IMG/VR virus record: IMGVR_UViG_3300025849_002046
Coordinates: 1-31,630 of that record
Source: a virus
Reading direction: 5' to 3' (one strand)
Length of the DNA stretch: 31,630 nt
Made by a program: the position numbers and the translations under genes. Below, piece after piece: positions 1-31,630 of this stretch (positions are counted from its first letter, which is position 1; each line of letters starts with the position of its first letter). The notes under the pieces were generated by a model. It did no database searches, was not told where the DNA came from, and saw only the letters and a program-made list of their open reading frames with translations.

Positions 1-605
1 TCAGGGGACTTCACAGACGTGTTCAGGGTGAGTTTCAATCCCCGTGAACGCATCTCCTTCTTCAGAATAGACGCTGCCTCAGTGCCCATGAAGCGCGATA
101 CAAGGCGAAGTAGGATCTTCCGGAACTTCACGTCATGGTGCATGGCACCTGCTTGATGGGCGAGTTCGTGAAGCAGGGTGTACTCATCCATGCCGTGAGT
201 GGGGCAAAGGTCAATCTTGCCACCGTAGTGAGCACGACCAGCAGTTCGACTGCGCCCACCCATATCGCGTTTCTGCTCAAGGTAAACAAACTTGTCCTCA
301 GAAAGGTCTTTCCACAATTTAGAGTTGAGGATCTGCTTGAGGCGACGCTCGGCGTCCTTGAAGGTGTCAAACTGTTTAATCTGAACCTGCTTTTGAAATG
401 CCCACTCAGACTGATACACCTTCTGACGGTTTGAGTCACGATAGGAACCGTTTGACCGACCAGTATTTTTTACCTGCTGTTTTCGCGCGAGGTATTGCGA
501 ATACTTCTCTGCCAAGTCCATGGTCATCCCAGGAACGGCGAGGAGTTCGTTGACTTCCTCAACTCGACGGTGACCTGCGAAACAACCGTTGGTGGTGAAG
601 ATCAT
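1..605 (-). CDS. HExxH zinc metalloprotease-like protein (partial, runs off left edge)
   Basis: The reading frame opens with ATG at 605 and stays open to base 1, so the C-terminus is missing; 201 codons are visible. Around residues 145-149 the protein carries LHELAHQ, an HExxH zinc-binding motif, followed by AMHHDVKF, where a histidine can be the third zinc ligand. This arrangement fits SprT-like and related gluzincin-type phage metalloproteases, but the substrate is unknown. The N-terminal half is basic and rich in K, R and Q, with no signal peptide or membrane segment, so it is probably cytoplasmic. The start is preceded by GGAGAG and lies about 37 bases downstream of a sigma70 promoter, so it is the first gene of an early transcript. 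The zinc-hydrolase fold is fairly sure; the exact family is not. Confidence 0.75.
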   Translation of the reverse strand, partial: MIFTTNGCFAGHRRVEEVNELLAVPGMTMDLAEKYSQYLARKQQVKNTGRSNGSYRDSNRQKVYQSEWAFQKQVQIKQFDTFKDAERRLKQILNSKLWKDLSEDKFVYLEQKRDMGGRSRTAGRAHYGGKIDLCPTHGMDEYTLLHELAHQAGAMHHDVKFRKILLRLVSRFMGTEAASILKKEMRSRGLKLTLNTSVKSP

Positions 606-641
606 TATATAACTCTCCTTTCTCTCTCAATCAATACAACC

Positions 642-703
642 ATTATATGATAAACCAAGGTCTAAGTCAATCGCCCAATTTTCTCAATAAAATCAATAAC
701 TTA
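642..703 (-). promoter_or_regulatory. Early sigma70 promoter cassette 1 (with upstream box)
   Basis: On the minus strand TTGACT (670-665), a 17-base spacer and TATAAT (647-642) form a near-consensus sigma70 promoter firing toward the metalloprotease gene. Twenty bases upstream of the -35 is TAAGTTATTGATT (703-691). This is a one-base variant of a 13-base box found at the same place before three other early promoters in the window. GACC directly after the -35 and GGTTGTATTGA after the -10 are also shared with other copies. The rest of the 606-724 gap is AT-rich leader. Confidence 0.85.
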
Positions 704-724
704 GAGAAAAATTGCTCGGGGATG

Positions 725-799
725 TGGCTCCTCGGGTTGGGCTCGAACCAACAACCCTCTGATTAACAGTCAGATGCACTACCATTGTGCTACCGAGGA
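725..799 (-). tRNA. tRNA-Asn (anticodon GTT), CCA encoded
   Basis: The minus strand folds into a complete cloverleaf. The acceptor stem TCCTCGG/CCGAGGA is at the two ends, with discriminator G and an encoded CCA at 727-725. The anticodon stem TCTGA/TCAGA encloses the loop CTGTTAA, giving anticodon GTT, and the T arm contains GGTTCGAGCC. It is the only tRNA in the window. It lies between the Fe-S assembly genes and the left early promoter and is probably co-transcribed with iscU-iscA. Its job is presumably to supplement asparagine AAC/AAU decoding, as phage tRNAs commonly do. Confidence 0.95.
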
Positions 800-816
800 A
801 GAGAACGATCATTGCC

Positions 817-1137
817 CTATATGGCAAAACTTTCGCCGCAACCGCATTGCGCGCTTACGTTTGGATTTTCAAAATCAATGCCTTCGTTAAGACCTTCTAC
901 TTTATAAACAACATTCATACCTTTCAACATTGGCATACTTTTCGGATCAACAAAGAAAGTCAAACCCAATGTCTCAAATGAAATGTCTTCTGGGGTTGGT
1001 TCGTTTACATATTCCAGTATGTATTTGTATCCAGTACATCCAGATGTCTTTGTGCCCAACCGAATACCTGAACCATAACCACGGTCAAGTAGTTGAGACT
1101 TCAACCAATAGGCAGCTTTGTCATCAACTGATATCAT
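817..1137 (-). CDS. iscA: A-type iron-sulfur cluster carrier (IscA/ErpA/HesB family)
   Basis: This 106-aa protein matches the usual length of A-type Fe-S carriers. It has the three conserved cysteines: Cys34 in TSGCTGYKY and Cys98/Cys100 in the C-terminal QCGCGESF. Such proteins bind an iron-sulfur cluster and pass it to apo-enzymes in the cytoplasm. The ATG start overlaps the end of iscU by 14 bases, so the two are translationally coupled and probably act together as scaffold and carrier. HesB/IscA homologues are known in marine T4-like phages. The target is unknown; a host Fe-S enzyme is a reasonable guess, because the phage ribonucleotide reductase in this window is a di-iron enzyme rather than an Fe-S one. 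IscA, ErpA and SufA cannot be told apart by eye. Confidence 0.92.
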   Translation of the reverse strand: MISVDDKAAYWLKSQLLDRGYGSGIRLGTKTSGCTGYKYILEYVNEPTPEDISFETLGLTFFVDPKSMPMLKGMNVVYKVEGLNEGIDFENPNVSAQCGCGESFAI

Positions 1138-1510
1138 GTTTTGCTTTATAGTCTTTCACTGCTGCTTTAATGGCATCTTCTGCCAGAACACTACAGTGGA
1201 TTTTTACTGGCGGTAGAGAGAGTTCTTTTGCTAACTCAGTATTCTTGATTGTGTTTGCTTCATCAATGCTGAGACCTTTGACCCACTCTGTCAAAAGAGA
1301 ACTGGAGGCAATCGCACTGCCACAACCATATGTCTTGAACTTAGCGTCTTGAATAATACCGTCATCACTCACTTGTATCTGTAACCGCATTACATCACCA
1401 CACGCAGGCGCGCCTACCATACCAGTGCCTACATTGATGTCGTGTTCATCCATTCGTCCCACATTGCGTGGGTTCTCGTAGTGATTTAAAAGTTTTTCTG
1501 AATAGGACAT
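1124..1510 (-). CDS. iscU: Iron-sulfur cluster assembly scaffold IscU
   Basis: The 128-aa protein is a full-length IscU. It has NPRNVG near the N-terminus, APACGD with Cys37 and Asp39, TYGCGSAIASSS with Cys63, and LPPVKIHCSVLAEDAIKAA with Cys106. The LPPVK segment (99-103) is the site known to be recognised by the HscA chaperone. All three cluster ligands and the aspartate are present, so it should be active as the scaffold on which IscS sulfur and iron are assembled. No IscS, HscA or HscB gene is visible, so host partners would be needed. GAGGA lies 8 bases before the ATG, and the gene overlaps iscA. A one-mismatch late-type promoter sequence lies 69 bases upstream. Confidence 0.95.
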   Translation of the reverse strand: MSYSEKLLNHYENPRNVGRMDEHDINVGTGMVGAPACGDVMRLQIQVSDDGIIQDAKFKTYGCGSAIASSSLLTEWVKGLSIDEANTIKNTELAKELSLPPVKIHCSVLAEDAIKAAVKDYKAKHDIS

Positions 1511-1578
1511 TATGTGAATCCTCTGATATAAAATTTCTTCATTTATTTTGCGTTACGCGATTCGCCTTCACTATATGA

Positions 1579-1586
1579 TATTTATC
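1579..1586 (-). promoter_or_regulatory. Possible late-type promoter (GATAAATA)
   Basis: The minus strand reads GATAAATA, one mismatch from the T4 late promoter TATAAATA, in the gap between the 87-aa gene and iscU. Its distance to the IscU start (69 bases) equals that of the perfect late-type sequence before the gene at 21399. The same octamer also occurs inside genes by chance, so this is weak evidence. Confidence 0.35.
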
Positions 1587-1589
1587 AAT

Positions 1590-1853
1590 TCATTCTTTCA
1601 TTGCCTCATATCTTTGTCTTGCATACTCTGCCGCTTCAGCCATTGCATTCACAAATTCTTCTGCGTCTGGTTGATTTCTTTTGAGGATCAAATCGCCGCC
1701 ACAATGTGCTTGAAGTTCTTTATCGATCAACTCTTCATATGTCTCTACAATCTCTATACATGGTTCAGATGCATCACCAATGAATACTGTAGTCGTTGCG
1801 CCTTTAGTATCTAACCAAGCGCCAGCATCGACATCTAATTTGAGCTCACTCAT
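1590..1853 (-). CDS. Hypothetical protein, 87 aa
   Basis: I do not recognise this protein. It is acidic, with a short beta-like N-terminal part and a predicted helical C-terminus rich in A, E and R (from EEFVNAMAEAAEYAR onward). It has two cysteines, one in the segment HCGGD. AGGAGA lies 8 bases before the ATG, which supports translation. It sits 12 bases downstream of the pilin-like gene and 80 bases before iscU, so it may share their transcript. No signal peptide or membrane segment is seen. Function unknown. Confidence 0.7.
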   Translation of the reverse strand: MSELKLDVDAGAWLDTKGATTTVFIGDASEPCIEIVETYEELIDKELQAHCGGDLILKRNQPDAEEFVNAMAEAAEYARQRYEAMKE

Positions 1854-1865
1854 TGTGCATATCTC

Positions 1866-2369
1866 CTAGTTTCCTTTACACGCTTTGTTCCAGACATTTC
1901 TTTGATCGGGTTCTATCGGGCATTGATCTAAACATTCGCCATTATCGACAAACGAAGAACCATCAACATCTAAGTAAATACAGATTGCACACCCATTATA
2001 TGCGATACTAAAACTCTGACATCCTAGTCCTGTTGTATTTCTTCCCCAAGAAGAATAACGAACTTTACTCGGTCCTTCTACATGTACATGTTTATTTGGT
2101 GCGAAGTCTCCGGCGACATTTCCACCAGAGATCACTTGCCAACCATTATTCCAGTCCGACTGTTTAGGTTGTAGTGTTGATGATTCGGTGGTAAGTATCG
2201 CTTCGCTTCGTGTCAGCATCAGTGCTGAACGTATGTCCGACGAAGTAGCGCGAAGTTTTTGCTTGGTAATCATTGATTCATAACTTGGAGCGGAAATAGT
2301 AACAAGCACCGTTAACATCAACAGTGCCATCAACAGTTCTATAAAAGTGAATCCTCTCTGAGTTGTCAT
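1866..2369 (-). CDS. Type IV pilin-like protein (GspH/FimT pseudopilin type)
   Basis: From the ATG at 2369 the 167-aa protein begins MTTQRGFTFIELLMALLML. This is a textbook class III signal: basic leader, Gly6/Phe7 cleavage site, Glu at mature position 5 and a hydrophobic helix of about 20 residues. The helix is followed by SDIRSALMLTRSEAI, as in FimT/GspH minor pilins. The C-terminal third has six cysteines and a DVDGSSFVDNGE loop that could bind calcium. Host prepilin peptidase would be needed to process it, as no peptidase is seen here. The frame is open farther upstream, but the chosen start follows a GAGGA sequence and sits just after the stop of the nuclease gene. Pilin genes are rare in phage genomes; a role in altering host pili is only a guess. 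Confidence 0.85.
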   Translation of the reverse strand: MTTQRGFTFIELLMALLMLTVLVTISAPSYESMITKQKLRATSSDIRSALMLTRSEAILTTESSTLQPKQSDWNNGWQVISGGNVAGDFAPNKHVHVEGPSKVRYSSWGRNTTGLGCQSFSIAYNGCAICIYLDVDGSSFVDNGECLDQCPIEPDQRNVWNKACKGN

Positions 2370-2376
2370 TCGGTCA

Positions 2377-3048
2377 TCAATCCTCAAATTTACCTGCATT
2401 ATATAACTCAAAGAATTTTCGAGTCATATCGATCCAAGGTTTGATGTCTTCTTTAAAGACGATGGGATTGTTATCTTCGCGAACGGCCATTAAGATCACT
2501 GCCTGTTCAATGTCAACGTCATAACGCTCTTTGACCATGATCGCATAGGCAGCACATTGCATGAAGTAGGTTTTAACCTGACTATGGGTTTTTCGTTTGC
2601 GGGAAGTTTTGAAGTCAAGTATAGTATTCTTACTATCATACCGACAGATAAGATCAGCCGTACCTGCTGTCTTTAATTCATCCGAATACATTCGAGTTTC
2701 CACACCATAGATTTTATCTACATTATCATCGAGATGTGGTTGTATTGTTCGGAATGATGAGAGGGCAATGGGGTTTTCTTCTTTCGGATCCAATATACCG
2801 AGGGTATATTTTTCCGCGATGTTGTGAACCGATGTACCAAATCCAGATGCTTGAGTGGAGATTTTATTGGCCTCTTTATTACCAACTCGTTCTCTCCACT
2901 TAGCAATACCTTTTCGCGAAAAATAGGAAAGGACTGTAGTGACTGATGGATATCTATCTCCAGACTCGGTCAGATACAGTCTCTTTCCATTCACATTAAT
3001 ACGCTTCAATTCTACCGAATCGAATAATTCATAATCAAAAGTTTTCAC
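2377..3048 (-). CDS. PD-(D/E)XK exonuclease, RecB/Cas4-like
   Basis: The 223-aa protein has the motif order of RecB-family nucleases. A histidine-containing GTSVHNIAEKY lies near residue 75, GTADLI carries Asp132, ILDFKTSRK carries Asp145 and Lys147, and the helix YFMQCAAYA carries the conserved Q and Y. These residues bind the metal and cut the DNA backbone. Similar single-domain nucleases are frequent in marine T4-like phages, where they are annotated as exonucleases. The start is GTG at 3048, because the frame has a stop just upstream. It is the first gene after an early promoter, so early host DNA breakdown or phage recombination is plausible. The pilin-like gene follows after 7 bases. 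Confidence 0.85.
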   Translation of the reverse strand: MKTFDYELFDSVELKRINVNGKRLYLTESGDRYPSVTTVLSYFSRKGIAKWRERVGNKEANKISTQASGFGTSVHNIAEKYTLGILDPKEENPIALSSFRTIQPHLDDNVDKIYGVETRMYSDELKTAGTADLICRYDSKNTILDFKTSRKRKTHSQVKTYFMQCAAYAIMVKERYDVDIEQAVILMAVREDNNPIVFKEDIKPWIDMTRKFFELYNAGKFED

Positions 3049-3073
3049 TCGTTCTCTTCATTTTATAATTTAA

Positions 3074-3102
3074 TAGACCATTATACTATAAATCGTGGTC
3101 TA
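3074..3102 (-). promoter_or_regulatory. Inverted repeat over promoter 2 (possible operator)
   Basis: Arms TAGACCA (3074-3080) and TGGTCTA (3096-3102) form a perfect 7-base inverted repeat with a 15-base gap. The centre-to-centre spacing is 22 bases, about two DNA turns. It covers the -10 and the downstream edge of the -35, where a dimeric repressor would block transcription. The other cassettes keep GACC in the upstream arm but only a degenerate downstream arm. Confidence 0.4.
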
Positions 3103-3142
3103 AGTCAAGCATTTTTATTTGTATAATAAAATCAATGACTTA
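3080..3142 (-). promoter_or_regulatory. Early sigma70 promoter cassette 2 (with upstream box)
   Basis: TTGACT (3108-3103), a 17-base spacer and TATAAT (3085-3080) face the nuclease gene. The upstream box TAAGTCATTGATT lies at 3142-3130, 21 bases before the -35. TAAGTCA of the box and TGACTTA of the -35 region are inverted copies of each other. The cassette fills the gap between phoH and the nuclease gene, so it starts a new transcript for nuclease, pilin-like protein and possibly the Isc genes. Confidence 0.85.
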
Positions 3143-3152
3143 TACTCACCAG

Positions 3153-3920
3153 TTACACTGCCCGCAACATCTCCGGTCTGAAAGACCCCAGTTCATGTTC
3201 GGCAATGATAAAATTCTTGACGAATCCGCTGCGGCAGATATCCTCGATGCCAAACTCGACACGAGACATGCAATCCATTCTGTCAAAAATTCTCATGATT
3301 ACGGAGAGTCCTGATTCTTGATTGTATCTAGAACTCGTAAAATCATCCTGCAACATATCACCGCATACAATAACTCTTGAGTTGTCACCTACGCGAGTCA
3401 TTACCGTCTTGAGTTCCATGTACGATAAATTTTGTGCCTCGTCGAGTATGATAACCGCATTATCAATTGTTGTACCTCGTAGAAATGATGTTGATTGGAA
3501 TTCTAATAATCCTTTCTGTTTCAGAATATCGTAGGCGTCTCCTCTATTGAACAATTCTGAACAGATACTTTGGTATGGTGATTCGTAGTGGGCCATCTTT
3601 TCGGATTCTTTTCCTGGTAAAAATCCTATATCTTTTGATGGTTGTGCTGAACGAATGACGACAACTTTGTCCTTTGTATTATCATTATATTCGAATATGT
3701 CGTATAAAGCAAGATATAATGATAAAAAAGTTTTCCCAGTTCCTGGTGAACCGTGTAAGAGTAGATGTTTTTCCTTGTCATACTCTGTAAATGTTATTTG
3801 TTGGTTGTCGGTCTTTGGTGTGATTTCGCGCAATTTCATGCCTCTCGTTGGTACTCTATCGGACGCATCTAAAATACCTTGCTTGCGAAGTGCCCGTCTT
3901 TTCCGTTTTGAAAGTGACAT
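3153..3920 (-). CDS. phoH: PhoH-like P-loop ATPase
   Basis: The 255-aa protein has Walker A GSPGTGKT at 57-64, Walker B IILDEAQN near 157-164 and the PhoH-type segment RVIVCGDMLQDD. PhoH proteins are SF1-helicase-like ATPases. phoH is very common in marine phages, but its true role is unsettled; links to phosphate stress or RNA metabolism have been proposed. A basic N-terminus (KRKRRALRKQ) precedes the ATPase domain. AAGG lies 7 bases before the ATG. It is the last gene of the long primase-to-phoH series; the next gene downstream has its own promoter. Family assignment is firm; function is not. Confidence 0.93.
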   Translation of the reverse strand: MSLSKRKRRALRKQGILDASDRVPTRGMKLREITPKTDNQQITFTEYDKEKHLLLHGSPGTGKTFLSLYLALYDIFEYNDNTKDKVVVIRSAQPSKDIGFLPGKESEKMAHYESPYQSICSELFNRGDAYDILKQKGLLEFQSTSFLRGTTIDNAVIILDEAQNLSYMELKTVMTRVGDNSRVIVCGDMLQDDFTSSRYNQESGLSVIMRIFDRMDCMSRVEFGIEDICRSGFVKNFIIAEHELGSFRPEMLRAV

Positions 3921-3970
3921 ATGATTACCTTATTAGTTATGGGTTATGGGTTTCCACTTACCAAATCATA

Positions 3971-4204
3971 TCAAAAGGTGTTTATATTATTCCTCCTGCT
4001 GCTTGCTTTTTTGATACCGCGGAGCACATCACGAAAACCATCGTCCGGCTTCAGGTTGCCGTCAGACCGTACCGTAGGTGGTACAGAGATATGGATGGGA
4101 GTGAGGTGCGGGTTTTCAGACTTGTATGTATCAAGTTCCGAAATCTTGAGGATGACCTCGGTTATTTCACGAGTGTCATTGTTCCTAAAATTATAGGTAG
4201 GCAT
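3971..4204 (-). CDS. Small FmdB-like protein without zinc cysteines
   Basis: This 77-aa protein begins MPTYNFRNNDT, which looks like the MPTYEY/FRC start of FmdB zinc-ribbon proteins. The cysteines that would bind zinc are absent and the 'ribbon' carries NNDT in their place. The C-terminal stretch DDGFRDVLRGIKKA is, from memory, typical of a short protein family conserved in T4-like marine phages. It follows the 56-aa gene by 7 bases. No membrane segment is seen. Its role is unknown; a degenerate zinc-ribbon regulator is possible. The family link is moderately sure. Confidence 0.65.
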   Translation of the reverse strand: MPTYNFRNNDTREITEVILKISELDTYKSENPHLTPIHISVPPTVRSDGNLKPDDGFRDVLRGIKKASSRRNNINTF

Positions 4205-4211
4205 CTTTTAT

Positions 4212-4382
4212 TTATCTTTTTGTGAATTCGTCGAACGATAGAATTTCATCAATATCATTACTACGCAAAGCGTTTAGAACACGCTTCTCTTTTAGTTGTA
4301 GTATATGATCGAATCGGTTATTTTTCTTTCTCTCTTCGCGCCTATGTTGGTTGTGTAGGCGATCACCTTTAGTCTTACTCAT
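4212..4382 (-). CDS. Small basic protein, 56 aa
   Basis: ATG at 4382 opens a 56-codon frame ending with TAA at 4212. The start overlaps the stop of the upstream gene as ATGA, a strong sign of a real coupled gene. The protein is highly basic in its first half (HRREERKKNNR), then acidic near the end (DIDEILSFDEF). It looks like a small nucleic-acid-associated phage protein, but I do not recognise a family. It lies in the run of small genes between RNase H and PhoH. Confidence 0.65.
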   Translation of the reverse strand: MSKTKGDRLHNQHRREERKKNNRFDHILQLKEKRVLNALRSNDIDEILSFDEFTKR

Positions 4383-4798
4383 AGTAGTCCTGGAAATGCC
4401 TCCTCAACAAGTTTCTTGGTAAGTCCTTTATAAGACAAGGACTTATCTTTCACCGCCAATAAAACTTTTGCCTCACGCGGATGAATACTCTCCAACACCT
4501 GAATGAATAACTCCTCTCTACGAACCGATTTCAAGTTTGGATTACCGCCTTTGATAAACAAATATAGGCGTCTTTCTTCTCCATATAAACCAGAATCATT
4601 GTCATTAATGGCATCATTCTTCTTGAAGGGAGGATCGCCTTCAGGCAAATCAAACTCAATATTTGGATCGAAGTTATATTTCAACATCTTCAACATTAGA
4701 CTGTTGGGACGATGATGCCTTAGAATAGCAACTTTTCTTTTGCGACTCGTTTCTTTTTCTACTCGGCTGAAGATGTCGGCCATTAGTGGTAGTTTCAT
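4379..4798 (-). CDS. Conserved T4-like phage protein, 139 aa
   Basis: I recognise the general pattern from marine T4-like phages, where a protein of this size starting MKLP(L)xxDIFxxVxxxxxKxxKVxxLR sits beside RNase H; no function is known. Here it is charged, with an ILRHHRPNSLMLKMLKYNF segment in the first third. A helical C-terminus follows, with a LESIHPREAKVLLAVKDK region. A GAG sequence before the ATG lies within the end of the RNase H gene. It is probably a replication-time accessory factor by position only. Confidence 0.7.
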   Translation of the reverse strand: MKLPLMADIFSRVEKETSRKRKVAILRHHRPNSLMLKMLKYNFDPNIEFDLPEGDPPFKKNDAINDNDSGLYGEERRLYLFIKGGNPNLKSVRREELFIQVLESIHPREAKVLLAVKDKSLSYKGLTKKLVEEAFPGLL

Positions 4799-4799
4799 A

Positions 4800-5660
4800 T
4801 CAGAACTCGGTTATATTTTCCATCAGGTTTTTGAGTTTATTCTTGATAAAATAATTAAACAACTTAGATCGATCTTTATTAGATTGTTCTTGGTATTGTT
4901 GCTTTACTTCATCGCGAATGTTTGTAGGTACTTCCGTCAAGTCTATTAACATGCGGTTACGGTGGTAGTTTCTTTTCAATTCTTCAGTCATACCATCCCA
5001 TTCGTTCGGATTCTCAATTGACACAATACGGTCGACAAGTGTTTGTCGTAACTGTTTCTGCCTTGAATTGCTGACAAAGGTATCATCAGAAGATAGGAAG
5101 TTTGGTATGCCGTCACCAGTGTCACCGCGAAGAACATGTTCCACAAGATATTTGTCAGGTTCAGAACACTGAAGAAATCTTTTTCTGGTGGGGTCATACT
5201 GATGTACATTGGAATATTTCTGCAACTGCATGAAGTCTTTGTCGCCCGAAAGAATCAGTATAGGATCACCGCCCAAATACCGACCTTTCTCGTGACAGAG
5301 GGAAGCAATGATATCATCAGCTTCAGCGGACTCTACACGGATGACAGGATAGGGAAAGTTGTCTTTGATTTCTTCGCGTATCTTGTTTAAAATCTGAAAG
5401 ATTGTATTCCAGTCAAGAGGCGACTTTTCACGGGACTTTTTTCGGCTTGCTTTATAGTATGGAAAGATTTGCTTGCGCCAGTAGTTTGTATCATCGCAAG
5501 CAATGATCATTTCACCAAACTTCCCTGAGAACTTCAGGCGATTGGTACGCAATGAGTTCAATACCATATGCCGAATTAGATTTTCATCTGCTATAGGTTG
5601 TCCACGCAATGATGACATCAAAGAGGAGATCATCACCTGATTTAAATCCACAATTATCAT
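4800..5660 (-). CDS. rnh: RNase H (T4 Rnh-type 5'-3' exonuclease, FEN-1 family)
   Basis: T4 RNase H removes RNA primers and adjacent DNA from lagging-strand fragments. From the ATG at 5660 this protein is 286 aa and keeps the FEN-1 acidic sites: Asp5 in MIIVDLN, the ACDD cluster near 56, the basic YKASRKK region, ESAEADDII at 110-118, SGDKDF with Asp140/Asp142 and the RGDTGDGIPN helix-turn region. The frame extends four codons upstream only to a TTG, so the ATG is preferred. The length is close to T4 RNase H (305 aa). It sits with primase, RNR genes and PhoH in the replication and nucleotide block. Confidence 0.92.
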   Translation of the reverse strand: MIIVDLNQVMISSLMSSLRGQPIADENLIRHMVLNSLRTNRLKFSGKFGEMIIACDDTNYWRKQIFPYYKASRKKSREKSPLDWNTIFQILNKIREEIKDNFPYPVIRVESAEADDIIASLCHEKGRYLGGDPILILSGDKDFMQLQKYSNVHQYDPTRKRFLQCSEPDKYLVEHVLRGDTGDGIPNFLSSDDTFVSNSRQKQLRQTLVDRIVSIENPNEWDGMTEELKRNYHRNRMLIDLTEVPTNIRDEVKQQYQEQSNKDRSKLFNYFIKNKLKNLMENITEF

Positions 5661-5690
5661 ATATATTCTCAATCTTTCTATTAGTATATA

Positions 5691-6038
5691 TTATACTTCA
5701 TCATCGTCATCTAAGTCAAGAGATAATTGCTGATCATTTAACATCTCTACCACGGCAGAAAAAAACATCGTGTTGGCAACATCTTGCACTGGATGAAACA
5801 ATCCGTGAGACTTATATGCGATTGATCGGACGGACTCAAAGAGTAACGATATGTCTTGAATAAAATCGTCACTGTCAACAGGAAAATCTTCTGTTAACAT
5901 ACTGGTCATAATGTCGGAAGTAAGTTCGTCACAATATTCTTCAAGGTCTTTCAGAACAGCTACACTATCCGACAAAATACTCTCTTTTCGCTGCGAGATC
6001 GGAAACTGAATGACATTACTGACTGAGTTAGCGATCAT
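5691..6038 (-). CDS. Hypothetical protein with NVIQFP N-terminus, 115 aa
   Basis: The start at 6038 is chosen because AGGAA lies 6 bases upstream and the previous gene ends at 6040; a longer frame would overlap the glycosyltransferase. The protein starts MIANSVSNVIQFP, a short N-terminal pattern I have seen in T4-like marine phage hypotheticals. It is then mainly helical, and ends in a very acidic tail (LSLDLDDDDEV). No catalytic motif, signal peptide or membrane helix is visible. Function unknown. Confidence 0.7.
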   Translation of the reverse strand: MIANSVSNVIQFPISQRKESILSDSVAVLKDLEEYCDELTSDIMTSMLTEDFPVDSDDFIQDISLLFESVRSIAYKSHGLFHPVQDVANTMFFSAVVEMLNDQQLSLDLDDDDEV

Positions 6039-6039
6039 T

Positions 6040-7044
6040 TTAAGTTCCTGTTTTATAATTGAAGTTCTCTTCAGGTAAAGAACGGTCTTCTGTGCCATTG
6101 ATCAAAGAACTGATTAGAGCTTCCCATTGATTGACTCTGCCCTGCCATCCATAGAAAACATTCGTGTAACTCATCATAGGGGGAAGACGCGACTGCATCA
6201 TGGGTTCATTATAGTGTGTGATCACCGAATCAAGCATCCGATAGAAATTACCTGCATGTATTGTTTGTTCTTCGTGTAACTGGTACATCTGAGTCCAGTT
6301 GGCAGCTGTCTCATACAGTGCTGCATAGTTGGAGTGAACACAGACCAGACCCGCTGACATCGCTTCCATGAGCACCATGCAAGAAGTTTCTGGCCAGATA
6401 GACGGATAGGCAAGTATATGCGATTGTTTGAGTGCTTCACGAATCTCTTCATTTGACACGGTGCCGTGGTTGGTCATATTTTCATGTGAGTCCACAATAT
6501 CAAACAATTCGCGGTAAGCTTCGTCTCGCTCTTTCCATCCATATAACTCAAAAGAAGAGTATACATTGAGATGTATGTTATCGTGAGTCTCACAGAGTTT
6601 TGCAAAGACGGGTGCCAGTAGATTCAGGCCACGGTGAGGTGTTGAGGTGTAAATCAAATTGATTTTATCCGCAGGTTTCTCATGTTCCTCAATGGGATCA
6701 ATTGCGTTGAGTAACACCACACACTTGGACCAAGGTAACTGATAGGCATTCATATATGACTGCATTTGCCAGTTAGAGACAAAAACAAATATATGAAATG
6801 AGTCAATCATGTGTTTGTCTTTCAGAAAATGCGACTCGGGATCGTTCGGTAGGTCATGTGCCCAAAAGATGCGAATCTTATCTTCTTGTAGGTCGCTGCG
6901 AATGCGAGATGAAATAATCTGACACTCTTGGAGTAGTTCTTTATTCACTCTATCGGCCAACTGCATTGTCAGTCGTTCGGTGCCGCCCATAGAATTTTCA
7001 TTTGTTTCATTACGAACAAATACACCATCAATTATTTCAGCCAT
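6040..7044 (-). CDS. Glycosyltransferase, GT4-like (GT-B fold)
   Basis: The 334-aa protein looks like a retaining GT-B glycosyltransferase. MGGTERLTMQLADRV near 19-33 is the N-terminal glycine-rich loop. TSTPHRGLNLL near 133-143 is the sugar-nucleotide contact region, and ETSCMVLMEAMSAG carries the E-x7-E pair Glu219/Glu227. It would transfer a sugar from a nucleotide sugar to an unknown acceptor: phage DNA, a virion protein or a host surface glycan. It is unlike T4 alpha- and beta-glucosyltransferases in length and motif layout as far as I can tell. Its start overlaps the end of the 65-aa gene by one base. Enzyme class is firm, acceptor unknown. Confidence 0.88.
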   Translation of the reverse strand: MAEIIDGVFVRNETNENSMGGTERLTMQLADRVNKELLQECQIISSRIRSDLQEDKIRIFWAHDLPNDPESHFLKDKHMIDSFHIFVFVSNWQMQSYMNAYQLPWSKCVVLLNAIDPIEEHEKPADKINLIYTSTPHRGLNLLAPVFAKLCETHDNIHLNVYSSFELYGWKERDEAYRELFDIVDSHENMTNHGTVSNEEIREALKQSHILAYPSIWPETSCMVLMEAMSAGLVCVHSNYAALYETAANWTQMYQLHEEQTIHAGNFYRMLDSVITHYNEPMMQSRLPPMMSYTNVFYGWQGRVNQWEALISSLINGTEDRSLPEENFNYKTGT

Positions 7045-7241
7045 TAACTTTCCCCGTCACTCATAAGATTGCTATTTTTCACCGAACGAATGTCAGCACG
7101 ATACCCGCGTTTTGTTTTATCGGGTAAAGAGAACAAACAATACGTATGCATACTGTCAGCGGTTCCGACAACTTTTACAATCTCACCGGTCTTTTTTATT
7201 CTCGTCACTTTTTGTTGCATTTGATATTTACTTTCAGACAT
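7044..7241 (-). CDS. Small hypothetical protein, 65 aa
   Basis: This short protein has a beta-rich pattern (KVTRIKKTGEIVKVVG, then HTYCLFSLPDKTKRGYRADI) that suggests an SH3-like or KOW-like barrel. I cannot name a family. Its stop overlaps the glycosyltransferase start (TAATG), so the two are coupled. It lies between glutaredoxin and the glycosyltransferase in the nucleotide-metabolism operon. Confidence 0.6.
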   Translation of the reverse strand: MSESKYQMQQKVTRIKKTGEIVKVVGTADSMHTYCLFSLPDKTKRGYRADIRSVKNSNLMSDGES

Positions 7242-7252
7242 CTATTTGGTTC

Positions 7253-7474
7253 TCACTTAATGATATTAATCAATTGCTTAAATCCGCCTATAAATTCGGA
7301 ATCAATAAAAATTGCTGGCACTGTGCCAATGCTTGGATATTGTTCAACGAACTCTTCTCTGGTGATATCCTCACCAATCACGACTTCGGTGTATTCTAGG
7401 TTTTTCTGTGTCAAAAAACTCTTCGCTGAAACGCAGTGACTACAGTTATCTTTAGAGTAAATCTTTATCATCAT
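7253..7474 (-). CDS. nrdC: Glutaredoxin (likely electron donor to NrdAB)
   Basis: At 73 aa this is a minimal glutaredoxin with the redox motif Cys11-Ser-His-Cys14, a cis-proline in GTVPAIFID and the glycine pair FIGG. The family reduces disulfides using glutathione; T4 NrdC does so for ribonucleotide reductase. The position downstream of nrdA and nrdB supports that role. The usual Pro after the first Cys (CPYC) is replaced by Ser, which may shift redox potential. The start overlaps the end of the GIY-YIG gene by 23 bases. The symbol is by analogy with T4. Confidence 0.88.
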   Translation of the reverse strand: MMIKIYSKDNCSHCVSAKSFLTQKNLEYTEVVIGEDITREEFVEQYPSIGTVPAIFIDSEFIGGFKQLINIIK

Positions 7475-7901
7475 ATTTTATCTCGGTTAAATATTTGCCG
7501 GAAATTTTGCCGCCCATGAACTCATTGTAAAACTTGTCGCTCAATAAAACTTGGCGATTCACTTGTTCCACAACCTCATAGTAAGCGCATTGTGTTTTCG
7601 TATTACACAATACTAACATGTTTCTTGTTATATTGTCAATACCTTTTTCTTCTATCTCGCCTTGAAGTTGTTTATTTGATCCGTAGTATTTCTTCCAATC
7701 GGATTCTACTTTAGTCTTCTTTCTTCTTTTTCTAGTCTTGGTCACAGGTAGTATTTTTGATGACCAAAAAAACTTCTTACCGATATAGAATCTATTGGTA
7801 TCTTTGTTCTCTAGGATGTATACAAATCCGTAATAGTCGCCAATCATATCCGATTCAAACACTTCTCCCTCATAATACCAAGGATTTGAATAACTACTCA
7901 T
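7452..7901 (-). CDS. GIY-YIG-like nuclease domain protein
   Basis: The 149-aa protein carries a variant of the GIY-YIG pair, GFVYILE and FYIGKK, at residues 25-43. A basic linker (TKTRKRRKKTK), the segment DWKKYYGSN and a later glutamate in YYEVVEQ follow. This matches a family of small GIY-YIG proteins common in T4-like marine phages. GIY-YIG enzymes cut DNA; whether this one is a free-standing homing-type endonuclease or a host-DNA or repair nuclease cannot be decided here. It starts with an ATGA overlap with the zinc-ribbon gene and ends inside the glutaredoxin gene. Confidence 0.78.
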   Translation of the reverse strand: MSSYSNPWYYEGEVFESDMIGDYYGFVYILENKDTNRFYIGKKFFWSSKILPVTKTRKRRKKTKVESDWKKYYGSNKQLQGEIEEKGIDNITRNMLVLCNTKTQCAYYEVVEQVNRQVLLSDKFYNEFMGGKISGKYLTEIKYDDKDLL

Positions 7902-8068
7902 TCTTCGTCTAATGGAATATTCTTCTGCATCCAGTCAAAGTCTTCTACACTCGCACTACATACTGGGCAATAACTAAACTCAACCTCGTCTTCAGGTATG
8001 TTGGCCTCCCAAACGATGATATCAGTTTTTGTCTCACAGGCTAAACAGTGTATTCTTTCTTTTTTCAT
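7898..8068 (-). CDS. Small zinc-ribbon protein, 56 aa
   Basis: ATG at 8068 overlaps the nrdB stop (TAATG), and the TGA at 7898 overlaps the next start (ATGA), so the frame is locked into the operon on both sides. The 56-aa protein has two CxxC knuckles, CLAC and CPVC, about 25 residues apart, forming a probable single zinc ribbon. The C-terminus is acidic. It could be a small nucleic-acid or protein binder linked to the ribonucleotide reductase cluster; function unknown. Confidence 0.75.
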   Translation of the reverse strand: MKKERIHCLACETKTDIIVWEANIPEDEVEFSYCPVCSASVEDFDWMQKNIPLDEE

Positions 8069-9141
8069 TATAATGAAAATCCTTTAAATGTGGACTCATC
8101 CAAGTCCTTCTTGATTCCCCCAATCACATACGATGTGATTTCAGTTTCTTGCGGTGCCACTTGAACATCTGACCCGCTAATCCACTTTTGCGTCCAAGGT
8201 AACGGATTACTACCGCCACGATTGTTTGACATTCCGATGGAATACATTCTCTTATTTGCGATCCAATCTATATAGTCGCATAACAGTGACTCATTGAGTC
8301 CAATCATAGTTCCATCTTTAAACAAATATTTCGCCCAAGATTTTTCTTGATTGACAACCTCTGAAAAGATATTTATCACTTCTTCATTTGTCTCCTCGGC
8401 AATCTTGATGAAATCTGTATCTTCTTTAGGCAATAACTTAATCAACTGTTGCGTAGATGCCAGATGAATATTCTCATCACGAGCAATAAACTTGATAATC
8501 TTTGCGTTGCCTTCCATCTTCTTGAGTTCAGCGAATGCCCACGAACAAGCAAACGACACATAGAATCGAATACCCTCTAAAGCATTCACGGCATTCAGTG
8601 CTAACCATAAAGACCTTTTATGCTCGTAACTACCAAAGTCAGGATTTATTCCATTTCGCATTATTAAATCATCATAATATTTTGAGATTGAATCTGCACA
8701 ATCCACAATCTCTTTTATATTTAACATCGTATCAAATACTTCAGATGGTTGTGAGTAGATGTTTCGTATAATGTGAGTATAAGATCGCGAGTGTATAGTC
8801 TCAAAAAATGACCAAGTGACCAACCAGTTCTCAAGTTCAGGCAACGAACAGACGGGTAGAAATGCTTCAACGGGTCCACGACCCTGAACCGAATCCAGAA
8901 GTATCTGTCGCTTTAGATTGCTGGTGAAGATATGCTTTTCATGATCAGTCAATGATTTAAAGTCTTTGCTGTCTTTACTAATATCAACTTCTTCTGGTCG
9001 CCAAAAAAATCCTAGTTGTTTGTCAGTTAGTTTTTCAAAAATATTATATTTCTGTTTATCATAACGAGCAATGTTAACAGGCTCACCAAAAAATATAGGT
9101 TGTTCTGTTGCGTCAATCTTTTTTGTATTGAATATAGACAT
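8068..9141 (-). CDS. nrdB: Class Ia ribonucleotide reductase small subunit NrdB
   Basis: The 357-aa protein has every expected radical and di-iron residue: Asp83, Glu114, His117 and Tyr121 in FFETIHSRSYTHI, Glu189, and Glu223/His226 in RDENIHL. FFWRPEEVD supplies the conserved Trp. It makes the tyrosyl radical used by NrdA to reduce ribonucleotides. The C-terminal tail DLDESTFKGFSL is the likely NrdA-binding peptide. The start overlaps the stop of the 82-aa gene as TAATG. It follows nrdA with one small gene between, as in a dedicated dNTP operon. Confidence 0.97.
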   Translation of the reverse strand: MSIFNTKKIDATEQPIFFGEPVNIARYDKQKYNIFEKLTDKQLGFFWRPEEVDISKDSKDFKSLTDHEKHIFTSNLKRQILLDSVQGRGPVEAFLPVCSLPELENWLVTWSFFETIHSRSYTHIIRNIYSQPSEVFDTMLNIKEIVDCADSISKYYDDLIMRNGINPDFGSYEHKRSLWLALNAVNALEGIRFYVSFACSWAFAELKKMEGNAKIIKFIARDENIHLASTQQLIKLLPKEDTDFIKIAEETNEEVINIFSEVVNQEKSWAKYLFKDGTMIGLNESLLCDYIDWIANKRMYSIGMSNNRGGSNPLPWTQKWISGSDVQVAPQETEITSYVIGGIKKDLDESTFKGFSL

Positions 9142-9389
9142 TACTGGCTCTTTCCTTTTACTCTTTTAAGCAGTTTATCCATGTAATCTAGATTAATAGG
9201 TTCATCATCAAATGCTTTCCACATCAATGCCATATCTTCATATAAATCATCAGGAACATCTCCATTTGGAGTCATTGGCCGTTCAGTAATCATTTCAATC
9301 CTTCCCTTGCTGTCGTAGTAGACCTCGTGTATACAGTATCCGCTACCAGCTACTGACGGTCTATGACAAATGCGATAGTTCCAAGTCAT
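9141..9389 (-). CDS. Conserved phage protein, 82 aa (between nrdA and nrdB)
   Basis: The protein begins MTWNYRICHR, then GYCIHEVYYDSKG and ITERPM. This pattern recurs in small phage and bacterial proteins starting MTWNYRIV that have no known function. The C-terminal half is helical (LYEDMALMWKAFDD). It overlaps nrdA by ATGA and nrdB by TAATG, so it is part of the reductase operon, but I see no catalytic motif. A role tied to NrdAB is inference from place only. Confidence 0.75.
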   Translation of the reverse strand: MTWNYRICHRPSVAGSGYCIHEVYYDSKGRIEMITERPMTPNGDVPDDLYEDMALMWKAFDDEPINLDYMDKLLKRVKGKSQ

Positions 9390-11689
9390 ATGCTACAACT
9401 GTCACAGGATTCGTCATCTACTACCGTTTGTTCCAGTTCGGGCATATCGTCGGCACCAAACTTATCGTCGCCAGCACCATCGTATGTCTGGAAGTAGTAA
9501 AGTTGCTTTCCACCATACTTGTAAAACATTAAAATGTGTTGCAACATTTCTGACATTGGTATCTTTTCTTCATTGTAATGTAGAGGATTATATGATGTGT
9601 TGACAGAAATGCCTTGATCAATATACTTCTGAAGCACCGCCATAATCTTTAAATAACCTTCTGGCGATTTCTGATCCCAGAGTAGGTCGTATTTATTCTT
9701 GAGTCGGTGTATACTCGGCACAACTTGTTTTAATACACCATCTTTAGACTGTTTCACAGACACCAATGAACGAGGTGGTTCTATACCATTCGTGCTGTTT
9801 GATATCTGTGCTGATGTTTCGGACGGCATTAACGCCATCAACGTAGAGTTGCGAATACCATTCAACGCCAGTTGATTTCTGAGAGTTTTCCAATCCATAC
9901 GAATATTAGGTTTCACCAGTTCGTCAACATCTGATTTGTATGTTTGATTAGGTGTAAGACCTCGACCATACTTTGTTTCATTAGACTTATGGCAAGGTCC
10001 AAACTCTATTGCCAGATCAGAACTCGCCTTGATTAAATAATATGACCATGCTTCCGCATACTCATCAATCAACTCTAAGTTCGGTTCTTGATAGTTTGTA
10101 TCATTCTTCGCTAACCAATATGCGAAGTTGATAATGCCTATGCCCAGTGGTCGCCGGTTCTTTGTGCTTAACTCCGCGGCAATCACAGGATATTCTTGAA
10201 AGTCTAATAAAGCATCAAGTGCGCGAACCGCAAGAGTGCAAGGTTTTTCAAAGTCTTCAGGCTTACGAATCTTTCCCCAGTTTATTGCTGCGAGTGTACA
10301 GAGACTAATCTCGCCTTCCTCATCATGCAAATGTTTGAGCGGTTTCGTTGGAAGATTAATTTCACAACAAAGATTGCTCATTCGTATAGGTGCTTCCTCC
10401 TTTATGAACGCGCCATGATCATTGGCGTGATCAACATTCATTAGATAGATGCGACCGGTATCTTTTCTTTCTTGAACAAAAATACTGAACAGTTCGGAAG
10501 CAGAGATTGATTTTTTTCGTATCTTGGTGCTTCGTTCATACTTCTCGTAAAGAGTTCGGAACTTATCTATGTCCACAAAGAATGCGTCATATAAATCCGG
10601 AACATCATTGGGAGAAAAGAGTGTGATGTTACCGCCAGAGAGTAATCGTTCATACATGACTTTATTGAACTGCACTCCGTAATCGAGTTGCCTGACACGG
10701 TTGTCTTCAGTGCCTTTGTTGTTCTTCAACACCAACATGTCTTCAACTTCAAGATGCCATATGGGATAATAGAGAGTAGCAGCGCCACCGCGAACCCCAC
10801 CCTGAGAACAACTTTTTACCGCACTTTGAAAGTATTTGAAAAAAGGTGTTACACCGGTGTGAGCAGCATCTCCGTTGCGAATAGGGCTGCCAAGTGAACG
10901 AATGCTCCCTGCGCCAATGCCGATACCTGCCTTCTGTGAAACATATTTTACGATTGATGACGAGGTTGCATTGATTGAGTCAAGATCATCACTCGTTTCA
11001 ATCAATACACACGAGGAGAACTGACGCTGCGGTGTTCGAACACCTGACATGATTGGAGTAGGTAAACTTATATCAAATGTTGATAATGCATTGTATAGAT
11101 CAACGACCCATTTAATGCGATCCTTTTTGTAGTTTTCAAACAACACCATAGCAATACACATCATTGCCATCTGTGGTGTTTCTTTAATATCTCCTGTAAC
11201 ACGATTTTTAACCAGATACTTACCGCGCATTTGTTCCATCGCAGCATATGTCAAATCGAAATCACGGTCGTGTTGAATGAAACCATTCAGTTGTTCAATC
11301 TCTTCGGGCGTATACTTTTCCACTAAGATGTTATCGTATACGAGATTATCAACACATTCAACAATATGTTCTATGAGCGTAGGAGGTTCAAACTGTCCGT
11401 ATACCTCTTTGCGAAGAGCATAGTTGATTAAACGACCTGCGACAAACTGATAATTTGGTTGATCCTCAGTGATGAGTTCCGATGCGGCTTTAATCAGCGT
11501 CTCTTGTATATCGATTGTTTTTATGTTGTCATAGACCTGAAGGTGTGTTTTAATTTCAAGTTCGGACGATGACACACCGGCAAGACCCTCACACGCAAAA
11601 CTCGCGACTTTATGGAACTTCTCAAGGTCTAGATTTTCTTTCCCGCCATTTCTTTTAGTTACATAAACTTGCAATTTTGAACTCTCCAT
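9386..11689 (-). CDS. nrdA: Class Ia ribonucleotide reductase large subunit NrdA
   Basis: The 767-aa protein is a full-length NrdA. An N-terminal ATP-cone occupies about residues 1-95 (VTKRNGGKENLDLEKF), which suggests allosteric control of activity. The active-site cysteines are in FSSCVLIE and NLCCEINLP, and the late motif MPSETSAQISNSTNGIEPPR is intact. The C-terminal redox pair is Cys762/Cys765 in ESCDSCSI, the target of glutaredoxin. It reduces NDPs to dNDPs. The gene overlaps the 80-aa-type frame upstream by 35 bases and the 82-aa gene downstream by ATGA. No intein or intron is seen. Confidence 0.97.
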   Translation of the reverse strand: MESSKLQVYVTKRNGGKENLDLEKFHKVASFACEGLAGVSSSELEIKTHLQVYDNIKTIDIQETLIKAASELITEDQPNYQFVAGRLINYALRKEVYGQFEPPTLIEHIVECVDNLVYDNILVEKYTPEEIEQLNGFIQHDRDFDLTYAAMEQMRGKYLVKNRVTGDIKETPQMAMMCIAMVLFENYKKDRIKWVVDLYNALSTFDISLPTPIMSGVRTPQRQFSSCVLIETSDDLDSINATSSSIVKYVSQKAGIGIGAGSIRSLGSPIRNGDAAHTGVTPFFKYFQSAVKSCSQGGVRGGAATLYYPIWHLEVEDMLVLKNNKGTEDNRVRQLDYGVQFNKVMYERLLSGGNITLFSPNDVPDLYDAFFVDIDKFRTLYEKYERSTKIRKKSISASELFSIFVQERKDTGRIYLMNVDHANDHGAFIKEEAPIRMSNLCCEINLPTKPLKHLHDEEGEISLCTLAAINWGKIRKPEDFEKPCTLAVRALDALLDFQEYPVIAAELSTKNRRPLGIGIINFAYWLAKNDTNYQEPNLELIDEYAEAWSYYLIKASSDLAIEFGPCHKSNETKYGRGLTPNQTYKSDVDELVKPNIRMDWKTLRNQLALNGIRNSTLMALMPSETSAQISNSTNGIEPPRSLVSVKQSKDGVLKQVVPSIHRLKNKYDLLWDQKSPEGYLKIMAVLQKYIDQGISVNTSYNPLHYNEEKIPMSEMLQHILMFYKYGGKQLYYFQTYDGAGDDKFGADDMPELEQTVVDDESCDSCSI

Positions 11690-11882
11690 AACCTTCTACA
11701 TAATTTTCAGCTAGATCCTCAGCATAACGAATCGTTTTATTTTCTAACAACCTTGTGTATTTCAACTGTGATTTCTCATAACATTTCACCACATAATGAT
11801 ACTTATCTTTAGTGACTACCGCAGTTCGTTTATGTTTCTCGTTGTGATATTCTGCGTAAATAATTTGATTTTCTTTTTCCAT
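11655..11882 (-). CDS. Small hypothetical protein, 75 aa
   Basis: I start it at the ATG at 11882, which overlaps the primase stop as TAATG and has GGAG 9 bases upstream; the frame runs a little farther to a GTG. The protein is charged and beta-rich (HKRTAVVTKDKYHYVVKCYEK, then a helical end with YAEDLAENYVEGY). It overlaps the beginning of nrdA by 35 bases. No family is recognised. Its placement couples primase to nrdA translation. Confidence 0.65.
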   Translation of the reverse strand: MEKENQIIYAEYHNEKHKRTAVVTKDKYHYVVKCYEKSQLKYTRLLENKTIRYAEDLAENYVEGYGEFKIASLCN

Positions 11883-12904
11883 TAAACTTTTCTCCACGCG
11901 GCCAACAAGATTTTTGATTCTAAACCTGAAGATATATTATCACTCAATACGCCATCAATGTCAAGACATTCATGAGTTAACATGATGTCATTTATATCTT
12001 TCTGTAATAGATACTCTGGCAATATAACTATCTTATAACCTTTGTCGATCACTTTTGATATTTTTTGTATTGTTTCGGTTGATCTCGGTTCGTTGTCATA
12101 CACAAACACCGAGTTATCATTTACAAAGTTCCAATCAATAGATCCACCTGCCATGGCAATAGAGTTCTGAACGAACATACTATCAATTGGTCCTTCAAAT
12201 ATATAGTGTGTTTTAGATTGATCACATTCGTCCAAGTTGAATATTTTTGGATGATGTTCATCAAGCATGATAGTTAGATACCGTAGATTTGATTTAGGAT
12301 CAAATGACCGACCTTGAAATCCCAACAGGTTTTTATTCTGGTCAATGAGAGGTATGATAAGTCTCGGTTCATCTTTGAACTCATTCGCAAATTTACCAGG
12401 TAAGAAACTATTTGTAAACTTCTTAAACTTCGGAGCATAGAACAACTTACTATGATACTTATTCGGTATGTGTCGGTCAACCACATATTTCTTCGCTGGA
12501 TGATTCCACTCAAGTTGGGATATTTTTTTAAGATTGAGCAAACAAGAAAACTGGATGAACTTAGGTTTCTTCATCTTATCAGCAAGTATTTCTACATCAG
12601 TCTTTCGTTTCACTCTCTGAGTGCCACTATACTTCTCACTCAGACGATCCTTTACATACTCGGCATGTAATGATGGATCCAACTGTTGAATGAGTTTTTC
12701 AAGGTCCAGTGTGATGTTACAGTTGTGACAGTGATATAAATAACCAGAGTCATCTTTAGCGAATATAAATCCTCGCGCCTTGGATTTATTTTTTTGGGAG
12801 TCACCACAGACAGGGCAACGAAAGTTGAAGATGTTACGGTTGATGCGTTTAAATCTATCCAACCGGTTGGACAGCATACCAATATACTTTTGTTCTAACC
12901 ACAT
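11882..12904 (-). CDS. 61: DNA primase (T4 gp61-like)
   Basis: From the ATG at 12904 the 340-aa protein has the T4 primase layout. An N-terminal zinc-binding domain has Cys30/Cys33 in FRCPVC and Cys59/Cys62 in HCHNC. A TOPRIM-type core follows, with the motif YIFEGPIDSMF and the acidic VFVYDNE. It makes RNA primers and should pair with the gp41 helicase at the right end. The frame begins two codons earlier at a TTG, but AAAGG is 8 bases before the ATG. It is the first gene after a perfect sigma70 promoter, so early expression is expected. Confidence 0.92.
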   Translation of the reverse strand: MWLEQKYIGMLSNRLDRFKRINRNIFNFRCPVCGDSQKNKSKARGFIFAKDDSGYLYHCHNCNITLDLEKLIQQLDPSLHAEYVKDRLSEKYSGTQRVKRKTDVEILADKMKKPKFIQFSCLLNLKKISQLEWNHPAKKYVVDRHIPNKYHSKLFYAPKFKKFTNSFLPGKFANEFKDEPRLIIPLIDQNKNLLGFQGRSFDPKSNLRYLTIMLDEHHPKIFNLDECDQSKTHYIFEGPIDSMFVQNSIAMAGGSIDWNFVNDNSVFVYDNEPRSTETIQKISKVIDKGYKIVILPEYLLQKDINDIMLTHECLDIDGVLSDNISSGLESKILLAAWRKV

Positions 12905-12933
12905 AATCAATTACCTTTCTAAGTCACAATGTG

Positions 12934-12962
12934 ATTATAACCTTTATATTAGGAAATGTCAA
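12934..12962 (-). promoter_or_regulatory. Consensus sigma70 promoter for primase-nrd operon
   Basis: On the minus strand TTGACA (12962-12957) and TATAAT (12939-12934) are both perfect consensus hexamers with the optimal 17-base spacer. Transcription would start about 25 bases before the primase ATG. It lacks the upstream TAAGTCATTGATT box of the other early promoters, so it belongs to a different class. The absence of deviation suggests a very strong early promoter read by host RNA polymerase. Confidence 0.9.
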
Positions 12963-12975
12963 TACTTTTTAGAGA

Positions 12976-13437
12976 TTATGGGGGAAGAAATTGAATGAAA
13001 TGGTTCATCACTAACATTGTTGCTGTAGCTGCGATCATCCAAGTTACCTTGTTAATCAAACTGGTGGTTTTCTTCATATCGGATAGTTGTTTTTCCAAAT
13101 CACCCACTCGTTGACCTTGTTCTTTGAAACTGTTCCACATATTTTCTTTATCAGTTGCGGCATGTTTATCAACAACTTCCAGAACGCTGGTTGTTTTTGA
13201 AAGAGTCATATTCAATTCCGCAATCTGATCATCGTGGGCGTCAATCTTTTCTGAGTGCGAATTCATTCTATTCCAATAGTCTTGGCGATCCGCTTCTATG
13301 GCCACAATTCTTTCCTCAGCCCTCGCTATTGAAATCATTGCGTCAGCGAGCCTATCTATTTTTTCTTCAATGCGATCTAAACGATGCGTGTAATGAGACG
13401 GTGATAGCAAATTTGGGCTGCTGTTTTGATCATTCAT
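12976..13437 (-). CDS. Coiled-coil protein with C-terminal membrane anchor, 153 aa
   Basis: Residues 18-120 show heptad-like repeats (RLDRIEEKIDRLADAMISI, then DDQIAELNMTLSKT and VGDLEKQLSDMK), predicting a long coiled coil. A single hydrophobic segment (WMIAATATMLVMNHFI) at the C-terminus makes it a likely tail-anchored inner-membrane protein. It lies just after the spanin-like pair, so a part in lysis or in membrane events is possible. I do not recognise a named family. AAAGGATCC precedes the ATG. It could resemble phage proteins annotated as holin-like or 'DUF1515-like', but I cannot support that. Confidence 0.7.
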   Translation of the reverse strand: MNDQNSSPNLLSPSHYTHRLDRIEEKIDRLADAMISIARAEERIVAIEADRQDYWNRMNSHSEKIDAHDDQIAELNMTLSKTTSVLEVVDKHAATDKENMWNSFKEQGQRVGDLEKQLSDMKKTTSLINKVTWMIAATATMLVMNHFIQFLPP

Positions 13438-13524
13438 TATAGGATCCTTTTAATTATAAAGCAATGAGTTATAATTATATAAAACAAATGAATACAATGA
13501 TATGATCAATTATAGGTTAATGTT

Positions 13525-13884
13525 TTATTTAGTGTTTTTCACACTTAGTGAGTTTTCATAAAAAACAATGATAGACTTCTGTTGATTGATGTATCGACGA
13601 AGTTCAGCAATGTTCAGAGACATGTTCTCATAATCTGGTATTGTCAACCCAAGAAAGATGATACCACCAAATGCTTTCTTATTTTCTTCTATGAACTGAT
13701 CGATGTTGTCTTTAGTGACAACATCAAATCGAACATCATACAGAGTAACTGGTTTCGGTCTTTCTTGAACCGGTACACCAATCTTTACATATTCGGTGAC
13801 AATGCGTTCTTTAGGTTCAAGGTGCCCGCACGATGTTATCAGTGTCAGACTCAATATCCCTAAATATTTTTTCAGTTCCATCAT
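13525..13884 (-). CDS. Rz1-like outer-membrane lipoprotein (o-spanin candidate)
   Basis: Starting at the ATG at 13884, the protein has a lipoprotein signal, KKYLGILSLTLITSC, with ITSC as lipobox. The mature part has a proline-containing stretch (VPVQERPKPV). It ends with IPDYENMSLNIAELRRYINQQKSII, a pattern I recall from phage lysis-cassette lipoproteins. The first 23 codons lie inside the end of the Rz-like gene in another frame, the classical overlapping Rz/Rz1 layout. O-spanins join i-spanins across the periplasm and fuse the two membranes at lysis. At 119 aa it is longer than many Rz1 proteins. The role is likely but not proven. Confidence 0.65.
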   Translation of the reverse strand: MMELKKYLGILSLTLITSCGHLEPKERIVTEYVKIGVPVQERPKPVTLYDVRFDVVTKDNIDQFIEENKKAFGGIIFLGLTIPDYENMSLNIAELRRYINQQKSIIVFYENSLSVKNTK

Positions 13885-14200
13885 TAATAATATTTTCCAT
13901 CCAATTGGGTTTACGCAAAGAATATAACACCATATCATTTTCTCTAAACTTCTTTGCGAGTATGTCTTGATATTCTTCAGATCGTATTAAACTTTGTTCA
14001 AGTTCTTTACTATTTTCCTGTAATCTATTTCTTTCTTCAATCAGTTGTTGTTTGTCAGCCACACACATGTCAAGCGCTATCTTTAACTCCGCATTCTGTT
14101 GAGTTAAGGTCGCGATCGTATTTTTATTATCTTCATAATATAATTTACCCGCGGCCGCAATCATTGCCACGAAGGCAAGTGAGACAACATACTTTATCAT
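13817..14200 (-). CDS. Rz-like i-spanin candidate
   Basis: The 127-aa protein has one N-terminal membrane segment (VVSLAFVAMIAAAG). A long coiled coil in the periplasm follows (LTQQNAELKIALDMC, then QQLIEERNRLQENSKELEQSL). This is the topology of i-spanins of the Rz type, which work with an outer-membrane lipoprotein to disrupt the envelope. The lipoprotein gene begins inside its last 68 bases. The start overlaps the stop of the 170-aa gene as ATGA. No endolysin or recognised holin is in the window, so the lysis genes are split. Confidence 0.65.
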   Translation of the reverse strand: MIKYVVSLAFVAMIAAAGKLYYEDNKNTIATLTQQNAELKIALDMCVADKQQLIEERNRLQENSKELEQSLIRSEEYQDILAKKFRENDMVLYSLRKPNWMENIINDGTEKIFRDIESDTDNIVRAP

Positions 14201-14709
14201 GCTTTGTCAGAGTGGTCTTTAAAGGATAAAATCTTTCGACCCACTTCTGCCTTCTTCTTTTTCTTTTTATTCTTTTTCACCACATCGGGTGAGATGCCTG
14301 GTTCCCCATCATCTCCCACACCTATACCGGCAATGGCGCCCGAACCTGCGGACATGTCCTCGATCAGTGTTTCTGCTTCAGTCATATAGTGGTTAAGTCG
14401 TTCTGTGAGCGTCGGTATATCGTCTGGATCAATGTTCTCTTCACGGAGTAGTAGTAACGCTGCGGCAAAACTTGCGAGTCGTGTGCGCCCACCTGGGATT
14501 TTACCCATCAGTTTTTTAAGATTGGCAACAAGACGATCAAAGTATCCATATGAGTTACTCTGTTTCATATCCCTCTTATCTTTAGGAATAAGGATTTTAC
14601 CATCTTTGTCAATAACACCCGCCTCAAATGCTTCCCACTTTTCAAAGGGTAAGACTAATTTTTTGAGAAACATGTATACTGCGGTGAGGTCCAATACACC
14701 TTTTGCCAC
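14197..14709 (-). CDS. Conserved phage structural-type protein, 170 aa
   Basis: The pattern VYMFLKKLVLPFEKWEAFEAGVID, GYFDRLVANLKKLMGKIPGG and SFAAALLLLRE matches, from memory, a family found beside virion genes in diverse myo- and podoviruses. Its exact role is unknown. The C-terminus has a run of lysines (KKNKKKKKKAE). It overlaps the next gene by ATGA and touches the 130-aa gene upstream by one base. It may be a minor virion or assembly protein; no enzymatic motif is seen. Confidence 0.7.
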   Translation of the reverse strand: MAKGVLDLTAVYMFLKKLVLPFEKWEAFEAGVIDKDGKILIPKDKRDMKQSNSYGYFDRLVANLKKLMGKIPGGRTRLASFAAALLLLREENIDPDDIPTLTERLNHYMTEAETLIEDMSAGSGAIAGIGVGDDGEPGISPDVVKKNKKKKKKAEVGRKILSFKDHSDKA

Positions 14710-15101
14710 TATATATTCCTTAAACAGTTTGCTATTTGTGGTTCGATAGACACATACTCTGTGCGGATATCACCGTGAGGATCAATATCATATATTATAT
14801 CAGGCATATAGTTTAAGAAAACTAAAAAGGTTTTCAGTATAGGCCAGTGTTTTTCTTCAATTCTAAAAAAGAGCATTCTAGTAATTGCACGAAACTCAAA
14901 AATATTATAAAGTGTAGTGAGATGATTTAAGATCAATCGTTCTCTCAATTCATCCTTCATATAATATCGTGAAAATAATCTTTTCAGATATTTCAACTTA
15001 TTCAAATCTTCATAAAACTCTTGAGTGTCGTAACAATGTATATTTTCATAATTCGCAGCAGCATACAATACAAAATTTGATTCGTTCAAGCTTCTCATCA
15101 T
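14709..15101 (-). CDS. Conserved phage protein, 130 aa
   Basis: The sequence RSLNESNFVLYAAANYEN, then LRERLILNHLTTLYNIFE and MLFFRIEEKHWPILKTFLVFLNYMP, matches a conserved phage family of unknown function that I recall beside the 170-aa type protein in marine phages. It is strongly helical and has no signal peptide. It overlaps the downstream gene by one base and follows the 179-aa structural-type gene by 15 bases, so the set is probably co-transcribed. Confidence 0.75.
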   Translation of the reverse strand: MMRSLNESNFVLYAAANYENIHCYDTQEFYEDLNKLKYLKRLFSRYYMKDELRERLILNHLTTLYNIFEFRAITRMLFFRIEEKHWPILKTFLVFLNYMPDIIYDIDPHGDIRTEYVSIEPQIANCLRNI

Positions 15102-15116
15102 AATGTTTTATCTTAG

Positions 15117-15656
15117 TTAAGCGACACTAATATCTGCGTAAGTGCCTGTTCCAGCAGCGCCCAATCTGTCGCCGGCGGCAAATGTCTTATCTGATACGAC
15201 AGCTGTCGCAGTATCAACAATAGTTCCTGTTATAGAACCAGCGCCGATTGACAAGTCTTCTGCTTGAGATGGAACTGTAAATGTGAATTCACCTTTATTA
15301 ACAACAGTTTGTGCGGCAGCTGTTGCAGTAATTGCCCCAGTGACCGAACCAGTAACAGTCAATGTTGCACCGTTAGTGATATCTACATTTTCATTCCAGT
15401 TAACAACAACAGTTGCAGTATCAGCTTGGTCGTATGATGCAGCCTTGAAGTATACTCCAGTGATTGTTGCCTCGGCAAGCGCGGTTGGAAGGTTAGTTCC
15501 AGGACTCATTGCGACAAGAATCTCTTCCATGCTTCTTGAACCAACTGTTTTCTTTAGTACCCAACCCTCAGCCTTCGCAACGGTGTTATTTTTATCCGCT
15601 TGCGTTAGGTATTTTGGTCTGGATTCTGCTCCGTCTGTTACTCCCCATAGTGCCAT
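15117..15656 (-). CDS. Putative virion structural protein, Ig-like beta-rich
   Basis: The N-terminus MALWGVTDGAESRPKYL is a pattern I associate with abundant structural proteins of T4-like marine phages. From about residue 60 on, the protein is rich in A, T, V and G with alternating hydrophobics (TATVVVNWNENVDITNG, TLTVTGSVTGAITATA), predicting an immunoglobulin-like beta sandwich. It has no cysteine. This would fit a surface decoration or fibre-like protein on the capsid or tail. It is 179 aa and lies between small virion-type genes. The structural role is inference from composition and context. Confidence 0.65.
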   Translation of the reverse strand: MALWGVTDGAESRPKYLTQADKNNTVAKAEGWVLKKTVGSRSMEEILVAMSPGTNLPTALAEATITGVYFKAASYDQADTATVVVNWNENVDITNGATLTVTGSVTGAITATAAAQTVVNKGEFTFTVPSQAEDLSIGAGSITGTIVDTATAVVSDKTFAAGDRLGAAGTGTYADISVA

Positions 15657-15657
15657 T

Positions 15658-15891
15658 TTAGTCTTCCTTTTTTATTATTAACATATCTAAAAGATATTTT
15701 GACTTCGAACCAATTTCCTTAATCTTACCGTTTACAACGAGATAGGTTTTCTTTACATCAAACGCATATTTATCAGATCGCGTTTCTCGTATCTCATCGC
15801 GCCATGTATCTTTTCTTTTACTGGAAACAAGGCTAACCGGAGGTGATACCACCTCATGGTTTTTTTCAACCACTTTGTCTCTCCAGCCCAT
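15658..15891 (-). CDS. Small hypothetical protein, 77 aa
   Basis: The protein contains two copies of a WRD motif, GWRDKVVEK at the start and TWRDEIRETRSD in the middle, followed by a beta-like FDVKKTYLVVNGKIKEIG. I do not know a family. Its start overlaps the stop of the 643-aa modular protein, and it ends one base before the 179-aa structural gene, so it is embedded in the head-type gene block. The duplicated WRD(K/E) segment may be a docking peptide. Confidence 0.6.
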   Translation of the reverse strand: MGWRDKVVEKNHEVVSPPVSLVSSKRKDTWRDEIRETRSDKYAFDVKKTYLVVNGKIKEIGSKSKYLLDMLIIKKED

Positions 15892-17822
15892 CAGCTTTTA
15901 CCAGATTTTTTCATCGCTTTGGAAATTGCTTTTCGCCGATTCTTCAGGTATTTATCAGATTTGTCAACATCACCATCGTTGTCGATGTCGGCGTCTGCTT
16001 TACCTACGGGATCGAGTGCTTCCTTAGTGTGATAACCTTTATTGTCGCAATGATCGCAACCTTCTCCCTCGCACTTCGGACATTCTTCCTTTTCTTTTTC
16101 GTTCACGATCTCTTCATATATGTTCATTAACTCTTTGATCATGGTTGTTTCCTCTTCTACTGATTCCATATACTCTTTTGCCTTCATCTTTACATCGTGT
16201 GTCGAGCGAAGTTCATTAGCCGCAAACTGTGAGATCCACTTGATCTTTGCCTTTGCAAGATGCATGAGGTCTTCTTTGTCGATAGATTTAATATACTTCT
16301 TCATTTTCTTGTAAGCAGGACCTGTGACATCGATCTTATCAATCGAGCCGTACTCTTTCTTGAGTTTAGCGATAAGTTTGGGTGGTATCGGACCCCGACC
16401 CTCCGAAAATAAACGGTTTATTATTGACTCATCAACCTGCACGACTGACTCTTTGATAACGTCACCAATCTTTCTGCCGGGTGAAAAGTATCCGCGGAAG
16501 TCTTTGTTTATCTTTTTGCCATCGGCTTTCATCTTTTTGATTTCTTTTTCTTGATCTCTTTTGCTTCCAGCGAAAACGACTTTCCAACCGTTTGGATCTT
16601 TCACGGCGACAACGTAAGCATCACTTTTCATCTCATCAAGTTCAACTGACTCTGCAACATCTGAGATCATACGAGCAAACTTCAACTTAGCTCCGCGTGT
16701 TTCGAATTTGACTTCATCAATTTCACCAGAAGATGATTCTTGTGTGAGATAATAAACCATGCCTTTGTCGAGATTGACTTTAACCAGCGGGAAGATATCA
16801 CCTGCGACTGTAGATCGAGTGGCATAGCGGAACACTTGCTCGCCAGATTTAATATTTGCTCCTCTCAAATCTTTTTTGTCTACAGACTTGAGATGAAATA
16901 GGACCATTGCTTTTATCGGTGAGTCACCAATCACACCAGCTTCTTTATAACCTTTCTTGCGACCATAACTCAGTGCTTTGTCTTCGCCAAAATCGTTCGC
17001 ATTCTTTGTAGTAAAGAATTTAAATGCTTCATCAACCTGATCGACTTCTTCTTTCTGAACCTTTCCAAGTTTAACAGTCTTCCAATCAGCACCAGCTACT
17101 TTAGCCGCTTTCTTGATAGCTTCCCGAGAATTTCTGGCTCTAACTGGAACCTTCTTCTTAAGCGCAGGAAGTTCTACTGTCCAAGTGTCCATCATCGCTT
17201 CATCTAGTTCGACTTCTTCTTTCAGATGCTTATCAAGGATTGCTTGGATCTTACTGCGATTAGAGCCTTTAACTTTCTTTACAAACTGATCAAGTTCTTT
17301 CATATCGCCTTGACTCACAAGGAATGCTGTCATCTCAGCATCCTCGCCGCCCATCTTCTTCAAGGCAGTTTCAGCAGCACCACGCTTTGCAATCTTCTTT
17401 CGAAGAGATGACTCGGACAAATCCTCATCAAACGACCTGATCTTTTCATTCTTTCGTAATGCTTTAATTAAGTTCGCAGTAAACACCCTTTTCTCCCTAG
17501 GTTTTTTAAATGCATCATGTTTTTTCAAAAGTGCATCAATCATTTTCTTATTTAGTTTTACTTTTTTACCGGCCGGTGAAACTCGAATTTCCGTATTACC
17601 ACCAACATCTTGTGCCTTACGGAGTTGCATGATTATATTTTTATCAGCGGGATCGGCAGAACCCCTGAATGTGTTGCCTTTCGCATTCTTCTCATCAGGT
17701 TTTTTCGCAACCTTCTTCGGCGCTAGTTTTTTCTTAGAGCGAGATGCCTTACGCTTCGCAATCATTTCTTTTTCTCGGTCGGTGAGTTCTGAAATGAGAC
17801 TGAATTTTTTGAAGTCACTCAT
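15891..17822 (-). CDS. Modular capsid-cargo/core-type polyprotein, 643 aa
   Basis: I start it at 17822: GAGGA lies 8 bases upstream and the ATG overlaps the previous stop. The N-terminus MSDFKKFSLISE resembles a capsid-targeting leader ending in I-x-E. Globular modules are joined by short acidic linkers: EEVELDEA at 202-209, EEVDQVDEA at 258-266, ESVELDEM at 391-398 and ESVVQVDES at 458-466. LxE followed by a small residue is the T4 gp21 protease cleavage pattern. A module near 470-550 (PPKLIAKLKKEYG) recurs in marine phage proteins. The end has CPKCEGEGCDHC (581-592, DnaJ-like zinc site) and a DADIDNDGDVDKSD loop (610-623, calcium-binding type). It is probably packaged in the head and processed. 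Confidence 0.72.
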   Translation of the reverse strand: MSDFKKFSLISELTDREKEMIAKRKASRSKKKLAPKKVAKKPDEKNAKGNTFRGSADPADKNIIMQLRKAQDVGGNTEIRVSPAGKKVKLNKKMIDALLKKHDAFKKPREKRVFTANLIKALRKNEKIRSFDEDLSESSLRKKIAKRGAAETALKKMGGEDAEMTAFLVSQGDMKELDQFVKKVKGSNRSKIQAILDKHLKEEVELDEAMMDTWTVELPALKKKVPVRARNSREAIKKAAKVAGADWKTVKLGKVQKEEVDQVDEAFKFFTTKNANDFGEDKALSYGRKKGYKEAGVIGDSPIKAMVLFHLKSVDKKDLRGANIKSGEQVFRYATRSTVAGDIFPLVKVNLDKGMVYYLTQESSSGEIDEVKFETRGAKLKFARMISDVAESVELDEMKSDAYVVAVKDPNGWKVVFAGSKRDQEKEIKKMKADGKKINKDFRGYFSPGRKIGDVIKESVVQVDESIINRLFSEGRGPIPPKLIAKLKKEYGSIDKIDVTGPAYKKMKKYIKSIDKEDLMHLAKAKIKWISQFAANELRSTHDVKMKAKEYMESVEEETTMIKELMNIYEEIVNEKEKEECPKCEGEGCDHCDNKGYHTKEALDPVGKADADIDNDGDVDKSDKYLKNRRKAISKAMKKSGKS

Positions 17823-19176
17823 CTGATGGATCCTCATCTGAATCTGATGTTGGATTTTTGACTCTATCGCGAAAGTCTTGTCTAATTTTTGTTGTTGTTG
17901 TTCGTGAAACATCATCAATTGAAGATGCCTTTCTCAATAACTTTCTCAGTGCTTGGTTGACCTTTCCCTGACTTGGCGCGTCCATATAGAATGTCGGTAG
18001 ACCCTCTACATCCACTTTAAAGGTTGCTTCATCAAGATCAACTTCTTCAGCAACATCGCCTTTCGCATAACCATAAAGTGTTTTTAAATAGTCATTTGCC
18101 TTGGTGAGTTTATTCTGATACCACTCTTCCATATCGCCTTTTGCCTCGACGCTTGATTCGATACCATCAAGGTAATGGCGCATAGCAGCAATTTGTTTTT
18201 TCGCCATACTGACTTCCTCAGCACCGCCAGTATCAGAAGGATCAACTGCTTCATTCAAAGTATCCTGCATTTTCATGTAGTCTTTATCAGAAACAAAGTT
18301 TTTGTAAAGTGGCACCGAATGTTTCTTACCTTTCAGTGTAAAATAAATTTCTTTATTATTTTGACCGACATTTTTACCGCCATTCTTCATTATTTCTTTA
18401 CGAACAGTGGTAGAAATAACTGCGCCTTCATCAAGATCAACTTCTTCTAATTGAAAAGATGGATAATCGATTAAGTGTTTTGGCATTTGGCCTTTCTTGA
18501 CCATATCTCGAAACACCTTATCTAGATCAGGAATACGAATACCTGTCATTTGAGAAGTCTTTCTAAGATTCTGTACAGGACTATTTGGATTCTTTTTTCT
18601 CAAATCTAAGAACAAACGAATTGCTTTTTTATATTTGGAAGGCTGTGTCATTCTACTTAAAAATGATTTTATATCAGTTGTGGTGTCTTCATCAACTTCC
18701 TCGTTTCTAACTTTAGCGGCGAGATCGGCATCGGCCTTTCCCCATGTGCCCGAAGATTTAGTCACGAAAGAGTTGACCCTAGCAAGACCCCATTGCTCTG
18801 GAGTAGTTCCCGGACGGTGACCTGTTCGCCACGCAGCAACTCCACGATTGTATACCTTACGAAGTATGCTCACCGGCATACCAGTCTTATCTGCCTTATT
18901 CTTGAGTGCTTTACCAGCATCTTCAATGACAACTTCTTCGTGGTTTTTCTCTTCACCATACATATCTTTGAATTTTTTAGTATGACTAGATGGTTTGGTC
19001 TTGGCATCCGCATCACCCGGCGCAGGTTTGTACGCGGCCGCATTATCGTCATCCATTTTCGCACCTTTTTTAAAGTGAGCATCACGCTTTGTCTTTGTAG
19101 ACTTTGCAAGACCAGTATGGTACTTCTTTGGTTGAGAACCTTTACGATCTTTTATGTCTGGGTCTTCAGCTGCCAT
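17815..19176 (-). CDS. Modular capsid-cargo/core-type polyprotein, 453 aa
   Basis: The start at 19176 has AGAGGA 5 bases upstream and overlaps the previous stop by 11 bases. Modules in order are DPDIKDRKGSQPKKY with AHFKKGAKMDDDN (about 5-70), GKALKNKADKTGMP to SSGTWGKADADL (about 88-152), a basic helical domain (165-240), a domain at 250-305, a helical EEWYQNKLTKAND region (320-372) and a final helical part. The first two are modules I recall from many phages and some large viruses, with no known function. Linkers EEVVIEDA, EEVDLDEG (244-251) and EEVDLDEA (377-384) repeat between them and fit gp21-type cleavage sites. The basic modules could bind DNA in the head. No catalytic site is recognised. 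Confidence 0.72.
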   Translation of the reverse strand: MAAEDPDIKDRKGSQPKKYHTGLAKSTKTKRDAHFKKGAKMDDDNAAAYKPAPGDADAKTKPSSHTKKFKDMYGEEKNHEEVVIEDAGKALKNKADKTGMPVSILRKVYNRGVAAWRTGHRPGTTPEQWGLARVNSFVTKSSGTWGKADADLAAKVRNEEVDEDTTTDIKSFLSRMTQPSKYKKAIRLFLDLRKKNPNSPVQNLRKTSQMTGIRIPDLDKVFRDMVKKGQMPKHLIDYPSFQLEEVDLDEGAVISTTVRKEIMKNGGKNVGQNNKEIYFTLKGKKHSVPLYKNFVSDKDYMKMQDTLNEAVDPSDTGGAEEVSMAKKQIAAMRHYLDGIESSVEAKGDMEEWYQNKLTKANDYLKTLYGYAKGDVAEEVDLDEATFKVDVEGLPTFYMDAPSQGKVNQALRKLLRKASSIDDVSRTTTTKIRQDFRDRVKNPTSDSDEDPSDE

Positions 19177-19411
19177 TTTGTTCCTCTGGTGTAGGAATAA
19201 CTGTCTCTGGGTCAACATCAACTGCTGCCGGTGCAGGATCAGGAACTTCTACCGTATTGTTTTGTGTTACTGCTTCAACTTCATCTGGTGTCGCATGTTG
19301 TTGTGGTGCAAACTGCGACTCCAAATCCTTCTGATAGAGATTTTGATTTTTCATCATAATGTCTCTAACTGCGGCCATAACGCTTTCTGGTGTGTCATCT
19401 AATTTTGACAT
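19166..19411 (-). CDS. Small acidic hypothetical protein, 81 aa
   Basis: The first half is helical (PESVMAAVRDIMMKNQNLYQ), and the second half is acidic and proline-rich (EVPDPAPAAVDVDPETVIPTPEE), so likely disordered. It overlaps the 453-aa modular gene by 11 bases and directly abuts the cupin-like gene. Its size and charge would suit a small scaffold or head-core component, but I recognise no family. No signal or membrane segment. Confidence 0.6.
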   Translation of the reverse strand: MSKLDDTPESVMAAVRDIMMKNQNLYQKDLESQFAPQQHATPDEVEAVTQNNTVEVPDPAPAAVDVDPETVIPTPEEQNGS

Positions 19412-19681
19412 TCAATTTTCCTCATCAATTAATAATATTAAAGGTGTTGTTCCTTTGACAACACGATGATATCTCATGGATTCAATCGTGAATGTATCAC
19501 CTTTGTTCAACTTAAACGGAATCTCATTATCATACTGAAATTGCCATCCTTCACCTGACATCACATCAACTTTTCGGTCGTGTTCGTCTTGGTGCCACAC
19601 CAACTCTATTTCAGGCACATCTAATGAGAAGGTCCTCATTTTCTTTCCATCGTGCATTAACAATTCTAGATATGGATTCAT
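19412..19681 (-). CDS. Cupin-like small protein, 89 aa
   Basis: The start at 19681 overlaps the previous stop as TAATG; the longer frame upstream would run deep into the NTase gene. The pattern HQDEHDRKVDVMSGEGWQFQYD, PFKLNKGDTFTIES, YHRVVKGTTPLILLIDE has the beta-strand spacing of a cupin barrel (gGxWxf, GDxfxIxxxxxHRvvkG). A histidine is available in each half. No specific enzyme can be named; it may be a metal-binding or purely structural cupin. It sits within the head-type gene block. Confidence 0.65.
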   Translation of the reverse strand: MNPYLELLMHDGKKMRTFSLDVPEIELVWHQDEHDRKVDVMSGEGWQFQYDNEIPFKLNKGDTFTIESMRYHRVVKGTTPLILLIDEEN

Positions 19682-21399
19682 TACCAGAAATAATTTCCAC
19701 CACCAGAAAGACCAAGTTGTTTCGCGAATTGTGGCAATCTGCACGCCCAATATCCTGGTTTGGTTTTATCTTTCTTCATATCACACTGATGACGAGCAAC
19801 AAATGACTTTCTTGCTGCGGGATCATCAAGTTTTACTTTTAATCCAGAAGTATCGCCAAACGATACCTTCTTTATATTGCCTGTATTCGGGTCTTTGACA
19901 TGCACATAGAACTTCTTTGGACCACCGCGTTTGGGTTTATTTAGTTCAACATCTTCTTCTTCATTTAACATGGGTAAGTCTAAAGGAACTTCAATTCCCT
20001 CATACAAACCAAACTCACCAATATCAGAGGTGAGTAGTTCGTGATCAAATGAATCACCCACCGACAGTGTGCCTGCGGCATATTGTTTCTTCGCCTCAGT
20101 ATACAACTTATAATAATTCGCACTATGCATTCGGAATATGTTTTCTGAGAACGGTATGTCTTCAATCAAATGATGATCAATCGCTTCATTGATCTTTTGT
20201 TTTTGATTATTGGCGAGAATAACATTAAGACGATCAAATGTCCACTGTTCTTCTGATTTAGTATTTTCGTGAACATAATAAGAACCACGACAATCAATAT
20301 ATAAGTTTTTTATCTCTTCAAGTGAAACGCCATAACGATCACTTTTTTTTATTAAATTCTTTTCAATGCTTTCGCTGATTGTCTCATATTCCACTTGTTC
20401 AATTATGGGCATCAGAAGAGGCGCTAACTCCTCGTTTTTCTTGCTTCGCATTTTTTTGAATCGTTCAGTCTCATCTCGTTTGACCTTGCTCTTCAATTTC
20501 TTAGCAATACGAGCTATCGCTGATTTCTTCTTCTCAACTTTCTTGTCAATTGCCATACGACCAGAAACCGAGAGATTGGCGTAGTTTTCACCACCTTTAC
20601 CGGCAACCTTCTTACGAATGATTTCTTTTGCTTGGCGTTGAGCCCTCATCTTTAGTTTTTCCGGTGATGCTCTTTTCTTCGCAGCAATCTTTTTACCGCG
20701 AGCGATTTTGGACTTCAGTTTTCGCATGATTTGTTTGCGCTTCATGCGTTGTCGTTGATCCAACACCTCTGTGAGTTCTTCTGTAATACCCATATTTTCC
20801 CTTATAGTATCATACATTATCTTAGAATCACGGTCGCTCAACTTACTAGGCACTCCTTTGCGGAATTCGTCATACTTACCATCAGTGGCAAACGCTCGCA
20901 GTTTTGATGCGCTCATACCAGAAACATCGTTGGCATCAGGGTCGCGATCACCAGCAGAAACTATTTCAAGACTATTATAGTTATAGTCTTTACCATTATA
21001 CTTGTTTAGTAGTGTTTTAAACTCGGACACGCGATCGCTTCCTACAACAACCTTTACATCGTCATAGTCTTTATCGAGTTCTTTTAGAACTTCTATGATT
21101 GTTCGGGCCTTGGATTTTTTCATCACATTGCCGAATGATTTTTTGGCGAACTTATACTTGTCGTTATAAGAGAGGGGATTCGTCTTTTTGTCCTGCTTAT
21201 GGGACATATAAACCTTTGCGTCTGCGCCTTCTTTCTTCGCGACAGACTTCACCTTATCAACCAGTTTCTCGTGACCAGTTGTAGGTGGATTTAGTCTACC
21301 AAAAGAAACGACTGCGGCAGACCCGGCTTTCTCGGATAAATGAGACTTTTCGATGTTTTCCAGTGAACGCCCAACACTGTTATTTTCGGTTACTTTCAT
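19681..21399 (-). CDS. Nucleotidyltransferase fused to phage cargo modules, 572 aa
   Basis: The first 200 residues form a cytidylyltransferase-like domain. FGRLNPPTTGHEKL (34-47) is the HxGH-type nucleotide motif and GMSASKLRAF (161-170) is the late (S/T)xxR motif, as in NMN or pantetheine-phosphate adenylyltransferases. The substrate is not evident. A very basic middle (about 215-325, RMKRKQIMRKLKSKIARGK and similar) could bind DNA. The last 85 residues hold the recurrent phage module RKSFVARHQCDMKKDKTKPGYW ending in GGGNYFW. HLSEK near residue 20 and LNEEEDVELN are possible head-protease sites. A perfect TATAAATA lies 69 bases upstream, so late expression is likely. The enzyme may be packaged in the capsid. 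Confidence 0.78.
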   Translation of the reverse strand: MKVTENNSVGRSLENIEKSHLSEKAGSAAVVSFGRLNPPTTGHEKLVDKVKSVAKKEGADAKVYMSHKQDKKTNPLSYNDKYKFAKKSFGNVMKKSKARTIIEVLKELDKDYDDVKVVVGSDRVSEFKTLLNKYNGKDYNYNSLEIVSAGDRDPDANDVSGMSASKLRAFATDGKYDEFRKGVPSKLSDRDSKIMYDTIRENMGITEELTEVLDQRQRMKRKQIMRKLKSKIARGKKIAAKKRASPEKLKMRAQRQAKEIIRKKVAGKGGENYANLSVSGRMAIDKKVEKKKSAIARIAKKLKSKVKRDETERFKKMRSKKNEELAPLLMPIIEQVEYETISESIEKNLIKKSDRYGVSLEEIKNLYIDCRGSYYVHENTKSEEQWTFDRLNVILANNQKQKINEAIDHHLIEDIPFSENIFRMHSANYYKLYTEAKKQYAAGTLSVGDSFDHELLTSDIGEFGLYEGIEVPLDLPMLNEEEDVELNKPKRGGPKKFYVHVKDPNTGNIKKVSFGDTSGLKVKLDDPAARKSFVARHQCDMKKDKTKPGYWACRLPQFAKQLGLSGGGNYFW

Positions 21400-21425
21400 A
21401 ATTGGAGTTTGCCTTAACCTTATCC

Positions 21426-21457
21426 CAGTTAGCGCAGGTCTGCCGTAGCCTAAACTG
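21426..21457 (-). other. Imperfect hairpin in the leader of the late NTase gene
   Basis: Between the late-type promoter and the NTase start, the minus strand reads CAGTTTAG (21457-21450) and, 17 bases later, CTAACTG (21432-21426). These can pair over 7 bases with one bulged T. The inner loop is GC-rich compared with its surroundings and could pair further. It may stabilise the mRNA or modulate translation; nothing more can be shown. Confidence 0.3.
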
Positions 21458-21467
21458 CTTACATGTT

Positions 21468-21475
21468 TATTTATA
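21468..21475 (-). promoter_or_regulatory. Late promoter, perfect TATAAATA
   Basis: The minus strand carries TATAAATA, the full consensus of T4 late promoters read by gp55-type sigma. It is in a true intergenic gap (21400-21498) and sits 69 bases before the NTase start. This supports late expression of the NTase and of the modular proteins that follow. Confidence 0.7.
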
Positions 21476-21498
21476 CATTTTTAATTTTTATAAAATGA

Positions 21499-22152
21499 TT
21501 ACTTGGGGTCGTAAATATACACCGTGTCCATTCTTCCTTTACTATACTCAACATAACCTTCTAATTCAATTACATGATACCCAGATCCCTGTTCTAGTAT
21601 GATTGGAGGTCTGAATTTTTGAATTGTTTGTAGAGCACCGATCAACACTTTTGGTTCATAAGTTTCAACATCTAAATGTATTAGATCACATTGTTCTAAG
21701 TTCAATCCATCGATTGTATACATCACAGTGTCGCCAGGTGTTTCAGATATCTGATGTTCTCCGACATTTATCATCGATTTGCGGACTATAGTTTTACTGA
21801 GTGTGTCAGCACCCAGACCACCAAAGTATTTGTGATACTGGTCGCCCACACAGTTTAACTCCAAACAAGCGTAGTTGATTGGACAAGGTTCAAATGTATA
21901 TACATTTTCAAAATAGTTTGCGTAAAAACGAGGATACATTCCACAGTTGCCACCGGCCTGTATTACAGTATTGAACTGTTTGACCGGTCTCATGAAGTCA
22001 TCGCGATTTGTAATCCAATCGCACAGTGGTCCAGACCTTTCGCTTCCATAAGCACCCCGATCAGATGTAATCCACCAGAATTCAGGAACACCTTCGAATC
22101 CACACTTTCTCTTAGAAATTAATTGTTGGAACTGCCCATTATTTTCAGTCAT
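21499..22152 (-). CDS. FkbM-family methyltransferase
   Basis: The 217-aa protein has the FkbM-type SAM-binding region VIQAGGNCGMYPRFYANYF near 64-82. FEPCPINYACLELN follows with the acidic residue of motif II. DLIHLDVETYEPKVLIGA and PPIILEQG come later. The family O-methylates sugars and other small acceptors; members in phages are common and their acceptors are mostly unknown. The second ATG (22152) has the better spacing from AAGGA. It stands in the late block between the interrupted KWDGAPA gene and the NTase gene. Together with the glycosyltransferase it may modify a glycan on a virion or host structure. Confidence 0.82.
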   Translation of the reverse strand: MTENNGQFQQLISKRKCGFEGVPEFWWITSDRGAYGSERSGPLCDWITNRDDFMRPVKQFNTVIQAGGNCGMYPRFYANYFENVYTFEPCPINYACLELNCVGDQYHKYFGGLGADTLSKTIVRKSMINVGEHQISETPGDTVMYTIDGLNLEQCDLIHLDVETYEPKVLIGALQTIQKFRPPIILEQGSGYHVIELEGYVEYSKGRMDTVYIYDPK

Positions 22153-22175
22153 CATCTATCCTTCATTATTTAAAA

Positions 22176-23441
22176 TTATTTTTCCCAACCTTTGATTATG
22201 TCCGGTGAAAAATTGGCCTGAGAGAATCCCAATCGGTCAACCAATTTTACAGCATCATTGGATAGATGGTCTATCGCAACAAATCCTTCCTGTTCCGTCA
22301 CTTTGAATCCATTGCGTGTTCGTAGAAAGGTAGACATACCACTCGCTTTATTCATTTTATTTATAATCAAATCTTTAGCGTCTGCCAGTAGATTGACCAA
22401 TAAGAATACATTTGATAAATCGTTTTTACTATATTCGTTAAAGACTGACATCGCATCAATCTGTCTATCGACCCAGACTTTCTTTGACTTCTCCGTTTTC
22501 TTTTTATCAATTTCTTTTTGATAGAAATTGTAAATGTAATCCATCAATCCTTTGACATGAGTTTTAGGATTAATCTTCTTTCCTGCTCGAACGAATGTAT
22601 TATTATACACCTTGGTTTTTTCTCGGAACTCTTTATTGTTCTTAAACTCATCAAGAAGTTTCGACGGTATCTTACGGAACAATGCGCCAGCAGATGAGAG
22701 TATTTTTGTCACCTCTTCTGTTTCTGATTTAGTAAATGATGCCGCTCCACTCACATCTTTATAGGTTGCATCGTCTTGCCAAATAGAAGAACTAGATTTA
22801 AATCCCTTCACTATATCTTTACCAAAAGAAGCAGACATAGACTCAAAAGAATCACCAGTGTAAGTAGTATGCCAAACAACACCGATATTAGCTTTGAATA
22901 TCGATTTTCCAAGACTAGACTTGACAGGCACAGCATAAACAATAGTGTTAGGTTGAAAAGTATAAAGACTTTCTCCATCGATGGTCTCCTTACTAACGTC
23001 ACCTTTCGTAAACATTAGGTCGCCTTGATATACTCCACTCTTAATTCCTAACTTGGAGAATTCCTCAAGTGCGATCAGTAACTTTGTTTGAAGGTCGCCG
23101 GAAGTATCTGCCTTCACATCTGCGGGAGTCTTGTATACCTTTGGGTTCTTATTAAAGATACCTTTCTTTGCAACGAAGAACTCACCGTCACGCGGGTCAA
23201 CACCAACAAATATAGCAGGAGCACCATCCCACTTGACCGTTCGGATAACTGATGATTTGTTATTGCCCGACAACATGTCACGAAGGTCACGGAGGAAATT
23301 GATTGACTTGCGGGTTCCTTTCACACCTCCATCAAATATTAGGTCCTCAAGTCAAAGGTGCTCCATGTGTGTGTTCTTTTGTTCAATTAAGAAACGGTCG
23401 AACGACAACACGGAGCGGAAACCTCCTGATTGTTTTATCAT
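22176..23441 (-). CDS. KWDGAPA-motif protein, interrupted by in-frame TGA
   Basis: The frame from 22176 is open to 23351 and continues in the same frame, after one TGA at 23354-23352, up to an ATG at 23441. The piece before the TGA reads SFDRFLIEQKNTHMEHL and the piece after it LEDLIFDGGVKGTRKSINF. Together they look like the continuous N-terminus (THMEHLEDLIFDGG) of a family common in T4-like marine phages. The only starts after the TGA are a GTG at 23324, with GGAGG too close to work well, and internal ATGs. TVKWDGAPAIFVG resembles the KxDG site of covalent nucleotidyltransferases and ligases, but the family has no proven function that I know. GTG at 23411 with AGGAGG 10 bases upstream is an alternative start. 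See the recoding site. Confidence 0.75.
23349..23357 (-). other. CTT-TGA-CTT: possible recoding or bypass site
   Basis: On the minus strand the codons run CAC CTT TGA CTT GAG GAC. The stop is flanked on both sides by identical Leu codons. Moving peptidyl-tRNA-Leu from the first CTT to the second would skip TGA and give HMEHLEDLIFDGG, the expected family sequence; reading through would give HMEHL-x-LEDL. UGA followed by C is a leaky stop context. CACCT (23360-23356) can pair with AGGTG (about 23328-23324) to enclose the site. It could equally be a simple 6-base insertion that breaks the gene. Confidence 0.55.
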
Positions 23442-23483
23442 GCGTAATTTACCTTTACGTTATGTCTAATGAAATTAATCACC

Positions 23484-24161
23484 CTATGTTTTGTTTCTGG
23501 CTTTCTCTTGAGAGATCCATCCTTTAGCAAGTTTATTATCAATTGGTCTTTTTGTAAACTTCAATACGTCTTTATATGCCCGAAGCGTCTCTGCCTTATA
23601 GTCCTTACCGTTTGAGTTATCAACCACTAAAAAGTTCTTTTTGCCAAAATGGGTTTGAAACATACCGATATTCTTCTGAATTAATTCCCACATCTTAGCG
23701 ACTTCTTCATCGGGCAATGAACGCTCGCGGTTTCGATTACGTTCAAGTGCGGTTTCTTTGTCGGTGTTTACAAATATCATTGAAACATCATAACCTAAAT
23801 CTTTCATCATCTTGGATTGCTTTTTGAGTTTTGCGAAGTCTCGGCCTGTTCCATCAATAACAACACCTAAACGACCTTTCAAATATCTCTCTAACTTTTT
23901 AGCGGTGATCATTTTTGCTCTACCACGAATTGCTTGACCTTCATTAGAGAAAATCTCATCAGGTGTCATTGCCTTACCAGACTTCTTCATTGCATTCTCA
24001 AATGCATCGTCTGAGTTGACAACACGGAAACCAAGTTGCGGAAGACCAGTCTTACCTACGATGAATGACTTACCAGAACCAGGACCACCTGCGAGGAAAA
24101 CTGCTTTAAAAATTGCGGGGTCATTGACTCCCTCAGAAATAAATTGATTAAATGTTTTCAT
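23484..24161 (-). CDS. P-loop kinase/zeta-toxin-like protein with capsid-targeting N-terminus
   Basis: The 225-aa protein has VFLAGGPGSGKSFIVG as Walker A (21-36). A basic helical lid (FVNTDKETALERNRNRERSLPDEEV) is of the kind found in zeta-toxin and polynucleotide-kinase-like P-loop enzymes, and VVIDGTGRDF may be Walker B. It should phosphorylate an unknown substrate. The first residues MKTFNQFISEG closely resemble the capsid-targeting leader of T4 internal proteins (MKTYQEFIAE, cut after the last E), so the enzyme may be packaged into the head. The start overlaps the previous stop as ATGA. The family is clear; the packaging is inference. Confidence 0.82.
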   Translation of the reverse strand: MKTFNQFISEGVNDPAIFKAVFLAGGPGSGKSFIVGKTGLPQLGFRVVNSDDAFENAMKKSGKAMTPDEIFSNEGQAIRGRAKMITAKKLERYLKGRLGVVIDGTGRDFAKLKKQSKMMKDLGYDVSMIFVNTDKETALERNRNRERSLPDEEVAKMWELIQKNIGMFQTHFGKKNFLVVDNSNGKDYKAETLRAYKDVLKFTKRPIDNKLAKGWISQEKARNKT

Positions 24162-24589
24162 TTTTTCTCCATGTGAAAAACATCTGAACTCGAAGATGAC
24201 TTGTCAGTTGTTGTCTTGTATCCCCACTTGGAAGCGTATCTTTTTAACAGTTTGCTGTATAAACTTGTTCTACTAACACCCATAGATTTGTCTGCCGTGA
24301 ACGACACATAGTTTGGCTTTACTTTTTTAAGAAATTTCTCAGTCGCGGAAATCACTGTGGCGAAGATTTTCATTTCGTCGCCTTCACCTGTTTTTTTAAT
24401 ACTGCCGTCACGGGTAAATACAATGTTCCACTGTATGTCATCAAATTCGACACCGGTGAATTCTATTTCCAAATTTGATCCGTCAGGTAACTTTGTCTTA
24501 GAGACATACTCCAGGCTGTCAACTTTCTTTAGTTTGACAGGATAAGGTTTATCGAATGCCTCTAAAATAAACTGATTAAATGTTTTCAT
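24158..24589 (-). CDS. Hypothetical protein with capsid-targeting N-terminus, 143 aa
   Basis: MKTFNQFILEAF at the N-terminus is nearly the same as that of the next gene, and the rest of the two proteins is unrelated. The body reads SLEIEF-type beta strands, then GEGDEMKIFATVISATEKFLKKVKPNYVSFTADK and RTSLYSKLLKRYASKWGY. This layout is shared with a family of phage proteins I recall as unannotated, possibly acetyltransferase-like (GNAT). The second ATG (24589) has AGGA at 6 bases and is preferred. It overlaps the P-loop gene by ATGA. It may be packaged in the head like its neighbour. Confidence 0.72.
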   Translation of the reverse strand: MKTFNQFILEAFDKPYPVKLKKVDSLEYVSKTKLPDGSNLEIEFTGVEFDDIQWNIVFTRDGSIKKTGEGDEMKIFATVISATEKFLKKVKPNYVSFTADKSMGVSRTSLYSKLLKRYASKWGYKTTTDKSSSSSDVFHMEKK

Positions 24590-24649
24590 CATAAATCCTT
24601 TACTTAAATGAGAAATCGCACATTACTCGATAGAAGTTTTATTTCTATC

Positions 24650-24657
24650 TATTTATC
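24650..24657 (-). promoter_or_regulatory. Possible late-type promoter (GATAAATA)
   Basis: GATAAATA, one mismatch from the late consensus, lies 61 bases before the 143-aa gene and partly overlaps the stop of the 426-aa gene. The gap 24593-24655 otherwise holds nothing recognised. Position and neighbours support a late promoter, but the octamer is frequent by chance here. Confidence 0.45.
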
Positions 24658-25936
24658 AATGGCCGATTCCGTTAAATTTAATAGCCAAATTAAATCCCTG
24701 TGCGATTTTATTATTCGGCGGTGGTTGATTGGTACGAATAGACATTTTCATCGTAATTGTTTCTTTTGCAATAAGATCGATAAACCATTCCTGTTTCGAC
24801 GATGACGATTTACGCGCTACAATTTTTTTACAACCCGGAAGATGCGTTTCAATTGCGTCTTCATCTGTCACATATTTAAAATCTTTTCCGAATGCCTTCA
24901 CGACCTCAAGAGGCACATTCTCGTCTCTTTTAATAATTTTTCTTTTAATGTAATTTTCTGCGTCTTTCTTATTCAAATTGACCGCATCGATTACCGCTTT
25001 TCTACACAACTCCAACTGTTTGTCGTACAGTGTTTCATACTCGGCCGGTTTATCTGTCTTAAACTGTTCAATCGTTTCAATTGCATCTTTCTTATTGGCT
25101 GCCTCTTGCCACTTCTCCGGTAAACCCACCTTTTCGTGTACGTTTCTGTACACCGAGGCCTTCAATTTATTCTTGTCGGTCTGACGATTCATATCATCAA
25201 AGAACTTATTAACGTATGTATTTAATTGAGGTTCAGCAGACTTCGCGCTGCCGGCTTTCAGTGATACACCTAGCATACTTCCAGTCTTAAACTTAACAAA
25301 TAGATCGCCTTTGTGGTCGGTATTGACACCTATTGGTTTTGCACGATAAGCAAAATAGACTTGTTCGATTGGCGTATCTTTGTCGAGTGCCCATAGATAT
25401 TTGAGTACACCCATTGCATTCTCCATCTTCTCTTTAAACTTAGAAGATGTTGGCATATCTTTAATGAAGTCATGTCCTGCTTGTTGATCTTTTGTGTTTA
25501 GATAACAACCAGACTGGTTTGCCTGTTTAAGGGTTGCTTCCAGAAAAGAATAAAATTTATTCACATCTGAGAAAGTCTTCTTATTGGACATGAATGCCAG
25601 TGCAGGCGCCAGTTCGGTGATCGTTGAATTCAAAGTTGTTTCAGACATACCGCCTGACAAAGCTTTGTAGGTGACTCTGACTTTGTAATCATCAACCATA
25701 ATGTCAGTCGCGCCGATACTTCCACCAGCACGAACACCAACATAGTCATATTTTTTAGTTTTTAGTTTTTTCTCAATAGCAACCTTCACATCTGATCGTT
25801 CTGTGGAAGGTGCCCGCACAATCACAATTGCAGTCGAGTTATTTTGTTCTTTAATTGTGTATGTGTAAGGCGCAATGCACTTTTTCAGCGCATTTTCTTT
25901 TGTTATGCTAAGTTTATTAATACGTCCCGCGGCCAT
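24656..25936 (-). CDS. Hypothetical protein, 426 aa
   Basis: I do not recognise this gene. The N-terminal 120 residues are mixed alpha-beta and basic, with AGGSIGATDIMVDDYKVRVTYKALSGG near 70-96. A middle part has NTDHKGDLFVKFKTG and GVSLKAGSAKSAEPQLNTY, faintly like a D...(S)xK nuclease core of the PD-(D/E)XK type. The rest is mostly helical and charged, ending in a beta-rich KQEWFIDLIAKETITMKMSI segment. Nothing suggests a signal peptide. It is the first gene of the late-type block, preceded by CATAAATA 33 bases before the start. A virion or head-packaged protein is possible. Confidence 0.7.
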   Translation of the reverse strand: MAAGRINKLSITKENALKKCIAPYTYTIKEQNNSTAIVIVRAPSTERSDVKVAIEKKLKTKKYDYVGVRAGGSIGATDIMVDDYKVRVTYKALSGGMSETTLNSTITELAPALAFMSNKKTFSDVNKFYSFLEATLKQANQSGCYLNTKDQQAGHDFIKDMPTSSKFKEKMENAMGVLKYLWALDKDTPIEQVYFAYRAKPIGVNTDHKGDLFVKFKTGSMLGVSLKAGSAKSAEPQLNTYVNKFFDDMNRQTDKNKLKASVYRNVHEKVGLPEKWQEAANKKDAIETIEQFKTDKPAEYETLYDKQLELCRKAVIDAVNLNKKDAENYIKRKIIKRDENVPLEVVKAFGKDFKYVTDEDAIETHLPGCKKIVARKSSSSKQEWFIDLIAKETITMKMSIRTNQPPPNNKIAQGFNLAIKFNGIGH

Positions 25937-25968
25937 AACTCATCCCTATGAGTAGAGTGGTATGGCAT

Positions 25969-25976
25969 TATTTATG
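25969..25976 (-). promoter_or_regulatory. Possible late-type promoter (CATAAATA)
   Basis: CATAAATA, one mismatch from TATAAATA, overlaps the stop codon of the 199-aa gene and sits 33 bases before the 426-aa gene. It lies where expression would change from early-type genes on the right to virion-type genes on the left. Evidence is by position and similarity only. Confidence 0.4.
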
Positions 25977-26571
25977 CGGCCGCCAGTTCTGTTTGTTTGA
26001 ACCAAGTAGGTACGTCACGATTTTTCCAAGTCATTGAGAACCTTTCTTGTTTGGTCTGATAGAATAAACGATAGGACTCAACAACGTCATCTTTCATACA
26101 CTCTGGGTTTGACTTCATTGCTAAAGGCATTTTCGTCAGAGGACCTTTGGGTATGTTACGAGGAGGAGAACGCAAAGGCCATAGAACCTTTTCCGCGCCA
26201 TGAAACTTACCGTATCGATGCGTATACTCGGCACAGAGCGTATACATGTGTCGCCAATGCCATCGGTAGTTGGATTCTGTTTCCATAGTCCATACAGTGG
26301 AAGGATGTCCCATATGAACGGCTCTATAATATATCATCTCCGCTTCAAGATCATCGCGACCTTCAAACAAGTCCCAGTATTTGACCATGCGTTTGCCTGA
26401 TACTGATGGTCGCATAGTGAGTTTACCGTCAAGCATACGATGTGCTGTTGAAAGCATTTGTCCGGACTCAGTTGGCATTTTCACCACATGTTTATCACAC
26501 TGGACTTGAGCCGATAAGACTGGACAAGGTTCATCTGAACCAGGTCTATATTCAAGTGGAAATATATTCAT
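25972..26571 (-). CDS. Phage protein of the CDKHVVKM family, 199 aa
   Basis: The motif QVQCDKHVVKMPTESGQMLSTAHR (about 23-46) followed by HPSTVWTMETESNYRWHWRHMYTLCAEYTHRYGKFH marks a family widespread in T4-like phages and large viruses. I recall no proven function. Conserved C, H, K and E residues clustered near the N-terminus suggest an enzyme active site; a nucleic-acid enzyme is sometimes suggested for it. The start overlaps the stop of the lipoprotein gene as TAATG. No membrane segment is seen. Confidence 0.75.
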   Translation of the reverse strand: MNIFPLEYRPGSDEPCPVLSAQVQCDKHVVKMPTESGQMLSTAHRMLDGKLTMRPSVSGKRMVKYWDLFEGRDDLEAEMIYYRAVHMGHPSTVWTMETESNYRWHWRHMYTLCAEYTHRYGKFHGAEKVLWPLRSPPRNIPKGPLTKMPLAMKSNPECMKDDVVESYRLFYQTKQERFSMTWKNRDVPTWFKQTELAAA

Positions 26572-27041
26572 TAAAATAACTTATTCAAGAAGTGATTTAT
26601 TTTCTCGTCTATCTTACGTTCCATTTTATTTTTGAAATTTTGTTTGGCGCGTTGCGAGGCATACCCGCTGTAAGTATTTCTTCGATCACGTTGTATCCGC
26701 CCATACTGTTTCTGAATGTAAATCTCATGTTCGCGCTCGTAGTTACGAGTGCCGTCAGAGTTATAGGCACAACACACGCCAGGTAATTCTTGATAGTTGA
26801 GCGAAGAAACGTTTGTTCCTCGCACTAACGGAACATTAGAGTTTACTTCAATATCAACATTCTTACTATTATTAGAATGTGCCGCGGCAGCCGCAGCTGC
26901 TCCAGTTGCTTGAATATCTCTTTGGTCTGCTGTTGAATTATCAACATATGTAGATGGTTGGGTTGAACAACCTATGGTCAATAACATTGCGACCGCGATT
27001 GTGGTTTGTTGTAACTTGCTGTTCCAATAAGTATTTTTCAT
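26571..27041 (-). CDS. Secreted lipoprotein, 156 aa
   Basis: The N-terminus KLQQTTIAVAMLLTIGCSTQ is a lipoprotein signal peptide with lipobox TIGC and the lipidated cysteine near residue 25. The mature part has a low-complexity ATGAAAAAAAH segment, two adjacent cysteines (GVCCAY) and a basic, helical C-terminus (RAKQNFKNKMERKIDEKIN). It would sit in the inner or outer membrane facing the periplasm. Phage lipoproteins of this kind can change surface receptors or block superinfection, but nothing here proves that. AGG precedes the ATG by 4 bases. Confidence 0.75.
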   Translation of the reverse strand: MKNTYWNSKLQQTTIAVAMLLTIGCSTQPSTYVDNSTADQRDIQATGAAAAAAAHSNNSKNVDIEVNSNVPLVRGTNVSSLNYQELPGVCCAYNSDGTRNYEREHEIYIQKQYGRIQRDRRNTYSGYASQRAKQNFKNKMERKIDEKINHFLNKLF

Positions 27042-27088
27042 ATTACCTGATATCCTTTTCCGTATTTGCCGTCAATTACAACGGGGTG

Positions 27089-27484
27089 TTAAACGTTATC
27101 TCGTTCCTCTAGCTCGACAATCATGCAAGCCTTAATAACAGGAGATATAAAATTTTGTGTTCTCAAGACAGCTTTAATATGATCAGTATTCATGTCGGCG
27201 ATTGGCTTGAATTGTAAAGGTTGTTTACCATCGATACCATATGTTCCCCATTTAATAATCTTACGCTGTACTTCATGAGGCTCATCATCATACAAAGCTA
27301 ATGATGTTTGATCTTTATGAGCTGAACTTCTCACATAATCTAAACCGCCATCGATCATGTATTCTTTACCATTGGCATCTGTATAAGTCACATAGTCATG
27401 ACGAGTACACGATTCAATGACAGTACCATCTGGTGTCCGTATTGCGTTACGAATCAACTTGCGGTTCGAATAAGTATTTTCCAT
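27089..27484 (-). CDS. Conserved phage protein, 131 aa
   Basis: Starting at 27484 (TAATG overlap with the previous stop), the protein begins MENTYSNRKLIRNAIRTPDGT and continues with SCTRHDYVTYTDANGKEYMIDGG. YDDEPHEVQRKIIKWGTYGIDG and DMNTDHIKAVLRTQ follow. This is a family conserved in T4-like marine phages without known function. The beta-rich first half and helical end show no catalytic motif. It is the third gene behind early promoter 3, so it should be made early. Confidence 0.78.
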   Translation of the reverse strand: MENTYSNRKLIRNAIRTPDGTVIESCTRHDYVTYTDANGKEYMIDGGLDYVRSSAHKDQTSLALYDDEPHEVQRKIIKWGTYGIDGKQPLQFKPIADMNTDHIKAVLRTQNFISPVIKACMIVELEERDNV

Positions 27485-27819
27485 TACGCTACCCCAGTCC
27501 AGCGTACCCATGAGAAGTCACCCTGAAGGACGTTGCCTCGTGGTTTGTTGCGAGCAGGTGTCGCCCAAGATGCTGCCTTTAAGATGTCACCAGAACGAAA
27601 TTTCTCATCATCTTCCTTGACAATGAAACCCCACACCGTGGTTTGGTCGTCCTTGGTGTCGCCCTTGATTATCTTGATGTACTTTTTGCCCCCACTAATA
27701 GTCAAACCAGCGTGAAAACGGTCGACACGGGGATGATCAAAGTCTTTTACGAATCGGGCATAGTCGTCAACGATACGATCAAAGAGGGTGTCAAGTGCTT
27801 CATTCATTTGATCGGTCAT
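27484..27819 (-). CDS. Conserved small phage protein, 111 aa
   Basis: The C-terminal pattern FRSGDILKAASWATPARNKPRGNV, ending in a short tryptophan-rich segment, is one I recall from small early proteins of T4-like phages, with no function assigned. The middle is beta-rich (KYIKIIKGDTKDDQTTVWGFIV). Both ends are coupled to neighbours by TAATG overlaps. GGAGA lies 7 bases before the ATG. Early expression from promoter 3 is expected. Confidence 0.72.
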   Translation of the reverse strand: MTDQMNEALDTLFDRIVDDYARFVKDFDHPRVDRFHAGLTISGGKKYIKIIKGDTKDDQTTVWGFIVKEDDEKFRSGDILKAASWATPARNKPRGNVLQGDFSWVRWTGVA

Positions 27820-28052
27820 TAGAAGTTCTCCTTGTTGCCAGTCTTCAGATCACGCATTTCAAGTACCACGTAATCCACATTTACATTCTGGGTAACGAGT
27901 CCTGCCCAAGTGCAGGCATCATCCCAGGACATGAAACCCATCTTGTCAGTGTGGGTGGTGCCTTCCAGAGTACCGCTCAGAAAGTATCGGTCGAACTCCA
28001 CGTGACAAGGGTAGGCACTCGCTGCGGTCTTAACTACAAAATTTGATAACAT
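27819..28052 (-). CDS. Small hypothetical protein, 77 aa
   Basis: It is the first gene after early promoter 3. The protein is mixed alpha-beta, with GFMSWDDACTWAGLV in the middle, and has two cysteines. I do not recognise it. AGGG precedes the ATG by about 9 bases, and the stop overlaps the next start. It is likely an early host-acting or regulatory protein by position only. Confidence 0.65.
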   Translation of the reverse strand: MLSNFVVKTAASAYPCHVEFDRYFLSGTLEGTTHTDKMGFMSWDDACTWAGLVTQNVNVDYVVLEMRDLKTGNKENF

Positions 28053-28091
28053 ATTACGATTCCCTTTCTCTCAATCTCTCAACTTGTAACC

Positions 28092-28152
28092 ATTATACGA
28101 TAAACCGAGGTCAAAGTCAATATCGGATAAGTTCAATGAAATCAATGACTTA
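28092..28152 (-). promoter_or_regulatory. Early sigma70 promoter cassette 3 (with upstream box)
   Basis: TTGACT (28120-28115), 17 bases and TATAAT (28097-28092) face the 77-aa gene. The box TAAGTCATTGATT (28152-28140) begins with the stop codon of the upstream gene and lies 19 bases before the -35. GACC and GGTTTATC in the spacer match promoter 1. The gap 28053-28149 holds only this cassette and a short leader. Confidence 0.85.
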
Positions 28153-28713
28153 GAAGTTTTTTAGAAGTTTTTTCTTGAAAACACTATTAATATCAGTTTT
28201 GTTCAGATACTTCTCACTAAGATATACGACCTCAAAGTTGTCACCAAGTTGAGTGTGTGCAGTCTTCGGTGTAAGATTTGTTGACTTACCCTTGTGATTT
28301 TCAATCGCTTCACCAATTTTGGCAATAATACCAGTCTTATTCAATTCTGTGCGAATGATGTAAATCAGACGACCCTTTGATGTGAACCCTACCTGAAGAT
28401 ACTCTTGGTCACTTTTAATCAACTTGATAAGTTTATCTTCATAGTTTGTAGAAGTCCAAGCGGCTTTGCCTGCAAGCGGGGTCTTCCGTTCAGTCTTAAT
28501 TTCTACAGCACGACCCTCAGTATTGAACGCATCACAACCATGAATGCTATCTTCAGCATTTTTGTAACCCATGTAGTTGCTAACAATCACTTCTGCAATA
28601 TCACCGATATTACCATAGTCGGTGAACAAACGAATCATGTTATAGGACGTATCATCAATCTGCTCACCGAGCGCATAACGAGTAATCGTATCGATAGAAT
28701 TTTGATAATCCAT
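28150..28713 (-). CDS. PD-(D/E)XK-like nuclease candidate, 187 aa
   Basis: HGCDAFNTEGRAVEIKTER (about 59-77) has the Asp plus E-x-K spacing of a PD-(D/E)XK core, and the region around it (GDIAEVIVSNYMGY before, LIYIIRTEL after) has the right beta-alpha rhythm. Restriction-enzyme-like folds with this pattern are frequent in phages. The last 50 residues are basic. Cleavage of host DNA or a repair role is possible; the activity is not proven. It is the last gene of the operon behind promoter 4, and its stop is part of promoter cassette 3. Confidence 0.6.
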   Translation of the reverse strand: MDYQNSIDTITRYALGEQIDDTSYNMIRLFTDYGNIGDIAEVIVSNYMGYKNAEDSIHGCDAFNTEGRAVEIKTERKTPLAGKAAWTSTNYEDKLIKLIKSDQEYLQVGFTSKGRLIYIIRTELNKTGIIAKIGEAIENHKGKSTNLTPKTAHTQLGDNFEVVYLSEKYLNKTDINSVFKKKLLKNF

Positions 28714-28714
28714 T

Positions 28715-28876
28715 TTAGACTCCCATAAACAAATCTATCTGACCCTTTCTGCGCTTCACCGCGCGGGCCCGATCACGCTCAATGCGAGCATGATATTTCT
28801 TCATGTTCTCATCGGAGAATAACTCAAGAAGTTGTTTAGCAGGATACTGCACACCTTGAACCTTGACCGTTTTCAT
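28715..28876 (-). CDS. Small basic protein, 53 aa
   Basis: Starting at 28876 by a TAATG overlap, it reads MKTVKVQGVQYPAKQLLEL, then a basic helical part (HARIERDRARAVKRRKGQ), and ends in IDLFMGV. The overlap with the stop of the 124-aa gene is the reason for this start rather than the longer frame. It may bind nucleic acid; no family is recognised. It is expected to be early. Confidence 0.65.
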   Translation of the reverse strand: MKTVKVQGVQYPAKQLLELFSDENMKKYHARIERDRARAVKRRKGQIDLFMGV

Positions 28877-29250
28877 TACGCTGCCTCCTTGATAGAAATA
28901 CCAGTCCAACCTTCGGGGTCGCACATTAGGAAAGTATTGGTATCGTGACAGAAAATGATGTCGCCAACACTTAGAGAATGCATACGGTCAGCAACGCGAG
29001 TCATCTTAGACTGATCGCCGTAACCATTACCAACATGGAAAACATCTTCAAGGTTAGAGATGTCAGTCATCTCGGCAACCAAGACATAGTACTGAAACAT
29101 TGAAGTCTCAAATTGCTCACTACCGAAAAATTTGACATCACGGTCAACTGCCAGTTCGGGGAACTCGCGGATAGCAACTTCCCAACCATTAGTGTTGACG
29201 CGGTCAATAGCAGCGCGAGAAACTTGAGACTGGTAAACTGAAAACTTCAT
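28876..29250 (-). CDS. Conserved small phage protein, 124 aa
   Basis: First gene after early promoter 4. The protein begins MKFSVYQSQV and has YYVLVAEMTDISNLEDVFHVGN, then MHSLSVGDIIFCHD and FLMCDPEGW. The pattern YxV/LxA...LEDVFxxGN...MHSLSVGDxI recurs in phage and bacterial mobile-element proteins of unknown role. GAGGAGA precedes the ATG. It is beta-rich with no membrane segment. Early host takeover is possible but unproven. Confidence 0.75.
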   Translation of the reverse strand: MKFSVYQSQVSRAAIDRVNTNGWEVAIREFPELAVDRDVKFFGSEQFETSMFQYYVLVAEMTDISNLEDVFHVGNGYGDQSKMTRVADRMHSLSVGDIIFCHDTNTFLMCDPEGWTGISIKEAA

Positions 29251-29277
29251 ATAGGTATCTCCTCAATCAATACAACC

Positions 29278-29338
29278 ATTATACTAAATTAGGAGTACAA
29301 AGTAAAGTCTAAAAAACTCTAATGGAATCAATGACTTA
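29278..29338 (-). promoter_or_regulatory. Early sigma70 promoter cassette 4 (with upstream box)
   Basis: TTTACT (29306-29301), 17 bases and TATAAT (29283-29278) face the 124-aa gene. The box TAAGTCATTGATT (29338-29326) again starts with the stop of the upstream gene, 19 bases before the -35. The downstream GGTTGTATTGA matches promoter 1. The -35 is the weakest of the set, which may lower output. Confidence 0.8.
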
Positions 29339-29506
29339 CGGTTTTTCTGCTCGGTCTTTCAGATCATCGAGCAATACCGAACCTTTGTCGTCGATCATTA
29401 CTGCCAAATTGTGTATGAGATGTATTGTATGGAATATAATATCCCACACAATTGCAATGGGTGAACAAAATATATAGAATGATATTAATTTTATATTAAT
29501 CTTCAT
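29336..29506 (-). CDS. Small membrane protein, 56 aa
   Basis: ATG at 29506 overlaps the previous stop by 11 bases, and the frame ends with TAA at 29336. Residues 4-37 are strongly hydrophobic (KLISFYIFCSPIAIVWDIIF, then HLIHNLAVM), giving one or two membrane helices. A hydrophilic tail (DDKGSVLLDDLKDRAEK) follows. Its layout resembles small membrane proteins conserved downstream of helicase genes in T4-like marine phages, as I recall. Function unknown. Confidence 0.6.
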   Translation of the reverse strand: MKINIKLISFYIFCSPIAIVWDIIFHTIHLIHNLAVMIDDKGSVLLDDLKDRAEKP

Positions 29507-29903
29507 AAATTTCTTCCGTATCGGCTATTGATATAGTTACTGTTTCTCCATCAGCGAAAAATTCTTCTTCATCGTTATACATCAAGTCAAATCCTATATC
29601 ACCTGAGATCGTTGATGTCTGAACTGCATATTGTTGATCGTGTTCGTTGAGTGCCAAAAAACCATAATGAATAATTTTCAAAATATCTTTTCGGGCGTCT
29701 TCTATCGATCCTTTTTTACCATAACGATCATTGTATTTATCTACATTACCCAAACAAAAGTCTAGACCACGACCTCTGTCTGAGATTACTTCAAGCGACT
29801 GAATACCTCCAGTTCCATAGTGACTGTCATATGTTGATTCGATGTATTCCTTAAACTCCTCGATCAATATATCCTCATTAAATTTATAATTGATTTTTAA
29901 CAT
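29496..29903 (-). CDS. DUF3310-like phage protein, 135 aa
   Basis: The start at 29903 has AGGAGG 6 bases upstream, the strongest ribosome-binding site seen here. The segment DFCLGNVDKYNDRYGKKGSIEDARKDILKIIHYG resembles the FxLGNxxKYxxRxGKKxxxxxDLxKA core of the DUF3310 family of small phage proteins, whose role is unknown. Around it the protein is acidic. It follows gp41 by 11 bases and overlaps the small membrane gene. The family link is probable, not certain. Confidence 0.68.
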   Translation of the reverse strand: MLKINYKFNEDILIEEFKEYIESTYDSHYGTGGIQSLEVISDRGRGLDFCLGNVDKYNDRYGKKGSIEDARKDILKIIHYGFLALNEHDQQYAVQTSTISGDIGFDLMYNDEEEFFADGETVTISIADTEEIYED

Positions 29904-29914
29904 CTTCTGCCTCC

Positions 29915-31291
29915 TTATTTCCATGAGTTAAACACCGTTTTATCTACACGTTCGCGTTTCAGTCCAGCACCAAAGTCACTGTTATCCATCACGGGTTTGT
30001 CATCTATAGATGGTATTACTGCCTGTTGATTTTCAGCATTGTATAGTTTCATTCTTGACCGATCAACACCGACAACGAACCTTCGGTGCATTGATGGATC
30101 GCCGTAACGATTCTTTAGTTGTTTGATCATTATCTGATTCATTCCTTCGAGTTCTTCTGACGAGATGGCAGCGACCATAAAGTCTGCTGTTGCTGGGAGT
30201 CCGAATGATTCTGAGGTGTCTTCGAGTCCCACATCGGACGATGTAAAACCAGTACGATTTGTCTGCGTTGCTGTAAAGATCGGTAGGTTGTTTTCAACGG
30301 CAAGTCCTCTCAGTTCTTCTGCGATGGCTTTTACAAGAGTATAACTATTCACGACACCGCCCATTTTCATTCGAGATGAAATGCACAAGTTCAGATAGTC
30401 AATATAGATAATATCAGGCGAAAACTTTTTCTTTAATTTTAATTCATTCAGTAAATGACGGAAGTGCGCTGCGCCAACAGAGGCAGTAGGATATTCCTTG
30501 ATGACCAGTTTACCTTCAGTCTTTTTACGAATACGATCGATCTTGGTTTCAAATGTTTGCTTAGGATAAGTTTCTAACTCATTCAGCGGAATGTCCATCA
30601 GGTTAGCATCGATTCTTTCAGCAATGCGTTCTTCAGCAACCTCAAGTGTAATGTATAAAACATTCTTACCTTCCATCATATTTGCCGCTGCGAAGTGACA
30701 CATCATCAGGGTTTTTCCAACGCCAGTGCCAGCTAGTATAACATTGAGAGTTTTACGAGGAACACCACCGCGAGTGATCGTATTGAAAAGATCAATATCA
30801 AAAGAAGTTCGTTCTACCTTCTGATGATAGAAGTCATATCGTTGTTGTGAATCTTCAAGGAAATCGTGACCAATATGTGTGTCAAATGATACCGCGAGAG
30901 CATCCGATAGAATCTCTGGTAACGCACCCTTATCTTTCTTAGAGTTGCCTTCAATAACCTGTATTGATTCCATGATGGCATTATAGATTGCCTTGTCTTG
31001 ACACCACTTCTCGGTCTTTTCGCTCAACCAATCATTATCATCTTCTGAGGTGTTTAATCGGCCGATCAGGTCTATACTATAATCATAGTTATCTTGATTG
31101 ACACTGAGATTATCAAGTTCGATTTTAAGGGCATGTTTAGTGGGTGAGTTATTATATTGTGTAAAGTAATCAAAGATCAAACGAAAGACAGTCACATTCG
31201 AATGACTAAAATATTCTTTCTTTAAAAACGGTGATACATTTCTAATATAGTTTTCATTATTTAAAAGATTGGAGAGAATCATCTCTTCCAT
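29915..31291 (-). CDS. 41: Replicative DNA helicase (T4 gp41, DnaB family)
   Basis: From the ATG at 31291 the protein is 458 aa and starts MEEMILSNLL, aligning with T4 gp41 MVEIILSHLI. The frame also has a TTG at 31306, so 31306 is an alternative start. The RecA-like domain has Walker A LAGTGVGKT (186-194), IIYIDYLNL as Walker B, LLNELKLKKKF as in T4, and FGLPATADFM with KQLKNRYGD near the end. It unwinds DNA 5'-3' as a hexamer and recruits the gp61-type primase coded farther left. The start lies 7 bases after the deaminase stop. Assignment is firm. Confidence 0.95.
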   Translation of the reverse strand: MEEMILSNLLNNENYIRNVSPFLKKEYFSHSNVTVFRLIFDYFTQYNNSPTKHALKIELDNLSVNQDNYDYSIDLIGRLNTSEDDNDWLSEKTEKWCQDKAIYNAIMESIQVIEGNSKKDKGALPEILSDALAVSFDTHIGHDFLEDSQQRYDFYHQKVERTSFDIDLFNTITRGGVPRKTLNVILAGTGVGKTLMMCHFAAANMMEGKNVLYITLEVAEERIAERIDANLMDIPLNELETYPKQTFETKIDRIRKKTEGKLVIKEYPTASVGAAHFRHLLNELKLKKKFSPDIIYIDYLNLCISSRMKMGGVVNSYTLVKAIAEELRGLAVENNLPIFTATQTNRTGFTSSDVGLEDTSESFGLPATADFMVAAISSEELEGMNQIMIKQLKNRYGDPSMHRRFVVGVDRSRMKLYNAENQQAVIPSIDDKPVMDNSDFGAGLKRERVDKTVFNSWK

Positions 31292-31298
31292 ATTCACT

Positions 31299-31630
31299 TC
31301 AGTCAAGTTTTTTTCCTACTACTTTGATGGACGGTATGTCACATTGCGATAGAAACTGCTGACCGCAACCCTTTGATGCTTCGTATGTATTCCTATAGTA
31401 TAACACAGATATACCCGCTTGGTAAATACATTTTGCACATTCAATGCAAGGAAAATGTGTTACAAAGATTGATGCATCTTTACCGGATTCCGAAGAGCGA
31501 GCAAGTTTCATCAGAGCATTCATTTCAGCATGTAACACCTCTGGTTTGGTTTTGAGATATGTTCCACCGTCCTCATAGAGAAACTCATCCTCACATTCGT
31601 TCGACCAACCAGAAGGTGTGCCATTGTATC
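31299..31630 (-). CDS. cd: Deoxycytidylate deaminase (partial, runs off right edge)
   Basis: The frame is open to the last base, so the N-terminus is missing. The visible 110 residues carry YNGTPSGWSNECEDE, then HAEMNAL with the zinc-binding His and catalytic Glu, and PCIECAKC with two zinc-ligand cysteines. This is the dCMP deaminase pattern of T4 Cd. The enzyme turns dCMP into dUMP for thymidylate synthesis, supporting the NrdAB genes in the same window. It is followed after 7 bases by gp41, so both are likely in one transcript. Confidence 0.93.
   Translation of the reverse strand, partial: YNGTPSGWSNECEDEFLYEDGGTYLKTKPEVLHAEMNALMKLARSSESGKDASIFVTHFPCIECAKCIYQAGISVLYYRNTYEASKGCGQQFLSQCDIPSIKVVGKKLD

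Follow-up and report, generated by a model that had tools for sequence, protein, structure and literature searches.

The closest described precedent for the locus analysed here is bacteriophage T4 gene 60. In that gene bypass is set off by a 5' stem-loop that finishes forming behind the ribosome and pulls on the mRNA, and the 50-base insert may have protected against the nuclease that spread the 5' homing endonuclease (both from the available text of PMC5009743; the accessible part of PMC2988022 is a further source for this precedent). The available portion of PMC3014915 states that the bypassing process appears unique to gene 60. In-frame bypassing has been shown with synthetic constructs, as stated in the available sections of a 2016 recoding review (PMC5009743). 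The same sections describe synthetic stop hops (Weiss 1987), in which codons matched around a stop allow nine bases to be decoded as one amino acid, and they note that in-frame stop hopping could explain some supposed readthrough, with no occurrences known. They also describe the byp elements of Magnusiomyces capitatus mitochondria, which occupy 81 sites in one mitochondrial genome. In tobacco mosaic virus, CAA-UAG-CAA is read through and no hop peptide was found, according to the accessible part of PMC2754532. Among the literature matches listed, whose coverage leaves most subscription journals outside, we found neither a published natural stop hop nor any work on DUF6267, the protein family concerned here.

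The analysed stretch of DNA, referred to as the window, comprises the 31,630 bases of a virus record. Its minus strand carries a DUF6267 gene (22176-23441), which runs from an ATG at 23441 to a TAA at 22178-22176 and contains one internal TGA. The protein matched Pfam PF19782 with an E-value of 3e-96 and 323.5 bits, above the curated cut-off of 27, and is also phrog_455. Re-reading of the sequence confirmed the earlier observation that a single TGA (23354-23352) lies between two CTT codons in an otherwise open frame. The upstream reading stretch (23352-23441) comprises 29 codons from the ATG to the TGA, and a GTG at 23411-23409, preceded by AGGAGG (23427-23422), is a candidate alternative start. 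The putative take-off codon is the CTT (Leu) at 23355-23357 and the putative landing codon the CTT (Leu) at 23349-23351, with resumption proposed at GAG (23348-23346). The part that would be translated after the hop (22176-23351) includes the KWDG motif (from about 23234 down). All these features are on the minus strand.

Without TGACTT, the window gene reads THMEHLEDLIFDGG. The sequence-only reading had expected that skipping these six bases would restore the family sequence, and this was borne out by the homologues. The 80 best IMG/VR relatives have the corresponding stretch, as HMxH-x-ED or a close form, with no stop. In the alignment the window carries six bases more than the insert-free relatives, and skipping them gives the exact family spacing. 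A query beginning after the stop matched the Pfam profile only from position 18; the domain start therefore spans the stop.

The interruption is not unique to the window. Looking for the same TGA in related phages, we recovered nine distinct alleles by pattern scans. They come from divergent phages and are all interrupted at the identical codon boundary, by TGA in eight and by TAG in one. The flanking codons encode one amino acid and share their first two bases in all nine alleles, and all three bases match in seven. The pair CTT/CTT occurs six times, around TGA in the window (=L085), L084, L177, L179 (=L184) and L181, and around TAG in L187. The combinations ATT-TGA-ATT (Ile/Ile, L178), CTG-TGA-CTT (L176) and CTT-TGA-CTA (L180, =L182) occur once each. 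A single tRNA-Leu can read CUU, CUA and CUG, and a hop is therefore compatible with the two imperfect pairs; likewise, the UAG allele means that there is no requirement specific to UGA. Three alleles were each present on two contigs (window/L085, L179/L184 and L180/L182). L085 carries the same TGA as the window and differs from it by only three substitutions between 16477 and 29400, which places both in one phage population; it was treated as the window allele, and independence of its reads from those of the window cannot be assumed. The two records are near-identical to about 29480 and then diverge strongly in the helicase gene (window 29915-31306), with 102 synonymous and 21 other codon changes, reflecting either strain recombination or a chimeric contig. 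L084 belongs to a distant phage, with 67-71% nucleotide identity to the window over the longer aligned pieces, and the two share 24 identical bases at the site, ATGGAGCACCTTTGACTTGAGGAC.

The scans varied in what they demanded. The first, for the motif with TGA, gave two contigs, L085 and L084. A wider one, for TGA or TAA with NTN flanks, gave 12 contigs, ten of them DUF6267 and all ten with TGA. When both flanking codons were left free, in a scan that covered TGA only, ten contigs (eight distinct alleles) were found, all DUF6267 and all with matched pairs. Searching for the 5' leader that the THMTH alleles carry, with no stop demanded, gave 12 contigs, eight of which were already known; it added L187 with CTT-TAG-CTT, and L188, L190 and L189 without insert. 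Any insert of 3-33 extra bases at this position, sense or stop, in THMEH-type genes was matched by 14 contigs, among which only L084 and L085 were DUF6267. The genome_contigs scan gave a single match, L186, which was unrelated.

The insert was absent in 128 distinct fetched relatives, as collected by a regular expression that demanded insert-free spacing; the nearest of those fetched were 79-80% identical. The one fetched DUF6267 locus missed by the expression, L082, was also insert-free. The others that failed it, L086-L097, L183 and L185, were judged chance pattern matches, and L081, L085 and L186 were excluded from the relatives' counts. A tree of 138 proteins requires at least seven changes of the stop state, implying that it was gained or lost repeatedly. 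DUF6267 relatives were found in 327 of 50,697 phage records, all below 60% identity, and 313 of the 327 records are named Synechococcus, Cyanophage or Prochlorococcus. Searches of this collection gave no megablast match to window 19000-27000, no near match to 11.9 kb of L084, and only a 17-base chance match to a 34-base query across the site. The third base of codon -2 (window 23361-23363) is G in all nine distinct stop alleles, as ACG or GAG, and most neighbouring synonymous sites vary. The codon is ACG in 7/7 against 4/37 (p 8.6e-6), a value that is too small because the seven ACG alleles share a module, probably by descent.

Comparison of coding changes indicated that the stop-bearing genes are under purifying selection. 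After the stop, dN/dS was 0.09-0.13 in the five estimable pairs (window/L001, window/L015 and L178/L143 0.11 each; L187/L189 0.09; L176/L145 0.13), four other pairs being saturated and L179/L184 differing by one change. In a branch test on five trios, we compared the amino-acid share of the changes on the stop branch with that of the sister changes (p 0.33, 0.09, 0.41, 0.70 and 0.14). The share was higher on the stop-bearing branch in four of the five trios, two of these four using the window, and in none was the difference significant.

Across 141 kb of stop-bearing sequence, the DUF6267 site was the sole stop of this kind among genes with relatives. A stop fell inside a protein alignment at 129 positions. 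Eleven were the DUF6267 site, with 103-161 queries each, and the remaining 118 had 1-7 queries each; 108 of the latter lay opposite a longer ORF, and the other ten lay at gene edges, in other frames or opposite the short upstream stretch. The parent records of L187 and L189, compared with 91 query ORFs matched in each direction, gave, besides the DUF6267 site, a false row where a gene begins and four stop rows in three short ORFs (101-168 aa) of ambiguous coding strand. Reassignment of TGA is not supported, since the site stands alone in the 141 kb and one allele has TAG. Selenocysteine is unsupported for the latter reason. Decoding by a suppressor tRNA is also unsupported, none being found in the window or in the L187/L189 parent records G010/G011 (pieces cut at 20 kb). 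ARAGORN called a tmRNA at L196:7501-7869, in the 147-kb phage record behind L187.

Folding controls identified a strong predicted 5' hairpin that ends at the take-off site in the window and L084. In the window the predicted 5' arm GCTCCGTG (23409-23416, minus) pairs with the 3' arm CATGGAGC (23360-23367, minus), which ends two bases before the take-off codon. The folded stretch (23352-23425, minus) reached -25 kcal/mol with a z of -3.88, and the corresponding stretch of L084 -33 kcal/mol with a z of -6.72; in both cases 0 of 200 shuffles were as stable. Over the stretch from -66 to +3, the window and L084 were each more stable than all 128 relatives. When the 5' arm was cut (-54 to +3), five of the 128 reached the stability of the window, and none that of L084. 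Synonymous redraws that preserved the protein, and that assume the whole stretch to be coding, were as stable in 2-3 of 1000 cases for the window and in 0 of 1000 for L084. The outer stem common to both consists of eight pairs (GCUCCRUG/YAUGGAGC), in which two one-sided changes keep the pairing. Further in, most pairs are not shared, each sequence forming its own set. The sequence-only reading had instead described a weak stem, CACCT/AGGTG, enclosing the site. It is absent from the predicted fold, and folding downstream of the landing codon was no stronger than in the relatives (p 0.45-0.97).

Upstream arms of the seven THMTH-type alleles paired no better than those of relatives (p 0.47; p 0.10 for all nine alleles), and the upstream folding of the nine taken jointly did not differ from that of relatives (p 0.16). 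The leader of the THMTH alleles, GCCGATTATG, was considered as part of the element, as initially it occurred in 0 of 118 other listed leaders. It was rejected in this role because L188/L190 and L189 have it without the insert, and it therefore marks a shared 5' module. The leader could pair with CATATGACGC, at the same position as the window hairpin; the energy of this pairing was no better than in relatives, which leaves it unproven. Conservation of the upstream peptide does not depend on the presence of the stop, so a nascent-peptide signal would look the same in the sequence as ordinary conservation.

A homing endonuclease gene, or what is left of one, lies beside six of the nine distinct interrupted alleles. 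Directly upstream in L178 is a gene for a GIY-YIG protein (PF01541, 5.8e-6; SegE-type PF19835, 7.2e-7), and 67 bases separate the end of its coding part from the take-off codon. The C-terminal part of the endonuclease, with the nuclease domain missing, precedes the site in L176, L179/L184, L180/L182, L181 and L187. Searched with a profile of this tail, 8 of 11 stop records (six of nine distinct alleles) gave a clear score, as did one of 162 other loci, the insert-free L189; for 152 of the 162 the searchable stretch was 250 bases or more, and the next best E-value was 1.7. No endonuclease or remnant was found upstream in the window, L084 or L177, the last of which has only 235 bases upstream. 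Counted on distinct rows, an endonuclease or 3' remnant lies upstream of six of nine alleles against one of 128 (Fisher p 7e-8). Once relatedness is counted, two to three informative independent pairs remain, all concordant and none discordant (p 0.25), and the link is not significant. The window itself encodes a SegE-type GIY-YIG protein at 7452-7901 (PF19835, 6.6e-33), about 15 kb from the site.

L178 and L143 are identical at 29 of 30 bases right after the insert, and at 23, 16 and 4 of 30 going upstream. The 5' module thus seems to have moved as a unit, its junction lying close to the insert. Contig names place L187 and L189 in one sample; these two agree at 87 of 90 bases between -60 and +30, beyond which 15-25 bases match in each block of 30. 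L189 retains an endonuclease scar without the insert, and L188/L190 the leader without it.

We consider an in-frame stop hop over TGACTT to be the best explanation of the DUF6267 site, and hold it with somewhat better than even confidence. On this view TGACTT would be a very short non-coding insert over which the ribosome passes. While CUU occupied the P site and the slow-to-decode UGA the A site, the peptidyl-tRNA-Leu would release its codon, the mRNA would move by six bases, and the same tRNA would re-pair with the second CUU. Nine bases would then yield one leucine, and the normal DUF6267 protein would result. In the window and L084, the hairpin refolding behind the ribosome could pull the mRNA, by analogy with T4 gene 60, and a short pull would suit a six-base movement. 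The matched flanks in all nine alleles, the Ile pair, the UAG allele, the exact restoration of the motif and the 5' hairpin in two alleles speak for the hop. The tobacco mosaic virus precedent and the THMTH class, whose upstream pairing does not exceed that of relatives, speak against certainty. The likeness to T4 gene 60 suggested from the sequence alone is strengthened by these matched-flank stops, one of them TAG and one in the form Ile-stop-Ile, by the two hairpins, and by the endonuclease or remnant beside six of the nine alleles.

The extra bases might instead be translated. A near-cognate or suppressor tRNA would read the stop and leave two extra residues (X-Leu) in the motif. UGA followed by C is a leaky stop context, and UGA is followed by C in seven of the nine distinct alleles. 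Hopping does not follow from identical codons around a leaky stop, as tobacco mosaic virus also shows (available part of PMC2754532). Readthrough, however, gives no reason for the codon match across the stop, found in every allele including Ile/Ile, and one allele has TAG. The additional residues would fall between H20 and E22-D23, which are nearly invariant in 60 sequences, and at the start of a confidently predicted helix, where no sense insert of 3-33 bases was found in THMEH-type genes. With no suppressor tRNA in the window or in the 20-kb pieces of G010/G011 either, we regard readthrough as unlikely. Another proposal is that translation yields nothing but a shorter protein, through reinitiation or internal initiation downstream of the stop, for example at the in-frame GTG 23324 of the window. 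Purifying selection after the stop needs only translation of that part. Yet among the 12 codons past the landing codon no start codon is common to the nine alleles, and the column of GTG 23324 reads GTG, GTC, GTG, GTA, GTC, GCG, GTT, GTA and GTG. The part before the stop also appears constrained: N15, H17 and M18 are the same in all 60 relatives compared, and over the ten codons that precede the stop L178/L143 show 7 synonymous and 0 other changes and L181/L174 show 6 and 0 (4 and 3 in window/L001). An interrupted gene yielding only the shorter product is thus very unlikely in our judgement.

That the TGACTT insertion simply kills the gene, as the sequence-only reading had allowed, is contradicted by its recurrence and by dN/dS near 0.1. 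Most relatives, including the closest fetched, lack the insert, and the slight excess of amino-acid changes on the stop branch in four of five trios, though not significant, would fit a recent disabling insertion recurring by chance. Nine distinct alleles, three of them on two contigs each and every one with a single in-frame stop and matched flanks, make such an insertion, or an assembly error, scarcely credible. The insert could also serve as a regulatory device, an inefficient hop or readthrough limiting or timing synthesis of the enzyme, with the endonuclease as a bystander. It does persist where the endonuclease is reduced to its 3' tail (L176, L179, L180, L181 and L187) or absent (window and L084). 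Against this, 128 distinct relatives manage without the insert, L189 keeps the scar without it, and the insert clusters with endonuclease remnants, so that we think a regulatory role quite unlikely.

Returning to the hop, its origin may lie in a mobile module, in which a GIY-YIG endonuclease travels with a six-base insert of a stop plus matching codon that disarms its own target, the hop being aided by a 5' stem-loop. We propose this tentatively, at a level just short of even confidence. The insert probably spread together with the endonuclease gene that lies immediately before DUF6267, and it would shield the DUF6267 gene from cleavage, as the neighbourhood and T4 mobA/gene 60 suggest; in the window the endonuclease would subsequently have been lost.

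The predicted structure of an insert-free relative (L001) had a mean pLDDT of 84.9 and put the site where a long helix (21-47) begins. Confidence was low for residues 1-17, despite the invariance of N15, H17 and M18 in the 60 sequences. Foldseek gave only weak matches to this model (best E 0.096); ligases made up six of the first eight. In a second look with VIA-align, the 50 listed rows were polynucleotide ligases, with a best Z of 7.3, a level that may reflect merely a common arrangement according to the tool's own warning. The model suggests, without proving, that DUF6267 is a ligase-like nucleotidyltransferase, with KWDG as its putative KxDG motif. An AAA_33 kinase-like gene (window 23484-24161) and a cytidylyltransferase-like gene (19681-21399) lie nearby. 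In view of these neighbours and the ligase-like model, the gene group could be a nucleic-acid repair operon. In L084 (280-2474, minus) the DUF6267 gene is interrupted after KWDG by an apparent split intein, consisting of an N-terminal half, a separate ORF (216 aa, no Pfam match) and a C-terminal half that ends VLAHN before SPAVF. This arrangement resembles the 'fractured genes' of marine phages.

If the proposed reading is true, these phages provide natural in-frame stop hops whose natural variation in stop identity, take-off codon and hairpin is directly testable. They would also provide a second link, after T4 gene 60, between homing endonucleases and skipped inserts, and gene 60 would become an instance of a more widespread strategy instead of a curiosity. 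The finding would likewise caution gene finders, to which stop-hop genes would look truncated.

The known systems each share part of this arrangement. Synthetic stop hops have matched codons flanking a stop and nine bases for one amino acid, as proposed here, but the DUF6267 case is natural, lies in a conserved phage gene and has a hairpin in two alleles. Hop efficiencies in the synthetic constructs are low. The byp elements are likewise short inserts skipped by translation in otherwise normal genes, and they occupy 81 sites in a single mitochondrial genome, in contrast to one site in one gene family. Tobacco mosaic virus also has a stop between identical codons, though there readthrough has been shown, and we know of no insert-free orthologues that would show what a hop restores. 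The E. coli prfB frameshift site has CTT TGA C with a purine-rich stretch upstream, and so does the window. However, an RF2-like +1 shift was rejected, because the +1 frame of the window meets a TAA after four codons and the THMTH alleles are without such an upstream stretch.

The likeness to T4 gene 60 extends to matched take-off and landing codons (nine of nine alleles) and a stop directly after the take-off codon (TGA in eight alleles, TAG in one). An upstream stem-loop like that of gene 60 is predicted to be strong in the window and L084 and does not exceed relatives in the seven THMTH alleles. A possible counterpart of mobA, which lies near gene 60 in T4, is the endonuclease, with a full gene in L178 and 3' remnants in five more alleles; it is absent at the window, L084 and L177, and the link is not significant after correction for relatedness. 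Among the differences, the gap is 50 bases in gene 60 and three at the DUF6267 site, with a movement of six, and the hop here would leave the frame unchanged. The site is carried by several marine phages, and its endonuclease is of the GIY-YIG type, in contrast to the HNH enzyme of T4. The take-off stem-loop and the nascent-peptide signal are features of T4, whereas folding downstream of the DUF6267 site equals that of relatives. The DUF6267 site is most likely a variant of programmed bypassing, in which the stop would be passed over much as the gap of T4 gene 60 is jumped.

Follow-up and report, generated by a model that had tools for sequence, protein, structure and literature searches.

Unrelated adjacent proteins of a marine phage genome fragment share a T4-like leader that probably marks cargo of the phage head

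The DNA analysed here, referred to as the window, is the complete virus record IMGVR_UViG_3300025849_002046 (31,630 bases), a genome fragment whose gene cassette matches those of Methylophilales phage Melnitz and Pelagibacter phage HTVC008M, both Kyanoviridae (Table 1). Two adjoining genes on its minus strand, coding for a 144-aa protein and a P-loop protein, open with MKTFNQFILEAFDKP (MKTFNQFILE/A, from position 24589, directly preceded by another ATG at 24592) and MKTFNQFISEGVNDP (MKTFNQFISE/G, from 24161), respectively; a slash marks the junction behind Glu. BLASTP comparison of the two proteins aligns only residues 1–15 (10/15 identical) and nothing else notable. Recent gene duplication as the source of the shared opening was rejected, since the bodies do not align. 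This agrees with the preliminary description of the DNA, made from the sequence alone, which had reported two adjacent proteins with a common opening and dissimilar bodies: both starts were confirmed, and the alignment ends at residue 15. When the search was extended to the rest of the record, as that description had proposed, the degenerate DNA pattern for MKTFNQFI gave exactly two matches in the 31,630 bases, both at these starts, and the reversed pattern gave none. The leader DNA of the two genes is near-identical, forming an almost unbroken run ATGAAAACATTTAATCA-TTTATTT, and diverges right after it, which suggests that the leader is a copied module.

Table 1. Leaders, cassette genes and related features of the window.
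Feature	Position	Strand	Evidence and remarks
Leader MKTFNQFILE of 144-aa protein	24560..24589	-	Predicted cut before Ala11; sequence pattern and Glu10/Ala-Ser11 selectivity
144-aa protein, weak DUF6934 match	24158..24589	-	Profile match; AlphaFold model GNAT/antizyme-like, undecisive
Leader MKTFNQFISE of P-loop protein	24132..24161	-	Predicted cut before Gly11; Glu/Gly junction in 93/93 extracted family members
225-aa P-loop kinase, AAA_33/Zeta toxin clan	23484..24161	-	Remote similarity to T4 polynucleotide kinase and adenylate kinase
Leader MLSFDRFLIE of KWDGAPA gene	23382..23411	-	GTG start, AGGAGG ahead
In-frame TGA in KWDGAPA gene	23352..23354	-	Within 6-base insertion relative to extracted homologues
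KWDGAPA (DUF6267) body	22176..23348	-	Ligase-type motifs KxDG, QGD, EGFV, KLVDR in order
426-aa conserved cassette protein (phrog_2496), without leader here	24656..25936	-	
572-aa protein, cytidylyltransferase-like domain, without canonical leader	19681..21399	-	Homologous to three virion-detected nucleotidyltransferases
468-aa protein (DUF5824), internal sites EEVDLDE/G and EEVDLDE/A	17815..19221	-	
643-aa protein, possible packaged polyprotein	15891..17822	-	7 internal [LIVF]xE/[AGS] sites

In phage T4, internal proteins reach the prohead core by means of a capsid-targeting sequence of ten residues; mutational mapping assigned its positions 4 and 7 to targeting and 8 and 10 to processing, with Asp10 stopping processing but not targeting (PMC9026906). 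Both window leaders carry F4, F7, I8, and E10, that is, all four mapped positions, and like IPI, IPII, and IPIII of T4 they consist of ten N-terminal residues with an aromatic residue at 4, Phe7, Ile8, Glu10, and a small residue at 11. In the T4 genome the leader form is found at three starts, two of which read MKTYQEFIAE, so the T4-like length, spacing, and end pointed out earlier are borne out. The third start, MKTFKEFIKE, belongs to gp61.1 (AF158101, 18966-19130), a 54-aa hypothetical protein that could be an internal protein of the head so far overlooked.

Two other openings had been likened to these leaders. That of the KWDGAPA protein (SFDRFLIEQ) is real, with a GTG start at 23411, but an in-frame TGA splits it from the body. 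The TGA lies in a 6-base insertion (region 23349-23360, reading CAC CTT TGA CTT GAG), and the extracted homologues are uninterrupted. The window copy may be a dead gene, unless the stop is bypassed; the matching CTT codons on either side would permit this, while plain loss of function would be the simpler reading. The 643-aa protein opens with MSDFKKFSLISE (from 17822, minus strand); its aromatic residues are in place (4 and 7), but Glu stands at 12, followed by Leu, and the fit is loose.

The P-loop protein, previously called kinase-like, does match a profile of the AAA_33/Zeta clan. Its further matches are weak (adenylate kinases, E = 1e-4; T4 polynucleotide kinase 1ly1, E = 0.0016; Zeta, E = 0.0035) and put it at a similar distance from polynucleotide kinase, adenylate kinases, and Zeta; it is also distantly similar to the kinase part of a Twort kinase-phosphatase-Rnl1 ligase. 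For the 144-aa protein, the AlphaFold model (pLDDT 73) gave SpeG in Foldseek (E = 2e-4, TM 0.49), and in VIA-align the GNAT fold, an RNase E domain, and antizyme came out level at Z 8.7. A 778-aa protein of phage Atu_ph07 (record L011, 5485-7821) contains the kinase of the window behind a TE/GVND junction, and hhalign finds two segments further along that are similar to the 144-aa protein (E = 0.02 and 3e-4). By its sequence it appears to be a natural fusion of the two adjacent window genes. A Pfam search of this protein returned P-loop families only; its N-terminal part, read by eye, is putatively ADP-ribosyltransferase-like.

The KWDGAPA protein had been described as ligase-like. Ligase-type motifs are indeed present, in order and invariant in 30 sequences (K39xD41G42, Q108G109D110, E354G355xV, K368), but the profile search retrieved no ligase sequence and comparison of the model with the PDB gave no fold match below E = 0.001. 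In the absence of a PDB relative, the term ligase is therefore used as a motif-level lead.

The leader is widespread in IMG/VR. The pattern MKTF(x)[QE]F[ILMF]xE is present in at least 120 DNA stretches, against 4 for a permuted version with the same residues, and when residue 10 is varied behind MKTFK[QE]FIx, Glu is found in at least 120 stretches, Asp in 7, and Lys in 4. Matches lie at ORF starts in 233 of 245 cases. In two sets of relatives the leader is found at 2.4% of first against 0.05% of inner ATGs, and at 4.2% against 0.16%, corresponding to about 45-fold and 27-fold enrichment. Given this enrichment, the permuted control, and the Asp and Lys counts, chance was rejected as the source of the leader. 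The 224 distinct leader proteins fall into 111 unrelated body clusters. At residue 11, which the pattern leaves unconstrained, 84 of them have Ala and 52 have Ser (61%), the preference that a head-protease site would be expected to show, with the reservation that some of the 224 are related to each other, which makes a binomial p for this residue optimistic.

Look-alike N-termini, such as MKSFKQHLTE/GVNDP and MKSFKKYIAE/AAGKN, also precede the bodies of two unrelated families, those of the kinase (93 members) and of KWDGAPA (116 rows). The Glu/Gly junction of the kinase is kept in every extracted member, even in those with the rest of the leader replaced. Elsewhere the leader is followed by ADP-ribosyltransferase, SAM lyase, GNAT, RimK, protein kinase, and nucleotidyltransferase domains, and several leader proteins are small and outside known families. 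One 14-kb contig, L245 (IMGVR_UViG_3300025288_000189), carries seven leader ORFs; its leader protein at 8395-8949 on the minus strand is an ART-PolyVal ADP-ribosyltransferase.

Published virion proteomes are available for three relatives, S-CREM2, S-SZBM1, and S-SCSM1. S-CREM2 has 219 CDS, and 52 proteins were found in its virion by mass spectrometry (PMC10665884). The strict leader is present at four annotated starts, and all four proteins are in the virion (p = 0.003): SAM lyase gp6 (MKDFDSFLEE), protein kinase gp14 (MKRFDAFLTE), gp136 (MQTFSMFFSE), and cytidylyltransferase gp154 (MKNFSSFLTE). Near-leaders are found on two further virion proteins, gp13 (MKDLHSFLTE) and gp12 (LRFASFMAEA behind 16 extra residues). 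The DNA-level pattern was run on S-CREM2 ahead of fetching the full annotation. A relaxed pattern added only unrelated short ORFs and gave a weaker statistic, so the strict form was kept.

The virion cytidylyltransferase of S-SZBM1 opens with MRFRQFIIEA (PMC9146016), and the virion NMNAT of S-SCSM1 with MKSFLQFLKEA (PMC9602691). Three leader proteins of 105, 106, and 165 aa were not detected in virions, two small ones of S-SZBM1 and the 106-aa one of S-SCSM1; the S-SZBM1 homologue of KWDGAPA, which has no leader, likewise went undetected (PMC9146016). Pooled over the three phages, 6/9 leader proteins are in virions (stratified exact p = 0.002). It was the cytidylyltransferases that prompted the test of virion association, and with the nucleotidyltransferases left out p is 0.012 for S-CREM2 alone and 0.08 for the pool.

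In S-SCSM1 the block corresponding to the window cassette contains seven genes (89-93, 95, 97) annotated as virion proteins (PMC9602691). Three of these cassette proteins, SSCSM1_89, 90, and 92, are in the virion and carry no strict leader, so the leader is not the sole route. The three virion nucleotidyltransferases are all homologues of the 572-aa protein of the window, which represents the only window family with virion-detected, leader-bearing relatives, although the window copy has no canonical leader. The kinase and 144-aa families were not seen in any examined phage with virion data, and no virion mass spectrometry was found for the phage of the window. Among the virion proteins, S-CREM2 gp160 (record L009, 16343-17236) and S-SCSM1 gp97 (record L335, 33122-33307) contain GATGFTGAAAPEGPVAGYDPLM-type segments; their match in the major capsid protein of S-CREM2, GADGFTGAAAPGGPNAGFDPVM, lies close to its N-terminus.

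A homologue of the T4 head protease gp21 had also been proposed as a target of the search. Peptidase_S77 is absent from the 31.6-kb fragment of the window, but a gp21-type S77 protease is encoded by its relatives Melnitz, HTVC008M, S-CREM2, and S-SZBM1, as well as by Atu_ph07, and the annotations of S-SCSM1 and T4 include a prohead protease. On IMG/VR contigs longer than 100 kb, S77 is found in 8/11 leader contigs against 1/3 neutral ones; this is compatible with a link between leader and protease, with numbers too small to serve as proof. Use of the co-occurrence as proof was dropped for the small number of neutral contigs. In record L384 (47,367 bases), the region 40032-41672 has S77 homology in two parts within a single 593-aa open frame.

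Taken together, these data make it highly probable that the shared opening is a T4-type capsid-targeting sequence marking head-packaged proteins, which would be cargo for early infection. Binding to the prohead core would fall to the aromatic residues at 4 and 7; Ile or Leu at 8 together with Glu10 would form the cut site of the S77 head protease, the leader acting as a module placed ahead of unrelated proteins. The tagged proteins would be built into the prohead, trimmed behind Glu10, and retained with the DNA in the mature head. In the window this cargo would comprise the P-loop kinase, the 144-aa protein, and the KWDGAPA gene product, which belong to a conserved marine-phage cassette whose nucleotidyltransferase occurs in virions of relatives. 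Ejected with the DNA, the cargo would be active within minutes of the start of infection, with nucleotides, NAD, or RNA as plausible targets; these substrates are the best guess because the cargo domain types match proposed packaged effectors. The idea of a capsid-packed enzyme set, put forward in the preliminary description, is largely supported for the relatives by published mass spectrometry, on which the leaders were mapped here, and by the selection at residues 10 and 11; for the phage of the window packaging is likely.

The leader proteins could instead be assembly helpers of the prohead core, like IPIII of T4, with incidental enzyme folds, packaged but idle in the new host. In T4, IPIII influences the shape of the head and the leader attaches to the core (PMC9026906), and the small leader proteins outside known families would fit such a role. 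However, the cargo includes catalytic families that are not known to take part in assembly (SAM lyase, ADP-ribosyltransferase, RimK, nucleotidyltransferase, kinase), and 111 body clusters are too varied for a single structural function, which makes this reading unlikely. Less probable still is that the detection in virions reflects carry-over of abundant cell proteins and that the likeness to the T4 leader is convergent. The counts are small, and neither the S-CREM2 nor the S-SCSM1 authors could rule out contamination of their proteomes (PMC10665884, PMC9602691); against this, the replication enzymes of S-CREM2 do not appear in the virion list that contains all four of its leader proteins, and the same enzyme was found in three separate studies. 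An expression or localisation signal unrelated to the capsid, such as a translation initiation context or a membrane association signal, is very improbable: it would agree with the position at the extreme N-terminus and the AT-rich DNA, but would leave unaccounted for the preference for Glu over Asp or Lys at 10 and for Ala or Ser at 11, and is opposed by the Glu/Gly junction retained in kinase homologues with other N-termini and by the virion association.

A narrower version of the packaging explanation, compatible with it, would have RNA or tRNA repair as the task of the kinase, KWDGAPA, and related cassette proteins: loaded in advance, they would heal and seal ends and thereby counter anticodon nucleases of the host. 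The invariant KxDG...QGD...EGFV...K series of KWDGAPA and the distant similarity of the kinase to T4 polynucleotide kinase and the Twort enzyme speak for it. The lack of a ligase fold in the PDB and of ligase sequences in the profile, the equal nearness of the kinase to adenylate kinases and Zeta, and the interruption of the KWDGAPA gene in the window speak against it, and this version is possible but on balance doubtful.

Viewed as head-packaged cargo, the leader proteins resemble the T4 internal proteins in that several unrelated bodies carry the leader and a gp21-type protease is encoded by relatives of the window. The phages are, however, of the Kyanoviridae-type marine group, and their cargo is a conserved enzyme-like set, with a cleavage that we infer, whereas that of T4 consists of small basic internal proteins. 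T4 Alt is a head-packaged enzyme acting on the host, and ADP-ribosyltransferase domains also occur behind the leader, but the cargo of the window is a kinase, the 144-aa protein, and DUF6267. Polyvalent proteins (Iyer et al., 2017, PMC5512222) share the domain types and are likewise early effectors proposed to be packaged, their packaging having been deduced from context; the 778-aa Atu_ph07 fusion is a comparable case. In the window, by contrast, each domain is a gene of its own behind a leader of its own, and the accessible parts of that study do not mention the leader. ADP-ribosyltransferase, SAM lyase, GNAT, RimK, and protein kinase are all among the types proposed as packaged effectors in two studies (PMC5512222, PMC9503650). 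Further counterparts are the virion-associated NMNAT/cytidylyltransferase and APH/ChoK kinase of S-CREM2, S-SZBM1, and S-SCSM1, with a homologous nucleotidyltransferase, a related cassette, and detection in virions. The leaders of these enzymes, which the accessible parts of their published descriptions do not mention, were identified in this analysis. Openly available literature yielded nothing tying the capsid-targeting sequence to cyanophages beyond one T4 review.

The packaging explanation offers an account of the kinases, SAM lyase, and NMNAT-like enzymes in purified cyanophage virions that were suspected contaminants. It also provides a simple sequence rule to predict virion cargo, probably injected enzymes, of uncultured T4-like phages, and indicates which conserved “hypothetical” genes of marine phages act in the first minutes of infection. 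We lean slightly towards a broader reading, in which T4-like marine phages carry modular, leader-tagged, host-acting head enzymes, including polyproteins diced by the protease and a “SDGHG” module, and the leader would be a general code for virion cargo.

The 643-aa protein contains 7 internal [LIVF]xE/[AGS] sites against 2.5 expected (p = 0.008), several of them of the form EEVxxDE and located between small domains. This pattern points to a possible polyprotein that is cleaved inside the head; in most homologues of the 643-aa protein the excess of protease-like sites is not significant. The C-terminal 41-residue module of the window protein has a 76% match to the virion protein SSCSM1_92. The SDGHG module, 37 residues of the form xGLxSDGHGxWxDxxGxxVAxTxxGxLxFxD, lies close behind the leader in cargo proteins: it is present in the S-SCSM1 NMNAT, the S-CREM2 Cas9-like protein, the S-CREM2 kinase (twice), and most of ten further loci. 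Loci with the module are found in records L326 (7704-10313 and 10579-12846), L335 (28820-30049), L179, L225, L232, L241, L243, L264, L278, L281, and L324.
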